NCBI GenBank assembly: GCA_005878835.1
Contig: VBMV01000057.1
Span: 1 to 64,000 of the forward strand
Direction of reading: 5' to 3'
DNA: 64,000 nt
Source: Gammaproteobacteria bacterium
GTDB taxonomy: Bacteria > Pseudomonadota > Gammaproteobacteria > Steroidobacterales > Steroidobacteraceae
Positions 1-64,000 of the stretch are shown here, piece after piece. Under the pieces are notes generated by a model. It did not search any database, had not been told where the DNA came from, and saw only the letters and a program-made list of their open reading frames with translations. The position numbers were made by a program, and so were the translations under genes. The number at the start of each line of letters is the position of its first letter. The stretch's first letter is position 1.

Positions 1-647
1 CTTTCGGCATCTATCACAAGGAGACGTTCGTTGCGGCGGGCGGCTACCGCTCAGACACCGTCGGCGAGGATATGGAGCTGATCGTCAGACTCCACCGGAC
101 GCTATCGGCGCAGCGCAAGAGCTACCGCATCGCCTTCGTGCCCGAGCCGATCTGCTGGTCGACGGTGCCGGACGACCTCGGCACGCTCCGCAGGCAGCGC
201 ATGCGATGGCAGGTCGGCCTGGCGGAATCACTGGCGATGAATCGCGGCCTGATGTTCCACAAGGAAGGGTCCTTCGCGGGGTGGTTCGCTTACCCCTTCA
301 CGGTGTTCTTCGAGTGGCTCGGGCCGGTGGTCGAGACCTGCGGTTATCTCCTCGTCATCGTAGGCTTCGCTCTCGGCATCGTTTCGCTTTCGGTCTTCAT
401 CACCTTCATGCTGCTGGCTGTGGGCTTCGGCATATTGCTCTCGACCTGCGCGCTGTTGCTCGAGGAGATCTCGTTTCAGCTTTACAAGAGGCCGCGCCAC
501 ATCCTGGTGCTGTTCGCGGTCGCGGTGCTGGAGAATTTGGGATACCGGCAGCTCAACACTCTGTGGAGGATGACGGCGGTGTTCCAGCATCTGTACCGGG
601 GCGCGCGCGCACGGCTCGCCAGGCGCAAGCAGGAGTGTCCCGCCTGA
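1..647 (+). CDS. Membrane glycosyltransferase family 2, 5' end outside window
   Basis: This is the C-terminal 214 residues of a family 2 glycosyltransferase of the processive synthase type, expected to polymerise a polysaccharide at the inner membrane. The frame is already open at base 3. Visible are the acceptor-side GED motif (within TVGEDMEL) and the QRMRW form of the QxxRW box, both typical of PgaC/BcsA/YaiP-like synthases, followed by three to four hydrophobic segments. The stop overlaps the start of the TPR/YaiO gene (TGATG), implying coupled translation. The product cannot be named because the donor-binding half is missing. Confidence 0.9.
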   Translation, partial: FGIYHKETFVAAGGYRSDTVGEDMELIVRLHRTLSAQRKSYRIAFVPEPICWSTVPDDLGTLRRQRMRWQVGLAESLAMNRGLMFHKEGSFAGWFAYPFTVFFEWLGPVVETCGYLLVIVGFALGIVSLSVFITFMLLAVGFGILLSTCALLLEEISFQLYKRPRHILVLFAVAVLENLGYRQLNTLWRMTAVFQHLYRGARARLARRKQECPA

Positions 648-2008
648 TGGGCCGCGCACTTCCCGTAGCCCTGGCTGCATGGCTGGCCCTCGCCGGCCTC
701 ACGCGTGTCACCGCGGCATGGGCCGCAGCTGCCGACGCCGAGCTGACCGCCGCCAGCGAGGCGCGCGATCGCGGCGATCACGCGGCGGCCATCGGCCACT
801 ATCGCCGCGCCCTTGCCTCCGACCCGCAATCCTACGAGGCGAAGTTCCAGCTGGCGCGGCTGCTGTCCTACACGCGGCAGCGCGAGGAGGCCATACGGCT
901 CTACACCGAGCTGCTGTCGACGCGACCTGCCAACTCGGATCTGTTGCTGGCGCGCGGACGCACCCTTGCCTGGGAGGGACGCTGGTCGGAGTCCGAGGCC
1001 GATCTGAGGGCAGTGACCACGCCCTTGCCGCAGTACGGGGACGCGTGGGCGGCTTTGGGCGATCTTTATCTGTGGAGCGGCCGTCCCGCGGATGCGATCC
1101 AGGCCTACACCCGTTGGGTATCGGTCCAGCCGAACGAGCCCGCCGCGTATCTCGCCCGATCCAAGGCTTACCGGTCATCGGCAGACCGAACGGCGGCGCG
1201 TGCCGATCTGGAAAAGGCGCGCGCGAGCGGCGCGACCGACGCGCAGGTGGACCGGCTCGTCGCCTCGCTCGAGCAGCGCTCGGAGCCGCAGGCCACTCAG
1301 CCCGGAAATCTTCGCTGGCTGGCCCACGCCGGCGACACCTACAGCAATTTCTCCGCGGGCAGGTCTGCCTGGAGCGAATACGACGCCAGTGTGCGCGGGC
1401 ATTTCCCCGGCGGCTCGCTCGCCGTCCAGACGCTCGTGGCCAACCGGTTCTCGCTGACCGACCACGCCTTCGCGCTGGATGGCTATACGGACGCATGGTC
1501 CAGGGCGTATCTCAACCTGCGCTACCAGTACTCGCCGAATGCGACTCTCTATCCGCAGCAGGCATATCGTGCCGAGCTCTTTCAGGGTATCGGGCGAGGG
1601 TGGGAGCCTTCCTTGAGCTACGACCACATGAGCTTCACCAATGCCGACGTCGACATGTACGGCGTGGGACTCGGCAAGTACGTCGGCAACTGGTACCTGC
1701 GCTGGCGCACCCTCTTCATCCCCTCCACGACGGGATCCGGGGTCTCTCACCGCGCAGTCGCACGCTATTACTTCTCCGGAAACGCAGACGACTACGTCGA
1801 GCTGAACGGGGGCCTCAGCCACGGCAACGAGCTTCTGCCCCATAGCGTACTCGTCAACGTCACGAGCTCCTGGACCGCCGGCGCGCAGATTCAGAAATTC
1901 TTCACACCCCGATGGGGCATCTGGCTCACCGGCAGCGTCAGCGACGAGCATACGTCCAACCCCTTCGTCGAGCGGGACGCCTCGCTGACCCTGCTATTGC
2001 GGTGGTGA
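647..2008 (+). CDS. TPR-YaiO outer-membrane beta-barrel protein
   Basis: A 453-residue envelope protein with a signal peptide (residues 1-25, ending near AAWAAAA), tetratricopeptide-like helical repeats from about 28 to 195, and a C-terminal part from about 220 to 453 rich in alternating aromatic strands and ending in LLLRW, as outer-membrane barrels do. The C-terminal part resembles the YaiO family. The TPR-plus-barrel layout parallels PgaA and BcsC, which carry polymer across the periplasm and outer membrane, so an export port for the product of the upstream synthase is the natural inference. The ATG overlaps the upstream stop by one base; earlier in-frame starts would lie inside the GT2 gene. 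Confidence 0.87.
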   Translation: MGRALPVALAAWLALAGLTRVTAAWAAAADAELTAASEARDRGDHAAAIGHYRRALASDPQSYEAKFQLARLLSYTRQREEAIRLYTELLSTRPANSDLLLARGRTLAWEGRWSESEADLRAVTTPLPQYGDAWAALGDLYLWSGRPADAIQAYTRWVSVQPNEPAAYLARSKAYRSSADRTAARADLEKARASGATDAQVDRLVASLEQRSEPQATQPGNLRWLAHAGDTYSNFSAGRSAWSEYDASVRGHFPGGSLAVQTLVANRFSLTDHAFALDGYTDAWSRAYLNLRYQYSPNATLYPQQAYRAELFQGIGRGWEPSLSYDHMSFTNADVDMYGVGLGKYVGNWYLRWRTLFIPSTTGSGVSHRAVARYYFSGNADDYVELNGGLSHGNELLPHSVLVNVTSSWTAGAQIQKFFTPRWGIWLTGSVSDEHTSNPFVERDASLTLLLRW

Positions 2009-2026
2009 GTTGCCGAGCGCGCCTCG

Positions 2027-4045
2027 ATGGTCAAGCTGACCGCCCAGGCCGCAGGCACGCCATGGCCCGTCCGGCTCGGCGAGCGCCTGACCGCTTTCGG
2101 CAATCTGTCCCTGGCACTGCTGCTCGCCCTGCTGACGGGGCGGCTGATGGAGCTGTTGGGCGTCCTCATGACGACCGAGGTTCCGCGCAATGTGGGCATG
2201 GTGATCGTCGTGGCGCTGCGGTCGGACCTGCTGCTGTTCCTCGAGCTGCTCGTCTTCCTGCTGCCGCTCTTCCTGGCGTGCCGGACGGTCGTCCGCGGAA
2301 AGAACGCGGATATCCGGGTCTACGGCGGCCTGGGCTCGCCGGTGCTGATCGGTGCCGCCGTCCTCTCCAGCTACTTCCTCTTCTCCCGCGTGCCCCTGGG
2401 GAGCGACCTGTTCGGCTATTCCTTGAGCGACATTGTGACGACGGCTCGTGGGGGCTATCACTTCTCCGCTCTGTCCGTCGCCACCCTGCTACTTCCGCTC
2501 GGGGTGTTCTGGGTCGCACTGCGAATCTTCGACCGCCACGCCGTCCTCAATGCGCGCGCGGCTTTGCTGCTGCTCGGCCTCGCTGTCGTGCTCGCCGTCG
2601 CGGGCGTGAGGCCGCTGCCGGCCCGCGGCGCGCTGCAGAGCGAGTTCGCCTACGACATCGCAGCGAACAAGACGGCTTTCTTCATCGCGGATTCCCTCGC
2701 CCGCCTCAGACCGTCGCACGTGGTGACGGGCCGCTCTCCCGGTGCCGTCGCGCAGTTTCACTATCTGGATCCGCAGTACCCGTTCCTGCGAGGCGAGGAC
2801 ACCCCAGACGTCCTGGGCGGATACTTCAACTTCGAGCCGGGTGCGCCGCCGCCCAACATCGTCTTCCTGGGCGTCGAGGGACTGGGGCGGGCCTTCAGCG
2901 GCCCGAACGCCTACCTCGGCAGCTTCACGCCCTTTCTCGATGAACTGGCCGGCAAGAGCCTGTACTTCGAAAACTTCCTCTCGTCGCAGGGCCGTACGTT
3001 CGCATCACTGCCCTCGATCCTCGGATCGCTGCCCTTCGGGGACCAGGGCTTCAACAGCTTCGGCAGCCGCATGCCGAAGTCTCTGACCCTGCTGAGCATT
3101 CTCAAGCGCAGCGGCTACCGCACCCGCTTCTTCTGCGGCACCCGTCTGGATTTCGACCACCAGGGCGACTTTCTCGAGCAGCAGGACATCGATCTGGCGG
3201 TGGGCATCGGGGATTACGATGCCAGCTACTATCGTCTCCCAGGCTCGGACTGGGGATACGCCGACAAGGAGATCCTGCGCAAGGCACTCCTCACGGAACG
3301 GGACGATTCAGGCAGACCGTACGTGGACTACGTGCAGACGATCAGCACGCATCCCCGCTACGCCGTGCCCGGCCAGGAAGAGTACCTGCGCCTCTTCGAG
3401 GATCGCATGCGGGAGCTGCACTTCTCCGAGGCCGAGAAGGCGAATCACCGCCAGTACCGGGAGGTCTACTCGACCATCCTCTACACGGACGCGGCGCTCA
3501 GGAGCTACTTCGAGGAGCAGGCGAAGCTCCCCGGCTACCGCAACACGATCTTCATCGTCACCGGGGATCACCGGCTGGCGGAGATTCCACCGTCCACGCG
3601 GATCGACCGCTACCATGTGCCGCTCATCATCTTCTCGCCGCGCCTCAGCCGCCCCGCGCGGATCCAATCCATCTCCTCGCACCTCGACATCGCGCCGACG
3701 CTGCTGGCGCTGCTGCGGCATCACTTCGGGATCGGCACGCCGGATGAGGTGACCTGGGTCGGCTCGGGGCTCGACATGGAGCCCTCCCTGCGCAACATCC
3801 ACCGCTACCCCATCAAGCGCACGATCACGAGCCTCGACCAATACGTTTCCGGGATGTTGTTTCTCGATGGGGATTCGCTATTCGCCATCGAAAGGGACAT
3901 GGACCTCGAGCCGGTCCGGGACGATGCCGAGCTCGAGAGGCTGCGAGCGGAATTGGCGGACTACCTGAGCAGGAATGCTCTCTTTCAGCGTGAGCACAGG
4001 CTGATCCCGGACAGGGTCTACAGCGCGTATTTTCCCCGACGCTGA
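2027..4045 (+). CDS. LtaS-like membrane phosphoglycerol transferase / sulfatase-fold protein
   Basis: A 672-residue inner-membrane enzyme with five hydrophobic segments in the first ~200 residues and a periplasmic alkaline-phosphatase-superfamily domain from about residue 275. Features matching LtaS/OpgB-type enzymes are NIVFLGVEG with the metal-ligand Glu, a GRTFAS segment whose Thr324 is the candidate nucleophile, and TGDHRL with Asp-His metal ligands. Such enzymes move phosphoglycerol or similar groups from lipids to glycans. It lies 18 bp after the YaiO gene, so it probably decorates the same polymer. Substrate is inference; a sulfatase or phosphoethanolamine transferase role is possible. 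Confidence 0.82.
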   Translation: MVKLTAQAAGTPWPVRLGERLTAFGNLSLALLLALLTGRLMELLGVLMTTEVPRNVGMVIVVALRSDLLLFLELLVFLLPLFLACRTVVRGKNADIRVYGGLGSPVLIGAAVLSSYFLFSRVPLGSDLFGYSLSDIVTTARGGYHFSALSVATLLLPLGVFWVALRIFDRHAVLNARAALLLLGLAVVLAVAGVRPLPARGALQSEFAYDIAANKTAFFIADSLARLRPSHVVTGRSPGAVAQFHYLDPQYPFLRGEDTPDVLGGYFNFEPGAPPPNIVFLGVEGLGRAFSGPNAYLGSFTPFLDELAGKSLYFENFLSSQGRTFASLPSILGSLPFGDQGFNSFGSRMPKSLTLLSILKRSGYRTRFFCGTRLDFDHQGDFLEQQDIDLAVGIGDYDASYYRLPGSDWGYADKEILRKALLTERDDSGRPYVDYVQTISTHPRYAVPGQEEYLRLFEDRMRELHFSEAEKANHRQYREVYSTILYTDAALRSYFEEQAKLPGYRNTIFIVTGDHRLAEIPPSTRIDRYHVPLIIFSPRLSRPARIQSISSHLDIAPTLLALLRHHFGIGTPDEVTWVGSGLDMEPSLRNIHRYPIKRTITSLDQYVSGMLFLDGDSLFAIERDMDLEPVRDDAELERLRAELADYLSRNALFQREHRLIPDRVYSAYFPRR

Positions 4046-4049
4046 TTGC

Positions 4050-4946
4050 TCAAGCGGTGAGAAGGCCCCGCAGCCGCAAGGCCTCACGCATCGAGGTGAA
4101 GGCAAATTCAGCGAGCACGCGCCGCAGCCGGCCCTCGCAGCGCTCCAGACCCGTGTAGTGACGGAAGCGCGAGAACGCGCCCACCCGGATGCGCGGCTGT
4201 CCGGGATCCACCTCCCAGGGGTGCAGATAGAAAGTGAAGGGGCGGCCGCGGCGCTCGATCTGCTTCAGGCCCGCACGCGTCAGCCAGTACGGCAGGATAC
4301 GGAAATAGCCGCCGCCGGAGACCGGCACCTGCACGCCCAGGAACTTCGCCGCCGACATGGGAAACTCCACCAGCGTGCGTCCGGAGGGTGCGCTCAGGCG
4401 GTTGGGTTCCGGTGCCGCACCGGGCAACCCGTAGCGATCGTGACGGATGGGGAAAATTGAGGAGTCGTAACGGAAGCCGAGATCGATCAGCACATCGAGC
4501 GCCCACAGCGAGGCACGCGTCACCGAGAAGCTCGCCGCCCGGTAGCCGAGCACCGCCTGCCCGATGATGTCCTCGAGACACTCCTTGGCGCGCGTGGTCT
4601 CCTCGCGAAACTCCTGCGGGGATTGCCGGTAAACCAGCTGGTGCGAGAAGCCGTGGCAGGCGATCTCGTGACCGGCTTGCGCGATGCGTCGCACCAACCC
4701 CGGGGAGCGGCCGGCCACCCAGCCGAGCACGAAGAAGGTGCCGTGCACTTGACGCTCGGCGAGCAGCGCGAGCAGGCGCTCGGTGTTGGCCTCGACCCGA
4801 TACTCGCGCGTGGCCCAGCTGTCGCGGGTGATGACGGAGGAGAGCGCGGCGACGTGAAAGTAATCCTCGACGTCGACCGTGAACGCGTTGACCTGGCGCG
4901 CCGCGCAAGGCGCGGCCGAGGGCTGAGCGGTGAGGCCGGGACTCAT
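4050..4946 (-). CDS. Polysaccharide deacetylase of the XrtA/PEP-CTERM type
   Basis: A 298-residue NodB-fold deacetylase. The opening NAFTVDVEDYFHV is the hallmark of the PEP-CTERM-locus deacetylase family with its DUF3473 C-terminal part. The second metal site motif follows as HGFSHQ, and FYLHPWE ends the catalytic domain. It would remove N-acetyl groups from the exopolysaccharide, probably at the membrane or in the periplasm, although no signal peptide is evident. It runs convergently to the LtaS-like gene with only 4 bp between the stops. In many XrtA clusters this gene sits inside the operon; here it lies apart, on the other strand. Confidence 0.9.
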   Translation of the reverse strand: MSPGLTAQPSAAPCAARQVNAFTVDVEDYFHVAALSSVITRDSWATREYRVEANTERLLALLAERQVHGTFFVLGWVAGRSPGLVRRIAQAGHEIACHGFSHQLVYRQSPQEFREETTRAKECLEDIIGQAVLGYRAASFSVTRASLWALDVLIDLGFRYDSSIFPIRHDRYGLPGAAPEPNRLSAPSGRTLVEFPMSAAKFLGVQVPVSGGGYFRILPYWLTRAGLKQIERRGRPFTFYLHPWEVDPGQPRIRVGAFSRFRHYTGLERCEGRLRRVLAEFAFTSMREALRLRGLLTA

Positions 4947-4995
4947 GGGCGCGGACTATAGCGAACCCGCTCGCCCAAGCCGCGCGCCCATGAAC

Positions 4996-5023
4996 GAGAA
5001 CGGCTCCCGCAGGAGCCGTTCTC
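4996..5023. terminator. Perfect 12-bp stem hairpin, terminator-like
   Basis: GAGAACGGCTCC and its exact complement flank a four-base CGCA loop, lying 11 bp past the stop of the PEP-CTERM gene. It probably ends that transcript, although the following T-run is weak on both strands. It also separates this gene from the deacetylase downstream on the same strand. Confidence 0.6.
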
Positions 5024-5034
5024 CGATCGTATCG

Positions 5035-5352
5035 TCAGTCTGTCAGGGCGCGTCGGGCCTGCACTGTCTTGCGGCGGCGGCTGACGCTGTATAGCCCCAG
5101 ACCGCCGAGCCCCAGCGCCAGCAGCGCCAGCGTGTCCGGCTCCGGTACCGAAACGGACCCCGGGCCGCTGCCCTGGTCCTCGGCGTCATCGTCGTCCTTG
5201 TTGATCGCGTGGTCGCGCCCGGGCCATTTGTCGTGGGCCTCGTGCGCGCCAGGCACGTTTTCGCGCGCGGACCCGGCCGCCGCCGGCAGGCTCCACACGG
5301 CCGCCAGTGTGGCGAGGCTCGCCATCCCAGCGATCAAACCAAGCTTCCTCAT
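5035..5352 (-). CDS. Small PEP-CTERM exported protein
   Basis: A 105-residue secreted protein. It has a signal peptide (1-26), an acidic low-complexity middle (NKDDDDAEDQ), and a complete PEP-CTERM tail: VPEPDT at residues 69-74, a hydrophobic helix, then SRRRK. Exosortase A is expected to recognise and cleave this tail during export. The start is fixed by a strong ribosome site, GGAGGTGA, 4 bp before the ATG; an in-frame ATG 16 codons upstream has no such site. It is the only recognisable XrtA substrate in the window. A sigma-54 promoter candidate lies about 45 bp upstream. Its function is unknown; such proteins are usually extracellular matrix components. Confidence 0.88.
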   Translation of the reverse strand: MRKLGLIAGMASLATLAAVWSLPAAAGSARENVPGAHEAHDKWPGRDHAINKDDDDAEDQGSGPGSVSVPEPDTLALLALGLGGLGLYSVSRRRKTVQARRALTD

Positions 5353-5395
5353 CGCGTCACCTCCACTGTCCGTCCCTGACTGGCCCATAGGATCC

Positions 5396-5411
5396 AGCAA
5401 ACACCATGCCT
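5396..5411 (-). promoter_or_regulatory. Sigma-54 promoter candidate for the PEP-CTERM gene
   Basis: The reverse strand reads AGGCATGGTGTTTGCT. GG and GC are exactly 10 bases apart, fitting the TGGCACG-N4-TTGCW consensus at GGCA, G and TTGCT. Transcription would start near 5385, leaving a leader of about 33 bases that holds the GGAGGTGA site. Confidence 0.65.
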
Positions 5412-5484
5412 GATTGCCTGTGTTTCCAGTCCCGCCAGCGACTTGAAAGCTGTCTGTGACATAAGACGCCTGGGCTCGCGCTCA

Positions 5485-5504
5485 AGACTGTAAGCCCCGC
5501 CGAC
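5485..5504 (-). promoter_or_regulatory. Possible PrsR upstream activator site A
   Basis: The reverse strand reads GTCGGCGGGGCTTACAGTCT. It begins 94 bases before the -24 GG of the PEP-CTERM promoter and shares GTCGGC and a late GTC with sites B and C (11 of 20 positions with each). It is the weakest of the three copies. Confidence 0.35.
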
Positions 5505-5709
5505 GTGAGCTGCATCACAAGGCTAGCAACGGCGGGCGGCAGGGAGCGTGCAATGCAACATAACCTCCCATTCCAGCAGGCCCGCAAAGCCATCCCAGGC
5601 TGACGCAGGCCGCCCGTCCGACGCCGCATTGTCGGCCGGCAGCGACGAGGGCTTTAACAATAAAAATCAAAGCTTTGGACTACATAAGCCCTCAAGCTCC
5701 GGCTCAGAC

Positions 5710-5729
5710 GTCGGCGTGCTGCGACGTCG
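5710..5729 (+). promoter_or_regulatory. Possible PrsR upstream activator site B
   Basis: The site reads GTCGGCGTGCTGCGACGTCG, 103 bases before the -24 GG of the lipoprotein promoter. It matches site C at 14 of 20 positions. A direct repeat GACGTCGGCG occurs at 5707 and 5723, so two half-overlapping copies may be present, as enhancer-binding proteins often need. Confidence 0.45.
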
Positions 5730-5811
5730 GCGAGCGTCCTACGGGCCCCGAGAGCAGTCAGGGAGGGAGAGGTTATACGTAACCCATTGAGATATCACTA
5801 ATTATCGAGGT

Positions 5812-5827
5812 CGGCACGCACCTTGCA
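5812..5827 (+). promoter_or_regulatory. Near-perfect sigma-54 promoter before the lipoprotein/xrtA genes
   Basis: The element CGGCACGCACCTTGCA differs from TGGCACG-N4-TTGCW only at its first base, and GG and GC are 10 bases apart. Transcription would begin near 5838, about 107 bases before the lipoprotein start. Because only 63 bp separate that gene from xrtA, this promoter may also serve the export operon. Confidence 0.75.
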
Positions 5828-5944
5828 GTACCCAGCCCGTCTGCTGCTCTGCGGTCCGCTTGTCCGCCGGAAGCAGCTCCATTGAGACATGACAGCTGGT
5901 GGCCCCGTTGCATGGGCCACGAGTGGGGGTTTGTGCTTTTGAAT

Positions 5945-6418
5945 ATGAAATTGACTGGCGTCTTCGTGCTCGTCGCATGCGTGCTGGCGGGCTGTGGCCA
6001 CGTTCCGATCAGTGCGTCCACTACGGATCCCTCAACCACAGCCGCCGCCACCACCAGCCCACCGGCGCCGAGCCCGTCGCCGATCCCACCGCCGCCCCCG
6101 CCGCCGCCGCCCCCGCCGCCGCCGCCCCCGCCGCCGCCGCCCCCGCCGCCGCCGCCCACCAGCGGCACCGCGACGCTCTCCTGGCTGGCGCCGACCACCA
6201 ATACCGACGGCGCCCCGCTCACCGACCTCGCGGGCTACGTCATCTACTACGGCACCAGTGCCACTGCCCTGAGCGGCACCATCCAGCTCACGAGTGTCGG
6301 GCTCCAGACCTACGTGATCCCGAACCTGACACCGGGTACCTGGTACTTCGCCGTCAAGGCCGTCGCCAGCACCGGCGTCGAGAGCGCCCTGTCAGTCATC
6401 GTCAGCAAGACGGTCTAG
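5945..6418 (+). CDS. Polyproline/fibronectin type III lipoprotein
   Basis: A 157-residue lipoprotein. The start is placed at the ATG of MKLTGVF because a signal peptide with lipobox LAGC follows at once; an upstream in-frame ATG would add 21 residues with no signal. A Ser/Thr/Ala/Pro linker leads into 24 consecutive prolines (codons 6086-6157). A single fibronectin type III-like domain of about 85 residues follows (GTATLSWLAP ... YVIYYGT ... VKAVASTGVES). The mature protein would be anchored in the envelope with the domain held out on a stiff proline rod. It heads the xrtA transcription unit. No enzyme motif is seen; adhesion or glycan contact is a guess. Confidence 0.8.
   Translation: MKLTGVFVLVACVLAGCGHVPISASTTDPSTTAAATTSPPAPSPSPIPPPPPPPPPPPPPPPPPPPPPPPPTSGTATLSWLAPTTNTDGAPLTDLAGYVIYYGTSATALSGTIQLTSVGLQTYVIPNLTPGTWYFAVKAVASTGVESALSVIVSKTV
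6098..6157 (+). repeat. Four perfect tandem copies of a 15-bp proline-coding unit
   Basis: The unit is CCG CCG CCG CCG CCC, repeated four times without error, preceded by a partial copy. It encodes most of the 24-proline run. Perfect short tandem repeats of this kind can change copy number by slippage, in steps of five prolines without frameshift. Confidence 0.95.
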
Positions 6419-6426
6419 TCACAGCG

Positions 6427-6442
6427 GGGCGCGCTTGCGCCC
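6427..6442. other. 6-bp inverted repeat between lipoprotein and xrtA
   Basis: GGGCGC and GCGCCC flank a GCTT loop just after the lipoprotein stop. There is no T-run, so it is more likely an mRNA processing or attenuation hairpin than a terminator, if it matters at all. Confidence 0.4.
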
Positions 6443-6481
6443 GGTGAGCCTTTCCGACGACGTAAGATCGGGACGGTGAGC

Positions 6482-7957
6482 ATGACCGGTCTCTCGCGCA
6501 CCCGTGTTGCGCCTCTGTGGACGCTGCTGGCCCTGGCGCTGCTCGTGACGCTCGTCTATTGGCCAAGTCCGGCGGTCTACTGCGAGCAGTGGCTGGACTT
6601 CGTGAACATCACCTACACGCACGGGTGGTTGGTCCTGGCCGTGTGCGTTGCGGTGCTGGTGCGGTCGCGGCGGGAAATGGCTGCGGCGCCGGTGCAATTC
6701 TCGCCCCCGGCCCTGTTCGGGCTCGCCGGCTGCATCCTCGCGTGGCTGGTGTGCTACCGGGCCAGCATTCAGGATCTGCACATCACCCTATTCCCCCTGA
6801 TCTTCTGGCTAGCCGTCACGGCAACGTTCGGTCTGCGCACCGGCCTGCTGCTGACTTTCCCGGTGGCGTTTTTCTACCTCGCCGTGCCGTCCTGGTCGCA
6901 GCTCGGCAACTCTCTGCAGGAGCTCACGGTGTTCGCCCTGCGCGGGTTTTTCTGGCTCACGGGTCCCGAGGTGCTGATCTTTGGCGAGACCATCCACATC
7001 CCCAACGGCTCCTTCGTGATCGAGGAAGGCTGCAGCGGCCTGCATTTCATGATCGTGGGACTCGCGGTGGCGGCGCTGCACGGTGAGCTGCGGCGCGACC
7101 CCTGGAGAGTCCGCATCGCGCAGCTGGCGCTGATGGCGAGCCTCGCGCTGCTGGCGAACTGGGTGCGCGTGTATACGGTCATCGAGGCGGGCTATCTCAC
7201 CGACATGCGCAGCTACCTCGTGAGCGTGAGTCACTACTGGTTCGGCTGGGGCGTGTTTGCGGTGGCACTGGTGTTTTTTTTCGCTCTCACGACGCTCTAC
7301 GGGCCGCGCGAGCCGGCTCACAAACCGCCGCTGCCACCCGTTGACCCCGGCCCGCCTGCGCCGCTCGCGGGGCTCGCCGCCACGGTTGTGGTGCTGGTGG
7401 CGCTGCCAGCCGTGAGCTGGGGACTGCGCACCCTGCAGCCGGCGCCGGCCCTGAGCGCCGCGCTCCCCTCGAGTCCGCGCGCGCCCTGGTCGTCGGCGCC
7501 CGCTGACACACTTTCTTCCTGGCGGCCGGCATTCCCAGGCGCCGATCAGGAACAACGATTCGCGTATACCAACACCAGCGGCAACGCCGTGGAGGTATTC
7601 AGGGTGGCCTACCGCACTCAGCGCCAGGGAGCGAAGCTGGTCGGCATGCGGACCAGCGTCACGGGTAAGGGATTGAGGCTGCGCTCCGAGGAGGACATCG
7701 ACACCGCGCGGGGCGCGTTTCGCGAGACCGAGGTCGCCGACCGTTCGGGCGCGCGCTCCCTCATCTGGTATCGCTACGAGACCGCGGGACGGGCCTTTGT
7801 CAGACCGCTCGCCGCGCAGCTGTGGTACGGGATCAACGCGATCGTGTCGCATCCGCCGGCCGCCCTGATCGCCTATCGAGCGGCATGCGGCGAGGGCGAG
7901 GATTGCGCGGATGCGCGCCACCTGCTGCGTGAGTTCCTCGCGAGTGCAACCTTCTGA
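6482..7957 (+). CDS. xrtA: Exosortase A with fused C-terminal EpsI domain
   Basis: A 491-residue polytopic membrane protein. The first ~280 residues carry about eight hydrophobic segments with the exosortase triad: Cys184 in EEGCSGLHF, Arg229 in ANWVRVY and His251 in SHYWFGWG. The C-terminal ~200 residues form the periplasmic EpsI (DUF3485) domain that is fused to exosortase in many XrtA systems. The family is thought to cleave and sort PEP-CTERM proteins and hand them to the surface, together with exopolysaccharide made by the same locus. A GTG six bases upstream is an alternative start. It is first in the export block, directly ahead of the Wza/Wzz-like genes. Confidence 0.93.
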   Translation: MTGLSRTRVAPLWTLLALALLVTLVYWPSPAVYCEQWLDFVNITYTHGWLVLAVCVAVLVRSRREMAAAPVQFSPPALFGLAGCILAWLVCYRASIQDLHITLFPLIFWLAVTATFGLRTGLLLTFPVAFFYLAVPSWSQLGNSLQELTVFALRGFFWLTGPEVLIFGETIHIPNGSFVIEEGCSGLHFMIVGLAVAALHGELRRDPWRVRIAQLALMASLALLANWVRVYTVIEAGYLTDMRSYLVSVSHYWFGWGVFAVALVFFFALTTLYGPREPAHKPPLPPVDPGPPAPLAGLAATVVVLVALPAVSWGLRTLQPAPALSAALPSSPRAPWSSAPADTLSSWRPAFPGADQEQRFAYTNTSGNAVEVFRVAYRTQRQGAKLVGMRTSVTGKGLRLRSEEDIDTARGAFRETEVADRSGARSLIWYRYETAGRAFVRPLAAQLWYGINAIVSHPPAALIAYRAACGEGEDCADARHLLREFLASATF

Positions 7958-8097
7958 CGGCGTTGCAGCCCGAGCGTGACGGTGTTCGCACCGCAAGGGT
8001 TGCAAGGCCAAGCTCGACGTCGCGTTTGGGAGACGGTGCGGTTGCAGATGCGATCGCGGCTTCTGATAGGCTCAACTTTTGGACCCAGGGAAGTTCG

Positions 8098-8727
8098 ATG
8101 CGACCTTCGAGCGTGCTGCTGCTGGCAGGAGGGCTGGCCATCACCCCACTGATGATCGGTTGCACCTCCGGCGCGCCGCTGCCAGCGCCGCCCACACCCG
8201 GCCCGGCGGCGGCCAAGGCGGTCGGCAACGACTACATCATCGGTCCGGGCGATACGCTCGAGGTGTTCGTGTGGCGCAACCCGGAGCTGTCGGTCACCGT
8301 TCCGGTGCGTCCCGATGGCAAGATCTCCACGCCGCTGGTGGAGAACATGGTCGCGGTCGGCAAGACCCCGCCGCAGCTCGCCCGCGACATGGAGGGCGTG
8401 CTTGCCGAATACGTGCGCTCCCCGAAGGTCAACATCATCGTGACCATCGCAGCGAGCGCTTTCAGCCTGGTGAAGGTCGTGGGCCAGGTCGTGCACCCCC
8501 AGGCCTTGCCGTATCGCGAAGGAATGACGGTGCTGGATGCGATCCTGGCGGTGGGCGGTCTGGGACAGTTTGCCTCCGGCAACCGCGCGCGTATCGTGCG
8601 CGTGCAGAACGGCCAGCAGACCACTATCCATGTGAAGCTCGCGAACCTCGTCAACAGCGGCGACGTCAGTGAGAACGTGCCCCTGAAGCCCGGCGACGTG
8701 CTGGTCGTGCCGGAGTCGATCTTCTGA
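8098..8727 (+). CDS. Exopolysaccharide export lipoprotein, Wza-like, XrtA type
   Basis: A 209-residue outer-membrane polysaccharide export protein. It has a lipoprotein signal (LMIGC), a Poly_export domain opening with NDYIIGPGDTLEVFVW, and a SLBB-like segment (VVGQVVHPQALPYREGMTV) ending with PGDVLVVPESIF. It would form the periplasmic and outer-membrane channel part for the exopolysaccharide, as in the export proteins of PEP-CTERM loci. The start is the ATG directly ahead of the signal peptide; the in-frame extension upstream carries no signal. It lies 4 bp before the chain-length gene. Confidence 0.9.
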   Translation: MRPSSVLLLAGGLAITPLMIGCTSGAPLPAPPTPGPAAAKAVGNDYIIGPGDTLEVFVWRNPELSVTVPVRPDGKISTPLVENMVAVGKTPPQLARDMEGVLAEYVRSPKVNIIVTIAASAFSLVKVVGQVVHPQALPYREGMTVLDAILAVGGLGQFASGNRARIVRVQNGQQTTIHVKLANLVNSGDVSENVPLKPGDVLVVPESIF

Positions 8728-8731
8728 ACGT

Positions 8732-10324
8732 ATGAACGCCGCCCTCGAATTCATTCTCGAGCAGATCCACGGCGCCTGGCGCTTTCGCTGGACCGCCATG
8801 CTGGTGGCCTGGATCGTGTGCCTCCTCGGCTGGCTCGTCGTGCTGGCGATGCCCGACACCTACAGCGCCTGGGCGCGGGTGTACGTCGACACGCGCACGA
8901 GGTTGAGCCAGGTCACTCAGGGCATCGCAGTCGACTCCAACATCGCTTCCCAGGCCGAAGCCGTACGCCAGGCGCTGCTCGGCGGGCCGCAGCTCGAGAA
9001 GGTGGCGCGCCTGGCCATGCCCGGTTACGCCGGTGCGAGTCCGGAGCGGCAAGCCACGATCATCGACGGCCTGCGCAAACGTCTCCAGGTCGAGGCGAGT
9101 GGCGAGCGGAATCAGCCCGCCGACCTCTACATGATTACTTACACGGACCGGGACCGGCGCACCGCTCACCGGGTGGTCGATCAGCTGCTCACGCTGTTTC
9201 TCGCCAACTCTCTCGGCGGCAGCCTGCAGGGATCGGAACAGGCGCAGGCCTTCCTGACGCAGCAGATCGCCGAGTACGACAGCAAGCTGGCCTCGGCCGA
9301 GTCCCGCCTGGCGGACTTCAAGCGTCAAAACGCCGGACTGGTGCCGGGAGCGACGGGTGACTACTTCACACATCTGCACGCGGAAACCGACAACCTCGAC
9401 AAGGACCGTCTCGCCCTTACGGTCGCGGAGCAAAAGCGCGACGAACTTCACCGGCAACTGTCCAGCGAGCTGCCCTCGATGGGCTCGTCCGCGGGAATTC
9501 GCACTGCCGCGGGCGGGGGCGCCGGCGGCGCGGACACCGCCAGCGCGATCCGCGAGACCCAGGCGCGGCTCGATGAGCTGCTGCTGCGCTTCACGGACAA
9601 GCACCCGGACGTCATTGCGGCGCGCCGCACGCTCGAGGATCTCAAGAAGCGCCAGCAGGTGGAGCTGCAGGCGGTAAGGCACGGGGACCAGGCGGCGATC
9701 GCGGCGAGCGGCCTGGCGGCGAACCCCGTCTACCAGGGTATCAAGCTGCAGTTGAGCCAGGCGGAGGTCGAAGTTGCCGCAGCGCGGCGCCAGGTCGCCG
9801 ATCGGGAGGGCAGGATCGCCGAGCTGCGCAAGATGATCAATACCGCTCCCCAGGTCGAGGCGGAGTACGCGCGCCTCAATCGCGACTACGACGTGACCCG
9901 GGGCCAGTATCAGGTCCTGGTGGAGCGTCTCAACCGGGCAAAGCTCGCCGACAAGGCGGAGGCGACCGGCGTGGTGCGCTTCGAGGTCGTCGATCCGCCC
10001 ACGGGGAGCGAGCAGCCGGTCTCCCCCGACCGCATCCGGCTCATCCTGGTGGTGCTGCTCGGCGGCCTCGCCGCCGGCGCCGGCGCGGCCTACGGGATGC
10101 ATCAGCTGCGGCCGGTGTTTGTTTCAGCGCGTCAGCTCACCGAGGTCACGCAGCTTCCAGTGCTGGGCGTGGTGAGCATGACCTGGCTGGAGAGGCACCA
10201 GGCGCTGGCGCGCCATGCCGTATGGGTGTATTGCATGGCGGTCGCCGTATTGTTTGCGGTGGCAGCAATGATGCTGCTGACGCAGAGCGTCACCGCGCAC
10301 TTCCTGCACGCACTGATCGCATGA
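8732..10324 (+). CDS. Polysaccharide chain-length determinant (Wzz-like), XrtA type
   Basis: A 530-residue inner-membrane protein of the polysaccharide copolymerase class. It has an N-terminal Wzz domain with a transmembrane helix at about residues 20-38, a long periplasmic coiled-coil part rich in Ala/Glu/Arg/Gln, a Pro-rich segment, and a second transmembrane helix near 430-450. A third hydrophobic helix close to the C-terminus is an addition seen in the PEP-CTERM chain-length family. It sets polymer length and links polymerase to the export channel. The cognate kinase starts inside its last codons (ATGA overlap). Confidence 0.9.
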   Translation: MNAALEFILEQIHGAWRFRWTAMLVAWIVCLLGWLVVLAMPDTYSAWARVYVDTRTRLSQVTQGIAVDSNIASQAEAVRQALLGGPQLEKVARLAMPGYAGASPERQATIIDGLRKRLQVEASGERNQPADLYMITYTDRDRRTAHRVVDQLLTLFLANSLGGSLQGSEQAQAFLTQQIAEYDSKLASAESRLADFKRQNAGLVPGATGDYFTHLHAETDNLDKDRLALTVAEQKRDELHRQLSSELPSMGSSAGIRTAAGGGAGGADTASAIRETQARLDELLLRFTDKHPDVIAARRTLEDLKKRQQVELQAVRHGDQAAIAASGLAANPVYQGIKLQLSQAEVEVAAARRQVADREGRIAELRKMINTAPQVEAEYARLNRDYDVTRGQYQVLVERLNRAKLADKAEATGVVRFEVVDPPTGSEQPVSPDRIRLILVVLLGGLAAGAGAAYGMHQLRPVFVSARQLTEVTQLPVLGVVSMTWLERHQALARHAVWVYCMAVAVLFAVAAMMLLTQSVTAHFLHALIA

Positions 10325-11214
10325 GCGTCATCGAGAACGCCATCAAGAGGCTGCAGGCGGCGCGCGCGGGGGCCGCCTTCGCGCGCGGCACGGCCGGCGC
10401 CTCCGGCGGGGCTGCCCGACGGCGCGAGCTCGCCGCGGCGGGGAACGCTGCGGCCGCGCCCACCCGTACCATCGTCATCAACCACGATGCGTTGCGCATC
10501 GCCGGTCTTGTGCCGCCTTCCCATCAGGAGCGCGAGCTCGCGCGGCAATTCCGGCACATCAAGCGGCCGCTGATCAACAACGCTCTCGGCCGCGGTGTGC
10601 CACGGCTCGCGCACGGCAATCTCATCATGGTCGCGAGCGCGGTGCCCGGGGAAGGCAAGACCTTCACCTCGCTGAATCTCGCCTTCAGCATGCGGCTCGA
10701 AGAGGACATGTCGGTCCTGCTGGTGGATGGCGACGTGGTGAATCCGCGCGTCAGCCGCATCCTGGGCGTCGAGAACGAGCCCGGACTCCTGGAGGTCGTC
10801 AGGGACAATGTGCCTCTGGGCGCGGCGATTCACGCTACCGATGTGCCGGGACTCTCGTTCCTGCCGGCGGGTCGCCCGGATGCGAACCCGACTGAATTGC
10901 TTGCGAGCGTGCGGATGAGCGAGGTGGTCGCCCAGCTAGGTGGCCATGATCCGACGCGACTGGTGCTGTTCGATTCCGCGCCCCTGTTGCTGACGACGGA
11001 GTCCCACGCGCTGGCCCACCTGGTCGGGCAGATTCTGCTCGTGGTGAGAGCCGATCTGACAGCGCAGCAGGTGGTACTCGCGGCCCTTGAGACGCTCGAA
11101 GAGGGCAAGCCGGTTTCCCTGGTGCTCAACCAGAGCATGAAGCCGCCGCATGCCGAGTACTATTACCAGTACAGCGGCAACGCCGGGACACCCAAGAACG
11201 CCAGCGGCGCTTGA
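10321..11214 (+). CDS. BY-kinase-type exopolysaccharide tyrosine autokinase, XrtA type
   Basis: A 297-residue cytoplasmic P-loop kinase. Walker A is present as VPGEGKTFTS, Walker A' as LLVDGDVVNPR and Walker B as LVLFDSAPLL. A C-terminal tyrosine cluster (AEYYYQY) provides likely autophosphorylation sites. Such kinases control assembly through a Wzz partner, here the gene it overlaps by 4 bp. The first ~55 residues are an Ala/Gly/Arg-rich linker. The sequence fits the tyrosine-kinase family of PEP-CTERM loci better than a Fe-S assembly or ParA ATPase. Confidence 0.9.
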   Translation: MSVIENAIKRLQAARAGAAFARGTAGASGGAARRRELAAAGNAAAAPTRTIVINHDALRIAGLVPPSHQERELARQFRHIKRPLINNALGRGVPRLAHGNLIMVASAVPGEGKTFTSLNLAFSMRLEEDMSVLLVDGDVVNPRVSRILGVENEPGLLEVVRDNVPLGAAIHATDVPGLSFLPAGRPDANPTELLASVRMSEVVAQLGGHDPTRLVLFDSAPLLLTTESHALAHLVGQILLVVRADLTAQQVVLAALETLEEGKPVSLVLNQSMKPPHAEYYYQYSGNAGTPKNASGA

Positions 11215-11236
11215 GCCACGCGAAGGAGCGTGTGAC

Positions 11237-12727
11237 ATGAACAGCCGACAGGGAACGCGGCCGCTCGCCGGCGCTCACCGGTTGATCGGGCTCGTGTTGG
11301 CGTTCGCCCCGCTCCCGGCGGCCGCCCAGATCGGGCCGCTCACCAACCAGGGTCTGTTTTTCGACCGGGCCTCCAACCCCCGTGGGGGCAACTACCTGGC
11401 GGCCGATGCCGGGCTCATCTACACCGACAACGTGACCCGCGCGGCCAGCGGCTCCGGGGACACGCTCGCACTGCTGGGCCTGCTGGCGGACGCCTCCCGG
11501 GAGGGCGCGCGCGTCGACTACCGCCTGGCCGCGGACCTGGCGCTGGTGAAGTACCCGCGCGCGGATTACCAGACACAGCCTTTCGGCTATCTCGATGGGA
11601 CGGGGGCCATTCGGATCGTGCCCGGGTCTTTCTCCTGGACCGGCCGGGAGACTTACACCCAGACCGTCATCGACCCGTTCGCGCCGGTCACGCCGGACAA
11701 CCTCGAGGGCCTGAACTACCTCACAACAGGGCCGCGCTTCACGCTGCGCCCGACACTGCGCACCACGGTTACGCTGAACGGCACGTACTCCTACCTCACC
11801 AGCAGCTCGAAGTCACCGCTGTACGTGAACATCGACAACCACCGCTACGCCGGCGACCTCACCCTCAGCCACACCTTCTCGAGCAGCTCCAGCGCCTACC
11901 TCACCGGCTCGAGCGAGAAGGTGGAGTTCACCGACCAGGTAGACAACAACAATTTCAGGCAGGACCAGGCGCTGGCGGGCTTGAAGGTCGCGAGCGCGCG
12001 CACCGTGTTGGATGTGTCCGGCGGCTACACCAGGCTGCATGAGGTCGTCCTCGCCACCGTGGCAACTGCTCCCGGGGAGCTCCCGCAGAGCCAGGTTCCC
12101 GGCGGCTCCGTCTGGCGCGTGGAACTGTCGCGCCAGATCTCACCGTCCTCGCGCCTGTCGCTGCACGCAGTGAAGCAGGTCACCGACGCCGCCAACCTGT
12201 TCCGGCTGAACCTCGATCAGCCGGTGCCGGCCGCCGCCGCTGACCGACTCACCACGGGTGATCCGTTCACGGACCGGGAACTGGGCGCGAACTGGCGCTT
12301 TGTCGCGGCGCGCACCTCGTTCACGCTCGGATACCTGGATATTCGCGAGCGCTACAAGATCAACCCGGCCTCGGACCGCAACGTGAAGGACGCGACTGCA
12401 CTGCTCGCTCGAGCGCTGAGCCCGGTGCTCAACTGGGACATCGGCGCGGAGTACGAGCGCCAGGAGTTTGCCGCCGGCGGCTCATCCAGCACGGTGAACG
12501 CGATGACGAGCCTGCGGTGGCAGATCGCCCCGCAGCTCAGGCTGCGCTTCCTGTACGCTCATTCGGCCCTCACCCCGCACGGCTACGCCGAAAATCAGCT
12601 CGGCGTGACGGCTTCCTATGCATTCATCGAGGGTGCGCCGGGGAACGCACAGCCCGGTGTCCAGCCCGCGGCGCCGCCCGCCCTTGACCCGGGGACGCCG
12701 CCAGGCGCGCCCGCGCGCCCGCCGTGA
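11237..12727 (+). CDS. PEP-CTERM-system outer-membrane beta-barrel protein
   Basis: A 496-residue protein with a signal peptide cleaved near PLPAAAQ, then a long barrel-like region of alternating polar/aromatic strands. The entry sequence NYLAADAGLIYTDNVTRA is typical of the outer-membrane protein family found in XrtA loci. The last ~30 residues are an Ala/Pro-rich tail after the final strand (VTASYAFIEG), which is unusual for a barrel. It is presumed to be the outer-membrane exit partner for the exopolysaccharide. A GAAGGAG ribosome site precedes the ATG. The downstream GT2 starts at a GTG overlapping the stop. Confidence 0.87.
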   Translation: MNSRQGTRPLAGAHRLIGLVLAFAPLPAAAQIGPLTNQGLFFDRASNPRGGNYLAADAGLIYTDNVTRAASGSGDTLALLGLLADASREGARVDYRLAADLALVKYPRADYQTQPFGYLDGTGAIRIVPGSFSWTGRETYTQTVIDPFAPVTPDNLEGLNYLTTGPRFTLRPTLRTTVTLNGTYSYLTSSSKSPLYVNIDNHRYAGDLTLSHTFSSSSSAYLTGSSEKVEFTDQVDNNNFRQDQALAGLKVASARTVLDVSGGYTRLHEVVLATVATAPGELPQSQVPGGSVWRVELSRQISPSSRLSLHAVKQVTDAANLFRLNLDQPVPAAAADRLTTGDPFTDRELGANWRFVAARTSFTLGYLDIRERYKINPASDRNVKDATALLARALSPVLNWDIGAEYERQEFAAGGSSSTVNAMTSLRWQIAPQLRLRFLYAHSALTPHGYAENQLGVTASYAFIEGAPGNAQPGVQPAAPPALDPGTPPGAPARPP

Positions 12728-13908
12728 GCTTGCGGGCAGCGGACCATGTCATGCTCGCTCCGGCTGAGTTTGTTTTCTGGTCGTGTCTTGGCATCGGGCT
12801 GTACCCGTACGCCGGCTATCCACTCTGCGTAGCGCTGCTGCGGGCAATTCGGCCGCGTCCCGTGCGCGCCGCCCCGATCCTGCCTCGCGTTACCGTGGTG
12901 ATCTCGGCCTACAACGAGGCCGCGCACATCGAAGCGACCGTTCGCAACAAGCTGGACCAGGATTACCCGCGCCCGCTGCTGGACGTCATGGTGGTGTCGG
13001 ACGGCTCGACCGACGGCACCGACCGTGTGCTGACGAGCCTCGCGCAACGCGACCCGCGCCTCGCCGTCCTGCGGCAGGAGCCACGCGCCGGCAAGACGGC
13101 CGCACTCAACTCCATGCTGCAGCGCGCGCAGGGTGAGATTATCGTATTCGCCGACGCCAATTCGATCTACCGCCCAGACACCGTGCGCCGGCTGGTCGCG
13201 CCCTTCGCAGATCCGGGCGTCGGCTACGCCTGCGGGCGGATGCTGTATGTCGACCCTCAAGGCTCTCTGGTGGGCGATGGCTGCACGGCCTATATGCGCT
13301 ACGAGAATGCACTACGGACATTGGAGTCGGCCGTCGGCTCGGTCGTGGGCGTGGACGGCGGTGTGGACGCGATCAGGCGTTCGCTGTATCGGCCCATGCG
13401 GCCCGACCAGCTGCCGGATTTCGTGCTGCCACTTGCGGTGGTCGAGCAGGGCCGCCGTGTCGTCTACGCGCCCGAGGCGGTGCTGCACGAGGCAACGCTC
13501 ACCAGCGAGGGCGCCGAGTACCGCATGCGGGTGCGCGTGGCGCTGCGCGCCCTGTGGGCGCTGTGGGACAAGCGGGCTCTCCTCAACCCGGTGCAGTTCC
13601 CGCTCTTCAGCTGGCAGCTCGCCTCCCACAAGCTGCTGCGCTATCTGAGTTTCCTGCCGCTCACCGCCGCGGCGGCGATCAACTGGCTGCTCCTGTCGCG
13701 CGGCTGGGTCTATGCCACATTGGCGGCCGGCCAGTGTTGCGCGGCGTCGCTGGCAGTGCTCGCACTGCGCGGGCCGCCACGGCTGCGGGGGTTTTTCCTG
13801 GCGCGCTACTGCTATTACTTCCTGCTCCTCAACTGGGCTTCCGCCGTCGCGCTGCTGCGTTTCCTGCGCGGCGATAAGCAGGTGTTGTGGCAGCCACGGA
13901 CCGGATAG
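12724..13908 (+). CDS. Membrane glycosyltransferase family 2
   Basis: A 394-residue inner-membrane glycosyltransferase. A hydrophobic N-terminus precedes the GT-A domain: VVISAYNEAAH, DGSTDGTD, FADANSIY as the DxD-like metal site, then GVDGG. Two or three C-terminal hydrophobic helices follow (about residues 300-385). It lacks a clear QxxRW box, arguing for single-sugar addition rather than processive synthesis. The GTG start overlaps the preceding stop (GTGA), so it belongs to the XrtA operon and most likely adds a sugar during repeat-unit assembly. Confidence 0.87.
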   Translation: MSLRAADHVMLAPAEFVFWSCLGIGLYPYAGYPLCVALLRAIRPRPVRAAPILPRVTVVISAYNEAAHIEATVRNKLDQDYPRPLLDVMVVSDGSTDGTDRVLTSLAQRDPRLAVLRQEPRAGKTAALNSMLQRAQGEIIVFADANSIYRPDTVRRLVAPFADPGVGYACGRMLYVDPQGSLVGDGCTAYMRYENALRTLESAVGSVVGVDGGVDAIRRSLYRPMRPDQLPDFVLPLAVVEQGRRVVYAPEAVLHEATLTSEGAEYRMRVRVALRALWALWDKRALLNPVQFPLFSWQLASHKLLRYLSFLPLTAAAAINWLLLSRGWVYATLAAGQCCAASLAVLALRGPPRLRGFFLARYCYYFLLLNWASAVALLRFLRGDKQVLWQPRTG

Positions 13909-13916
13909 ACCCCATC

Positions 13917-15260
13917 ATGGCCCTCATGACTTCATTGTCACGGCATGTGTTCCACCCGCTGTGGGATCTGAAGGACGGCAGCCGGCGGCTGCGCATCCTG
14001 CGCGAGCTCGAGCGCTCGCAATGGCTGGCGCTCGAGACCCTCAAGGCGCGCCAGGCGGAGCGTCTCGGGCAGATCCTGCGTTACGCGGCGGCTCATTCCG
14101 CTTACTATGAGCGCATATTCAGGGCACAGCGCTTCGATCCCGAGCATTTGCGGCTGCCGGCGTTCCAGGAGCTCCCCCTCCTCACCAAGGCGAATATTCG
14201 CGCCTCGACGGATGAGATTCTGTCGCGCGAATTTGCGCGCAGCGCGCTCGGGGAGCACCGCACAGGCGGCTCGACGGGCGTGGCGCTCACCACTTACTTC
14301 GATCGCGACTGGCTCGAGATCCGCAGCGCGGATGCCCTGCGTTCGGATCAATGGGCCGGTTGCTTCCACGGCATGAAGATCGCCTCCCTGTGGGGCAATC
14401 CGTCGTTGCCCAAGACGTTCAAGCAGCGCGTGCGGGCGGCGCTCATCGACCGCTTCATCTATCTGGATACGATCGATCTCAATGAGCGCTCGATCGAGGA
14501 TTTCATCGCCCGCTGGCGGCGCGGCAAGCCGGAAATTCTCTTCGGCCATTCGCACTCGCTGTACATGCTTGCCAGGTACGTGAATGCGCACGGCATCCGC
14601 GACCTGCGGCCACGCGGCATCATTTCCACTTCCATGATGCTGCTGGCAAGCGAACGTGAGGTGATCGAGCTGGCGTTCGGCTGCAAGGTAACGGACCGCT
14701 ACGGCTCGGAGGAGGTGGCGCTGATCGCCAGTGAATGCGAGCGACATCAGGGCCTGCACCTCAACATCGAGCACCTGTTCGTCGAATTCCTGCGGCCGGA
14801 CGGTACCCAGGCCGCCCCGGGGGAGGAGGGGACGATCGTCATCACTGACCTCATCAATCGCGGCATGCCCTTCATCCGTTACCGCATCGAGGACGTCGGG
14901 GTCCCGTCGGATCGCCGCTGCACCTGCGGACGCGGACTGCCGCTCATGGAGCGGGTCACGGGGCGCGTCGCCGACTATCTGAAGCGCCGCGACGGCTCGC
15001 TGGTCGCCGGCGTGTCGCTGGTGGAGCGGACCCTGACGGCGATTCCCGGGCTCGAGCAGCTGCAGGTCGTGCAGCCTTCGTTGGATGACATCGTGCTGAA
15101 GGTCGTGCGCGCACCCGACTTCAGCGCGGCGACCGAGCAGGCGCTGCTGAGCGAGTTTCGCACCGTATTCGGCCCCGGGATCAACATCCGCGCGGAATAC
15201 GTGGCGCACATCCCGCAGGAGCGCTCGGGCAAATACCGCTTTTCGATCTGCCGCATCTGA
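13917..15260 (+). CDS. PaaK-like adenylate-forming ligase in exopolysaccharide operon
   Basis: A ~447-residue protein of the phenylacetate-CoA ligase/coenzyme F390 synthetase family. Visible are the nucleotide loop RTGGSTGVALT, the DRYGSEEV motif and RYRIEDVG. These enzymes adenylate a carboxylic acid and pass it to CoA or another acceptor. Members occur in capsule and exopolysaccharide loci, where they may activate an acid for attachment to sugar; that role is inference. Starts at GTG 13887, ATG 13917 or ATG 13926 are all possible, and none has a strong ribosome site. The next GT2 begins 1 bp after the stop. Confidence 0.82.
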   Translation: MALMTSLSRHVFHPLWDLKDGSRRLRILRELERSQWLALETLKARQAERLGQILRYAAAHSAYYERIFRAQRFDPEHLRLPAFQELPLLTKANIRASTDEILSREFARSALGEHRTGGSTGVALTTYFDRDWLEIRSADALRSDQWAGCFHGMKIASLWGNPSLPKTFKQRVRAALIDRFIYLDTIDLNERSIEDFIARWRRGKPEILFGHSHSLYMLARYVNAHGIRDLRPRGIISTSMMLLASEREVIELAFGCKVTDRYGSEEVALIASECERHQGLHLNIEHLFVEFLRPDGTQAAPGEEGTIVITDLINRGMPFIRYRIEDVGVPSDRRCTCGRGLPLMERVTGRVADYLKRRDGSLVAGVSLVERTLTAIPGLEQLQVVQPSLDDIVLKVVRAPDFSAATEQALLSEFRTVFGPGINIRAEYVAHIPQERSGKYRFSICRI

Positions 15261-15261
15261 C

Positions 15262-16164
15262 ATGTCCGGCAGCTCCGCAGGCGATCTGGTGTCGGTGGTC
15301 ATCGCCACCTATAACATGGGGCGTTACCTCCCCCAGGCCGTGCAGTCGGTGCTCGGGCAGTCGTACGCAAACGTGGACCTGCAGATCGTCGACGACGGCT
15401 CGACCGACGATACGCCCGCCATCCTCAGGCGCTGGGACGGCCATCCGCGTGTGCGCCTGTATTCACAGGCCAATGCCGGCAAGGCGCGCGCCATGAATCA
15501 GGGTGTGGCGCTGAGCGGTGGATCCTTCATCGCGTTCCTCGACGCTGACGACGTCTGGCTCCCCGAGAAGCTCTCGCGGCAGATGCCATTATTCGCCGCG
15601 CGATCCGAGGTCGGAGTGGTGTACTCCGACTACGAGCGCATGGACGGCGCGGGGGCGCCGCTGCCGAAAGGCCCGACGCACCTGCACCGCGGCAGGGTCA
15701 GCGGTCCGCTGTTGATCGAGAACTTCGTGCCCTACTCGACCGGGGTGGTGCGGCGCGAGTGTTTCGAGCGCATCGGCGGCTTCGACGAGACGATCCGCAT
15801 GGGTCTCGACTATGACCTGTGGCTGCGGCTCTCGGCGCACTGCCAGTTCGACTTCATTCCCGCACCGACCGCGCGCTATCGCATCTGGGCCGGTCAGATG
15901 TCGAAGAACTACCGCCAGCGTTACAAGTCGGGCATCCGCATCATGCAGAATTTCCTGGAACGCAACCCGGGCACGGTTGAGCAGGCGGTGGTGCGCAGTG
16001 CGTGGGCACACACCTACACCGGACGCGGCAACGTTCTGCTGTGGCGGGAAAAGGATCGGCGCGCCGCATTGCGGGACTACCTGCGTGCGCTGTCCTTTCG
16101 TCCTGCCTACTGGCCCGCCTGGCGCGCCATGCTGCGCTCGCTCGTCACGACACGCGCGCCGTGA
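15262..16164 (+). CDS. Glycosyltransferase family 2
   Basis: A 300-residue soluble GT-A glycosyltransferase. SVVIATYNMG opens the domain, DDGSTDDTP and FLDADDVW provide nucleotide and metal contacts, and GLDYDLWLRL is the acceptor-side motif. It likely transfers one sugar onto the lipid-linked repeat unit. It starts almost directly after the PaaK-like gene and is followed 33 bp later by a GT4 gene, within one transcription unit. Confidence 0.88.
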   Translation: MSGSSAGDLVSVVIATYNMGRYLPQAVQSVLGQSYANVDLQIVDDGSTDDTPAILRRWDGHPRVRLYSQANAGKARAMNQGVALSGGSFIAFLDADDVWLPEKLSRQMPLFAARSEVGVVYSDYERMDGAGAPLPKGPTHLHRGRVSGPLLIENFVPYSTGVVRRECFERIGGFDETIRMGLDYDLWLRLSAHCQFDFIPAPTARYRIWAGQMSKNYRQRYKSGIRIMQNFLERNPGTVEQAVVRSAWAHTYTGRGNVLLWREKDRRAALRDYLRALSFRPAYWPAWRAMLRSLVTTRAP

Positions 16165-16197
16165 TGGGAGCCTTCGCAAGGCTCAGGCCGTGACCCC

Positions 16198-17337
16198 ATG
16201 CGGATCCTGCATCTCATACACAGCGAGGGCGTCTACGGAGCGGAGCTCATTCTGTTGTATCTGGCTCGCGAGCAGCAGCAGCGCGGGCACGAGCCCCTGG
16301 TGGGCAGCATTCGCGACCCCCGCACTGAGCAGACCCCATTCGAGGCGCTGGCACAGTCCTGGGGGTTGCCCGTAGTGGGCATTCGCATCGCCTCGCGCCC
16401 GACGCCGCCGGTGGTGCGCTCGCTGCTGCGCACGGTGCGCGAGGTTGCGCCGGATGTGCTGCACTCGCATGGCTACAAAGCGAACATCCTGCTGGGACCC
16501 CTGCCGCGGCGGCTGCGCGGCCCGATGATCGCGACGCTTCACGGCTGGACGGCTGCCCGCACCTTCAGCGCGTTGTGGCTCTACGAGCGCCTGGACCGGC
16601 TGTCACTGCGCAGAATCGACTCGGTGGTGGTGGTGGCGCGCTGCATGCTGCAGCTCGCCGCGCTGCGGGGTGTGGCCCCTGCGCGGCGGCGGGTGATCGA
16701 GAATGGGATCCCGCCGCGCGACGTGCGGCTCGCCGACCTCGCCGCCCGTGGGGTCGCGCCTCTGCCGGGTGAGCTGGTCGAATTCACCGCCCGTCGCCCG
16801 ACGCTGGTCGCGATCGGGCGCCTGGCGCCCGAGAAGCGCTTCACGCTGCTGCTGGAGGCGTTTGCGCGCGCGCGCTCGCAGAGCGGGGGGAGCCACCAGC
16901 TGCTGATCGTCGGCGAGGGGCCCGAGCGCCGGGTTCTTGCCCGGCGCATCGCCGTGCTGCGTTTGGCCGGAAGCGTGCGCCTCGCGGGTTACGTGGACGG
17001 CGCGGACCGACTGCTGGCCCGGGCAGCCGGGTTTGTGATCAGCTCTCGCACCGAAGGTTTGCCGCTCGCGCTGCTCGAGGCCATGCAGTGGCGCGTGCCG
17101 ATTCTCGCCTCCGCCGTCGGCGCGATTCCGGAGCTCCTCGACGAGGGGCGGCGCGGCCGGCTCGTCGCGGCAGACGATCTGGCCGCGCTCACGTGCGGAC
17201 TGCAGAGCCTGATGTCGGGGGACTGCAGCGCGGGCGAAGCAATCGCCTCGGCCTCGCAGGCGGTGTCGGCACGTTACACGAGCGCTCGCATGGCCGAGGA
17301 ATACCTCGCGGCCTACGCGGCGATACGGGCAGACTGA
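16198..17337 (+). CDS. Glycosyltransferase family 4
   Basis: A 379-residue GT-B fold transferase. The N-terminal half begins with MRILHLIHSEGVYGAE and contains DVLHSHGYKA. The C-terminal nucleotide-sugar half has AIGRLAPEKRF and the EGLPLALLEAM form of the E-x7-E motif. It would add a sugar from an NDP-sugar in the cytoplasm during exopolysaccharide repeat synthesis. Donor and acceptor cannot be told from sequence. Confidence 0.9.
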   Translation: MRILHLIHSEGVYGAELILLYLAREQQQRGHEPLVGSIRDPRTEQTPFEALAQSWGLPVVGIRIASRPTPPVVRSLLRTVREVAPDVLHSHGYKANILLGPLPRRLRGPMIATLHGWTAARTFSALWLYERLDRLSLRRIDSVVVVARCMLQLAALRGVAPARRRVIENGIPPRDVRLADLAARGVAPLPGELVEFTARRPTLVAIGRLAPEKRFTLLLEAFARARSQSGGSHQLLIVGEGPERRVLARRIAVLRLAGSVRLAGYVDGADRLLARAAGFVISSRTEGLPLALLEAMQWRVPILASAVGAIPELLDEGRRGRLVAADDLAALTCGLQSLMSGDCSAGEAIASASQAVSARYTSARMAEEYLAAYAAIRAD

Positions 17338-17385
17338 ACAGGAGCGCGTCATGGGCGGCCGTTGTCGGCGTGACATAATCACCGC

Positions 17386-18786
17386 ATGAGGAGCACGAGA
17401 ATCCGGCGAGGGGTGCAAATGCTCCAGGAGCCGGGGGCGCGCAACGCGGCGTTCTACCTGTTCTGCGTGTTTCTCGTCAGCTACTTCCTGCACCTCACCG
17501 CGCGTGTGCAGGTGCTCGGCACGCTGCACTTCGATCTGCTGCTCGCGGCTGCGACGGCGCTGGCCATCGCGCTGGGAGGGCGACGCACCACCGCGGGTTC
17601 ATCCGCAGCAATGGATCCGGTCGCCAAGCGGCTGTGGATTCTGGTCGGATATATTCTCGTGACCATTCCATTCGTGGAATGGCCCGGCAGCGTGCTGCAC
17701 AACCTGGAACCGTACGCCAAGTCCCTGTGCTTCTTCTTCTTCGTCGTCGCGACCGTGGACACGACGCGCAAGCTCAGGATGCTGCTGGTGGTGTACGTCG
17801 CGACACAGCTATGGCGAGTGCTCGAGCCTCTTTACATGCATGTGAGCTCCGGCTATTGGGGCTCAGCCACCTCGCTCGGCAACTGGGAGTCCATGGATCG
17901 GCTCGCCGGCTCGCCCTATGACATCATCAACCCGAACGGACTCGGCTTCGTCATCATCATGACCCTGCCGCTGCTGCATTTTCTCGTCAAACCGGACACG
18001 CGAGTGAGGCGCTTGCTGTGGGGCGGCGTGGCCGGCGCGATGTGCTACGCGCTCGTGCTCAGCGCCTCGCGCTCCGGATTCCTGGCATTCGTATTCCTGT
18101 CGCTGTTCGTCATCTGGCGCAGCAAGTACCGCGCGCCCCTGCTGGCGGCGGCGGCGGTGGGCGCTGTCGTCGCTTTCGCGCTCATGACGGATCTGCAACG
18201 GGAGCGATACCTGTCCATCGTTTCGCACACTGCGCCGGGTGCCGCAACCGCGCAAGCCCGCATCAGCGGTGTCATTGGAGACTTCGAGGTGTCCCTGCGG
18301 CGCCCGCTGTTCGGACACGGGCTGGGGAGCTCACGCGAGGCGAATGTCCACTTCCGCGGTGAGGATCTGCCGTCGCACGACCTGTACACGGAAGCCGCGG
18401 AGGAGCTCGGTTACGTCGGGCTCGCGCTATTGTTGTCCTTGATCTGGAGTTTCGTGCGGGCGTGTCAAAGAGCGCGGCAGATCGTGAACGCCACGCCTGG
18501 CACGGATGAGCGCCTGAGGTTTCTGCACGGCGTAGCGGACTCGCTGCTGGTGGTGGTCGCAGTTGATCTGTTCTTCAGCCTTGCCTCCTTCGGCCTCTCG
18601 GAACCGTACTGGTACTTCGTCGGCGGGTTGTCGGTGGTGACGGCGCGGCTCGCCGTCAAAGTGGCGCCGCCGGCGGTGAACGGCGGCTCGGGCCAGGCTC
18701 AGACGGTTGCGCTGCGCGAGAGCCGCGTGCGGCGGCCCGCGCGAGTGCTGCCATCACGCGCGGCACCGCGTGTGGGCGCTCGTTAG
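17386..18786 (+). CDS. O-antigen polymerase/ligase-like membrane protein (Wzy/WaaL family)
   Basis: A 466-residue polytopic protein with about ten hydrophobic segments and a large loop before the last ones. The Wzy_C-type signature is present: GHGLGSSREAN followed by LPSHDLYTEAAEELGYVGL. Such proteins polymerise or transfer undecaprenyl-linked glycans in the periplasm. In this operon it is the best candidate for the Wzy polymerase that works with the Wzz-like protein; an O-glycosylation ligase role, also known from exosortase loci, cannot be excluded. The last ~40 residues are a basic cytoplasmic tail. Confidence 0.82.
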   Translation: MRSTRIRRGVQMLQEPGARNAAFYLFCVFLVSYFLHLTARVQVLGTLHFDLLLAAATALAIALGGRRTTAGSSAAMDPVAKRLWILVGYILVTIPFVEWPGSVLHNLEPYAKSLCFFFFVVATVDTTRKLRMLLVVYVATQLWRVLEPLYMHVSSGYWGSATSLGNWESMDRLAGSPYDIINPNGLGFVIIMTLPLLHFLVKPDTRVRRLLWGGVAGAMCYALVLSASRSGFLAFVFLSLFVIWRSKYRAPLLAAAAVGAVVAFALMTDLQRERYLSIVSHTAPGAATAQARISGVIGDFEVSLRRPLFGHGLGSSREANVHFRGEDLPSHDLYTEAAEELGYVGLALLLSLIWSFVRACQRARQIVNATPGTDERLRFLHGVADSLLVVVAVDLFFSLASFGLSEPYWYFVGGLSVVTARLAVKVAPPAVNGGSGQAQTVALRESRVRRPARVLPSRAAPRVGAR

Positions 18787-18798
18787 CCGCGAGGGTTT

Positions 18799-20736
18799 AT
18801 GTGCGGAATCTGCGGCTTCGTCTCATTCGCCGGCTGGTCGCCGGCCATGCTTCAGGCGATGAACGACGTCATCTTCCGCCGTGGTCCGGACGGCGAGGGC
18901 TCGCTCCACTGCGGCACGGTGGGGCTTGCGATGAGGCGGCTCGCCATCATCGACGTCGCCGGCGGTGCGCAGCCCGTTTACAACGAAGATCGTTCGGTCG
19001 CGGTGGTGTTCAACGGCGAGATCTACAACTACCGGAGTCTGCGCGAGGGGCTGCGCGCGCGGGGTCATGAGTTCCGCAGCAACTCGGATACCGAGGTGCT
19101 GGTTCATCTTTACGAAGAGCGCGGCGCCGACCTGGTGCGCGAGCTCGAGGGTATGTTCGCGTTCGCGCTCTGGGATTCAAGCAAGCAAGCCCTGCTGCTC
19201 GCGCGGGATCGCCTGGGAATCAAACCGCTGTTCATCGCGCAGCTTGCAGGCGGGGTGCTGTTCGGATCGGAGATCAAGGCGCTGCTGGCGACGGGTCTGG
19301 TGAGCCGGGAGCTCGACCGGCAGGCGCTGGATCAATTCCTGACGTATACCTTCATTCCGGCGCCCCGGACCATCTATCGGGCGATCACCAGGGTTGCACC
19401 CGGCACGACGGTCACTATCGGGCCCAAGGCACAGGTGAGCGCGCGCTGCTACTGGGAGGTGCCCGATCCGCAGGTCGTGCAGCGAACACCGGCCGAGTGG
19501 GCCGAGCGCGTGGAAGGCGGGTTGCTACGGGCCGTCGAGTCGCACCTGGTGAGCGACGTGCCGGTGGGAGCCTTTCTGTCCGGCGGCGTCGACAGCGGGC
19601 TCATGGTCGCGATGATGGCCGCCGCGACCGAGCGACCGGTCGAGACGTTTACGGTGGGATTTGCGGATGCTGGCTCGTCATTCATGGACGAACGTGTCTA
19701 CGCACGCATGATTGCGCAGCGCTATCGTCTCAACCACCACGAGATCAATGTCGAACCCCGCGTCACGGACATCATCCAGGACATCGTGGCGGCGTTCGAT
19801 GAGCCGTTTGCCGACGATTCAGTGATTCCAAGCTACTACGTGAGTCAGGCGGCAGCCCGCTTCGTCAAGGTAGCGTTGACCGGCCTTGGCGGGGACGAGC
19901 TGTTCGGCGGCTACCGGCGTCACCTCGGCGTACGCGTCGGGGACGCGTACCGCGGGGTGCCGCGATGGCTGCGCGAACGTGTCGTCGATCCCATCATCCG
20001 CAGGCTTCCGGAGCCACGGACCTCGAGCGACCTGGTTGACCATCTGAAGAGATTCTCACGCGCCTCGTCCGCCTCGCCGTCCGGCCGTTACCAGGACTCG
20101 ATGAGCGCCTTGCCGGCAACGCAGCGGGCGCGGCTGTACTCGCGCGACGCGCTCTCGCAGCTGGACCTGGCCGCCACGGCCGCGATTTTGACGGACACCT
20201 TCGACGGCTTTCGCCATGGGACCAGTGTCGATCGCGCGCTCAAGACCGATCTACGCTGGTACCTGGCGGACGACATTCTCACTCTCACCGACCGGCTGAG
20301 CATGTGGCACTCGCTGGAGCTGCGTGTGCCGTATCTCGATCATCGCTTCGTGGAGGAAGTGATGAGCATTCCGGCGAATCTCAAGATTCGTGGCTTCAAT
20401 CAGAAACGCATCCTGAAGCAGGTCGCGGCGAAGTGGCTGCCGGCGCCGGTGATCAAGCATCGCAAACAGGGATTTGAGGCCCCGATGGGACGCTGGCTGC
20501 GCGGCCCGCTCAAGTCACTCATGCAGGACACGCTCGGGGCAGCTTGCCTCGCCGAGGCGGGAATATTCGATGCGGCAGAGATCGCACGGCTGCAGAGCGA
20601 GCATCTCGCGGGCGTGCGCAAGCACAGCAAGGTGTTGTTCTCGCTGCTGATGTTCCAACTGTGGCTCGCGAGAGAGCGCGAGGCAGCGGCGCCGGCGGCG
20701 GGACAGACGCGGCCGGCCGCGACCTTCGCCGCATGA
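18799..20736 (+). CDS. XrtA-associated amidotransferase, asparagine synthase family
   Basis: A 645-residue two-domain enzyme. The N-terminal glutamine amidotransferase domain starts with MCGICGF, whose Cys2 is the nucleophile; RLAIID and NGEIYN are also present. The C-terminal synthase domain carries the ATP pyrophosphatase loop FLSGGVDS. The length matches the amidotransferase typical of exosortase A loci. It is thought to amidate a sugar acid or other carboxylate of the polymer rather than make free asparagine, though housekeeping asparagine synthesis is not ruled out. The next gene overlaps by ATGA. Confidence 0.88.
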   Translation: MCGICGFVSFAGWSPAMLQAMNDVIFRRGPDGEGSLHCGTVGLAMRRLAIIDVAGGAQPVYNEDRSVAVVFNGEIYNYRSLREGLRARGHEFRSNSDTEVLVHLYEERGADLVRELEGMFAFALWDSSKQALLLARDRLGIKPLFIAQLAGGVLFGSEIKALLATGLVSRELDRQALDQFLTYTFIPAPRTIYRAITRVAPGTTVTIGPKAQVSARCYWEVPDPQVVQRTPAEWAERVEGGLLRAVESHLVSDVPVGAFLSGGVDSGLMVAMMAAATERPVETFTVGFADAGSSFMDERVYARMIAQRYRLNHHEINVEPRVTDIIQDIVAAFDEPFADDSVIPSYYVSQAAARFVKVALTGLGGDELFGGYRRHLGVRVGDAYRGVPRWLRERVVDPIIRRLPEPRTSSDLVDHLKRFSRASSASPSGRYQDSMSALPATQRARLYSRDALSQLDLAATAAILTDTFDGFRHGTSVDRALKTDLRWYLADDILTLTDRLSMWHSLELRVPYLDHRFVEEVMSIPANLKIRGFNQKRILKQVAAKWLPAPVIKHRKQGFEAPMGRWLRGPLKSLMQDTLGAACLAEAGIFDAAEIARLQSEHLAGVRKHSKVLFSLLMFQLWLAREREAAAPAAGQTRPAATFAA

Positions 20737-21719
20737 ACGGAGCCCTCGCGCTCACGTGGTTCGAGCATCGGCGCACGAAGGAGCTGTGCGCAGGTTTGGG
20801 CATCGAGCTCGTGGTCCTCGCCAGCGCGCTGCGCGGGCCGCTGCGCTATGTCGCGCTCGGCGGGCGCACGCTTGCGCTGCTGGCGCGGCGCCGTCCGCAG
20901 ATTCTGCTGGTGCAGAATCCGTCGCTGATTCTGGCCGCGCTGGCCGCCGCAGTCCGCGGTGTGCTTGGTTACAGACTCATCGCGGACGCCCACAACGAGG
21001 CCGTGGTTCCGTTCATCAATCGCCAGCGGTGGGTGACCCGGCTGTCGCGCTGGGTGATTCGCCGCGCGGACCTGACCATCGTCAGCAACCGCCAACTTGC
21101 CGAGCGCGTCGTGCGGCACGGCGGCAGGGCGTTCACGCTTCCCGACCGCGTACCGGCGCCACCGCCTGCGCCCCGGCGCACACTCGACGGCGCATTCAAC
21201 GTCGTGCTCATCGCCACTTTTGCCCCCGATGAGCCCGTCGCCGAGGTGCTCGAGGCCGTGCGCGGTGTGGAAGTCGAGCTATACGTGACGGGGGATCAGC
21301 GCAAGCTGCACGGGGCTGTCGCCGCCACAGTGCCGGCGAACGTGCACTTCACCGGGTTTCTCGGCGAGCTCGATTACTGGAGCCTGTTGCGATCGGCGGA
21401 CGCGATCGTCGATCTGACGCTCATGGACGATTGTCTGGTATGTGGTTCTTACGAAGCCCTCGCGCTCGGCAAGCCGATGCTCCTGTCGAGCAACTCCGCC
21501 AGCGTGGAATTGTTCGGCGACTGCGCCGTGTTCACGAACAACACCGTAGGGGACATTCGCGCGGCGCTCGGGCGCTTGCGGCTGGAGCAGGTGCGTCTGC
21601 ATGCGGCCGCCGAACGCAAGCGCGGCGAGCTCGTGGACCTGTGGACCGCGAGCGCCCGCTCGCTGGGCGGGCTCCTCGCCCGGCCCCGCGCGCGCGCCGG
21701 ATCCGGGCTAGTGAACTGA
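20733..21719 (+). CDS. Glycosyltransferase, GT-B (group 1-like)
   Basis: A 328-residue GT-B-like protein that starts inside the stop of the amidotransferase gene. An acceptor-binding half (PQILLVQNPSLI, ADAHNEAV) is followed by a nucleotide-binding half with DDCLVCGSYEALALGKPM, a diverged form of the group 1 E-x7-E region. It lacks the usual long GT4 N-terminus, so it belongs to a short subfamily seen in exopolysaccharide clusters. It ends the forward-strand block and overlaps, by 12 bp, the end of the convergent secreted-protein gene. Confidence 0.8.
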   Translation: MNGALALTWFEHRRTKELCAGLGIELVVLASALRGPLRYVALGGRTLALLARRRPQILLVQNPSLILAALAAAVRGVLGYRLIADAHNEAVVPFINRQRWVTRLSRWVIRRADLTIVSNRQLAERVVRHGGRAFTLPDRVPAPPPAPRRTLDGAFNVVLIATFAPDEPVAEVLEAVRGVEVELYVTGDQRKLHGAVAATVPANVHFTGFLGELDYWSLLRSADAIVDLTLMDDCLVCGSYEALALGKPMLLSSNSASVELFGDCAVFTNNTVGDIRAALGRLRLEQVRLHAAAERKRGELVDLWTASARSLGGLLARPRARAGSGLVN

Positions 21720-22862
21720 GATCGACGAGGGCGGGTTCGGAGTGGCAATGGTCCCGCCCGCCGTGACGGCGAGACCGATGGCGCTGGCGGTTCCCGATGA
21801 GTCAACCACGATCACAAATGCGGTCTGACCCTGAGCGAACTGTCCGAGGTTGACCGTGGCGGTGATCGAGCCGTCGCTCCACGCGCTCGGGATCTGATTT
21901 TCGATGATGGTGGCCTGACTCAGCACCGGCTTGTCGGCGAGCACCACGCGCGACAGCGTCGTATCCACATACGCGTCGTCAAAGTAGCGCCAGTTGCCGC
22001 TGAAGCCCTGCGCGCGGGCGTAGCCACCGATACCGATGGTCCGCTGCGTGCCGGGATACTTGTCCGTCGCGCCGGCGTAGTTCACCACCTGCTGGCCGTT
22101 CTCCCACACCTTCACGTAGCCATCCGTCTGGTTGGTCAGTCTGGCCGCGATTTCCACCTTCGACCACTTGCCGCCCATGGGATTGACCGCGGGGTTCCAC
22201 CAGAAGCTGTGCGCGTTGGTGTCGGGATTCTGCATGGACGAACCGTCATCGTTGATCACCCACTGGGCACTGTCGGTGGTGCTGCCGGGGTGCGGCGGAC
22301 CGTAGGCCGCGTACCAGTTGTTCGGCATCTCATACGGGCTGCAGCAGTTCGAGTACGCAAACGTCTTGAGGTTGTTGTCACCGCTGAAGGTCCACTTGTC
22401 GTCGGCGCGCTGGTACCAGCTCGCGTAGATGTAGAACGGAAACGGCTGCAGCGGGATGTTCTTGAAGAAGATGACGTTGTAGCCGGAGTATGCCCCGGTG
22501 CTCGCCGCGTGCGCCCCCGCAATGTAGCGCGCGTCATGACTGTGCGGTGGATTTATGCCGCGCATCGGGCTGTAGTAGCCCGTGTTGTACCCTGGGAGCT
22601 GGTTAGGCCACGCACCGTCCCATTTGGCGGACAGGGTGCTGGCGGTGGCGTCGTCCCAGACGACCGGGGCGGCGTTGGTTTTCGAGCCGAACCCGATGCC
22701 GCTGATCGTGATGGTGCCCTTGTGAGTCAGTGTGCCGCTGACCTGGCGGACGATGGGCGCGCTCAGCGCCGCTGCGCTACCCGCGATCAGCCCGAGCCCG
22801 ATCAGGGCGCTCAGCGCAACCCGAAAGGAGATCCACACTCGCTGCGGCATGTCGCTCTGCAT
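21708..22862 (-). CDS. Secreted lectin-like protein with IPT/TIG-like N-terminal domain
   Basis: A 384-residue secreted protein I cannot name. It has a signal peptide (hydrophobic core FRVALSALIGLGLIAGSAAAL), an IPT/TIG-like strand region (GTLTHKGTITISGIGFGSK), and a ~230-residue part rich in Trp/Tyr/Asn that resembles concanavalin-like lectin or polysaccharide-binding jelly rolls (FPFYIYASWYQR, WVINDDGSS, YVKVWENGQQVVNY). No PEP-CTERM tail is present. The ATG after CGGAG is preferred to in-frame starts upstream. It has a sigma-54 promoter candidate like those of the PEP-CTERM and lipoprotein genes, which ties it to the exopolysaccharide programme. Confidence 0.75.
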   Translation of the reverse strand: MQSDMPQRVWISFRVALSALIGLGLIAGSAAALSAPIVRQVSGTLTHKGTITISGIGFGSKTNAAPVVWDDATASTLSAKWDGAWPNQLPGYNTGYYSPMRGINPPHSHDARYIAGAHAASTGAYSGYNVIFFKNIPLQPFPFYIYASWYQRADDKWTFSGDNNLKTFAYSNCCSPYEMPNNWYAAYGPPHPGSTTDSAQWVINDDGSSMQNPDTNAHSFWWNPAVNPMGGKWSKVEIAARLTNQTDGYVKVWENGQQVVNYAGATDKYPGTQRTIGIGGYARAQGFSGNWRYFDDAYVDTTLSRVVLADKPVLSQATIIENQIPSAWSDGSITATVNLGQFAQGQTAFVIVVDSSGTASAIGLAVTAGGTIATPNPPSSISVH

Positions 22863-22912
22863 CAATGATTGACTCCGTTCGACCGCCCCGATCACACGGG
22901 GTTGCTGTTGCC

Positions 22913-22929
22913 GTGCAGGATTCATGCCG
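22913..22929 (-). promoter_or_regulatory. Sigma-54 promoter candidate for the secreted lectin-like gene
   Basis: The reverse strand reads CGGCATGAATCCTGCAC, with GG and GC exactly 10 bases apart. It shares GGCATG with the PEP-CTERM promoter. The expected transcription start near 22903 gives a 40-base leader, close to the spacing seen at the PEP-CTERM gene. Confidence 0.6.
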
Positions 22930-23020
22930 CCTGGCTCTCGCTTGGGAGTCGTCCTTCAACTCGTTGTCCAACAAGGTATTGTTGTCGCGCGCCTGGGTCC
23001 TCGCGCGGCACACGCGTCGC

Positions 23021-23040
23021 GGGACGTCGGCACCTGCCGA
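23021..23040 (-). promoter_or_regulatory. Possible PrsR upstream activator site C
   Basis: GTCGGC and GCCGAC form a perfect six-base inverted repeat around four bases. The reverse strand reads GTCGGCAGGTGCCGACGTCC, beginning 112 bases before the -24 GG. It matches site B at 14 of 20 positions. Confidence 0.45.
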
Positions 23041-23138
23041 CAGTCGTGATCACCCGGCGGGCGGGAACGTTCGGATGTCTTTGTAATCGCTACCCATTCC
23101 TTGTCGCTGTGCCGCGACGGTTACGACAAATCCGCGCG

Positions 23139-23909
23139 CTACCTGGTGATCCTCAACAGGGTGTACCAGGCCCAGGCGCCAAGTCTCGGGTTTGCGCGCA
23201 GCAGGGCCTGATCGAGACGGTGCAGCGGAGCGCTCAGGGCCGGGAAAAGGCGTGACCCGCCGGGAGCGTACGTCATCGCAACGGCGGCCAGCGCCGTCAG
23301 GTAGAACTCGCGATGCTCGAACGAGCGGAAGGACGACAGGAGTGAGGGCAGTTGACTCAACACCAGGGGTCGCTCATCCGCTGTGCGAAACTGTGGTGTC
23401 ATTCGTCGGTAGAGCTGGATCAGTGGATTGGTGGCCAGCGGTTCGGCGAAATAGCCCACGCCACCGGGTTTCAGCACCCGGTGCAGTTCCGCCAGAGCCT
23501 TCACGAGATCAAGGTGATGGATGATGGCAAAGCCGACTGCGACGTCAAAGGACTGCGGCTCGTATACGAGCGACTCGGCGGGCATCACCTCGACGCGGCA
23601 GCGATCGAGAAGGCCCTCCGCAGCCAGCACGCCTCTGGTGTTCTGCGCTGCCTGGGGCGAGATGTCGAAAGCGCACACCTGGCCGCCCATCCGCGCCAGA
23701 TCCCTCGTGATCCATCCTTCTCCGCAGCCGTACTCCAGAACGCGCTTGCCGTGCAGATCGCCCAGGCAGGCGCGCAGCTGCGCGTAGACATACTGCGTTG
23801 GCCGGGCGGCATAATGCCGCGGATACAACTCAGCACCGCCGTACTTGGCATCGTGGAACTGCGCCTCGCGTTGCAGGCGAGCCGCGAGTAGCGGATCCTG
23901 ACTGCTCAT
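23139..23909 (-). CDS. Class I SAM-dependent methyltransferase
   Basis: A 256-residue methyltransferase. Motif I is VLEYGCGEGW, followed by AFDISP as the acidic ribose-binding motif and RVLKPGGVGYF late in the fold. The start is set at MSSQDP; in-frame codons upstream have no methyltransferase character. Its position between exopolysaccharide genes suggests a sugar or lipid carrier substrate, but sequence does not say which. Confidence 0.82.
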   Translation of the reverse strand: MSSQDPLLAARLQREAQFHDAKYGGAELYPRHYAARPTQYVYAQLRACLGDLHGKRVLEYGCGEGWITRDLARMGGQVCAFDISPQAAQNTRGVLAAEGLLDRCRVEVMPAESLVYEPQSFDVAVGFAIIHHLDLVKALAELHRVLKPGGVGYFAEPLATNPLIQLYRRMTPQFRTADERPLVLSQLPSLLSSFRSFEHREFYLTALAAVAMTYAPGGSRLFPALSAPLHRLDQALLRANPRLGAWAWYTLLRITR

Positions 23910-24041
23910 GGGCTCACTGTGCGCCTGCGCGGAGCGTTCCGATGCGTGCGCGGTTCCTTGAGGGCACCAGCTTAGCTTGCAGGTTCCCACATCGCATTTG
24001 CCGAAACAAGAGAGCTCGGTACGCCGCGCCGGCTGCGAAGC

Positions 24042-24986
24042 TCAGGGCGGCGTCCGCGAAAACGGGAAGGCCCGGCGTAACACAACCGCCGTGCGCTCGG
24101 TAAAGCGCGCAGCTCCCTGCGAGTTCAGGTGAAAGCCGTCCCGGAAGGCGTCCGGCGGCAGCTCTCCGGGGCCATACGGGAGAAGTACGGTCACCCGCAG
24201 CCGCGCGGCCTCTGCAACCAGCGCGGATTCAGTGCCTCCGGCGTTGAGAGCTGGAGGGATCAACAGCGCAAATCCCCCGCCGTAGGAATTACAGAGGTCT
24301 TGCATCTTCTGCAATCTCGCCGCCGCAAGATGTGTGGCCGTTACCGGCAGTGCGGCTGCGCGCGTCCACAAATGGGCCGCCAGCAATGGCGCGCCGGGAA
24401 GCCATTTTTCCAACAGTGCGTCGCGAGTCCACGCGCGCGTTCCCAGCCATTCGCTCAAGTTGGCGAAAAAGTAGCTACCGGTGGACATCGTGTTGAGCTT
24501 CGCGGCTCTGGAGACCTCCGGCAAATCGCTCATGTTCATCATGGATCGCGCGAAGGCCTCTCCATTGGTCGAATCCGACAGCACGTGCCGCACACTCACC
24601 GCCAGTATCACCAGCGAGGGACGCGAGCCCTCGGAAAACAGGCGCCGCAGCCCGAAATACCAGTCCAGGTAAAGCGTCCCCTCGACCGGATACAGCGCAA
24701 CGTGATAGCCGGGCATTCTGCGCTGCAGATCCACCCGATCGATTCCGTCCACCAGCAGTGAATTGCCGACGATCAGCACTGAAGCCGAGCCATCGGGCCA
24801 CCTGCGCGGCAAACTCCTCGCGACGCGGTAGTCGGCCGCGATGCGGTGCTGCGCCTGGCTGAGATGAGGCAGCAGCAGCCGAGCCGCCAACTCCAGCGCG
24901 CCAAGGTAGCAGCCGGCGAGCGCCAGCAGCAGCACCATGGCTTCGGTCGGATTCAGTGCCCTAGAATCGGAAATAGATGAACGCAT
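24042..24986 (-). CDS. Membrane-anchored SGNH-like protein, partner of MBOAT acetylase
   Basis: A 314-residue protein with one N-terminal transmembrane helix (about residues 17-38) and a periplasmic SGNH-like domain. LIVGNSLLVDG supplies the block I Ser, and DGFHLNSQGAARF supplies the Asp-x-x-His of block V. Proteins of this type (AlgJ/AlgX-like) accept acetyl groups from an MBOAT protein and place them on polysaccharide. It starts 26 bp inside the MBOAT gene, a strong sign of coupled translation. An internal ATG at 24938 is an alternative that would lose only the cytoplasmic tip. Confidence 0.78.
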   Translation of the reverse strand: MRSSISDSRALNPTEAMVLLLALAGCYLGALELAARLLLPHLSQAQHRIAADYRVARSLPRRWPDGSASVLIVGNSLLVDGIDRVDLQRRMPGYHVALYPVEGTLYLDWYFGLRRLFSEGSRPSLVILAVSVRHVLSDSTNGEAFARSMMNMSDLPEVSRAAKLNTMSTGSYFFANLSEWLGTRAWTRDALLEKWLPGAPLLAAHLWTRAAALPVTATHLAAARLQKMQDLCNSYGGGFALLIPPALNAGGTESALVAEAARLRVTVLLPYGPGELPPDAFRDGFHLNSQGAARFTERTAVVLRRAFPFSRTPP

Positions 24987-26373
24987 TCGACTGATTCGCT
25001 CCGAGCAAGGTAATCAAGACGCAGGCGGTCACGCCGATCCCCACTCGCAGTGCGAGGCTTCGATCAGCGAGCAGATATTCGGTCCTTGACGACTCGAGTC
25101 CAAGGTCGAGCAGCAACAGCGCAGCGACGAACACGCTCAGAAATTGCAGCGCCACGCCGTAGACCGGCTGCCACTCCCAGACGAACAGCCCGGCAAGCTG
25201 GTGAAATGCCCCAGCGAACGAGGGCTCGCGAAAGAAGATCCACGCGACGCACACGATCGCGAACACCAGGCACCTGCGAAGCCAGCGGGCCATGAAGGCG
25301 CTTGAATCGCGGATTTCGGACTCTCCCGTGAGCAATCTCTCGACGGCGAGGCCGGCGCCGTGAATCCCTCCCCACACCACGAAGGTCCAGTTGGCGCCGT
25401 GCCAGAGGCCGCCGAGCAGCATGGTGAGCATCAGGTTGAGATATGTCCGGGCTCTCCCCCGGCGGTTTCCCCCGAGCGGGATATACAGATAATCGCGCAG
25501 CCAACTGCTGAGGCTCATGTGCCAGCGCCGCCAAAAGTCCTGCAGACTCTGGGCCAGATACGGCTGCCGGAAGTTCACCATGAAGTGAAAGCCGAGCAAC
25601 TGGGCGCTGCCGCGCGCGATGCTGCTGTAGCCGCTGAAGTCGCCGTAAATCTGCCAGGCAAACGCCACGGTACCCAGTACCACGGTCACTAAACTCGGTC
25701 CGCCGAAGTTGCCGCTGAAAGCGGCATTGGCGATCAGCGCACAGTTATCCGCGATGACGACTTTTCTGAACAGCCCTTCCAGGATCAGGATCATTCCGTC
25801 GAATGCCCTGGCCGGATCCCAGACCCGCGGCTGTTGCACCTGCGGCAACAGGTGAGAGGGGCGCTGTATGGGGCCGGCGATGAGATGGGGAAACAGGCTC
25901 ACGAACAGCGCGTAGTCGAGCAGCGAATCGGCCGACTTGATCTTGCGATGGTACACATCGACGATGTAGGCGACTTCCTGGAACGTATAAAACGATATCG
26001 CGGGCGGTAACACGATCTGCCAGAGGCTTGCGGGAATGCCTTTCAGCCCCAGCAGTGCCGCGAGCTGCGCAAACGAATCGACGAAGAAGTTGCAGTACTT
26101 GAAGAAGCCGAGGAAGGAAAAATTGACCGCCAGGGACAGTATCAACAAGGCGCGGCGCTGACGCAGCTGTGAGAATCCGTCGAGCCCGCGAGCGACGAAA
26201 AAATCCACGACCGTGGAAGTTCCCATGAGCAGCAGGAACCGCCAATCCCACCAGCCGTAGAAGAAATAGCTGGCGAGCAGCAGGAAGCAGTTCTGCGCCC
26301 TGAAGCGCAGCCGCCAATAAAGCACAGTGACCAGGACCAGAAAGACGAGATAGACGGTCGAATCAAAGAACAT
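24961..26373 (-). CDS. MBOAT-family O-acyltransferase (AlgI-like)
   Basis: A 470-residue polytopic enzyme with about ten hydrophobic segments. Family signatures are IPLGGNRRGRARTYLN and LLGGLWHGANW, the latter holding the catalytic histidine; FWRRWHMSLSSWLRDY precedes them. AlgI-type MBOATs carry acetyl groups across the inner membrane for polysaccharide O-acetylation. With the overlapping SGNH-like gene it forms a complete acetylation pair, most likely for the polymer of this locus. Confidence 0.92.
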   Translation of the reverse strand: MFFDSTVYLVFLVLVTVLYWRLRFRAQNCFLLLASYFFYGWWDWRFLLLMGTSTVVDFFVARGLDGFSQLRQRRALLILSLAVNFSFLGFFKYCNFFVDSFAQLAALLGLKGIPASLWQIVLPPAISFYTFQEVAYIVDVYHRKIKSADSLLDYALFVSLFPHLIAGPIQRPSHLLPQVQQPRVWDPARAFDGMILILEGLFRKVVIADNCALIANAAFSGNFGGPSLVTVVLGTVAFAWQIYGDFSGYSSIARGSAQLLGFHFMVNFRQPYLAQSLQDFWRRWHMSLSSWLRDYLYIPLGGNRRGRARTYLNLMLTMLLGGLWHGANWTFVVWGGIHGAGLAVERLLTGESEIRDSSAFMARWLRRCLVFAIVCVAWIFFREPSFAGAFHQLAGLFVWEWQPVYGVALQFLSVFVAALLLLDLGLESSRTEYLLADRSLALRVGIGVTACVLITLLGANQSNAFIYFRF

Positions 26374-26544
26374 GAGTCAGCCGCCGTCCCTGACACCGCG
26401 CATCGCGAGCTCCGCCTGCAAAGCCCTGTGAGGGGCATTGTAACGTCCCGCTGACGATTCCGACCAGAACGAAGGCCGCGGCACGTAACATGGATATACT
26501 GGCGGCGCGCCCCGGAATATGCGTGGTCTTGCGGCGAGAGCGCC

Positions 26545-27708
26545 ATGGCTTGCGACAGGATCGAAATCCTTTTTATCATCGATTACTTTCACCGCACTGG
26601 TGGCACCGAAAAGCACCTCGCGCAGCTCATTGCCGGACTGCCCACGGACGCGTTTCGCTGCTCGGTCGTTGCCTTTGACCTTGGAGCAAATCCGCTCTTG
26701 GATGACTTGCGCGCGCGCGGCGTGTCGATCATGAGCGTGCCCGTGGGGCGGGAGTACGTGCCCAATGCGCTCCTTCAGGGTTGGCGCCTGGCTCGACTGA
26801 TCCGCAAGAACAGATACGACATCGTTCAGACGTTTCATCAGAAGGCGGATACTTACGGGGCCGTGATCGCCCGGCTGTCGGGGGTCAAGCACCTCATCTC
26901 CAGCAAGCGCGATACCGGCCAGTTGCGCAAGCCGTGGCACTTGTTCCTCAACCGGCGGCTCAAATCTCTGTTCGACGCGTTCATCGTGGTCGCGGAGGCG
27001 GTGCGGGTCGCGGTGATAGCCAACGATCATTTACCGCCTTCCCGCATTACGACGATCTACAACGGTGTTGACGTCGCGCGCTTTGTCGTGCCGTCGGCGC
27101 AGCAAAGAACGGACGCCAGGACACACCTCGGCTTCGCAGCGGACGATTTCGTCGTAGGTATGGTGGCCGGTTTTCGTCCCGAGAAAAATCACGAGGTGTT
27201 TTTTGCCGGCCTGTTGCAGGCGGCGCCCTCGATCCCGTCACTCAAGGTTCTGGCCGTCGGCGCTGGACCACTGCTGGCGCGCTTTCGCGCCTGGACTGCT
27301 CAGACCGAGCTCGGCGCCCGCACGGTGTTTGCCGGTGACGTAGCCGAGGTGCTGCCTTGCCTGTGGGCCATGGACGTCGGCTGCCTGACGTCCGGGAGCA
27401 ACGAGGGATTCTCGAATGCCATCGTGGAACAGATGGCCGTCGGGCTGCCGATGATCGTGACCGACGTCGGCGGCAACGCCGAAGCCGTGATCGACGGAGA
27501 AAATGGCCGTGTGATTGCACCGCTCGATGCGGCCGCGCTCAGCTCCGCACTGATCGACATGCACCGTAACCCGGCGCGCGCCGCAAGCATGGGGCGCGCG
27601 TCGCGCACACGGGTGGAGCAGAGATTCTCTCTCGAGCGGATGTGCGCGCAGCACATACGGCTCTACCGTTCCTGTCGGCGGGCGAGCGCTGAGCGCTCGG
27701 ACCAGTGA
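26545..27708 (+). CDS. Glycosyltransferase family 4
   Basis: A 387-residue GT-B enzyme. IIDYFHRTGGTEKHL opens the acceptor domain; GMVAGFRPEKNH and GSNEGFSNAIVEQMAVG, containing the E-x7-E pattern, mark the donor domain. It diverges from the MBOAT gene with 171 bp between starts and is coupled to the following acyltransferase gene by a GTGA overlap. That overlap suggests the added sugar is the one later acylated, which is inference. Confidence 0.9.
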   Translation: MACDRIEILFIIDYFHRTGGTEKHLAQLIAGLPTDAFRCSVVAFDLGANPLLDDLRARGVSIMSVPVGREYVPNALLQGWRLARLIRKNRYDIVQTFHQKADTYGAVIARLSGVKHLISSKRDTGQLRKPWHLFLNRRLKSLFDAFIVVAEAVRVAVIANDHLPPSRITTIYNGVDVARFVVPSAQQRTDARTHLGFAADDFVVGMVAGFRPEKNHEVFFAGLLQAAPSIPSLKVLAVGAGPLLARFRAWTAQTELGARTVFAGDVAEVLPCLWAMDVGCLTSGSNEGFSNAIVEQMAVGLPMIVTDVGGNAEAVIDGENGRVIAPLDAAALSSALIDMHRNPARAASMGRASRTRVEQRFSLERMCAQHIRLYRSCRRASAERSDQ

Positions 27709-28757
27709 GGGTCCAGGTGCACGAGGGCGGCGAATTCTCCTGCGAAGTGACCGGTTTCCACGGTTATGAGCAGCAAATTCTCGGTCTGCGTAACGCCAAT
27801 CGGGATGAGCCGGAGACCCTCGAATACCTCGCTTGGCGTTACCGGCGCTCGGCCGATTCCCCGGAGCCGCAGGTATTCTGGCTGCTGAGCCCTGATCGTC
27901 AGCGCGTCGGGATGGCATCCGTGGTCTTTCGCCCGTACTGGAGCAACAACACGCGCGTACAGACCGCCGTGGTCGGCGACATCTCGCTCGATACGCGCTG
28001 GCGCGGCCGCGGCCTGGGTCAGGTACTGCTGCGATTCATGACCGAATATCTCGATGCGCATTTCCCGCGGCAACCGGCGTTCGTGATCCCCACGGAAGCG
28101 GCCCGGCGGGCGCTTAGCAAGGTGGGTTGGGTGACATCGGGCACTCTGGTGCCATACGTTTACGTGCTCGACCCCACGCGCTACGTCCGTGCGCTGGTGC
28201 GCAGTGGCTGGCTGGCAACGCGCATTGCGCGGCGGATGCGAGCCGTGGAGCGAATCGTGACGCGACTGCGCGCTACGCGAGTCGGTTCGTTGCACCTGAA
28301 GGACACACTGGACGAGTCGCTGCTCGAGTTCGCTCGCAGGCTGCCGCCGCCCGGCGGCGCGGTGCGCGAGCTCGGGCCGGAGTCACTCAACTGGAGGTAT
28401 GGGCAGCATCCGCACACGCGATTCACCTTCGCCAGGTTCGCCCGCTCGGGCGAGACGCGCGGATTGCTGATCTTCGAAGACAGCACTCTGGAACAAACCT
28501 GGTCGATCTACGACCTCGCCGCCAAGACCCCGGCTGACCTGAGCACGATGTTGACGCTGTTCGTCCAGCGCGCTCAATCGGCGCCTGACCTGGTCACGTT
28601 GCGCGTGACTCTGGACGAGCGGCACCCGTGCCGGACTCATCTGCGCACGCTCGGGTTCATTGCGCGCCGTCCTGACACGGTGTTCCAGGTTCACTCGCAC
28701 AGCGGAATCGCCGAACGCCTCGCGTGGTGCGTGACGCAGGGGGACAAGGACACCTGA
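27705..28757 (+). CDS. GNAT-fold N-acyltransferase family protein
   Basis: A 350-residue protein. The N-terminal half contains a GNAT acetyl-CoA loop (RWRGRGLGQVLLRF) and a typical GNAT strand-helix order. The C-terminal half, from about residue 200, looks like a second degenerate acyltransferase-like domain (LNWRYGQHPHTRF). It starts with GTG overlapping the stop of the GT4 gene. It probably acylates an amino sugar of the polymer; acyl donor and target are unknown. Confidence 0.72.
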   Translation: MRVQVHEGGEFSCEVTGFHGYEQQILGLRNANRDEPETLEYLAWRYRRSADSPEPQVFWLLSPDRQRVGMASVVFRPYWSNNTRVQTAVVGDISLDTRWRGRGLGQVLLRFMTEYLDAHFPRQPAFVIPTEAARRALSKVGWVTSGTLVPYVYVLDPTRYVRALVRSGWLATRIARRMRAVERIVTRLRATRVGSLHLKDTLDESLLEFARRLPPPGGAVRELGPESLNWRYGQHPHTRFTFARFARSGETRGLLIFEDSTLEQTWSIYDLAAKTPADLSTMLTLFVQRAQSAPDLVTLRVTLDERHPCRTHLRTLGFIARRPDTVFQVHSHSGIAERLAWCVTQGDKDT

Positions 28758-28787
28758 TGGAGCCGCAAGACTGACCACGAGGCAGCA

Positions 28788-29876
28788 TTGGGCGCACTGA
28801 CTCTACGCAGGTGGGGCGTTGATCAATGGCTCGGCAACGCGGTCGCCTGGAAGGCGCTGCTCGCATGCTCGAGCGCCGATCCGCTGTTCCTGTCCTGGGA
28901 GTGGCTCACCCACTGGTGGCAGTGCTACGGCGGTAGTCTGGGGCGCGCTCCCGATATCCTGGCTTTCTATCGCGGTGAGGATCTGGTCGGACTCGCGCCA
29001 CTGTATCACCGGCTCGTCATGCGCGGCGTGCTGCTCGCGCACTCGGTGCAGGTGATCGGGCTGTCATGGCGCGACTCCGAGCCGCTGATCTCGGAGTACC
29101 TTGACGTCATCGCCGCGCCGCAGGATCTCGGCGCCGTACGGCACGCCTGCCTGCGGCTGCTGCTGGACGAGCCCGCCTGGACAGAGCTGGTGATCGGGTA
29201 CAGCGCCGCCGGGCAGCAGTGGCGCGACGCGTTTGCCCGGCTGGCGCCTGCCAGGGGGCACTACGTGCGAGAGCTCGACCGCTCGGTCAGCTACCAGGCG
29301 GACCTGGCCCAGGGCTTCGGGCCCTACCTCAGGGATCTCGGACAGTCGACGCGCCGCAGCCTGTGGAACCTGCGCCGGCGCCTCACGGACCAAGGCGCAG
29401 TGAGTCTCGAGTTCGTCGCGGCAGGGGAAATCGACCGCGGATTCAGCGACCTCAACCGGCTGCACCAGTTGCGGTGGAAGAGGCCGGCGTTCACCGGGAA
29501 GCGGCTGGCGTTTCACCGGACTCTCGCGAGCCGGTTGGCGACCCACGCCGAGCTGGCCTTCTCGCGGCTGCGCGTCGGGGGTGATGTGGTGTCGGTGCTC
29601 TACGACATCCGCAAGGGAGCGCGCCAATACAACATCAAGATGGCTTTCGACCCTGCATTCAGCAGCCGTGTGTCGCTCGGCCTGATTCACCTCGGCTATG
29701 CCATGGAGAATGCGGCGGATCACGGCATCAGCAGCTATGATTTTCTCGCGGGGCCTGGGCGTGCGAGTGACTACAAGCGCCACTTGAGTCAGTCACGCCG
29801 CGCCCTGAGTTGCGTGCAGATGCTTCGCGGTCGCATCCTGCCCGCACTCTATCGATGGCGTGACCATGCACGCTAG
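28788..29876 (+). CDS. CelD/BcsL-type GNAT (FemAB-like) acyltransferase
   Basis: A 362-residue protein of the acyltransferase family often found in cellulose and exopolysaccharide clusters. Recognisable parts are FLSWEWLTHWW, RRSLWNLRRRL and YDFLAGPGRASDYK, the last typical of FemAB/CelD C-termini. A TTG start after GAGGCAGC is proposed, because no in-frame ATG precedes the conserved region. It forms a pair with the GNAT gene upstream, so two successive acyl or aminoacyl additions are plausible. Confidence 0.75.
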   Translation: MGALTLRRWGVDQWLGNAVAWKALLACSSADPLFLSWEWLTHWWQCYGGSLGRAPDILAFYRGEDLVGLAPLYHRLVMRGVLLAHSVQVIGLSWRDSEPLISEYLDVIAAPQDLGAVRHACLRLLLDEPAWTELVIGYSAAGQQWRDAFARLAPARGHYVRELDRSVSYQADLAQGFGPYLRDLGQSTRRSLWNLRRRLTDQGAVSLEFVAAGEIDRGFSDLNRLHQLRWKRPAFTGKRLAFHRTLASRLATHAELAFSRLRVGGDVVSVLYDIRKGARQYNIKMAFDPAFSSRVSLGLIHLGYAMENAADHGISSYDFLAGPGRASDYKRHLSQSRRALSCVQMLRGRILPALYRWRDHAR

Positions 29877-29931
29877 GCTGCGGATCGAACCTGGCGCGTG
29901 CGAACACGGCTCGAGGTGGCGCGGTGGCCGC

Positions 29932-31209
29932 TCAGGATCGCCGACGATGGCGGAGCTCGACGCTGCAGCCCGCGCGGAAGATGCCTGCCAGCCGCTCCAC
30001 GACGGCGCCCCGCTCATACGCGCCGTGTGCCTTCTGCAGTGCTGCCTGGCCGAGTCGCGCGGCTCCGTGCCGATCGCCCAGCAGGCGAACGCATGCCGCG
30101 GCGAGCTCCGCCGGTGCATCGCGCAGGATGATCTCGCGCCCGTCCTCGAAATTCAGTCCCTCCGCTGCCAGTCGCGTCGCTACGATCGCCTTGGCGTGCG
30201 CTGCGGCTTCGATGATTTTCACGCGCGTGCCCCCGCCGTGACGAATTGGACAGCACACCACGCGCGCGCGGGCGTACCATGAGCGAAGATCATCGACGAA
30301 ACCGGTAAATCTGACGCTCTCATCCGCTGTGTGGTACGAGGCCGTCAGCTCCGGGCAGGGGCCGATGACGGCCAGTCGGGCTGCCGGAACCCGCGCGCGC
30401 ACCGCGGGCCAGATCTCCTGCACCAGCAAATCAACCGCCTGAATGTTCGGACGGTAGCCCATGCTTCCCACGAACAGCACCAGCGCTTCGGTCGCGTCGC
30501 CGTCGTCCAGGCGGGGGAACTCGACGCTGTTGGGAACCGTTTGCACGCGCTCGGTACCGGGGAAGCGCGCCAGATAGCGGCGATCGGCCTCCGAGCATAC
30601 GAATGTCGCGGCCGCGAGGCGTATGGCCTGAATCTCGGCGAGCATCAGCCTGGGTACGTGCAACAGCTGCAGGCGCTCGGCTGGCCACCCGGGGTCATGC
30701 AGCAGGCGGCGAGACCAGCTCACGTGCTCGATGTCATCCAGGTCGAAGAAAAGAGGCGCGCGGCGCGTCTTTTCCGGCGCCTGGCGCGCCAGTGCCATCA
30801 GTACGCACATCGACGACAGGCGGTGCGCCAGGATCATGTCCGGCCGGGCGTCCAGCGCGGCACTGACCGCATCGAAGGCTGCTGCGGTGTTGGCGGGACG
30901 GGCAATGCGTTGCGCGTGGAAGTCAAACACGCCCCGCCCGCGGCGCTGCCACAACGTCGCTGGCTCATCGTCTACCAGCGTCGGCGCGACCCGAATCCAG
31001 ACCGCGGCTGACCAGAGCCGGCGCAGGCGCTGCTCGTGCTCCCGGAGCTCGGCCGCTGCGTAGTGCCGCTCCACGGGCTGCAGAAACAGGCAGTCGACGC
31101 GATCCACGACCGTGGCCAGGGCCTGTACCTGCGTTCCCAGGCGTTGATGGACCCCCACCGTGCGGGAGTCGTTCGGGAAGTAGCGTGACACCACCAGGGC
31201 GGTCGTCAT
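29932..31209 (-). CDS. Glycosyltransferase family 4
   Basis: A 425-residue GT-B enzyme. The N-terminus reads MTTALVVSRYFPNDSRTVG; FDLDDIEHVSW lies at the domain interface; LVLFVGSMGYRPN and RHGGGTRVKIIEAAAHAKA form the donor site. The start overlaps the stop of the upstream C-methyltransferase gene (ATGA). It is convergent with the CelD-like gene. FDLDDIE-type GT4s are frequent in surface glycan loci; the specific sugar is unknown. Confidence 0.87.
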   Translation of the reverse strand: MTTALVVSRYFPNDSRTVGVHQRLGTQVQALATVVDRVDCLFLQPVERHYAAAELREHEQRLRRLWSAAVWIRVAPTLVDDEPATLWQRRGRGVFDFHAQRIARPANTAAAFDAVSAALDARPDMILAHRLSSMCVLMALARQAPEKTRRAPLFFDLDDIEHVSWSRRLLHDPGWPAERLQLLHVPRLMLAEIQAIRLAAATFVCSEADRRYLARFPGTERVQTVPNSVEFPRLDDGDATEALVLFVGSMGYRPNIQAVDLLVQEIWPAVRARVPAARLAVIGPCPELTASYHTADESVRFTGFVDDLRSWYARARVVCCPIRHGGGTRVKIIEAAAHAKAIVATRLAAEGLNFEDGREIILRDAPAELAAACVRLLGDRHGAARLGQAALQKAHGAYERGAVVERLAGIFRAGCSVELRHRRRS

Positions 31210-32456
31210 CCGGCGTCCTGACCGACGATCTCGACCCTGGGAATGGGCACCACGAAGCGAGCCTTCAGGCCCGCCGTTCGGCCCACTGTCGCGAGAATCT
31301 CCTCCTTGAGGTTCCACGGCAGTATCAATACGTAGTCGGGACGGGCTTTGACCAACTCGTCAGGATGCAGAATCGGGATATGGGTGCCGGGTGTGTACTT
31401 ACCCTGCTTATGCGGATTACGGTCGACCGTGAAGTCGAGGAAGTCCGTGCCGATGCCGCAATAATTGAGCAGCGTGTTGCCCTTTCCCGGGGCACCGTAG
31501 CCGACGATGCGCTTGCCGGCGCGTTTCGCGTCGATCAGAAACGTGAGTAGCGCCCGCTTGGTCTCGCGTACCTGCGCGGCGAATGCCGCATAGGTTTCGA
31601 CACTCCTCAGCCCAAAGCGCTCCTCTACGGCGGGCAATTCGCGCGCCCGCGCGCTGACCGGCTTGGAGCCGTCCTCGGTGTGCCTGGCGTAGATCCGCAG
31701 CGAGCCGCCGTGGGTCGGTATTCTCTCGACATCGAACAGCGTCAGGCCGTGATGACGAAACACCTCGGTCACGGTCGCGAACGAGAGGTAGCTGAAGTGC
31801 TCGTGGTAGATGGTGTCGAACTGGTTGTGCTGCATCAATTCCAGCAGATGCGGAAACTCCATGGTGATCACGCCCTTCTCGGCCAGGAGCAGCTTCATGC
31901 CGCCGACGAAGTCGTTCAGATCGGGGACGTGTGCCAGCACGTTATTGCCGAGCAGCAGGTCCGGCTTGCCGAATTCGGCAGCCAGTTCGCGTGCAGTCCG
32001 GGTGCCGAAGAACTTCACCACCGAAGGTATGCCATTGGCGATGGCCACCTCGGCCACGTTGGCGGCGGGCTCGACGCCCAGGACGGGGACGCTTTTCGCG
32101 ACAAAATGCTGCAGCAGGTAACCGTCGTTGCTGGCGATCTCCACCACGCGGCTGTGGGGACCGAAGCGGAAGCGCTCGCACATCAGCTCGCAGTACTTGC
32201 GCGCGTGCTCCACCCAGCTGTCCGAATAGGATGAGAAGTAGGCGTACTCGCTGAAGAGGTCGCTCGGGGCGACGAGCTCCTCGAGCTGCACGAGGAAGCA
32301 TCGCTCGCACACGTACGCATGCAGCGGATAGAACGGCTCCATGTGATTGAGCTGTTCAGCCGTGATGTGCCTCTGGCACAGCGGCGACATGCCCAGGTCG
32401 ACGAAGCTATGGCGCACGGCATGGCCGCAAAAGCGGCAGTTCAGCGCGCGATCCAT
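31206..32456 (-). CDS. Sugar C-methyltransferase-like protein (TylCIII/NovU type)
   Basis: A 416-residue three-part protein. The N-terminal zinc domain has Cys7-x2-Cys10 and Cys50-x2-Cys53. A SAM-binding core follows (VVEIASNDGYLLQHF). The C-terminal Methyltransf_14-like domain (GYGAPGKGNTLLNY, PWNLKEEI) completes the set. Relatives such as TylCIII methylate carbon 3 of NDP-4-keto-6-deoxysugars, so a branched-chain sugar is likely. The start at MDRALNCRFC is preferred because the first zinc Cys follows at once. It is divergent from the ABC transporter genes, with 131 bp between. Confidence 0.87.
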   Translation of the reverse strand: MDRALNCRFCGHAVRHSFVDLGMSPLCQRHITAEQLNHMEPFYPLHAYVCERCFLVQLEELVAPSDLFSEYAYFSSYSDSWVEHARKYCELMCERFRFGPHSRVVEIASNDGYLLQHFVAKSVPVLGVEPAANVAEVAIANGIPSVVKFFGTRTARELAAEFGKPDLLLGNNVLAHVPDLNDFVGGMKLLLAEKGVITMEFPHLLELMQHNQFDTIYHEHFSYLSFATVTEVFRHHGLTLFDVERIPTHGGSLRIYARHTEDGSKPVSARARELPAVEERFGLRSVETYAAFAAQVRETKRALLTFLIDAKRAGKRIVGYGAPGKGNTLLNYCGIGTDFLDFTVDRNPHKQGKYTPGTHIPILHPDELVKARPDYVLILPWNLKEEILATVGRTAGLKARFVVPIPRVEIVGQDAG

Positions 32457-32587
32457 GATGAGAGCCTCGAATTCCCGGATGCCGTCAGTAATAGTCAACC
32501 CGCAGCGTAGGACAGAGCCTACCGGGCCCAGCGCGATCTCCGGGCTCGCGAACAAGATAATATAAGGTCATGGGCCGTGCCCTGTGA

Positions 32588-33415
32588 ATGTCTGCTGCCG
32601 GCGGCCAGGCGCCTCGGCCGGATAGGGACTTTGTGGGCCAATGGGTTTCTGAAATCTGGCACTCCCGGGAAATCCTCTACTTCCTGGCGTGGCGTGATGT
32701 GAAGGTGCGCTACAAGCAGGCGGCGCTGGGCGTCGCCTGGGCGCTGCTGCAGCCTCTTTTCACCATGATCACGTTCGCCTTCTTCTTCGGGAAGCTGGCC
32801 GGCATTCCGAGCGATGGCGTGCCGTACCCGCTGTTCTCGTACTCGGCCTTGCTGCTGTGGACGTATTTCTCCGTTACGCTTTCGCAGGTCGGCAACAGTC
32901 TCATCGCCAATTCCAGTCTGATCACCAAGATCTACTTTCCGCGTGTGCTGCTGCCGGCGGCCGCAGCCTGCGGAGGTCTGCTCGACCTGCTCGTCAGCTC
33001 CGTGTTCCTGATCGGGATGCTGCTGTACTACCACATAACTCCGAGCTGGACAGTGCTGCTGACGCCAATTTTTGTCGGACAGACGGTGCTGTTGGTCATG
33101 GGACTCGGCATGCTGCTTGCCGCCCTGAACGTGCGCTACCGTGACGTCAAGTACACCATCCCGTTTCTCACCCAGCTCGGCCTGTTCGTGACGCCCATCA
33201 TCTATCCGGTGAGCTTCCTGCCACATCGTTTCCAGGGCTGGCTGGCTTTGAATCCCATGACCGGTGTGATTCAGGGGTTCCGCGCCTGCCTGTTCGGCGG
33301 CGGCCACGTCGATTGGGATGTATTGGGTTGTTCGTGGATCGTGACGTTGCTGCTGCTGCTCATCGGCAGCTGGCACTTCAGAAGCACGGAGCGTGTTTTC
33401 GCCGATGTTGTCTGA
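32588..33415 (+). CDS. ABC-2 type polysaccharide export permease (Wzm-like)
   Basis: A 275-residue inner-membrane permease with six hydrophobic segments. The cytoplasmic N-terminus contains DVKVRYKQAALGVAWALLQPL, a region diagnostic of capsule and O-antigen ABC permeases; NPMTGVIQGFR lies near the end. With the ATPase 15 bp downstream it would flip or export a lipid-linked glycan. This is an ABC-dependent route inside a locus otherwise of Wza/Wzz/Wzy type. Confidence 0.93.
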   Translation: MSAAGGQAPRPDRDFVGQWVSEIWHSREILYFLAWRDVKVRYKQAALGVAWALLQPLFTMITFAFFFGKLAGIPSDGVPYPLFSYSALLLWTYFSVTLSQVGNSLIANSSLITKIYFPRVLLPAAAACGGLLDLLVSSVFLIGMLLYYHITPSWTVLLTPIFVGQTVLLVMGLGMLLAALNVRYRDVKYTIPFLTQLGLFVTPIIYPVSFLPHRFQGWLALNPMTGVIQGFRACLFGGGHVDWDVLGCSWIVTLLLLLIGSWHFRSTERVFADVV

Positions 33416-33430
33416 CGCCGGGACCCCGCG

Positions 33431-34720
33431 ATGACTGAGTCCATCACCGTCGAAAGCCTCTGCAAGCGTTACGAGCTCGGAGCCTTGCAGCAGGAAACCC
33501 AGCTGCGCGACCAGCTGGTGCGGCTGTTGCGAGCGCCGTTCGGCAGGCGAGCGCCCAAGGAGGTCATCTGGGCCTTGCGCGATGTCTCCTTCACCGTGCA
33601 ACAGGGCGAGGTGGTCGGCATCATCGGCCGTAACGGCGCCGGCAAGAGCACGCTCCTGAAGATACTGTCGAAAATCACTTATCCCACCTCCGGCAGGGTA
33701 CGCGCGCGCGGGCGCGTCGCCGCGCTGCTGGAAGTCGGCGCCGGGTTCCACGAGGAGCTCACCGGGCGCGAGAACATCTTCCTCAACGGTTCCATCATGG
33801 GGATGAAGAAGAAGGAGGTCGACGCCAAGCTCGAGGCGATCGTCGAGTTCTCGGGCCTGCAGCGTTTCATCGACACACCCATCAAGCGCTATTCGACCGG
33901 CATGCGCTCGCGGCTCGGCTTCGCCGTGGCCGCGCACCTCGACCCGGATGTGCTCATCGTCGATGAGGTCCTGGCGGTTGGCGACGCGGTATTCCAGAAG
34001 AAATGCGTCAGCGCCATGCACGATCTGCGCGGTGGGGGGCGCACCGTGCTGTTCGTATCCCACAACATGGCGGCGGTCGAGAATCTATGCTCGCGTGGCA
34101 TGTGGATCGCAGAGGGCAGAGTCAGGCTCGACGGACCGATGCGTGAGGTCATCGAAGCCTACATGGGATCGTTTGCTTCGGCCGACAGCGCCTCCAAGGC
34201 ACTCATCGCGGCAGACGGCCGGGGCGGGAGCGGCGAGATCCGCTTCACCCGGGTCGAATTCCGCTCGACCGATGGGCAGCTGCAAACCGTCACGCGTTGC
34301 GGCAAGAGTCTGGTGATCCGCCTGCATTACCGCGCGCAGCAGCCGATCGAGCGGCCGGCCTTCGCCCTCAGGATGTATACGGAGCTCGGCACGCTGGTGA
34401 CCGACACCGGCACCTGGCTTCACGGTCTGGACATTCCGCTGGTCCCGCTGGGGGACGGCTACCTCGACCTCGAGATCGATTCTCTCAACCTCATGCCGGG
34501 GCGCTACTACTTCTCGCTGAAAGTGGACTCCTGCCTGGAAACACGCGTGTACGACGCCCTGGAGCACGCCGTGCAGCTCGATATCGAGGAGGCGCCTATT
34601 TATGGCTTGAGCCGGCGCATCGACAGCCGCTTTGGACTGGTGTTCTTTCCCCAGCGTTGGCGCCTGGATGGCATCGGCAGCGGCGCCAGGATCGAGGTGA
34701 GCCCGGCCGCCAACGGTTGA
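33431..34720 (+). CDS. Polysaccharide ABC transporter ATPase with Wzt C-terminal domain
   Basis: A 429-residue ATPase. Walker A GRNGAGKST, an ABC signature region YSTGMRSRLGF, Walker B DVLIVDEVLAVGD and the switch His in LFVSHNM are all present. From about residue 265 a beta-sandwich of the Wzt_C type follows (TRVEFRSTDGQ ... GLVFFPQRW). In E. coli O9a Wzt this domain binds the modified end of the O-chain and selects cargo. Its presence therefore suggests export of a finished chain with a terminal mark, possibly methyl or phosphate. Confidence 0.93.
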   Translation: MTESITVESLCKRYELGALQQETQLRDQLVRLLRAPFGRRAPKEVIWALRDVSFTVQQGEVVGIIGRNGAGKSTLLKILSKITYPTSGRVRARGRVAALLEVGAGFHEELTGRENIFLNGSIMGMKKKEVDAKLEAIVEFSGLQRFIDTPIKRYSTGMRSRLGFAVAAHLDPDVLIVDEVLAVGDAVFQKKCVSAMHDLRGGGRTVLFVSHNMAAVENLCSRGMWIAEGRVRLDGPMREVIEAYMGSFASADSASKALIAADGRGGSGEIRFTRVEFRSTDGQLQTVTRCGKSLVIRLHYRAQQPIERPAFALRMYTELGTLVTDTGTWLHGLDIPLVPLGDGYLDLEIDSLNLMPGRYYFSLKVDSCLETRVYDALEHAVQLDIEEAPIYGLSRRIDSRFGLVFFPQRWRLDGIGSGARIEVSPAANG

Positions 34721-34761
34721 AGAGGATCCATACGGCCGCAGGCTGGCGCCAACATACGGAT

Positions 34762-35793
34762 ATGCGCGTTTTCGTCACCGGAGTGGATGGTTACATCGGG
34801 GCGGTGCTCGCGCCCTATCTGCTCGAGCGTGGCATCAGGGTCTTCGGCCTCGATACCGGCTACTACCGGGATGGGTGGCTGTACAGCGACAACCGGCGTC
34901 TGGCGGCGACACCTCACACGCTCAACAAGGATCTGCGCGCCGTTACGGCGGCCGACCTGGCGGGCTGCGATGCCGTGGTGCATCTCGCCGAGCTATCCAA
35001 CGATCCGCTCGGACAGAACAATCCCGAGGTGATGCACCGGCTCAACCATCACGGCTCGGTGGCATTCGCAAAGGAATGTATGCGCGCGGGCATCAGGCGC
35101 TTCGTCTACACCTCCTCCTGCAGCGTCTATGGCGCGGGCACCGGAGAGTTTCTCGACGAGAACGCGCGCGTCAATCCGCAGACCGCCTACGCCGAATGCA
35201 AGGTGCTGGTGGAGCGTGACCTGTGCGCCATGGCGGGAGCGCATTTCAGCCCGGTGCTGTTGCGCAATGCCACGGCGTTCGGCCCCTCGCCGCGCATGCG
35301 CTTCGACATCGTCCTCAACGATCTGTGCGCGCTGGCCTGGACGAGCAGACGCATCGTCATGACGAGCGACGGCAGTCCCTGGCGCCCGCTGGTGCACGTC
35401 GAGGATATCTGCGAAGCCATCTACCGCAGTCTGCTCGCGCCGGAGGCCGCGGTGCGTGGCAAGGTCTTCAATGTGGGACAGACTTCCGAGAACTACCGCG
35501 TGCGAGAACTGGCGCAGATCGTCGCGGATGAGTTCCCCGGTTGCGCGGTCTCGGTGGGCGCGTCGGCCGGCGACAACCGCAGTTACCGCGTGAAATTCGA
35601 GCGCATCCACCGCGAATTACCCGGCTTCAGATGCCGCCATACGGCGCGCGATGGCGCGCGCCAGTTGCACGAGCTGTTCGAGCGCATTCAAATGCAGCCG
35701 GACACCTACCAGTTCCGCGCCTTCACCCGTCTGAAGCAGTTGCAGTACCTGCAGGCGACTCGGCAGATCGACGGCGAGTTCTACTGGCGCTGA
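34762..35793 (+). CDS. NAD-dependent epimerase/dehydratase (extended SDR)
   Basis: A 343-residue short-chain dehydrogenase of the extended type. The Rossmann motif is GVDGYIG (7-13); active-site residues are the TSSCSVYG Ser and Tyr143/Lys147 in YAECK. It would act on the sugar of an NDP-sugar. No ribosome site is strong, but the start fits the Rossmann strand exactly. It is placed with an RmlC-like epimerase, a cytidylyltransferase and a C-methyltransferase, so a modified deoxysugar pathway is inferred. It is not an obvious 4,6-dehydratase. Confidence 0.85.
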   Translation: MRVFVTGVDGYIGAVLAPYLLERGIRVFGLDTGYYRDGWLYSDNRRLAATPHTLNKDLRAVTAADLAGCDAVVHLAELSNDPLGQNNPEVMHRLNHHGSVAFAKECMRAGIRRFVYTSSCSVYGAGTGEFLDENARVNPQTAYAECKVLVERDLCAMAGAHFSPVLLRNATAFGPSPRMRFDIVLNDLCALAWTSRRIVMTSDGSPWRPLVHVEDICEAIYRSLLAPEAAVRGKVFNVGQTSENYRVRELAQIVADEFPGCAVSVGASAGDNRSYRVKFERIHRELPGFRCRHTARDGARQLHELFERIQMQPDTYQFRAFTRLKQLQYLQATRQIDGEFYWR

Positions 35794-35794
35794 C

Positions 35795-36391
35795 ATGTTG
35801 TTCGAAGCGCTCGAGCTGTCCGGTGCGGCGCTGGTGAAAATGGAGCGTCATGTCGACGAGCGCGGCTTCTTCGCGCGCTCGGTGTGCGTCGAGGAGTTCC
35901 GCGCCCACGGCCTGCCGGCCGGGTTCGTGCAATCGAGTGTTGCCTGGAATCGGCGCCGCGGCACGGTGCGCGGCCTGCACTTCCAGTGGCCGCCTTCGCG
36001 GGAAGGCAAGCTGGTGCGCTGTCTGCGTGGCGCGATTCACGACCTGCTGCTCGATCTGCGACCGGCCGAGCCCACCTATCTCAGGCATCGCGCCGTGTTG
36101 CTCGACGAGGACAACCGGGATGCGGTGTTCGTTCCTGCGGGTGTGGCGCATGGATTTCAGACACTCGCCGATGACTGCGAGGTGCTGTATGAGATGACGG
36201 ATGTCCACGCGCCGGCGCTGGCGGCGGGGCTGCGCTGGAACGACCCGTCCTTCGGTATCCGCTGGCCGATCACCTCCGACATCGTCATCGCCGCGCGCGA
36301 TGCCGCCTATCCGGACTTCGACCGCAACTGCTTCGAGGAGGAGTTGCGCAAGCGGACGGCACAATCGGGTGGCAGGGTCTCATGGACGTGA
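35795..36391 (+). CDS. RmlC-like NDP-4-keto-sugar 3,5-epimerase family protein
   Basis: A 198-residue cupin-fold protein of the dTDP-4-dehydrorhamnose 3,5-epimerase family. RGFFARS and the key RGTVRGLHFQWPP, which holds the catalytic His, are seen, as is VFVPAGVAHGFQ. The length is normal. It begins 1 bp after the SDR stop and overlaps the start of the DUF4910 gene by 10 bp. Because no rmlA, rmlB or rmlD is present nearby, its substrate is more likely a CDP-sugar than dTDP-rhamnose. Confidence 0.87.
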   Translation: MLFEALELSGAALVKMERHVDERGFFARSVCVEEFRAHGLPAGFVQSSVAWNRRRGTVRGLHFQWPPSREGKLVRCLRGAIHDLLLDLRPAEPTYLRHRAVLLDEDNRDAVFVPAGVAHGFQTLADDCEVLYEMTDVHAPALAAGLRWNDPSFGIRWPITSDIVIAARDAAYPDFDRNCFEEELRKRTAQSGGRVSWT

Positions 36392-37752
36392 ACGCATCGC
36401 CGCCGGCGGCTGCAACCTCGGCAGGTCGCAGTCTCTACGAGTTTGCGGCGCGCTTGTACCCGATCTGCAGGAGCATCACCGGCGCCGGCGTGCGTGAGAC
36501 GCTGGCGCTGATCCGCGCTCGCGTGCCGCTCATCGTACACGAGGTGCCGAGCGGCACGCGCGTGTTCGATTGGGAGATCCCCCTGGAGTGGAACGTCGAG
36601 GACGCGGCCGTCATCGATGCCGATGGCCGGCGGGTGATTGATTTCCAGGCGCACAATCTGCACCTGGTGGGCTATTCCGAGCCGGTGCAGACGTCCCTGT
36701 CGCTCGCGCAGTTGTCGGCACGGCTGCATGTGCTGCCGGAGCACCCCGACTGGATCCCATACCGCACCAGCTACTATCGCCGCGACTGGGGCTTCTGCAT
36801 GCGCGCGCGCGATCGCCTGGCGCTGCGCGCGGGACGTTACGGCATCGAGGTGAAGAGCTCGCTCGCGCCGGGCTCACTCACCTATGGGGAACTGCCGATC
36901 GCCGGCCGCAGCCGCGATGAGGTGCTGTTCTTCACTCACGTCTGTCACCCCTCTCTTGCCAATGACAACACCAGCGGCATGGCGGTCATGACGGCGCTGG
37001 CCGAGTGGATCGCGCGCGAGCCGCGACGCTTCACCTATCGCTTTGTGTTTGCGCCCGGGACCATCGGCTCGCTGACCTGGCTCAAGCGCAACGAGTCGCG
37101 TCTGTCGCGCGTGCGTCACGCACTGGTGCTCGCCCTGCTCGGCGATCCGGGCGCACTCACCTACAAGCGCAGCCGCCGCGACACGAGCGAGATCGACGCG
37201 ATCGTGGCCTACGCGCTTGCCGGGGACGGCGCCGTCATACCGTTCTCGCCGTACGGTTACGACGAGCGGCAGCTATGCTCCCCGGGGTTTGATCTTCCGG
37301 CAGGGCGACTCACCCGCTCGGTCAACGGCGGTTATCCCCAATACCATACTTCGGCGGACGATCTGTCGCTCATCACGCCCGCGGCCCTGCAAGGCAGCTT
37401 CGAAACGTGTCAGCGTATCGTGGAGCTCATCGAGGCCAACCAGCGGTACGTCAATCTCAAGCCCAAGGGCGAGCCCAGGCTCGGCCCGCGCGGGTTGTAC
37501 CGGGCGCTCGGCGGCAGCGAACCGGCCGCGCACGAATATGCCATGCTCTGGGTGTTGAACCAGTCCGACGGCGCGCACTCGCTGCTCGACATCGCACGGC
37601 GCTCCGGAGTGCCGTTCGCGGTGCTGCGGGAAGCGGCGCGCGCGCTCGAAGCCGCGCGGCTGCTCGCCTGCGCGCCGGCAAGGGCGGCCCCTGCCGGCAG
37701 GGGCGCCGCGCAGCGCACGGTTGCCGGCAAGGCCAGGCGGGAGAGCTCATGA
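36382..37752 (+). CDS. DUF4910 peptidase-like protein with winged-helix C-terminus
   Basis: A 456-residue protein. The first part holds an inserted small beta domain (about 60-130, WEIPLEWNVEDAAV ... HLVGYSEPV). The central part is M28-peptidase-like with zinc-site residues in FFTHVCHPSLANDNTSG. The last ~75 residues form a helix-turn-helix-like segment (HSLLDIARRSGVPFAVLREAA). Members cluster with nucleotide-sugar genes, yet no function is established. It is locked into the operon by overlaps at both ends (10 bp upstream, ATGA downstream), so a role in sugar modification or its control is plausible but unproven. Confidence 0.8.
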   Translation: MDVNASPPAAATSAGRSLYEFAARLYPICRSITGAGVRETLALIRARVPLIVHEVPSGTRVFDWEIPLEWNVEDAAVIDADGRRVIDFQAHNLHLVGYSEPVQTSLSLAQLSARLHVLPEHPDWIPYRTSYYRRDWGFCMRARDRLALRAGRYGIEVKSSLAPGSLTYGELPIAGRSRDEVLFFTHVCHPSLANDNTSGMAVMTALAEWIAREPRRFTYRFVFAPGTIGSLTWLKRNESRLSRVRHALVLALLGDPGALTYKRSRRDTSEIDAIVAYALAGDGAVIPFSPYGYDERQLCSPGFDLPAGRLTRSVNGGYPQYHTSADDLSLITPAALQGSFETCQRIVELIEANQRYVNLKPKGEPRLGPRGLYRALGGSEPAAHEYAMLWVLNQSDGAHSLLDIARRSGVPFAVLREAARALEAARLLACAPARAAPAGRGAAQRTVAGKARRESS

Positions 37753-38573
37753 AGGTCGTATTGTTCTGTGGGGGTCTTGCCACGCGGCTGCGCGAGCACT
37801 CGGACACGATTTCAAAGCCGCTGCTCAAGATCGGCTACCGGCCGATCCTGTGGCACCTCATGCGCTACTACGCGCATTTCGGACACCGCGATTTCATCCT
37901 GTGCCTTGGATACCGCGGCGACCTGATCCGCGACTATTTCCTGAACTACAACGAAGCCATGTCCAGCGACTTCACTCTGCACGAAAGGGATCACCGCATC
38001 GAGCTCCACAGTCACGACACCGCTGACTGGAATATCACCTTCGTCGATACGGGTCTGCATGCCACCATCGGCGAGCGCTTGCTGCGGGTGCGCAAATACC
38101 TGGCCAACGAGGCGGAGTTCCTCGCGAACTACTCGGATGGATTGTCGGATGTCCCGCTTGATCGGATGATTGCCGACTTCCGCGGCAAGCAGGCGATCGC
38201 GAGCCTGGTGTCGGTGCGCAGTCCGCAGAGCTTTCACGCCGTGCATGCGGCGCCCGATGGCACGGTGATCTCGATGGGCGGGCTGCACGAGCAGGATCTG
38301 CGCATCGACGGGGGCTTTTTTGTCCTGCGGCGCGAGATCTTCGACTACATCCGCAAAGGCGAGGAGCTGGCGGAGCAGCCTTTCGGGCGGCTGATTGCCG
38401 CGCACAAGCTGGTGACGTTCTCCTGGGATGGCTTCTGGCGGTGCATGGATACCTTCAAGGACAAGATCAGCTTCGACCGCATGGAAGCGCAGGAAAATTG
38501 CCCGTGGAAGGTGTGGCAGAATCTCACCTCCCCGGAGGTGAGAGCGCCCGCAACGCGGCGGCCGGCGCGGTGA
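37749..38573 (+). CDS. Sugar-1-phosphate nucleotidyltransferase, glucose-1-phosphate cytidylyltransferase-like
   Basis: A 274-residue nucleotidyltransferase. The N-terminal loop reads LFCGGLATRLREHSDT with KPLLKIG, followed by YSDGLSDV as the metal Asp motif and FWRCMDTFKD near the end. These match RfbF-type glucose-1-phosphate cytidylyltransferases, making CDP-glucose the likely product. The expected next enzyme, CDP-glucose 4,6-dehydratase, is not in the window. Confidence 0.87.
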   Translation: MKVVLFCGGLATRLREHSDTISKPLLKIGYRPILWHLMRYYAHFGHRDFILCLGYRGDLIRDYFLNYNEAMSSDFTLHERDHRIELHSHDTADWNITFVDTGLHATIGERLLRVRKYLANEAEFLANYSDGLSDVPLDRMIADFRGKQAIASLVSVRSPQSFHAVHAAPDGTVISMGGLHEQDLRIDGGFFVLRREIFDYIRKGEELAEQPFGRLIAAHKLVTFSWDGFWRCMDTFKDKISFDRMEAQENCPWKVWQNLTSPEVRAPATRRPAR

Positions 38574-38588
38574 GACACCTCTATTATC

Positions 38589-39638
38589 ATGAGCCGACAG
38601 CAAGAGCCCCTGGTCAGTGTGGTCACGCCCGTTTACAACGGCGCGAAATACCTGCGCGAGTGCCTCGCGAGCCTCATCGCGCAAAGTTATGTGAACTGGC
38701 GCTGCACGCTGGTCAACAATCGCAGCACGGACGACAGCCTCGAGATCGCGCTGCGCTACGCGAGCCTCGACTCGCGCATAACCGTACACAACAACGCAGA
38801 ATTCCTGCCCATCATCGATAATCTCAATCGCGCTTACGCTCTGATCGATCGCGACTGCATTTACTGCAAGCCGTTGATGGCGGACGACTGGCTTTATCCC
38901 GAATGCATCGCAACGATGGTGAGCTGCGCGCTGGCGCAGCCTTCGATCGGATTGGTGTGTTGCCTCGCTGCCACGGGAAACAACCACACCCGCTTCGAAT
39001 TGCGGCCTGCGGATTCGACCGCCAGCTCGCCGACCACGGTTCTCTCAGGCAGGCTCGCCGGTCGCAAGGCGCTGCTCGAGAACCGCTACTTCTTTGGCTT
39101 GCCGACCACCATGCTGATCAGGGCGGACCTCATCCGCCGCCGCACGCCCTTCTACGACCCGGTCAACCTGCACGCGGACGTACAGTCGTGCTATGACATT
39201 CTGCGAGAGTCCGACTTCGCGTTCGTGCACCAGGCGTTGGCGTTCATGCGCGAGCACCGGGAGAGCCAGACCTCGCTCCTGCGCGGACTTGACAGCGACT
39301 GCGCAAGCAACTTCTACACTCTCTCGAGGTATGGTCGCGCATATCTCGATGAGGAAGAATACCGCCGCTGCTATCGCGCGAGACTCGCGGGGTATTACCA
39401 GATGCTGGCAGGTGCCGCCGTGGAGCAGCGGGGCAGAGCATTCTGGGAGCTGCACCGCACCATGCTCACCCACAGCGCAGCGCCGCTCAACAGGATGCGC
39501 CTCGGGTACGCGATTGCTGCGCACCTCGCGCACCGACTCGCTTCTCCCCGGTCATTCGTGCGCAGTGTCGCGCGGCGCATCAAGGCGGCGATCGCCAAGC
39601 CGGGGATGTCCTCGGACGCCTCGGTCAGACGTCACTGA
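38589..39638 (+). CDS. Glycosyltransferase family 2
   Basis: A 349-residue GT-A enzyme. VSVVTPVYNGAKYL, NRSTDDS and KPLMADDWLYPE (acidic metal motif) define the catalytic domain; a helical C-terminal part of ~120 residues follows. It is soluble or peripheral. It closes the sugar-modification module; the next gene lies 142 bp on and has its own control region. Confidence 0.87.
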   Translation: MSRQQEPLVSVVTPVYNGAKYLRECLASLIAQSYVNWRCTLVNNRSTDDSLEIALRYASLDSRITVHNNAEFLPIIDNLNRAYALIDRDCIYCKPLMADDWLYPECIATMVSCALAQPSIGLVCCLAATGNNHTRFELRPADSTASSPTTVLSGRLAGRKALLENRYFFGLPTTMLIRADLIRRRTPFYDPVNLHADVQSCYDILRESDFAFVHQALAFMREHRESQTSLLRGLDSDCASNFYTLSRYGRAYLDEEEYRRCYRARLAGYYQMLAGAAVEQRGRAFWELHRTMLTHSAAPLNRMRLGYAIAAHLAHRLASPRSFVRSVARRIKAAIAKPGMSSDASVRRH

Positions 39639-39727
39639 CCAAAGCGGCGCCGCCATCGTCAACCCGGGACGACTTCCCGGCCGGCCTGCGCAACTGTGAT
39701 GATTCTCACAGTGTCGCCGGGAACTGC

Positions 39728-39747
39728 CTTTACACTATCGTGTAAAG
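39728..39747. promoter_or_regulatory. Perfect 8-bp-arm palindrome, operator candidate
   Basis: CTTTACAC and GTGTAAAG flank TATC, 33 bp before the sugar transferase ATG. The AT-rich arms stand out in GC-rich DNA. The layout fits the operator of a dimeric repressor, for example of the TetR type. No matching regulator gene is in the window. Confidence 0.55.
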
Positions 39748-39780
39748 TCCGGCCTCTACCGGCTCCGGTCGCCCAGCCCT

Positions 39781-41187
39781 ATGCGCATCCGCGTTCTCGG
39801 ACAACACGTGCCCGCTTCCCTTGCCGTGCTTGCGCTCATCGAGGTCGGTCTGGCGTTCCTGGCGGTGTACGCGGCAGTCCTGCTGCGCTTTCAGACCCGC
39901 TTCAGCCACTTGTCGAACCTGGAGCGGGAGCTGGGCCCGCTGTGGCCGCGGGGGCTGGTGTTCAGCGCGATCGTGGGTGTCTGTCTGCTTGCTTTCGGCC
40001 TGTACAGCTCGCGCCAGCGCGCGCCGATCGGGGGCATTTTCCTGCGCCTGGCGGTGGCGCTGGTGGTGGCCTCCTGCGCCATCGCCGCAGTCTTCTACCT
40101 GATCCCGAGCCTGCACCTGTGGCGCGGCGTGGCGGCGCTCGCCGTGCTCGGGACCGGTTGCGCGGTGCTCATCTCGCGCCTGGTGTTCGCGAGCGCCGTC
40201 GACCAGGAGATCTTCAAGCGGCGCGTACTGGTCTACGGCGCCGGCGCTGCCGCCGCCTCGGTCGCCAACCTGCGCCGCTCGGCGGACCGCCGCGGCTTTC
40301 TGCTGACCGGCTTCGTGTGCCCGCCGGACGAGGACCCGGAGGTTCCCCCGGAGCGGCTGCTCGATGCGAGCGGCGGCCTGCGCGAGCTGTGCGAGCGGCT
40401 CAATGTCAGCGAGGTGGTGGTGGCCATGGATGATCGGCGCCGCGGCTTCCCGTTGCGCGAGCTCCTGCAGTGCCGCCTCGCGGGGGTCGACGTCACGGAG
40501 CTGCTTTCCTTTCTCGAGCGCGAGACCGGGCGCGTGCGCATCGACGTGTTGAATCCGAGCTGGATGATCTTCGGCCACGGGTTCCGGCGCGATCCGCTGC
40601 GGCTGTTCTCCTCGCGCACCATGGATCTGCTCGCGAGCCTCGCCGTGCTCGCGGTGTCGCTGCCGTTCATGCTGCTCACCCTGATCGCCATCAAGATCGA
40701 GGACGGCTGGCGCGCGCCCGCGCTGTATTCCCAGTGCCGGGTGGGTCGCGGCGGGCGCACCTTCAGGGTGCTGAAGTTCCGCAGCATGCGCCTGGACGCG
40801 GAGCTCGAGGGCGCGCAGTGGGCGCAGCGCCAGGATCCACGCGTCACGCGCGTGGGCGCGATCATCAGGAAACTGCGGGTCGATGAGCTGCCGCAGGTGA
40901 TCAACGTGCTGCGCGGGCACATGAGCTTCGTCGGCCCGCGCCCCGAGCGCCCGGAATTCGTGGCGCACCTGGCGGAGGAGATCCCATACTACGTGCAGCG
41001 TCACTGCGTCAAACCCGGCATTACCGGCTGGGCGCAGCTGTGCTATCCGTACGGCTCATCCGAACAGGATGCGCTCGAGAAGCTGCAGTACGACTTGTAC
41101 TACATCAAGAACAATAGCCTGCTGTTTGATCTGGCTATCCTGGTCCAGACCGCCGAAGTGGTACTGCTCGGCAAGGGAGCGCGCTGA
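39781..41187 (+). CDS. Initiating sugar transferase of the PEP-CTERM/XrtA system
   Basis: A 468-residue polyprenyl-phosphate hexose-1-phosphate transferase. Four N-terminal membrane helices and a CoA-binding-like domain (LVYGAGAAAASVA) precede a fifth helix near residue 285. The catalytic domain then has KFRSMRLDAE, RKLRVDELPQVINVL and FVGPRPERPEF. The opening MRIRVLGQHVPASLAVL is typical of the PEP-CTERM-associated subgroup. It loads the first sugar onto undecaprenyl phosphate and so starts each repeat unit. The stop overlaps the start of prsR (TGATG). Confidence 0.92.
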   Translation: MRIRVLGQHVPASLAVLALIEVGLAFLAVYAAVLLRFQTRFSHLSNLERELGPLWPRGLVFSAIVGVCLLAFGLYSSRQRAPIGGIFLRLAVALVVASCAIAAVFYLIPSLHLWRGVAALAVLGTGCAVLISRLVFASAVDQEIFKRRVLVYGAGAAAASVANLRRSADRRGFLLTGFVCPPDEDPEVPPERLLDASGGLRELCERLNVSEVVVAMDDRRRGFPLRELLQCRLAGVDVTELLSFLERETGRVRIDVLNPSWMIFGHGFRRDPLRLFSSRTMDLLASLAVLAVSLPFMLLTLIAIKIEDGWRAPALYSQCRVGRGGRTFRVLKFRSMRLDAELEGAQWAQRQDPRVTRVGAIIRKLRVDELPQVINVLRGHMSFVGPRPERPEFVAHLAEEIPYYVQRHCVKPGITGWAQLCYPYGSSEQDALEKLQYDLYYIKNNSLLFDLAILVQTAEVVLLGKGAR

Positions 41188-42626
41188 TGGCCGCCGCGAT
41201 GCAGCGCCGGAAACTGCTGATCCTCGAGAACGATCGCGCCCTGCGGCGCGAGCTGGAAGCGGTGTTCTCGGATCTCGACGTGACCGCGTGCGAGACCTCC
41301 GATCAGACCCTCGCCATCGTGCGTCGCACCGAACCGGACGCGGTGCTGTTCGACCTGGGCGCGGCGGGCGAGCCGGCCGTGGCCGCACAGAGCCTGGAGC
41401 TGCTGCGCCAGATCCTCAATATCAGCCCCGACACCAAGATCATCGCCATGACCGAGCACGATGCGCGCGAGCTGTCGGTGGCCGCGGTCGGCCTCGGCGC
41501 GACCGATTTCTACCACAAGCCACTCGATGCCGGCGTGCTCTCGATCGTCGTGCGCCGCGCGCTGCGCATCCGCGAGCTCGAGGAGGAGAACTGGCGGCTG
41601 CGCGAGCGCACCGGCGCGATGGCGCTCGAGGGCGTCATCGGCGTCAGCGACACCATGAGGGGTGTGTGCCGCGCGATCGAGAAGGTCGCGCCGACCAACG
41701 CCACGGTGCTGCTGCTCGGAGACAGCGGCACCGGCAAGGAGGTGCTGGCGCGCAACCTGCACCGCCTCTCGGGCCGCGCGCACAAGCCCTTCGTCGCCAT
41801 CAACTGCGCGGCGATCCCCGACACGCTGCTCGAGAGCGAGCTGTTCGGATACGAGAAGGGCGCCTTCACCGGCGCCGCCAAGCGCACCGCCGGGAAGCTC
41901 GAGTCGGCCGAGGGCGGCACGGTGTTCCTCGATGAGATCGGCGAGATGCCCGCCTCACTGCAGGCCAAGCTCCTGCGCGTGGTGCAGGAGCGCACCGTGG
42001 AGCGCGTCGGCGGGCGTGTGCCGGTGGCGCTGGACTTTCGTCTGGTGTGCGCCACCAACCGCAAACTCGAAGCGCTGATCGGCAGCGGCGGCTTCCGCGA
42101 CGACCTGTTCTACCGCATCAGCGAGGTGACCATCCGCGTGCCGCCGCTGCGCGATCGGCAGGGCGACAGCCTCCTGCTGGCGCAATTCATCTTGCAGCAG
42201 CTCTCCGAGCGCTTCGGCAAGCCCACGCGCGGACTCGCGCCCGACGCCATCCGCGCGATCCAGGCGTATCGCTGGCCGGGAAACGTGCGCGAGCTGGAGA
42301 ACCGCATCAAGGGCGCGGTCATCATGGCCGAGGGCGCGGTCGTCACGGCGGGCGACCTGGGCCTGGAAGACCCGGGCGATGAGCCCGAGTACCTGAATCT
42401 GCGTGTCGCGCGCCAGCGCGCCGAGGCGCAGGCCGTCAGGCAGTCACTCGCCGTCGCCCGGGGGAACCTGTCGCGGGCGGCGGAGCTGCTCGGGGTGACC
42501 CGCCCGACGCTCTATGACCTGCTCGGCAAGCACGGTATCGATGCCGCGCAGTTCGGGCGCCACGCGCCGCCCGCGGCCGGCACTCCCGAGCTGCCGGCCA
42601 AGGACAACACCGGCAGCGGCGATTAG
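41187..42626 (+). CDS. prsR: PrsR, sigma-54-dependent response regulator of the PEP-CTERM system
   Basis: A 479-residue NtrC-type activator. The receiver domain (residues 6-125) has an Asp in VLFDLGA and the PEP-CTERM-type string AVGLGATDFYHKPLD. The AAA+ domain has Walker A GDSGTGKE, the sigma-54-contact GAFTGA loop (EKGAFTGAAKR) and Walker B GGTVFLDEIG. A Fis-type helix-turn-helix ends the protein (LSRAAELLGVTRPTLYDLLGKHGI). PrsR with RpoN is known to switch on PEP-CTERM genes in floc-forming bacteria. The expected sensor kinase PrsK is absent from the window. Its stop overlaps the stop of glrR. Confidence 0.93.
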   Translation: MAAAMQRRKLLILENDRALRRELEAVFSDLDVTACETSDQTLAIVRRTEPDAVLFDLGAAGEPAVAAQSLELLRQILNISPDTKIIAMTEHDARELSVAAVGLGATDFYHKPLDAGVLSIVVRRALRIRELEEENWRLRERTGAMALEGVIGVSDTMRGVCRAIEKVAPTNATVLLLGDSGTGKEVLARNLHRLSGRAHKPFVAINCAAIPDTLLESELFGYEKGAFTGAAKRTAGKLESAEGGTVFLDEIGEMPASLQAKLLRVVQERTVERVGGRVPVALDFRLVCATNRKLEALIGSGGFRDDLFYRISEVTIRVPPLRDRQGDSLLLAQFILQQLSERFGKPTRGLAPDAIRAIQAYRWPGNVRELENRIKGAVIMAEGAVVTAGDLGLEDPGDEPEYLNLRVARQRAEAQAVRQSLAVARGNLSRAAELLGVTRPTLYDLLGKHGIDAAQFGRHAPPAAGTPELPAKDNTGSGD

Positions 42627-43996
42627 CGCTGCTTGAACTCTTCCGGCGTCAGCTGGTGCCGCGCGAGGAGCTTGTAGAAATCGGTGCGGTTGCGCCGCGC
42701 CAGCCGCGCCGCCTGGCTCACGTTCCCGCCGGTGATCTGCAGGATCTGCGACAGGTAGCTGCGGGTGAACTCATCGCGCGCCTCGTCGAAGGAGGGCAGG
42801 CGCCCGGGGGTGCCGCCGAGTGACTGCTGCACCAGCTCCACCGGAATGATGGGCGTCTGGGAGAGCGCCACGTTCTGGCGCACCACGTTCTGCAGCTGGC
42901 GGATGTTGCCCGGCCAGTCGGCCGTGGCGAGCAGCTCCACCGCTTCGGGCGCGTAGATCTTGCGCACGCCGCTCTCCTTGGCGATCTGCGCCAGGAAGTG
43001 CGCCACCAGCAGCGGGATATCCTCGCGGCGGCGGTTGAGCGAGGGCATCTCGATGTGCACCACGTTCAGGCGGTAATACAGATCCTCGCGGAATTGCCCG
43101 ACGCTCATCAGCTGCTGCAGGTCGCGGTGCGTGGAGGAGATCACCCGCACGTTCACCGGGACGGCATCGGTGCTGCCCACCGGGCGGATGACGTTCTCCT
43201 GCAGCACGCGCAGCAGCTTCACCTGCAGCCGCATCGGCATGTCGCCGATCTCATCGAGCAGCAGCGTGCCGCCGTCGGCGGCCATGAACAGCCCGCGGTG
43301 CGCGCGCGTCGCGCCGGTGAACGAGCCTTTCTCGTGGCCGAACAGCTCCGACTCCAGCAGGTCCTCCGCCATGGCGCTGCAGTTGATGGCGACGAACGCC
43401 TTGTTGCGGCGCGGGCTGCCACGATGGATGGCGCGCGCCAGCAGCTCCTTGCCGCTGCCGCTCTCGCCGGTGATCAGTACGCGCGCATCGGTTCCCGCGA
43501 CCATGTGCGCCTGCGCGAGCTTCTCCTCCATGCTGGCGCTGCGCGTCACGATTTCCGCGCGCCAGTCCTCGTCCGAGGCGCCGAAGCCGGAGATCCGCAG
43601 CGCCTTCTGCACCTGGTCGAGAAGCTCCTGCTTGTCGACCGGCTTGGTGAGAAAGCCGAACGCCCCCATTTGCGTCGCCTGCACCGCATCCGGGATGGTG
43701 CCGTGGGCGGTGAGGATGATGACCTTCAGTCCCGGCCAGCGGTTCTGCAGCTCCTTGAGCAGTCCGATGCCGTCCATCTGGTCCATGCGCAGGTCCGTGA
43801 TCACCAGGTCGGGGCGGAAACGGCTCGATGCCGACAGCGCCTGCGCGGCGCTCTCCACCGCCTCGACGTCGTAACTCTCCGCGCGCAGGCGGATGGTCAG
43901 CAGGCGCAGCAGCCCCGGGTCATCGTCCACCAGGAGGATGCGGGCTTTGCGTTTGCCGGTCTGGTTCAGGATCGTGTCCTTGCTCACTGTGATCAT
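42623..43996 (-). CDS. glrR: GlrR/QseF-type sigma-54 response regulator
   Basis: A 457-residue NtrC-family regulator. The receiver carries Asp in [12 protein letters not shown] and [18 protein letters not shown], close to GlrR of enterobacteria. Walker A is GESGSGKE, the sigma-54 loop [11 protein letters not shown], Walker [12 protein letters not shown]; the C-terminal Fis-type domain ends with [16 protein letters not shown]. It starts within the qseG stop (ATGA) and acts downstream of GlrK. In E. coli GlrR drives the glmY small RNA gene and thereby amino-sugar supply, so a link to exopolysaccharide precursors is attractive but inferred. Confidence 0.92.
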
Positions 43997-44667
43997 CGTC
44001 CCGTGCTCCCGGGTTTGCGCTCGTTGAGCGAGCGCTCGATGTTGGCGATGGCGTCGAGTTTGGCGCGCGCCTCCTCGAGCTCCCTGCGCAGGCGGGTGTT
44101 TTCGTCCATCTCCGCCTGCAGGCGGTGGTTGGCGTTGGCCATGCGCTGCTGGTCGGCCCGCACCGCCTCACTCTGCAGCCTGCGATTTTCCGCATCGAGC
44201 GTCAAATGGTCGTCAATCTGCGAAAGCACCAGGAAGGCGAGCGCGCGCTCCCCGGGCAGCAGCATCTCCGGGTCCGCCATCAGCTCGCGCAGCAGCCCCT
44301 GGGCCCTGGGCAGGTCGGTCGCCGGGTGCCCCGGAGTGCCGAAAACCAGCGCCAGCTTCAGCTCGCGGCTGGGGGTCGGCGCGGTGTCGTAATCACGCTG
44401 TGCGCTGGCCACGATCTCCGCCTGCTCGGAGAGCTTACCCTGCACCAGATGCTGCAGCAGCAGCAGGTACTCATTCAGGACGGTCGAGCTCGCCGCCGCC
44501 GCATTCACCACCGGAGCGGGCGAGGGCGCGCGCTGGGGGCCGAAGGCGCAGCCGCAGGCGATGAGCGCCACGAGCGCGCCGCCCGCCGCGGTACCGCGCG
44601 ACGCACCCGGGGAGTCCCGTGTCACGGCGAGGCAGGCGGGCGGGATGCGCTCAGGCGGCATGGGCAT
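43993..44667 (-). CDS. qseG: QseG-like lipoprotein of the GlrK/GlrR system
   Basis: A 224-residue protein with a long N-terminal leader and lipobox LIAC. Helical repeats follow (NEYLLLLQHLVQGKLSEQ ... LALVFGTPGHPATDL), then a coiled-coil C-terminus (ENRRLQSEAVRADQQRMANA). Position and layout match QseG/YfhG, which contacts the sensor from the outer membrane. Starts at 44667 or 44661 are possible; the first has AAGG at a suitable distance. The gene begins inside the kinase gene and ends inside glrR. Confidence 0.82.
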   Translation of the reverse strand: MPMPPERIPPACLAVTRDSPGASRGTAAGGALVALIACGCAFGPQRAPSPAPVVNAAAASSTVLNEYLLLLQHLVQGKLSEQAEIVASAQRDYDTAPTPSRELKLALVFGTPGHPATDLPRAQGLLRELMADPEMLLPGERALAFLVLSQIDDHLTLDAENRRLQSEAVRADQQRMANANHRLQAEMDENTRLRRELEEARAKLDAIANIERSLNERKPGSTGR

Positions 44668-46147
44668 GCGCCTTGGGTTCGCGCCTGGCGGGGCGATCCC
44701 CGCTCGTGACCCTGATGGGCATGGTGATGCGGAAATGCGCACCCGGAAACTCGCCATCGACGATCTGCACGGTGCCGCCGTGCGCGCCCACGAACTCCAG
44801 CACCACCGACAGTCCGATCCCGGTGCCCTTCACAGGTGTGGTCTTGGCCGCGCGCCCGGTATAGAAGGCGTCGAACACGTGGCCGCGCTCCTCGGGCGGG
44901 ATGCCTGGGCCGTTGTCGGCCACGTCGAGCACCAGCTGCGCGCCCGTGGCCCGGGCCCGCAGGTGGATGGTGCCTCCCTTGGGCGAGTACTTGACGGCGT
45001 TCGACACCAGGTTCTCGAGGATGAGGCGGATCTTGCCGCGATCGGCGAGCAGGGTCACGTCCTCGACGCGTACATCGAGGCGCACCCGTTGCGACAGCAG
45101 CGTGAGCTGCTGGTTCTCCAGCACCTGTTTCACCAGTGGACGCAGGCGAAACTCGGTGGCCTCCAGGCCCACGCTGGAGGTCTGCCAGGCGCTGAAGGAC
45201 AACAGGTTCTCGATCATGCGCTGCAGCTTGATGCCGTTCTCGCGCAGGATCGCGGTCACCTCGCGCTGGTTGGAATCCAGCTCGCCCACCGCCCCGTCCA
45301 TCAGCAGCTCCGTGCCTTCGCGAATGTTGGCAAGGGGTGTCTTGAGCTCGTGCGACATGTGCCGCAGGAAGCGGTTGCGCTCGTGGGCGAGCTCGAGCAG
45401 CCGCTGGCGCAGCCACTCGAGCTGCCCGCCCAGGCGCTCGAGGTCATGCGGACCGGTAACGGCGATCGAGTTGGTGAAGGTGCCCTGGCCGAGCTCGCTG
45501 ATGGCGCGGTCGAGTTGCCGCAGCGGCCGGCCCACGCCCAGGGTCAACACGAACACCGCGACCACCGCGAGCGGCAGGAGCGGTGCGGCCTGCCACAGCA
45601 GGCGCTTGCGCGCCTGCAGGGTCTGCTCTTCCAGCGCGGCCACTTGCGTGTCCACCTGAGCGTTGCTCTGCTGCGCCACACGCTCCACCAGGGCGGACAG
45701 CTGGGTGAAACGGCTGGACAGGTCCGAGGCAACGGCGGCGCTGCTGCCTGGGGGCGCGCTCATGACCGTGTTGCGCAGGCTGCGTTGCAACACCCCGATC
45801 TCCTCGAGCGTGCTGCGGGCGTCGCTGGTGGCCTGCGAGTGCAGCTGTTCGCGCGTCGCGCTCAGGCGCTCGTCCTGCGTGCGGTACAGCTCGAGGAGCT
45901 TCGGGTCGCCGAGCACGTCGTACAGGCGCGCCGTGCGCTCGAGCGAGGCGATCTGCCCGAACAGCGCCTGGCTGGCGCGCGCGCCGGCGACGCCCTGAAC
46001 GACGATTTTCGTACCCGTGTCCGCCAGATCGCGGATCTGCAGCACGGCGGTGAGAATGGCGATCAGGAGCGGCACGGCGATCAACGCCAGGCCGACCAGC
46101 ATCAGTCCACTCAATGACTTGGGCCGCGCCCATCGCATGAAAGCCAT
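44651..46147 (-). CDS. glrK: GlrK/QseE-type sensor histidine kinase
   Basis: A 498-residue membrane kinase. A first transmembrane helix (LMLVGLALIAVPLLIAIL) and a second near residue 190 flank a ~150-residue periplasmic helical sensor. HAMP follows, then the H-box FLRHMSHELKTPLANI, N-box NLVSNAVKYSP and G-boxes DNGPGIPPEE and GTGIGL. The start is taken at MAFMRWAR, just upstream of the first helix. It phosphorylates GlrR. It lies downstream of galE on the same strand with 50 bp between. Confidence 0.92.
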   Translation of the reverse strand: MAFMRWARPKSLSGLMLVGLALIAVPLLIAILTAVLQIRDLADTGTKIVVQGVAGARASQALFGQIASLERTARLYDVLGDPKLLELYRTQDERLSATREQLHSQATSDARSTLEEIGVLQRSLRNTVMSAPPGSSAAVASDLSSRFTQLSALVERVAQQSNAQVDTQVAALEEQTLQARKRLLWQAAPLLPLAVVAVFVLTLGVGRPLRQLDRAISELGQGTFTNSIAVTGPHDLERLGGQLEWLRQRLLELAHERNRFLRHMSHELKTPLANIREGTELLMDGAVGELDSNQREVTAILRENGIKLQRMIENLLSFSAWQTSSVGLEATEFRLRPLVKQVLENQQLTLLSQRVRLDVRVEDVTLLADRGKIRLILENLVSNAVKYSPKGGTIHLRARATGAQLVLDVADNGPGIPPEERGHVFDAFYTGRAAKTTPVKGTGIGLSVVLEFVGAHGGTVQIVDGEFPGAHFRITMPIRVTSGDRPARREPKAHAHAA

Positions 46148-46197
46148 TCTACCGGGCGCACTGCCAACGTGTCTGGGATTGCAGGCGCGCGGGCGTC

Positions 46198-47190
46198 TCA
46201 CCAGGGCTCGCGCAGCAGCCGCTCCTCCCAGGCGAGCGCGCTGCGCACGATGCTGTCGAGATCGTCAAGGCGCGGGCGCCAGGCGAGCTCGGCCCGGATG
46301 CGATCGGCGCGCGCCACCAGCGCTCCGGGGTCCCCGGCCCGGCGCGGCTCCTCGCGAACCGCCAGCCGCTTTCCCGACACCCGCTCGACGCTCTGCAGAA
46401 CCTGCCGCACGCTGTAGCCGTGGCCGTAGCCGACGTTGAGAGTGATGGAGGCGCCGCCGCCTCGCAGGTAGCTCAGGGCATCCACGTGAGCCGCAGCCAG
46501 GTCCTCGACGTGGATGTAGTCGCGCACGCCGGTGCCATCGGGGGTCGGGTAGTCGGTGCCGAAGATCGCGACATGCGCTCGCTTGCCGAGCGCGGCTTCG
46601 CAGGCGACCTTGATCAGCAAGGTCGCGTTCGGGGTGGCCTGGCCGATGCGGCCACCGGTATCCGAGCCCGCCACGTTGAAGTAGCGCAGCGCCGCATAGC
46701 GCAGCGAGGCGGCGCGCGCCACGTCCGCGAGCATCCATTCCGACATGAGCTTGGAGGTGCCGTAGGGATTGATGGGGGCGGTCGGGGTGCTCTCGGCGGC
46801 AAAGCCCTCCGCCGGCACGCCGTAGACCGCGGCGCTGGAGGAAAACACGAAGTGCCGCACTTGCGCCTCGAGGCAGCACTCGAGCAGCGCGCCGGTCGCG
46901 CAGGTATTGTTGCGGTAGTACTTGAGCGGCTCGCGCACCGATTCCGGAACGATGGTGCAGGCGGCGAAATGCATCACCGTGTCGACGCCGTGCTGTTGCA
47001 GGAGGCCGCGCACCCGCTCGCGGTCGGCGACCGCGCCGACGATGAGGGGGGTGTCGAGGGCCGCCTGGCGAAAGCCGCGCGACAGGTCGTCCAGGATCAG
47101 CACCCGCTCGCCGCGCGCGCGCAATTGCAGGGCCACGTGACTGCCGATGTAGCCCGCGCCGCCGGTGACTAATATGCTGCCATGCTTCAT
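46198..47190 (-). CDS. galE: UDP-glucose 4-epimerase
   Basis: A 330-residue extended SDR. The NAD motif is TGGAGYIGSH; the active site has SSSAAVYG and YGTSK (Tyr-x3-Lys); FNVAGSD and YIHVEDLA are further GalE marks. It interconverts UDP-glucose and UDP-galactose, probably feeding the polysaccharide pathways. An open frame continues far upstream, but homology starts at MKHGSILVTGG. Its start lies only 9 bp from that of the divergent srkA. Confidence 0.93.
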   Translation of the reverse strand: MKHGSILVTGGAGYIGSHVALQLRARGERVLILDDLSRGFRQAALDTPLIVGAVADRERVRGLLQQHGVDTVMHFAACTIVPESVREPLKYYRNNTCATGALLECCLEAQVRHFVFSSSAAVYGVPAEGFAAESTPTAPINPYGTSKLMSEWMLADVARAASLRYAALRYFNVAGSDTGGRIGQATPNATLLIKVACEAALGKRAHVAIFGTDYPTPDGTGVRDYIHVEDLAAAHVDALSYLRGGGASITLNVGYGHGYSVRQVLQSVERVSGKRLAVREEPRRAGDPGALVARADRIRAELAWRPRLDDLDSIVRSALAWEERLLREPW

Positions 47191-47199
47191 GGGGCAGCG

Positions 47200-48198
47200 A
47201 TGATAAACAAAACCCACGGTACTGACCCGCAGCCGTTCGCGGGGCTGACACCCGAAGTGGTGCTCGATGCCGCCGCCGCCTTTGGTCTTGTGCCCGACGG
47301 GCGTCTGTTCGCTCTCAACAGTTACGAGAACCGCGTCTACCAACTGGGCGCGGGCGATACTCAGCTGGTGCTCAAGTTCTACCGGCCGCAGCGCTGGAGC
47401 GATGCACAGATTGCCGAGGAGCATCAGTTCACCGCCGAGCTGGCGACGGCCGAGCTCGCGGTGGCCGCGCCGCTGGTGATCGGTGGAGAAACGCTGTTCC
47501 GCTACCACGACTTCCGCTTTGCGGCCTTTCCCTGGATGCGCGGGCGCGCGCCGGAGCTCGATGCGCCCGAGGCCCGGCAGATCCTCGGCCGCAGCCTCGC
47601 GCGCATCCACCAGATCGGGGCGCTGCGCGCCTTCCAGGCCCGGCCCAGCATCGGCGTGCAGCGACTCGGCTGGGACGCCCGCGCGCAGGTGCTCGCGAGC
47701 GCGCTGCTGCCGGAGGCGCTGCGCGAGCGTTATTCCACGGTCAGCGGCGCACTGCTCGAGCGCGTGAGCGAGGCGTTTGCCGCCGCCGCCGGCACCCGCG
47801 CGATCCGCTTGCATGGCGACTGCCACCTGGGGAATCTGCTGTGGAACGAGCACGGCCCGGTGTTCGTGGACCTGGATGACTGCGCCACGGGGGTACGCGT
47901 GCAGGACCTGTGGATGATGCTTGCCGGGCCGCCCGCGGAGCAGCAGCGCCAGTGGGGCGAGCTGCTCGCCGGTTACGGGCAGTTCGCGGACTTCGACTTC
48001 AGCGAATTGCTCCTGATTGAGCCGTTGCGCAGCTTGCGCATGCTGCACCATGCCGCCTGGGTGGCGCACCGCTGGAGCGACCCGGCCTTCCCGCGCGCCT
48101 TCCCCTGGGTCGCCGAGCCGCGCTACTGGGAGGGCTACCTGAATGATCTGCTGGAGCAGATCCCCGCCATCGATGAGCCCCCGCTCCTGCAGCTGTGA
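47200..48198 (+). CDS. srkA: SrkA/RdoA-type stress-response kinase
   Basis: A 332-residue kinase of the YihE/SrkA family. Family marks are LNSYENRVYQ, VLKFYRPQRWSDAQI, the catalytic RLHGDCHLGNLLW and FVDLDDCATG, plus DPAFPRAFPW near the end. In E. coli SrkA it counters stress-induced cell death, downstream of Cpx. The ATG has GGGG seven bases before it. Divergent galE starts 9 bp away, so any promoter must lie inside galE. Confidence 0.92.
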   Translation: MINKTHGTDPQPFAGLTPEVVLDAAAAFGLVPDGRLFALNSYENRVYQLGAGDTQLVLKFYRPQRWSDAQIAEEHQFTAELATAELAVAAPLVIGGETLFRYHDFRFAAFPWMRGRAPELDAPEARQILGRSLARIHQIGALRAFQARPSIGVQRLGWDARAQVLASALLPEALRERYSTVSGALLERVSEAFAAAAGTRAIRLHGDCHLGNLLWNEHGPVFVDLDDCATGVRVQDLWMMLAGPPAEQQRQWGELLAGYGQFADFDFSELLLIEPLRSLRMLHHAAWVAHRWSDPAFPRAFPWVAEPRYWEGYLNDLLEQIPAIDEPPLLQL

Positions 48199-48286
48199 GG
48201 GCCGGTGCCGATTGGCACGTGTGCAGGCGCGCACAGACGCGCTATTGTCGCCACCCGGTCCGGCAACGCACGCGTACCTGAGCGGG

Positions 48287-48871
48287 ATGTCAACGGGAAG
48301 GGATGGGTTCACGGGCAACCTCGGGGCGGCGCTCGCCGCCACCCTGATGCTCGTGGGCTGCGGCTCGGGGGAGACGCCCGGCATCGCCGGCGGAGCCGCG
48401 AAACCCGCGGCCGCACCCCGCAAGGCGCAGCCCGGCGATGTCCTTTCGCCCAACATGGTGAGCGCCGTGGGCGGCGCCCGCATCGGGCCCGCGAGCGTGC
48501 AGGTGAAATTCGAGCTGCGCGAGCGCCCGGATGTGGCCCAGCCGCTCGACATCGACCTCGTGATCCTGCCGGCGTCTTCGAGTCTGGACCGACTGTACGG
48601 CCGGGTCGAAGTCGCCGATGGCTTGCAGCTCACCGAGGGTGCGCAGATCGCCCCGACCGACCGCCCCGCGCAAGACGCTCCCATCCGCCACAGCATCAGG
48701 GTCCTGCCGACGAGGGATGGCATATTCACCGTCAACGCCGTGGTGAGCGTGGATTCTGCCGGCCAGTCCTGGAGTCAGACTTTCTCCATACCGATCATCG
48801 TCGGGGCAGGGCCAGCGCTACCCGTGAAGTCCTCGAGCGCCGCGGCGCGGACCCGGCCCGCGGCCCGCTAG
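48287..48871 (+). CDS. Putative lipoprotein of unknown function
   Basis: A 194-residue protein with signal and lipobox (LMLVGC), an Ala/Pro/Lys linker, then a ~110-residue beta-rich domain (VQVKFELRERPDVAQPLDIDLVILP ... FTVNAVVSV) resembling an immunoglobulin-like sandwich. I do not recognise a family. It starts 88 bp after srkA and is followed 9 bp later by the M28 peptidase gene, so the two are probably co-transcribed and both exported. Confidence 0.68.
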   Translation: MSTGRDGFTGNLGAALAATLMLVGCGSGETPGIAGGAAKPAAAPRKAQPGDVLSPNMVSAVGGARIGPASVQVKFELRERPDVAQPLDIDLVILPASSSLDRLYGRVEVADGLQLTEGAQIAPTDRPAQDAPIRHSIRVLPTRDGIFTVNAVVSVDSAGQSWSQTFSIPIIVGAGPALPVKSSSAAARTRPAAR

Positions 48872-48880
48872 GGACCTCAC

Positions 48881-50359
48881 GTGCATCCTCGCTACCCTTC
48901 CACCACCCCGCTCCTGCGGCTGGGCACGACCCTGTGCGTGTCGTGCCTCGGCGCCGCAGCGCTCGGCGCGCGTGCCGCCGCGGCGCCTGGCCCGGCGGCG
49001 GCGCCGGAGGCGGTCGCGGCGCAGCTGCGCGATGCGGCGCTCGCCGGACATAACATCGCCTACCAGTGGGTGAGCGAGCTCACGAGCCGCTTCGGCCCCC
49101 GTCCGGCGGGCTCGGTCAACGAACGGCAGGCCGCCGAATGGGCGGCGGCGCGCTTCAAGGAGCTCGGCTTCGAGAACGTGCACATCGAGAGCTTCCCGAT
49201 CACGGCCTGGGTGCGCGGCGCCGAGAGTGCCCAGCTCACCTCGCCCCTCACGCAGCCGCTGGTGGCCGCAGCGCTGGGGGAATCCCCGCCGACGCCGGCC
49301 GCGGGACTGGAAGGCGAGGTCGTGAGCTTCGCGAGCTTCGATGCCCTCAAGGCCGCGCCGCCGGGCTCCTTGAGCGGCAAGATCGCCATGGTGGCGCGCC
49401 GCATGGTGCGCACGCAGGACGGCGCCGGTTACGGCGCGGCGGTGGACGCCCGCATCGATGGCCCTGGCGAGGCGGCGCAGCGCGGCGCGATCGCGTTTCT
49501 GCTGCGCTCGGTGGGCACCGACAGCCATCGCCTGGCGCACACCGGCACGACGCGCTACGTCGATGGACGCGTGCCGATGCCGGCGTTCGCGCTCAGCAAC
49601 CCCGATGCCGATCAGATCGAGCGGCTCGCCGAGCTCGGGGAGAAGGTGCGCGTGCGCCTGTACTCGAGCGCCTCCTATGTTCAGGACGCGCACTCGCAGA
49701 ACGTGGTCGCCGAGGTGCGCGGGCGCGTGCGGCCGCAGGAGGTGGTGCTGCTCGGTGCGCACCTGGACAGCTGGGATGAGGGGACCGGGGCCATCGACGA
49801 CGGCACCGGGATGGCGATCATCACCGCGGCGGCGGCGCTCATCCGCGATGCCCCGCAACGGCCGCAGCGCACGGTGCGGGTCGTGCTGTTCGGCTCCGAG
49901 GAGATCGCGCAGCCGGTGGCACCGTACGGCGCTTTCGGCGGCCATGCCTATTGCGACGGCCACAAGGCGGAGCTCGCGACCCACGTGCTCGCGGGCGAGA
50001 GCGACTCCGGTGCCGACCGCGTCTACCGTGTGGCACTGCCGCAGGCGGTGCTGCAGGGCGAGTTTGCAAAAACGGCGCTGCGCGTGCTCGGCCCCATCGG
50101 GGTACTCGCCGCCCCGCAAGCGCCAGTGGAGGCGGGCACGGATGTCGGCCCCTCGGTGGAGGCGGGTGTACCGGCGTTCGTCCTCAACCAGGACGCGAGT
50201 GCGTATTTCGACATCCATCATACCGCCGACGACACCCTCGACAAGGTCGACCAGGAGCAGCTCGACCAGAACGTCGCCGCCTGGGCGGCGCTCGTGTGGC
50301 TGGCGGCGGACAGCGATGTTGATTTCCGCACCCACGGTGCGCCGCCGCCGCAGCCATGA
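48881..50359 (+). CDS. Exported M28-family zinc aminopeptidase/carboxypeptidase Q-like
   Basis: A 492-residue secreted metallopeptidase. A signal peptide ends near ARAAAAP; a PA-like insert occupies about 130-240. Zinc ligands are seen in GAHLDSW (His, Asp), GAIDDGTG (Asp), FGSEE (Glu pair, one catalytic) and DIHHTADDT (His). It would trim peptides in the periplasm. A GTG start is used because the signal peptide begins there. The enoyl-CoA hydratase gene overlaps its stop (ATGA). Confidence 0.87.
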   Translation: MHPRYPSTTPLLRLGTTLCVSCLGAAALGARAAAAPGPAAAPEAVAAQLRDAALAGHNIAYQWVSELTSRFGPRPAGSVNERQAAEWAAARFKELGFENVHIESFPITAWVRGAESAQLTSPLTQPLVAAALGESPPTPAAGLEGEVVSFASFDALKAAPPGSLSGKIAMVARRMVRTQDGAGYGAAVDARIDGPGEAAQRGAIAFLLRSVGTDSHRLAHTGTTRYVDGRVPMPAFALSNPDADQIERLAELGEKVRVRLYSSASYVQDAHSQNVVAEVRGRVRPQEVVLLGAHLDSWDEGTGAIDDGTGMAIITAAAALIRDAPQRPQRTVRVVLFGSEEIAQPVAPYGAFGGHAYCDGHKAELATHVLAGESDSGADRVYRVALPQAVLQGEFAKTALRVLGPIGVLAAPQAPVEAGTDVGPSVEAGVPAFVLNQDASAYFDIHHTADDTLDKVDQEQLDQNVAAWAALVWLAADSDVDFRTHGAPPPQP

Positions 50360-51108
50360 GCGATCAGATCCTCATGTCGCGCGCCGCTGGGGTGTGCGAG
50401 GTGCGCCTCAATCGTCCCGAGAAGCGCAACGCCATCACCTTCGCCATGTACGAGGCGTTGTACCGGGGCCTGCGCGAGGCGCAGGAGGACGCGGCAGTAC
50501 GGGTAGTGCTGCTCGCGGGTGAGGGCGCCGGGTTCTGCGCCGGCAACGACCTCAACGATTTCCTCACCGGCCCGCCCTTCAGCGCCGAGCACCCCGTGAT
50601 GGGCTTCCTGCACACGCTGGCGACGTTCGAGAAGCCGCTGCTGGCCGCCGTCCACGGGCAGACCGTCGGCATCGGCGTGACGCTGCTGCTGCACTGCGAC
50701 CTGGTGGTCGCGGCGCGCAGTGCGCAGCTGTCGATGCCGTTCGTGGCCCTCGGTCTGGTGCCCGAAGCGGCCAGCTCGCTGCTGCTGCCGCGGCTGGTGG
50801 GTCAGCAGCGGGCGGCCGAGCTGCTGTTGCTCGGCAAGCCGTTCGATGCCGCCACCGCGGAGAGGCTCGGCCTGGTGAACCGCGTGGTCGAGGAGGCCGT
50901 GCTGCTTGCCGAGGCGCGCGCGCTGGCGCGGGCACTGGCACAGCAGCCCAGCGGCGCGCTGCTCGCCACCCGACGCCTGCTGCGCGGTGACCCGCAGCAG
51001 GTTCGGGCGCGAATCGAGGCGGAGGCGCGCATTTTCGCCACCCAGCTGCAGTCGGAGGAATTTCGTGCCGCGGTGCGCGCCTTGCTCGCCAAGGGGCGTG
51101 CGGGCTGA
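50356..51108 (+). CDS. Enoyl-CoA hydratase/isomerase family protein
   Basis: A 250-residue crotonase-fold enzyme. NRPEKRNAI, the CoA/oxyanion segment GAGFCAGNDLNDF and HGQTVGIGVTLLLHCD are typical. The second catalytic region reads PFVALGLVPEAASS, where Pro/Glu suggests an isomerase/hydratase with one or two acids. Substrate is uncertain. Co-location with PaaY hints at phenylacetate or other acyl-CoA catabolism, but no other paa gene is present in the window. Confidence 0.85.
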   Translation: MSDQILMSRAAGVCEVRLNRPEKRNAITFAMYEALYRGLREAQEDAAVRVVLLAGEGAGFCAGNDLNDFLTGPPFSAEHPVMGFLHTLATFEKPLLAAVHGQTVGIGVTLLLHCDLVVAARSAQLSMPFVALGLVPEAASSLLLPRLVGQQRAAELLLLGKPFDAATAERLGLVNRVVEEAVLLAEARALARALAQQPSGALLATRRLLRGDPQQVRARIEAEARIFATQLQSEEFRAAVRALLAKGRAG

Positions 51109-51133
51109 GTGCGCGCGCACTGCAGGTAGGCAT

Positions 51134-51751
51134 ATGCCAGTGTACAGCTTAGGGGGACTCGTTCCGGTCGTCGAGCCGACGGCATTCGTGCATCCGCAAG
51201 CGGTGCTGATCGGCGATGTGATCGTGGGGGCCCACTGTTATGTGGGCCCGTGCGCATCGCTGCGCGCAGACTTCGGCCGCGTCATCCTGAGCGCCGGCTC
51301 GAACGTGCAGGACTGCTGCGTGCTGCACAGCTTTCCGTCCAAGGACACGCTCCTCGAGCAGGACGCCCATATCGGCCACGGGGCGGTGCTGCACGGCTGC
51401 ACCGTGCGCCGCGGCGCGCTCATCGGCATCGGCGCGATCGTCATGGATGAGGCGGTGGTCGAGGAGGAGGCCTTTGTCGGCGCCGCGAGCTTCGTACGCG
51501 CCGGCTTCGTCGTGCCGCGGCGCACGCTCGTCACCGGCGTGCCGGCGCGCGTCGTGCGTGCGCTGACGCCCGAGGAGCTCGCCTGGAAAGCCTCCGGCAC
51601 GCGCGAGTACCAGGAGCTCGCCGCGCGCTGCCTCGCGACGCTCAGGGAGTGCCAGCCGCTCGCCGCTCCCGAAGCCGGCCGCCCGACCCTGGGCGGCTCG
51701 AGCGCCGTGCCGCTGCACAGCATCGGGCGTCCGCAGGATCTGCGACGCTAA
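51134..51751 (+). CDS. paaY: PaaY-like gamma-carbonic-anhydrase-fold thioesterase
   Basis: A 205-residue left-handed beta-helix protein. FVHPQAVLIGDVIVG, ASLRADFGRV, NVQDCCVLHSFP and IGHGAVLHGC include the metal-ligand histidines. The tail LAWKASGTREYQELAARC matches PaaY closely and distinguishes it from other gamma-CA proteins. PaaY hydrolyses dead-end CoA esters in phenylacetate degradation. It follows the enoyl-CoA hydratase gene by 25 bp. Confidence 0.88.
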   Translation: MPVYSLGGLVPVVEPTAFVHPQAVLIGDVIVGAHCYVGPCASLRADFGRVILSAGSNVQDCCVLHSFPSKDTLLEQDAHIGHGAVLHGCTVRRGALIGIGAIVMDEAVVEEEAFVGAASFVRAGFVVPRRTLVTGVPARVVRALTPEELAWKASGTREYQELAARCLATLRECQPLAAPEAGRPTLGGSSAVPLHSIGRPQDLRR

Positions 51752-52092
51752 GCCTCCACGGACGGGTCGGCGGCATCGGGGTTGATCACCCCGAACAGCG
51801 CCGGAACGCGCGCATAGAACAGGCGGATCTTTTCCGCCTGCAGCAGCGCCAGGAGCTTGCCCGCCTCCTCGTCGGTGACGATGAACTCCACTTCCACCGT
51901 GAGCGTGCCGGCGAGCTCGAAGAAGTGACTCTCGTGCAGCACGTGGTGGCGGCCGAAGCCGGCCATGGCGCGAAAGGCTGAGCCGCCGCGGATGCCGAGC
52001 CCATTGGCCTGCTCGAGCAGCCACTCCCACACCAGGCGCCGCTGATGCCGCTGTCCCTCGTGAACGTAGAATCTCAGGAATGAGCCTTGCAT
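51748..52092 (-). CDS. DUF190 domain protein
   Basis: A 114-residue PII-like small protein ([19 protein letters not shown], then [18 protein letters not shown]). DUF190 proteins often neighbour crcB and may sense a ligand to control the channel. Its start overlaps the crcB end by 19 bp, and its stop overlaps the convergent paaY stop by 4 bp. Confidence 0.88.
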
Positions 52093-52460
52093 AGGACGAC
52101 CGTGCCGATGCCGGCAAACGTCATGAGGAACGATCCCGCCAGGTGCGCCGCGACCGCGCCCAGCGCCCACAGCGCCCGTCCCTGTTGCATGAGCGTCACG
52201 ACCTCGGCGGAGAAGGTGGAGAAGGTCGTGAGCCCGCCGCAGAACCCGGTGATCACCAGCAGCCGCCACTCGGGGGCTACCGCCGAGTAGGTCGCGAAGA
52301 AGGCCACCGCAACCCCGACGACGTAGCCGCCGATCAGGTTGGCGGCCAGCGTGCCCGGCGGGATCGCGGGGAAGTGTGCATTCAGCGTCAGGCCGAGCCA
52401 CCAGCGCAGCAGCGCGCCCAGGCTTGCCCCGAGGCTGATCGCAGCAATCAACTTCCACAT
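52074..52460 (-). CDS. crcB: CrcB/Fluc fluoride exporter
   Basis: A 128-residue four-helix membrane protein. [24 protein letters not shown] and [17 protein letters not shown] are the classic CrcB signatures, including the Asn and Phe/Ser/Thr residues of the fluoride path. The protein forms dual-topology dimers in the inner membrane. The start is MWKLIAAIS. No fluoride riboswitch was recognised upstream. Confidence 0.95.
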
Positions 52461-52559
52461 AGGCCGTTGCTTGTACCTTATCGCCTGAGCGGCGCGCAAC
52501 GGTTCGAGTATGCTCACGCCCCTCGTGAGTGCGCCCGTCGCGGGCGTGGAGAGAACCTC

Positions 52560-54314
52560 ATGCGCAGCCTGCTGGTCCCCGCGGTGGCCGCAGCGCTCGC
52601 CGCGGCGCTGAGCGGCTGCTCGCAGCAGTCCCGGCAACACGCCTCCGACGAGCGCCTGGCCGCCATCTACCGCAGCGAGTGGCAGTGGCGCACCGACCAG
52701 CTGCCCGACGACGAGGACAGCACTCGCCCGGTCGCCGATCACCTGCCGAAGGTGGACGCGGCGACGCAGGACATGCGCCGCAAGTACTGGGAGGACGTGC
52801 TGCGACGGGTCGAGGCCATTGCGCGCGCGAGCCTGTCGGCGAAGGAGCAGGTCAACTACGACATCTACCGCGCGCAGATCGCGGTGCTGATCGCCAACCA
52901 GCGTTTCCGCGACTTCGAGATGCCGGCCAACTCCGACACGACCTTCTGGACCAATATCGGCTACACCGCGCGCCGCCCGTTCCGCGCCCTGGTGGATTAC
53001 CAGCACTGGATCGCGCAGATGCGCGACATCCCACGTTACTTCCACGAGCAGATGCAGGAGATGCGCGCCGGCATGAGGCGCGGCTTCACTCCGCCGCGCG
53101 TCACCATGGCGGGACGCGACACCTCCATCACCGCGGTCACGGACGCAACCCCGGAGGCCAGTCTCTTCTACACCCCCTTCAGGGACATGCCGGGCATACC
53201 GGCCGCGAAGCAGGCGAGTCTGCGCGCGGATGCCCTCAGGACCATCCGCGAAGTGGTGCAGCCGGCGTACGTGGAGCTGCTGAAGTTCATGCGCACCGAG
53301 TACGTCCCGGGGATGCGCACTACACTTGCGGCGGCCGACCTGCCGGACGGCAGGAGCTACTATCGCGCCAAGATCCGTGAGTTCACGACGCTCGATCTGG
53401 ATGCAGACGCGATCCATCAGCTCGGCGTTGCCGAGGTGCAGCGGCTGCATGAGGCGATGCTCGCCGCCATGCGCGAGACCGGCTTCGGGGGCGACTTCCC
53501 GGCGTTCCTCAGGTTCCTGCGCACCGACCCGCGCTTCTACGCCCGCTCGCCCGAGGAGCTGCTGATGCACGCCGCGTGGACGGCGAAACGCTTCGACGGC
53601 AAGGCGGCGCAGTTCTTCGGCTACCTGCCGCGGGCGCGCTTCGCCATCAAGCCGGTACCCGAGGACCTGGCGCCCTTCTATACCGCGGGGCGCGGCGGGG
53701 CAGGGATATATCTGCTCAATACCTACGACCTGCCGAGCCGGCCGCTTTACAACCTCACCGCCCTGACGCTGCACGAGTCCGCGCCCGGGCACGCCTTCCA
53801 GATACCCATCGCGATGGAGCACAAGGACCAGCCGATGTTCCGCCAGCTCACGTACCTCTCCGCCTACGGCGAAGGCTGGGCGCTGTATTGCGAGCAGCTC
53901 GGACTCGAGATGGGACTGTATGACACCCCCTACGAGCGCTTCGGCATGCTCGGCTACCAGATCTGGCGCGCCGCGCGCCTGGTCGTGGACACCGGCATTC
54001 ACGCCCAGGGCTGGACGCGCGAGCGGGCGATCGAGTACTTCAGGCAGTACACCGCGCTCCCCGAGCGCGAGATCGACACCGAGGTGGATCGCTACATCGC
54101 CTGGCCGGGGCAGGCGCTGTCGTACTACCTGGGCGAGCGCGCGTTTCTCGACGCCCGTGCGCGCGCGGAGCAAGCGCTCGGCGAGCGCTTCAACGTGCGC
54201 GCCTTTCACGATGCGGTGCTGGAGCTCGGCTCGGTGCCGCTGCCGGTGCTGCAAGCCCGGGTCGACCGTTTCATTGCCGCAGGCGGGCGGGGGCCCTATC
54301 CGGACATGGAGTAG
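52560..54314 (+). CDS. DUF885-family zinc peptidase-like lipoprotein
   Basis: A 584-residue lipoprotein (lipobox LSGC). The catalytic part has [11 protein letters not shown] with the zinc histidines and glutamate and, 40 residues on, [12 protein letters not shown] with the third ligand; [17 protein letters not shown] follows. This is the DUF885 layout related to M3/M32-like gluzincins. Such proteins are abundant in bacteria with many exported peptidases; substrates are unknown. The true start is the ATG ahead of the signal peptide. Confidence 0.87.
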
Positions 54315-54367
54315 GGCCCGCGTTGGGGTTACGATACGGCGGTTTCCTGTTCGCGAAAGGAGTCGAT

Positions 54368-54742
54368 ATGAGACGCACGACATGGCTGGTGGCGATGGGT
54401 GCGGCACTCGCGATCGTGGCCGCTCAGGCCATCGCCCAGGCTTCGCATGAGAACAGCCAGCAGCAGAGGATGACGAGCTGCAACGCGGACGCGACAGCCA
54501 AGGGATTGAAGGGCGCCGAGCGCAGGACCTTCATGAAGAGCTGCCTGTCCGAGAAGAGCACGGCCGCCACCACCGGCGCCACTGCCGCGGCCTCGGGTGC
54601 GGCCGGCTCGGCCGCCGCGAAGGGCAGCACCCAGCAGGAAAAGATGAAGACCTGCAGCGCGGACGCCAGGAGCAAGGGCCTGAAGGGCGCCGACCGCAAG
54701 GCATTCATGAAGGATTGCCTGAGCGGCAGCACCGCTCACTAG
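54368..54742 (+). CDS. PsiF-repeat protein
   Basis: A 124-residue exported protein. A signal peptide ends near AIAQA; two PsiF repeats follow ([19 protein letters not shown] and [18 protein letters not shown]), joined by an Ala/Thr/Gly linker. Each repeat has two cysteines. psiF is phosphate-starvation-linked in E. coli, but the function is unknown. AAGGAG sits at a good distance before the ATG, fixing the start. Confidence 0.9.
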
Positions 54743-54816
54743 CGCGCGCGGCACCCCGCCCGCGGTAGGGATTGAAGGGCCGGGCCCGGTCCGGCGTTGC
54801 GCGTTCGTATGCCTGC

Positions 54817-55320
54817 ATGAGCGAGGCACAGCCATCCTTCGCCGCAGGCGGTTGCACCTGCCGCGCGGTGCGTTTTTCGCTCACCAGCCGGCCACTCATC
54901 GTGCATTGCTGTCATTGCCGCTGGTGCCAGCGCGAGAGCGGCGCTTCCTTTGCGCTCAACGCCGTGATCGAGGCCGATCGCGTGGTGCTCGTTCAGGGAA
55001 GTCCCGAGCTGGTGATGACGCCGAGCAACAGCGGCAAGGGCCAGAAGATCGCCCGCTGCCCGGCGTGCCGTGTGGCCCTGTGGAGCACCTACGCCGGCGC
55101 CGGGGATGCGCTGCGCTTCGTGCGCGTGGGCACGCTCGATGACCCGGATTGCCTTCAGCCCGACATCCACATCTACACGGAGTCGAAACAGCCCTGGGTC
55201 GTGATCCCGGCCGGCGCGCGGGCCGCGAGCCAGTACTACCGGCGCAGCGAGGTCTGGAGCGCCGAGAGTCTCGCGCGGCGCGAGCGGCTGCTCGGGTTGA
55301 TCAAGGAGTCGGGGAGCTAA
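54817..55320 (+). CDS. GFA family (glutathione-dependent formaldehyde-activating enzyme-like) protein
   Basis: A 167-residue zinc protein. Cys13/Cys15 (GGCTCRAVRF), the HCCHCRWCQ cluster and a later CPACR provide the usual seven-cysteine zinc sites; SGASFALNAV is also typical. The family name comes from one member, and most members have no proven substrate. It appears to be a single-gene unit. Confidence 0.87.
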   Translation: MSEAQPSFAAGGCTCRAVRFSLTSRPLIVHCCHCRWCQRESGASFALNAVIEADRVVLVQGSPELVMTPSNSGKGQKIARCPACRVALWSTYAGAGDALRFVRVGTLDDPDCLQPDIHIYTESKQPWVVIPAGARAASQYYRRSEVWSAESLARRERLLGLIKESGS

Positions 55321-55406
55321 GGCGCAAGGGCACCCGGTGCGCCCCCGGCGCCACGGTGCGTGCCGGCCGGTGAGCTGCGGGCGCCGACAGCGCGGCTGCG
55401 GGTTTT

Positions 55407-55427
55407 GATATAGAAAATCTGCATATC
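55407..55427. promoter_or_regulatory. LysR-type T-N11-A box before the aminomuconate operon
   Basis: GATAT and ATATC flank exactly 11 bases, a perfect interrupted dyad of the LysR type. Its centre is about 65 bases before the transcription start predicted from the TACAAT box, the usual place of a LysR recognition site. Confidence 0.55.
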
Positions 55428-55469
55428 TGAAGGGCAAAATACGATTATTCCTTGGGTGCCCCCCGCTCC

Positions 55470-55475
55470 TACAAT
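55470..55475 (+). promoter_or_regulatory. Possible -10 box of the aminomuconate operon
   Basis: TACAAT matches TATAAT at five of six positions in GC-rich surroundings. No good -35 lies 16-18 bases upstream, as is common at activator-dependent promoters. Confidence 0.35.
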
Positions 55476-55530
55476 CGCCAGCGCACCGAGCAAATCCACA
55501 CAGGAATTCAGTCCGAACGACGCACCCGGG

Positions 55531-57015
55531 ATGCCCAGCGAAGTCCACCCGTACCCCTTCACCGGCCGCCAGCTCCCCTGCCTCGTCGGGGGCGAGTTCG
55601 TGCGCCAGGGACGCACGTTCGAGAACATCAATCCCGTCAACGGCGCCGCCGTCTGCACGGTCACCGAGGCGGACGATGCGCTCGTCGAGCGCGCGGTGCA
55701 GGCCGCGCGCGCCGCGCTGCGCGGGCCATGGGCGCGCCTGTCGATGCCCGAGCGCTGCGCGCTGCTGCGCAAGGTGGCGCAGTGCATCGAGCAGCGCTTC
55801 GCCGAGTTCGTGAGCGCCGAAATCGCCGACACCGGCAAGACGCTGCAGCAGGCGAGCTCGCTCGACATCCCGCGGGGAGCTGCCAACTTCCGCGCCTATG
55901 CGGATTTCGCGCTGGCGCGCGGCTCGGAGTGCTTCGAGATGGGCACGCCCGATGGCCGCGGCGCGCTCAACTACTCGGTGCACAAGCCCGTCGGCGTGGT
56001 GGCGATCATCGCGCCGTGGAACCTGCCGTTCCTGCTCATGACCTGGAAAGTCGCCCCGGCGCTGGCGTGCGGCAATGCCGTGGTCGCCAAGCCCTCCGAG
56101 GAGACCCCCTCCTCGGCGGCGCTGCTCGCGGAGGTGATGCAGGAGGCCGGCGTGCCGCCCGGGGTTTTCAACCTGGTGCATGGTTTCGGGGCCGGCTCCA
56201 CCGGCGAGGCGCTGGTCCGTCACCCCGATGTGAATGCCATTGCCTTCACCGGTGAGTCGGCGACCGGGGCGGCCATCATGAGAAGCGCCGCGGACTCGGT
56301 GAAGGCGCTGTCTTTCGAGCTCGGCGGCAAGAACGCCGCCGTGGTGTTTGCAGACGCGGACTTCGAGACGGCCGTGAGCGGCACCATGCGCTCGGTGTTC
56401 TCCAACTGCGGGCAGGTGTGCCTGTGCTCCGAGCGCGTCTACGTAGAGCGCCCGATCTTCGAGCGCTTCGTGGAGGCGCTCAGCGCACGGGCGCGCGCGC
56501 TCAAGATCGGCGGGCCGTACGAGGGCGCGGACCTGGGACCGCTGATCTCGCGCGCGCACCGCGAGAAAGTTCTGTCCTACTACCGCCTGGCGCGCGAGGA
56601 GCACGGCGAAATCGTCTGTGGCGGCGGCGTGCCGGCCTTTGGTGATGAGCGCGATCGCGGCGCCTTCATCGAGCCGACCATCGTGCGCGGCCTCGCGGAA
56701 GGATCGCGCTGCGTCAAGGAGGAGATCTTCGGTCCCGTCTGCCACGTGGCGCCGTTCGATTCCGAAGAGCAGGCGGTGCAGCTGGCGAACGACACCCGCT
56801 ATGGGCTGGCGGCTGCCGTGTGGACCTCGAATCTGCAGCGCGCCCATCGCGTAGCCCGGCAGCTGGAAGTGGGCATCGCCTGGGTCAATGACTGGTATCT
56901 GCGCGACCTGCGCACGCCCTTCGGCGGGGTGAAGCTCTCGGGCATCGGCCGTGAGGGCGGGGCGCACTCGCTCGGCTTCTTCTCCGAGCCCATGAACATC
57001 TGCGTGAAGCTCTAG
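55531..57015 (+). CDS. 2-aminomuconate / 2-hydroxymuconate 6-semialdehyde dehydrogenase
   Basis: A 494-residue NAD-dependent aldehyde dehydrogenase. It has APWNLPFLL for cofactor binding, [12 protein letters not shown] with the general-base Glu, and [10 protein letters not shown], where the first Cys after GQV is the likely nucleophile. The end motif [19 protein letters not shown] is characteristic of muconic-semialdehyde dehydrogenases. With the deaminase and ACMSD genes that follow, it should oxidise 2-aminomuconate semialdehyde in 3-hydroxyanthranilate breakdown. The ATG at [10 protein letters not shown] is preferred to an in-frame GTG 25 codons upstream. Confidence 0.9.
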
Positions 57016-57031
57016 GGGCGCTGGTGGCGGG

Positions 57032-57523
57032 ATGGCGCGCATGAGGGCAGACGAGGCAGGCCGCGCCGCCGCGCGCGCGGACAGTGCCGTGGTTGCGGGC
57101 AAGGCGCGGCCGCGCGGGACTTTCCCGCACTTCCGCCGCGCCGGCGATTTCATCTTCGTGTCGGGCACCAGCGCCCGGCGGGCCGACGATTCCATCGCCG
57201 GGGCGCAGCGCGATGCCAGCGGCCGGACGGTACTCGACATTCGCGCCCAGACACGCGCCGTGCTGGAGAACATCCGCGACATTCTCGCCACTGCCGGCGC
57301 GAGCCTCGCCGATGTGGTCGAGGTGAGCAGCTATCTGGTGAGCATGGCCGACTTCAACGCTTACAACGAGGTCTACAGCGAGTTCTTCGGCTATGCGGGT
57401 CCGGCGCGCACCACCGTGGCGGTGGCGCAGCTGCCGCACCCGCAGCTGTTGATCGAGATCAGGGCGATTGCCTATCGCCCGGCGGGCCGGCCCGATGACG
57501 CACCGCCGGGCGCGGCCCCTTAA
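57032..57523 (+). CDS. RidA-family 2-aminomuconate deaminase
   Basis: A 163-residue YjgF/RidA-fold protein. The string [35 protein letters not shown] and [21 protein letters not shown] closely fits 2-aminomuconate deaminases of the nitrobenzoate and kynurenine pathways, not general RidA. It removes the amino group from 2-aminomuconate. The first ~25 residues are a variable extension; a second in-frame ATG 9 bp on is possible. Confidence 0.9.
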
Positions 57524-57532
57524 GGAGCTGTC

Positions 57533-58576
57533 ATGAGGATGGTCGACATTCATACCCATTTTCTGCCGCGTACCTGGCCGGACCTCGCCGCGCGCTTTGG
57601 CACGCCGGACTGGCCGTGGCTGCGGCATTGCGGTGCGGGCCGGGCGATGCTCATGGTCGGTGAGCGGGAATTTCGCCCGGTTACTTCGGCCTGCTGGGAC
57701 CCGGCGGTGCGACTCGAGGCCATGGATCGCGACGGCGTGGACGTGCAGATCATGTGCGCCACGCCGCTGCTGTTTTCCTATCAGCGGCCGCCGGCGCAGG
57801 GGCTCGAGTGCGCGCGCCTGTTCAACGATGCCGCGCGCGAGATCTGCGCTCACGCGCCGCGGCGGCTCAAGTCCCTGTGCCAGGTGCCGCTGCAGGATAC
57901 CGAGCTCGCCTGCCGGGAGTTGAGCCGGGCGATGACCGAGGGCCACGTGGGCGTGCATATCGGCAACCATGTGGGCGCGCGCGACCTCAGCGACGCGGGG
58001 CTCATCACCTTCCTGCAGCACTGCGCCGCCGAGGGCGCGGCGGTGTTCGTGCATCCCTGGGACATGATGGCGCCGGAGCGCATGGCCAGGTACCAGCTCC
58101 CGTGGCTGGTGGCCATGCCGGCGGAAACGCAGCTGTCGATCCTGTGGCTGATCCTGTCGGGCGCCTTCGAGCGCCTGCCGCGCTCGCTCAAGCTGTGCTT
58201 CGCGCACGGCGGCGGCAGCTTTCCTTACCTACTCGGGCGCGTCGACAATGCCTGGCGCAACCGCGACGTAGTGCGCGAGGACTGCCCGCGTCTGCCGTCC
58301 TCCTACGTCGACCGGTTCCACGTCGACGCGGCTGTGTTCAGCGGCGACGCGCTCGCGTTTCTGGTCAAGATCATGGGCGAGGACCGCGTCATGCTCGGTT
58401 CCGACTACCCCTTCCCGCTCGGGGAGCAACAGGTCGGCAGCCTCATCCGCTCCCACGAGGCGCTGCCGGTGCCAACCCGCGAGAAGCTCCTGCACGAGAA
58501 CGCCAGCGCTTTCTTTGGCCTCGATGCCGGACGGATCGCCGTGAGCGGCGCAGCGGCCGTGCGCCGCAGCGCCTGA
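57533..58576 (+). CDS. 2-amino-3-carboxymuconate-6-semialdehyde decarboxylase (ACMSD)
   Basis: A 347-residue amidohydrolase-fold metal decarboxylase. Zinc ligands are His7 and His9 (DIHTHF), the His of FVHPWDMM and the Asp of LGSDYPFPLGEQ; FAHGGGSF supplies the active-site His. Long stretches match known bacterial ACMSD (NAWRNRDVVREDCPR, LVAMPAETQL). It decarboxylates the ring-cleavage product of 3-hydroxyanthranilate and thus precedes the dehydrogenase in the pathway. AAGGAG lies in the 9-bp gap before its ATG. It ends the operon. Confidence 0.94.
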   Translation: MRMVDIHTHFLPRTWPDLAARFGTPDWPWLRHCGAGRAMLMVGEREFRPVTSACWDPAVRLEAMDRDGVDVQIMCATPLLFSYQRPPAQGLECARLFNDAAREICAHAPRRLKSLCQVPLQDTELACRELSRAMTEGHVGVHIGNHVGARDLSDAGLITFLQHCAAEGAAVFVHPWDMMAPERMARYQLPWLVAMPAETQLSILWLILSGAFERLPRSLKLCFAHGGGSFPYLLGRVDNAWRNRDVVREDCPRLPSSYVDRFHVDAAVFSGDALAFLVKIMGEDRVMLGSDYPFPLGEQQVGSLIRSHEALPVPTREKLLHENASAFFGLDAGRIAVSGAAAVRRSA

Positions 58577-58646
58577 AGCAGCGCACCGGGCAGCGCCGAG
58601 GAGACAGCGGCATGGGCGAGCGCTGCGCGTTGGTCGTCCCGAACGC

Positions 58647-59009
58647 CTATTCCACGCGCAGCGTCGCCTTCATTGTCGGATGCAGCACGCATGCGTAAGC
58701 GAATTCGCCCGCCTTCCTGGCCGTGTACTGCCACGATCGTCCCGGGGCAATCTCGTGGGAATCGAATGACTTGCCCTCCGCCGTTACGGTGTGCGGGAAC
58801 GGATCGCGGTTGACCCAGACAATCGTGTCGCCGGCTTTGACCGTGAGGACCTGCGGATCGAACCGCAGACTATCGATCACCACCGTATGCGTCGTGGTCC
58901 TCGGGCCCGCAGTAGCCGCAGCCCAGCGCTCGCCGGGCGGCAGGCCGAGCGTCGAGGCGGTCGCGAGCGCAATCAGGAGCGGCCTGACGGTCGCCCTGAA
59001 GCACAGCAT
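58647..59009 (-). CDS. Exported cupredoxin (plastocyanin/amicyanin-like)
   Basis: A 120-residue small copper protein. A signal peptide is followed by HTVVIDSLRFDPQVLTVKAGD. The type 1 copper ligands are the His of DPFPHTV and the Cys, His and Met of YACVLHPTMKATL. It would carry electrons in the periplasm. It overlaps the stop of the DUF4142 gene (ATGA) and thus belongs to the sigma-factor operon. Confidence 0.88.
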   Translation of the reverse strand: MLCFRATVRPLLIALATASTLGLPPGERWAAATAGPRTTTHTVVIDSLRFDPQVLTVKAGDTIVWVNRDPFPHTVTAEGKSFDSHEIAPGRSWQYTARKAGEFAYACVLHPTMKATLRVE

Positions 59010-59533
59010 CAGCTCTTCCCGGCAAGGGGTGCCTGAATCCTCTTTGCGTGCTCGAGATGCGCTACAAATGCCGGCCGAACCTTCACCAACAGGGCCTTGA
59101 GCTCTGCGTTCTTCGCGCTCGGGATCAAGACCTTATCCATGGCCTCCAGAACCTGCTCGTGATAGGCGACCTCGTGATCCACGTAGGCCTTGTCGAACGC
59201 GGCACCTTCCAGGCCCTTGAGGTTGCGCAGATTCTGCTCACCACCCGACTTCAGGCTCTGGCTGGTCGGATTGTCCTGCGGCGTCACCTTGAGCTTCGTT
59301 ACCAGCTCGACCGCCGATTTGTTGACTCCGGTGTGATCAACGATCATGCGCTTGGCGAACTCCTTGACGTCCTTGGTGTGCGACCTCGAGGCGGCAAGCT
59401 TGCCCGCGTCGATGTCGACCTGGTTCGCCGTGACCACGATGGCGGCAATCTGTGCGTCGTTGGGCTCCTCGGCGGCCACCGCTGCGGTCGTGAGGCACAG
59501 GCTTGTCGCAATGACGACACCAATCATTCTCAT
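59009..59533 (-). CDS. DUF4142 exported helical protein
   Basis: A 174-residue periplasmic protein. A signal peptide ends near AAVAAEE; the rest is a long four-helix, ferritin-like DUF4142 domain (FAKRMIVDHTGVNKSAVEL ... DKAYVDHEVAYHEQVLEAM) with conserved His residues. Function is unknown; members often follow ECF sigma genes and respond to envelope or oxidative stress. GAGGAG precedes the ATG, and a sigma-type promoter lies just upstream. Confidence 0.87.
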   Translation of the reverse strand: MRMIGVVIATSLCLTTAAVAAEEPNDAQIAAIVVTANQVDIDAGKLAASRSHTKDVKEFAKRMIVDHTGVNKSAVELVTKLKVTPQDNPTSQSLKSGGEQNLRNLKGLEGAAFDKAYVDHEVAYHEQVLEAMDKVLIPSAKNAELKALLVKVRPAFVAHLEHAKRIQAPLAGKS

Positions 59534-59554
59534 GAGTAAACTCCTCGGTACGGG

Positions 59555-59586
59555 CATTAGATGCGGCGGGGCTGCGCTGCGTTTCC
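59555..59586 (-). promoter_or_regulatory. ECF-type promoter before the DUF4142 gene
   Basis: The reverse strand has GGAAAC, 18 bases, then ATCTAATG. The -10 octamer includes the stop codon of the sigma gene and is identical to that of the sigma gene's own promoter. Confidence 0.5.
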
Positions 59587-60291
59587 AGCAGTCGCCGCGG
59601 CCGCGAGCGCCCGGCGCTGCGCGAGGACTCCCGCGACGACACGATCGCACCGTTCGCCCCCGAACTTGAAGACATCGCCGGTCGCCAGGTCGAGCTCACC
59701 TGCCAGCGACTCGCGCAGCATCCCGCGGGCCCGGAACAAACGCGACCGCACGGTCGCTTCGGGGATCGAAAGACACGCCGCGGTCTCGGCCACCGACAGC
59801 TCCTCGAGCTCCCGCAAAGCGAACACACTACGAAATGCCACCGGCAGCTCGTCGATCTTGCGCTCCAGCAGGCGCCGCATGTCCGTTCGCGTGGTGGATT
59901 GCTCCGGCGACTCGGCGGATTCCTCGGGCACAGCGTACGCTGCGCCGCGGGGCGCGTCGGGTCGCATTTCGTTGAGGTGCACGACGATTCTGTCGCGGTG
60001 ACGCTTGCGTCGAAGCGCGAGCGCCTTGTTGATCACGATGCGCGTCAGCCACGTCGAGAGCTTTGCGTCGGCGCGAAAGTCGGCGATGTGGCGATACGCG
60101 GTGAGATATGCTTCCTGCAGAACATCCTCGGCGTCAGCGGCGTCCTTGAGAATGGCGCGCGCAACACGAAAGAGCCTGCTGTTGTTGCGGCGCATCAAGA
60201 ATTCGAACGCGCCTTCGTCGTCACGCCCGATGCGCCGTGCAAGCTCTGCATCGTGGACCGAAGCGTCTGACAGGAGGGGCGACGAGGACAT
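59557..60291 (-). CDS. ECF-family RNA polymerase sigma factor
   Basis: A 244-residue sigma-70-family factor. Region 2 reads FRVARAILKDAADAEDVLQEAYL and FRADAKLSTWLTRIVIN; region 4 reads LPVAFRSVFALRELEELSVAETA with the helix-turn-helix PEATVRSRLFRARG. A C-terminal extension (FKFGGERCDRVVAGVL) is typical of a subgroup of proteobacterial ECF factors. No anti-sigma gene is adjacent. The start at MSSSPLL is chosen because an upstream ATG overlaps the promoter's own -10 box. Confidence 0.9.
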   Translation of the reverse strand: MSSSPLLSDASVHDAELARRIGRDDEGAFEFLMRRNNSRLFRVARAILKDAADAEDVLQEAYLTAYRHIADFRADAKLSTWLTRIVINKALALRRKRHRDRIVVHLNEMRPDAPRGAAYAVPEESAESPEQSTTRTDMRRLLERKIDELPVAFRSVFALRELEELSVAETAACLSIPEATVRSRLFRARGMLRESLAGELDLATGDVFKFGGERCDRVVAGVLAQRRALAAAATAGNAAQPRRI

Positions 60292-60315
60292 GGGGACTTC
60301 GCTGTGGGAGCAACA

Positions 60316-60346
60316 CATTAGATGCCCGAGCCGGCACCGGGGTTCC
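60316..60346 (-). promoter_or_regulatory. ECF-type promoter before the sigma factor gene
   Basis: The reverse strand has GGAACC, 17 bases, then ATCTAATG, fitting ECF promoters of the GGAAC / TCTAA kind. The expected start of transcription near 60309 leaves a short leader to the ATG at 60291. Autoregulation is the simple reading. Confidence 0.55.
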
Positions 60347-60390
60347 GGGAAAGCTCCGCACCCCGGCCCCGAGCTGCGAAAGAGCGGTGC

Positions 60391-61350
60391 ATGACCTCGA
60401 TACGACTCGAGCGCTGGATCGCGCGAAAGTTCCGCCTGCGCCACGTCGAGCTGATCGCCGCCCTCTACGAGTGCCGCAGCATCCTCAAGGCCTCCAGGCG
60501 CCTGAGCCTCACCCAGCCGACTCTCACCAAGGCGCTGCAGGACGTGGAGGCGACGCTCGGCCTGCCGCTGTTCGAGCGCAGCAACCGCGGGCTCGAGCCG
60601 ACCCCGTACGGGGAAATCTTCGCACGGCACGCCAAGATCGTGCTGGCGCAGCTGCGGCACGCGGCCGAGGAGCTGGAGAGCCTGCGCGTCGGCTACAGCG
60701 GCAAGGTTACGGTGGGCACGCTGCTCGCCGCTTCCGCCAGCATCCTGCCCGATGCCATTGCGCGGCTGAAGATCGAGCGGCCCGGGGTCGCCATCAGCGT
60801 CGTGGTCGGCACCTATGACATCCTCGTGCCCTCCCTCCTGGTCGGCGATCTGGATATGGTGCTCGGGCGCCTGCCCGAGGAGGGCCGCAGCAGTGCGCTG
60901 CTGTACGAGGAGTTCTACGCCGAGCCGATCTGCCTGGTCACGCGGCCGGGGCACCCGCTGCAGCGCAAGCGCCGGCTCGGGCTGCGCGACCTGGTGAACG
61001 AGGCGTGGCTGCTGCCGTTGCCGGAGACCACGCTGCGGCGGCAGATCGAGCGCGCGTTCCTCGAGGCACACGCGCCGCTGCCCAGGAACGTGATCGAATC
61101 GGTGTCGATCCTCACCAATCGTGTGTTGCTGCGCAAATCCGACTCGATCGGCGTCATGCCCTATCACGTGGCGCTGGATGACGTGGAGCACAAGCTGCTG
61201 TCGATCCTGCCGGTGAAGCTCAAATCCATGGAAACTCCGGTGGGCGCCATCCTGCGTGCGCCCGGCAACCTGCCGCCCGCGGCCACGGCGCTGCTCGAGT
61301 GTCTGCGACTCGCGGCCCGGGATGTGCCATCGCCACGCGCACGACCATGA
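60391..61350 (+). CDS. LysR-type transcriptional regulator
   Basis: A 319-residue regulator. The winged helix (residues 15-75) reads LRHVELIAALYECRSILKASRRLSL with recognition helix TQPTLTKALQDVEATLG. The effector domain begins at about 95 (VTVGTLLAASASILPDAI). It diverges from the sigma gene and is coupled to the DDAH gene by ATGA. It is the only LysR gene in the window, hence a candidate for the box before the aminomuconate operon, though 5 kb away. Confidence 0.9.
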   Translation: MTSIRLERWIARKFRLRHVELIAALYECRSILKASRRLSLTQPTLTKALQDVEATLGLPLFERSNRGLEPTPYGEIFARHAKIVLAQLRHAAEELESLRVGYSGKVTVGTLLAASASILPDAIARLKIERPGVAISVVVGTYDILVPSLLVGDLDMVLGRLPEEGRSSALLYEEFYAEPICLVTRPGHPLQRKRRLGLRDLVNEAWLLPLPETTLRRQIERAFLEAHAPLPRNVIESVSILTNRVLLRKSDSIGVMPYHVALDDVEHKLLSILPVKLKSMETPVGAILRAPGNLPPAATALLECLRLAARDVPSPRARP

Positions 61351-62129
61351 TCGCCTTCGTGAGAGAAGTGGGGGAATCGCTCGCGCGCTGTGAGCTCACT
61401 CATCTGGCGCGTGCTCCGATCGACGTGCCGCAGGCGCGGCGCCAGCACGCGCAGTATGTCGCCGCGCTCACCGCGCTCGGCTGCCGCATCGAGTGGTTGC
61501 CGCCGCTCGCCCAGCACCCCGACGGGGTATTCGTCGAGGATACCGCGGTGCTGGTGCCGGAAGTCGCGCTCATCACGCGGCCCGGCGCCGCCTCGCGTCG
61601 CGAGGAAGTCGAGAGCGTCGCCGCCGTGCTCGCGCGGCACGTGCCGGTGCGGCGGGTGAGCGATCCGGCCTGCCTCGAGGGAGGCGACGTGCTGCGGATC
61701 GACCGCACGCTGTATGTCGGGGCAACCGGGCGCACCAATGCGGCCGGCGTTGCACAGCTCGCGGAAGGCTTAGCACCCTTCGGCTACGCGGTGCGCGAGG
61801 TCGCGCTGCGAGGGTGCCTGCACCTGAAGAGCGCCTGCACCTTCATTGCCCCGGACGTGCTGCTGGTGAACCCTTCGTGGACCGATCCAAAGGCGTTCGA
61901 TGTGGGCGTCGTCATCGCGGTGGATCCGCACGAGCCGTTCGCGGCCAACACCCTGACGCTGCGCGGGCTCACCCTGGTGAGCAGCGCCTATCCGCGCACG
62001 CAGCGCGCTCTGGAGGCAGCCGGAATCGCCACCCGTGCCGTGGAGGTGGGTGAGCTGCACAAGGCGGAAGCGGCGCTCACCTGCATGAGCCTGCTGTGGG
62101 AGCCCCGGGGCGCACTCAACTCGCCGTGA
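61347..62129 (+). CDS. Dimethylarginine dimethylaminohydrolase (DDAH)-family protein
   Basis: A 260-residue pentein-fold hydrolase. FVEDTAVLVPEVALITRPGA holds the substrate Glu/Asp; CLEGGDVLR, LHLKSACTFI (catalytic His) and the C-terminal AALTCMSLL (nucleophile Cys) are all in place. The family opens guanidino groups, giving citrulline plus dimethylamine in DDAH. The substrate may be methylarginine or another guanidine compound. It starts inside the stop of the LysR gene, which therefore probably senses its substrate. Confidence 0.87.
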   Translation: MIAFVREVGESLARCELTHLARAPIDVPQARRQHAQYVAALTALGCRIEWLPPLAQHPDGVFVEDTAVLVPEVALITRPGAASRREEVESVAAVLARHVPVRRVSDPACLEGGDVLRIDRTLYVGATGRTNAAGVAQLAEGLAPFGYAVREVALRGCLHLKSACTFIAPDVLLVNPSWTDPKAFDVGVVIAVDPHEPFAANTLTLRGLTLVSSAYPRTQRALEAAGIATRAVEVGELHKAEAALTCMSLLWEPRGALNSP

Positions 62130-63216
62130 TGGCGCGCAGCGCCTCGAGGAACGCACTCACCTCGGGCTCCGTGCCGATCGTGATCCGGCACCAGTTCTCG
62201 TAGGGCGCAAACAGCCTGCCGACGAGAATGTTGCGCGCGCGCATGAGCCCGGTGAAACGCGCCAGCGGCATGCCGGTGTCGAAGAACACGAAATTGCCCT
62301 GCGGCTCGGCGTAGCGCAGCCCGAGGCGCGCCAGCTCGGTGGTGATGCGGGTGCGGCTCGCGATGATCCGCCGGCGGCACTCGGCGAGGAAGACGCGATC
62401 GCCGAGGCTGGCGCGCGCCGCGTGCACCGCCAGGATGTTCGGCGTGGACATGCGGGTAGCCGCCAGCGCGGCAGCCAGATCCGGCCGGGCGATGGCGTAG
62501 CCGCAGCGCAGGCCCGCCATGCCATGGATCTTGGAGAACGTCCTGAGCACGACCACACGGTGGCTGGTTGCGACCAGATCGGCGACCGAAGCCACGTCGG
62601 CTCCGACGGTGAAGTCCATGTAGGCTTCGTCGACGATCGTGATGAGGCGCTCGGGCAGCGCCGCCACGAACGCGCGTACCTCGCTCGCGCCCAGGGCCGT
62701 GCCGGTGGGGTTGTTGGGATTGCAGATGTAGATGGCGCGCGTGCGCTCGGAGACCGCCGCGTGCATGGCCGGCAGGTCGTGACGGAGGGCGGCATCGACC
62801 GGCACGAATTTCAGCGTCGCGCCCCGCAGGCGCGCATAGTCGGGCAGCTCCGCGTAGGTGGGGGCGGCCGCGATGATCTCCCCGCCGTCACGCCCGCACA
62901 GCAGACCGAGCGCGCACAGCAGCTCACCCGAGCCGGTGCCGGTGACGATGCAATCCGCGCCGACGTCCTCGTGTCTGGCGAGCGCCTCGACGAGCGCCTG
63001 GATCTCGGCGTCGGCGGGATAGCGGCACCCTCGGGCGATCGAGCGGCTCACGGCGAGCCGCGCCGCCGGGGAGGGTCCGTAGGGATTCTCGTTCCAACAC
63101 AGCACCATGGGCGTCTCGCCGGCAGCCGCCTCCTTGCCGGCGGCGCGCAGCGCGGCGCCCGGTCCGGCAAGCAGCAGGGCGGAGGCGGTCAGCAGCTCAC
63201 GGCGGCTCAAGCTCAT
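62116..63216 (-). CDS. Histidinol-phosphate aminotransferase-like PLP enzyme with Tat-like signal
   Basis: A 366-residue fold-type I aminotransferase. Residues 1-30 form a twin-arginine-like signal (SLSRRELLTASALLLAGPG). The catalytic part starts with MVLCWNENPYGPSP; PNNPTGTALG, VDEAYMDF and the PLP lysine in RTFSKIHGMAGLRCGYA follow. The enzyme core is complete and close to HisC. Export would place a PLP enzyme in the periplasm, which is unusual. It converges on the DDAH gene with a 14-bp overlap. Confidence 0.85.
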   Translation of the reverse strand: MSLSRRELLTASALLLAGPGAALRAAGKEAAAGETPMVLCWNENPYGPSPAARLAVSRSIARGCRYPADAEIQALVEALARHEDVGADCIVTGTGSGELLCALGLLCGRDGGEIIAAAPTYAELPDYARLRGATLKFVPVDAALRHDLPAMHAAVSERTRAIYICNPNNPTGTALGASEVRAFVAALPERLITIVDEAYMDFTVGADVASVADLVATSHRVVVLRTFSKIHGMAGLRCGYAIARPDLAAALAATRMSTPNILAVHAARASLGDRVFLAECRRRIIASRTRITTELARLGLRYAEPQGNFVFFDTGMPLARFTGLMRARNILVGRLFAPYENWCRITIGTEPEVSAFLEALRAITAS

Positions 63217-63453
63217 GGCGGTGCTCCCCTTGTCAGGCAGCAGAAAATACACTGCGGGCGTCAGCACGGCTACGCGCATGCGCGGCGCTTCGCGCAAGCG
63301 GGCCTCGATTTGCAAGGCCCGGAGCGCCCGAGCTTTTCCTGAAGTCGCGGCTTGAAGCCGCCTGCCGGCTGAAGGGAGGGCTGGCAGGGCACGCCCGAGC
63401 GCATGCGCGCCCGGCGTGGACACAGTTCAAGTCGCGACGCTAGACTGCCGCTC
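63217..63453. other. Intergenic region between aminotransferase and dioxygenase genes
   Basis: No gene or clear promoter is recognised. The only structure noticed is a short GCGGC-TTGAA-GCCGC hairpin near 63346-63360 without a T-run. Confidence 0.4.
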
Positions 63454-64000
63454 GTGTCTGCCAAGCAACGATCGCCGACTGTGAAGATGGGTGGGCCCAC
63501 CGAGCTGGTGTTGGAGCGCGCCGACGGCAGTCAGCACTCCATCCATCCGCTGTGGCTGCGCGAGCGCTGCAGGGATCCGGCCAGCATCGATCTGCAGACG
63601 CAGCAGCGGCTGCAGGATCCGTCGGACTTCGATATCGAGCTCGCGCTAGTGGCGGTGTCGCAGCCGCTGCCGGGTACTTACCGGATCAAATTCAGCGACG
63701 GACATGAAGCGAGTTTCAACGCCGAGGAGATCCTCGCGGAAGCGGCGCTCACGCCCACCAGCCACGATTGCCCCGCGCCGCGGCTATGGGACGGCACGCT
63801 CGCCGAGCTGCCGCGGGCGCGCTGGCGCGCCGACCCGGGCGCGGCCGAGCTGAGCTCGTGGCTGGAAGCATTCCTGACTCTCGGATTCGTGGTCTTCGAG
63901 GGCGTGCCCACCGAACCGGGCATGGTGCTCAAGCTGGGTGCGATGTTCGGGTTCACGCGCGAGACGAATTTCGGTGCGCTGTTCAACGTGCGCTCGACAC
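63454..64000 (+). CDS. Gamma-butyrobetaine hydroxylase-like 2-oxoglutarate dioxygenase, 3' end outside window
   Basis: The first ~182 residues of a longer protein. The N-terminal DUF971-type domain reads IHPLWLRERCRDPASID ... YRIKFSDGHEASF; the TauD-like domain begins near 120 (LELSSWLEAF-like region, then GFVVFEGVPTEPG and FGFTRETNFGALF). This order is that of gamma-butyrobetaine dioxygenases. The iron ligands lie beyond the window. GTG 63454, GTG 63481 and ATG 63487 are possible starts; none has a clear ribosome site. Confidence 0.85.
   Translation, partial: MSAKQRSPTVKMGGPTELVLERADGSQHSIHPLWLRERCRDPASIDLQTQQRLQDPSDFDIELALVAVSQPLPGTYRIKFSDGHEASFNAEEILAEAALTPTSHDCPAPRLWDGTLAELPRARWRADPGAAELSSWLEAFLTLGFVVFEGVPTEPGMVLKLGAMFGFTRETNFGALFNVRST

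Follow-up and report, generated by a model that had tools for sequence, protein, structure and literature searches.

The region between a short PEP-CTERM gene and an FN3 lipoprotein gene in the DNA analysed here (the window, 64,000 nucleotides of a 74-kb contig from a draft genome of 4.18 Mb) probably holds two back-to-back sigma-54 promoters, each served by its own class of activator site, PrsR-type for the PEP-CTERM gene and GlrR-type for the lipoprotein gene. According to the proposed mechanism, PrsR would act on the PEP-CTERM promoter through a 17-mer, and GlrR (QseF), which is encoded near prsR with a kinase gene beside it, would bind paired GTC-N10-GAC dyads. Bound 80-180 bp upstream, GlrR would contact the sigma-54 polymerase by looping and so activate the lipoprotein gene; where this gene and xrtA nearly abut, read-through would also raise xrtA. 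The same GlrR would drive a secreted lyase-like gene at 21.7-22.9 kb.

The setting is that of an XrtA-type exosortase cluster. On the minus strand, an XrtA-system deacetylase gene (4050-4946) lies near the control region, together with the PEP-CTERM gene (5035..5352, 105 aa), the product of which is the single TIGR02595 match over the assembly (23.4 bits, cut-off 16). On the plus strand follow the FN3 lipoprotein gene (5945..6418), recognized by alignment and by a PF00041 score of 25.0 bits that equals the cut-off of 25, with a lipobox LAGC and a proline-rich stretch, and the gene of an XrtA-like exosortase fused to an EpsI domain (6476..7957). The best match of the latter is TIGR03109, at 167 bits below the cut-off of 208, and TIGR04178 (51 bits) and TIGR02914 (58.9 bits) are both over their cut-offs. 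The neighbours of the exosortase gene match the XrtA-system families TIGR03006, TIGR03007 and TIGR03027, each over its cut-off, and XrtA-system export and chain-length genes also surround the control region. Relatives of the lipoprotein in named records belong to Steroidobacter, Peristeroidobacter and Povalibacter, besides many gammaproteobacterial MAGs. Its proline-rich stretch varies in length and repeat among close relatives (window 6057-6160; 2140-2781 in locus L074 of genome G034), being a proline run in the window and composed of PPPPT-like repeats in G034.

A sequence-only reading of this DNA had described two outward-facing sigma-54-type elements, and both were confirmed with the pattern TGGCACG-N4-TTGCW, scored by mismatches and controlled by the reversed pattern. 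The minus-strand element AGGCATGGTGTTTGCT (5396..5411) has 2 mismatches and predicts a start at about 5385, which leaves 33 nt to the PEP-CTERM ATG (5352); the plus-strand element CGGCACGCACCTTGCA (5812..5827) has 1 mismatch and predicts a start at about 5838, with 107 nt to the lipoprotein ATG (5945). The assignment of these elements to sigma-54 is likely. Neither a sigma-70-like promoter nor an intrinsic terminator was found in 5300-6600.

Match counts were rejected as evidence for sigma-54 sites or dyads, being near or below chance. The plus element is the sole site with up to 1 mismatch in the window, at 0.75 expected by chance, and with up to 2 mismatches 9 sites were observed against 13.4 expected. 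The genome scan with this pattern that the sequence-only reading had suggested returned 40 sites with up to 1 mismatch compared to 30 in the reversed control, a count that proves nothing alone. Similarly, exact GTCGGN6GCGAC occurs 19 times in the genome versus 54 in the control (in the window 2 versus 0.83 expected), and the sigma-54-plus-dyad pattern gives 7 genome matches versus 9, of which the lipoprotein one alone is convincing. The paired-dyad pattern gives 5 strand-counted matches versus 4 in the control, at three places: the lipoprotein promoter, window positions 23026-23118, and C61, which was set aside as it lies within long open frames. Since match counts alone are not unusual, it is the context of the elements and their conservation that carry the argument. 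Among the 30 loci scanned of the 40 with up to 1 mismatch, full-match dyads stand at the lipoprotein promoter only, and a 1-mismatch PrsR-type 17-mer in one (L025).

Conservation is most evident for the plus promoter. In a set of 18 stretches from the xrtA loci of relatives plus the window, all 11 stretches with the lipoprotein gene carry a sigma-54 site with up to 2 mismatches before it, and none of the 8 without this gene has a convincing one (L070 and L077 show weak 2-mismatch sites, and the upstream DNA of L075 extends for about 0.1 kb only). In L073 the lipoprotein gene is opposite in direction to xrtA, and the promoter and dyads are still there. For these reasons the plus promoter is to be assigned to the lipoprotein gene rather than to xrtA. 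Counted with the window's xrtA start, the gap between the lipoprotein gene and xrtA is about 10-110 nt in the window, L062, L063 and L064, and about 180-340 nt in L065, L066, L068, L071 and L072; in the window, read-through into xrtA is plausible. In L074, from the close relative G034, the PEP-CTERM gene is missing and the lipoprotein promoter is kept with both dyads; no match to about the first 217 exosortase residues was found there, due either to real loss or to an assembly fault.

For the analysis of upstream sites, 20 lipoprotein promoters from 20 genomes were collected, 11 from the xrtA-locus stretches and 9 new ones from a search with the FN3 protein, which covered 79 distinct loci of the best 80 of 241 relatives. 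A sigma-54 site with up to 2 mismatches lies upstream in 20 of these 79 loci, and 18 of the 20 have an exact dyad. Three were left out as unlikely promoters (L215 and L256 without dyad; L240 with a dyad and a site 46 nt before the FN3 match), and the 17 retained consist of 8 repeats of loci already in the set and the 9 new ones. Related genomes are not independent, and two similar pairs are included in the set (L065/L066, L072/L279); L231 and L262, with dyad pairs at -92 and -91 of poorer sigma-54 matches, stand outside the 20.

An exact GTC-N10-GAC dyad was detected in all 20 lipoprotein promoters at -80 to -102, compared to 0.35 of 20 in shuffled upstream regions. It lies at -90 to -92 in 16 promoters, at -80/-81 in two and at -102 in two, three positions separated by about one helical turn. 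In nine of the 20 promoters a further exact dyad is present, at a distance of 79 bp in eight cases and of 78 bp in one. In the window the distal dyad GTCGGCCGGCAGCGAC (5631..5646, plus strand) and the proximal dyad GTCGGCGTGCTGCGAC (5710..5725, plus strand) are found at -181 and -102; the corresponding 16-bp pairs are placed at -91/-170 in L062, -81/-160 in L063 and -80/-159 in L064. The consensus over 33 dyads is YGTC(G/T)G-Y-N5-S-CGAC-R; like that of the 17-mer it was first derived from related promoters. In 12/12 promoters measured, AT content is higher in the 40 bases preceding the -24 box than in the remaining upstream DNA. IHF-like matches with 0-1 mismatches are present in 9 of 12 promoters, a raw count from which no role of IHF is claimed here. 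In the window, an inverted repeat, GGTTA-TACG-TAACC (5772-5785), lies in the AT-rich DNA that separates the plus promoter from the proximal dyad; it is not evident in the corresponding stretches of relatives inspected.

The PEP-CTERM promoters carry a different type of site. From a longer list, 30 PEP-CTERM loci of 19 genomes were taken; 18 of them have sigma-54-like sites with up to 2 mismatches (20 sites), the 12 others were excluded, and two promoters of the window's genome bring the set to 22. Among those listed, 18 of these 22 show, at -68 to -94, a 17-mer that departs from YGTCG-N6-TTTACA at no more than 2 positions (0.36 in shuffles). In the window, the 17-mer CGTCGGCGGGGCTTACA (5489..5505, minus strand) stands at -94 of the PEP-CTERM promoter with a spacer of 77 nt, and the window contains a single copy of its core GTCG-N6-YTTACA (5489-5504, minus strand; 0.07 expected). 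It fits motif 1 of Haft 2006, which in the available part of that paper is 17 nt long, ends in TTTACA and has a mean spacer of 62.8 nt with a range of 32-92 (PMC1569441); the window site and its spacer fall inside this range, the comparison being with the description of the motif in the text. Action of PrsR on the PEP-CTERM side, as the sequence-only reading had assumed, is therefore likely as judged from the site and its spacing. The pattern of 17-mer plus sigma-54 site has 4 genome matches and 0 in the reversed control; two of the four precede the PEP-CTERM gene or a shortened one, and those at C53 and C87 were set aside, lying within long open frames. The shortened PEP-CTERM-like ORF (L025 1551-1789, contig C98 of the window's genome) ends VPEPQTPALASP soon after VPEP, has neither the hydrophobic stretch nor the basic tail that usually follow, and carries the PrsR-type 17-mer and a sigma-54 site upstream.

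The divergent promoter pair itself is a minority arrangement. A PEP-CTERM ORF divergent to the lipoprotein gene was observed at 7 of 12 loci examined (window, L062, L063, L064, L068, L214, L217), and in two of these, the window and L063, a sigma-54 site is accompanied by the 17-mer, equally spaced in both; a sigma-54 site with up to 2 mismatches is absent from the PEP-CTERM side of the other five. The leaders of the PEP-CTERM genes in L062, L063 and L064 have GGTCAT(C/T)GGAGG in common, directly before the start-codon region, with related forms in L214 and L217 and less so in the window, and no conserved RNA fold was seen in the leaders examined. The absence of the PEP-CTERM-side element at 5 of 7 loci, as well as match counts not above chance, would agree with one or both -24/-12 elements being chance matches and other promoters being used. 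We regard this as very improbable, because 20 genomes share the plus element together with dyads at a fixed distance from it, the region 5300-6600 offered no sigma-70-like alternative, and the combined 17-mer and sigma-54 pattern is free of matches in the control, with two of its genome matches before a PEP-CTERM gene or shortened one.

Between the two sides, the site classes do not mix over 42 promoters (20 lipoprotein and 22 PEP-CTERM promoters among those listed). At -125 to -60, a PrsR-type 17-mer within 2 mismatches was found in none of the 20 lipoprotein promoters, window included, and GTC-N10-GAC in none of the 22 PEP-CTERM promoters among those listed. This bears on the proposal, made from the sequence alone, that PrsR switches on substrate and sortase together. 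Such activation of both promoters would be in line with two sigma-54-like promoters in one XrtA cluster with prsR, and since the half-site YGTCG is common to 17-mers and dyads, PrsR might bind both site types, reading the dyads in a second binding mode. However, the spacing differs (GT-N12-AC in the dyads, GT-N11-AC in the 17-mers), the right half is CGAC in the one and TTTACA in the other, the classes stay apart in the 42 promoters, and the dyads match the sites of another resident activator. We consider PrsR on both promoters unlikely. The joint switch by PrsR found no support, the site classes being different on the two sides, and on the lipoprotein side two dyads of the GlrR/QseF kind were found in place of a PrsR-type site. 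The evidence is better for a separate GlrR-type input at the lipoprotein/xrtA side, and probably the surface protein and its sorting enzyme are not under one same activator.

The properties of the two regulators were compared as well. The gene prsR (41187..42626, plus strand; TIGR02915 588 bits, cut-off 502.6) is indeed located about 35.4 kb from the control region, close to the distance of about 35 kb given before. Directly before it lies an EpsB_2 gene (39781-41187, TIGR03013 556 bits), and prsK is absent from its usual place beside prsR in the window. TIGR02915 scores form two groups, one of 587-603 bits (the window, G001, G002, G016, G019, G031, G034 and others) and one of 631-738 bits. 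A scan of the upstream gene, comprising 10 ORFs from 19 prsR loci, revealed PrsK in 6/6 loci scanned of the higher group and EpsB_2 in 4/4 of the lower, as in the window. In the receiver domain, the window PrsR and that of L127 read ENDRA, and six others compared read EDDPG or EDDTG. Asp, Thr and Lys are retained in the receiver pocket, and Asn replaces one of the acidic residues that coordinate Mg in receivers such as those of CheY and NtrC. A changed phospho-input of this PrsR is likely.

Tail-to-tail with prsR stands the glrR/qseF-like gene (42623..43996, minus strand). Over 442 aa, its product is 57% identical to the GlrR protein of E. coli, and NF011695 is the best family match, at 609 bits below the cut-off of 763. 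A possible QseG/YfhG-like lipoprotein gene (43993..44757, minus strand; PF13942 21.4 bits, below the cut-off of 27) and, in the position of glrK/qseE, a histidine kinase gene (44651..46201, minus strand; HisKA, HATPase_c) adjoin; no NCBIfam equivalog was over its cut-off for the kinase among 25 matches listed. The tail-to-tail arrangement of glrR and prsR within 6 kb was found in 9 of 22 genomes in which both were found (G000, G001, G002, G016, G017, G019, G034, G042, G056), and in three more genomes (G060, G061, G065). Matches to the GlrR C-terminal domain with 89-100% identity exist in 17 of the 20 lipoprotein genomes, GlrR not being found in G014, G024 and G029, and PrsR was found in 18 of the 20. 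These about equal numbers agree with PrsR acting on both promoters and leave co-occurrence uninformative for a decision between PrsR and GlrR. G018 and G027, drafts of 90-92% completeness in which no PrsR was found, have lipoprotein promoters with dyads, which speaks against that reading.

The assignment of the dyads to GlrR is our inference from a comparison with E. coli. QseF is reported, in the accessible parts of the sources, to bind three TGTN12ACA sites upstream of E. coli glmY (PMC6075780), the site being given elsewhere as TGTCN10GACA (PMC8745638). Upstream of glmY in E. coli K-12 we located TGTCTGTAAATCACGACA, TGTCGCTTTCTGGCGACA and TGTCTCTTTTTAGCGACA, N12 dyads with a GTC-N10-GAC core, at -202, -169 and -106 of the glmY sigma-54 element. 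The two window dyads both have this core, one of them the outer T and neither the outer A; over the 33 dyads, the outer bases of TGTN12ACA are present as T in 12 and as A in 13, and in none as both. In E. coli, the N12 dyads before rpoE lack the GTC/GAC core. This counts against the GlrR assignment, as do the relaxed outer bases, the three lipoprotein genomes in which GlrR was not found, and the half-site that the dyads have in common with the PrsR-type 17-mer. The recognition helix reads RNRT(D/E)FYKLL in the GlrR-like protein and in E. coli GlrR, alike bar one D/E, and VTRPTLYDLL in PrsR.

A third enhancer-binding protein, neither PrsR nor GlrR, might read the dyads instead. NtrC-family proteins are numerous in these genomes (63 first-look candidates in G000, for instance), the three lipoprotein genomes in which GlrR was not found would fit, and so would the departure of the outer dyad bases from the QseF consensus. 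On the other hand, the dyad core matches that of the glmY dyads, the recognition helix is nearly identical to that of E. coli GlrR, and the next-best genome match to the GlrR C-terminal domain is only 40% identical. We consider a third protein decidedly unlikely, and GlrR remains our candidate.

Measured from the PEP-CTERM element, the dyads lie at distances of about 220 and 300 bp. Enhancer-binding proteins can act over distances of about 220-300 bp, and symmetric dyads between two promoters at a workable distance could allow GlrR to help the PEP-CTERM promoter also, or PrsR to help the plus promoter, with partial co-regulation as the result. The retention of a divergent short PEP-CTERM gene beside the dyads in L062, L064, L214 and L217 can be seen in this light, although without a sigma-54 site of up to 2 mismatches GlrR cannot act on such a gene directly, and the fixed dyad distances hold for the lipoprotein promoter only. 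Shared control is a lesser possibility, to be kept in mind beside the separate inputs that we prefer.

A second GlrR-type target is predicted within the window. The gene of a secreted protein that weakly resembles polysaccharide lyases (21708..22862, minus strand; PF14099 26.2 bits, below the cut-off of 29.9) has an ORF that opens at 22925, its likely start at about 22862 being downstream of the predicted promoter. The weak sigma-54-like element CGGCATGAATCCTGCA (22914..22929, minus strand) has 3 mismatches, and a pair of GlrR/QseF-type dyads (23026..23041 and 23103..23118), 77 bp apart, lies at -112 and -189 of it. In G001, a relative with 63% identity is encoded behind a 2-mismatch element in the same place, with dyads at -103/-183 and thus 80 bp apart. 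A pair 78 bp apart precedes a poorer element without the -12 GC in G061.

Taken further, these observations suggest a wider scheme, which we hold to be about evenly balanced between right and wrong. GlrK/GlrR (QseEF), an envelope two-component system that enterobacteria are known to use for glmY and rpoE, would be a resident regulator of the exosortase/exopolysaccharide cluster in Steroidobacteraceae-related lineages. Via a spaced double enhancer it would drive the lyase-like exoprotein and the FN3 lipoprotein gene, which xrtA follows. PrsR, with no neighbouring kinase and one receiver acidic residue fewer, would keep the PEP-CTERM substrate, and the shared region would be a meeting point of two envelope signals, where the capacity to sort is set independently of the supply of substrate. 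Should GlrR control the genes on the sortase side, substrate and sortase would each have their own activator, and the predicted GlrR regulon would extend past glmY and rpoE to targets with defined DNA sites. A search of literature, largely other than subscription journals, turned up no paper that combines exosortase and GlrR, PEP-CTERM and QseF, or PrsR and GlrR.

The published link of sigma-54 and PrsR, as far as the accessible text goes, concerns PEP-CTERM substrates. Haft 2006 described upstream of PEP-CTERM genes a region with motif 1 and a sigma-54 motif 2, together with PrsK/PrsR (PMC1569441, available part). The PEP-CTERM side of the window resembles it in the 17-nt site ending in (T/C)TTACA, the 77-nt spacer, the -24/-12 element and PrsR in the cluster; it differs from what that text describes in that the lipoprotein/xrtA side is without motif 1 and prsK does not lie beside prsR, and only 2 of the 7 divergent PEP-CTERM genes studied here hold the arrangement. 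For pepA of Aquincola tertiaricarbonis, a start was mapped at a TGGCAC/CTGCTT element and was lost in an rpoN1 mutant, likewise a PEP-CTERM gene at a sigma-54-type element; the accessible text of that study covers the substrate only and reports neither a sigma-54 promoter of an exosortase gene nor GlrR (PMC9850573).

The lipoprotein side is best compared with QseE/QseG/QseF and glmY in E. coli. Common to both are GTC-N10-GAC dyads upstream of a sigma-54 element, and a regulator, 57% identical here, whose gene adjoins that of a kinase and a possible QseG-like gene. Unlike those of glmY, the window dyads have relaxed outer T/A bases, and they number two, 79 bp apart, where glmY has three. The predicted targets also differ from those of QseEF/GlrKR, being the FN3 lipoprotein, xrtA by read-through and the lyase-like exoprotein in place of glmY and rpoE.
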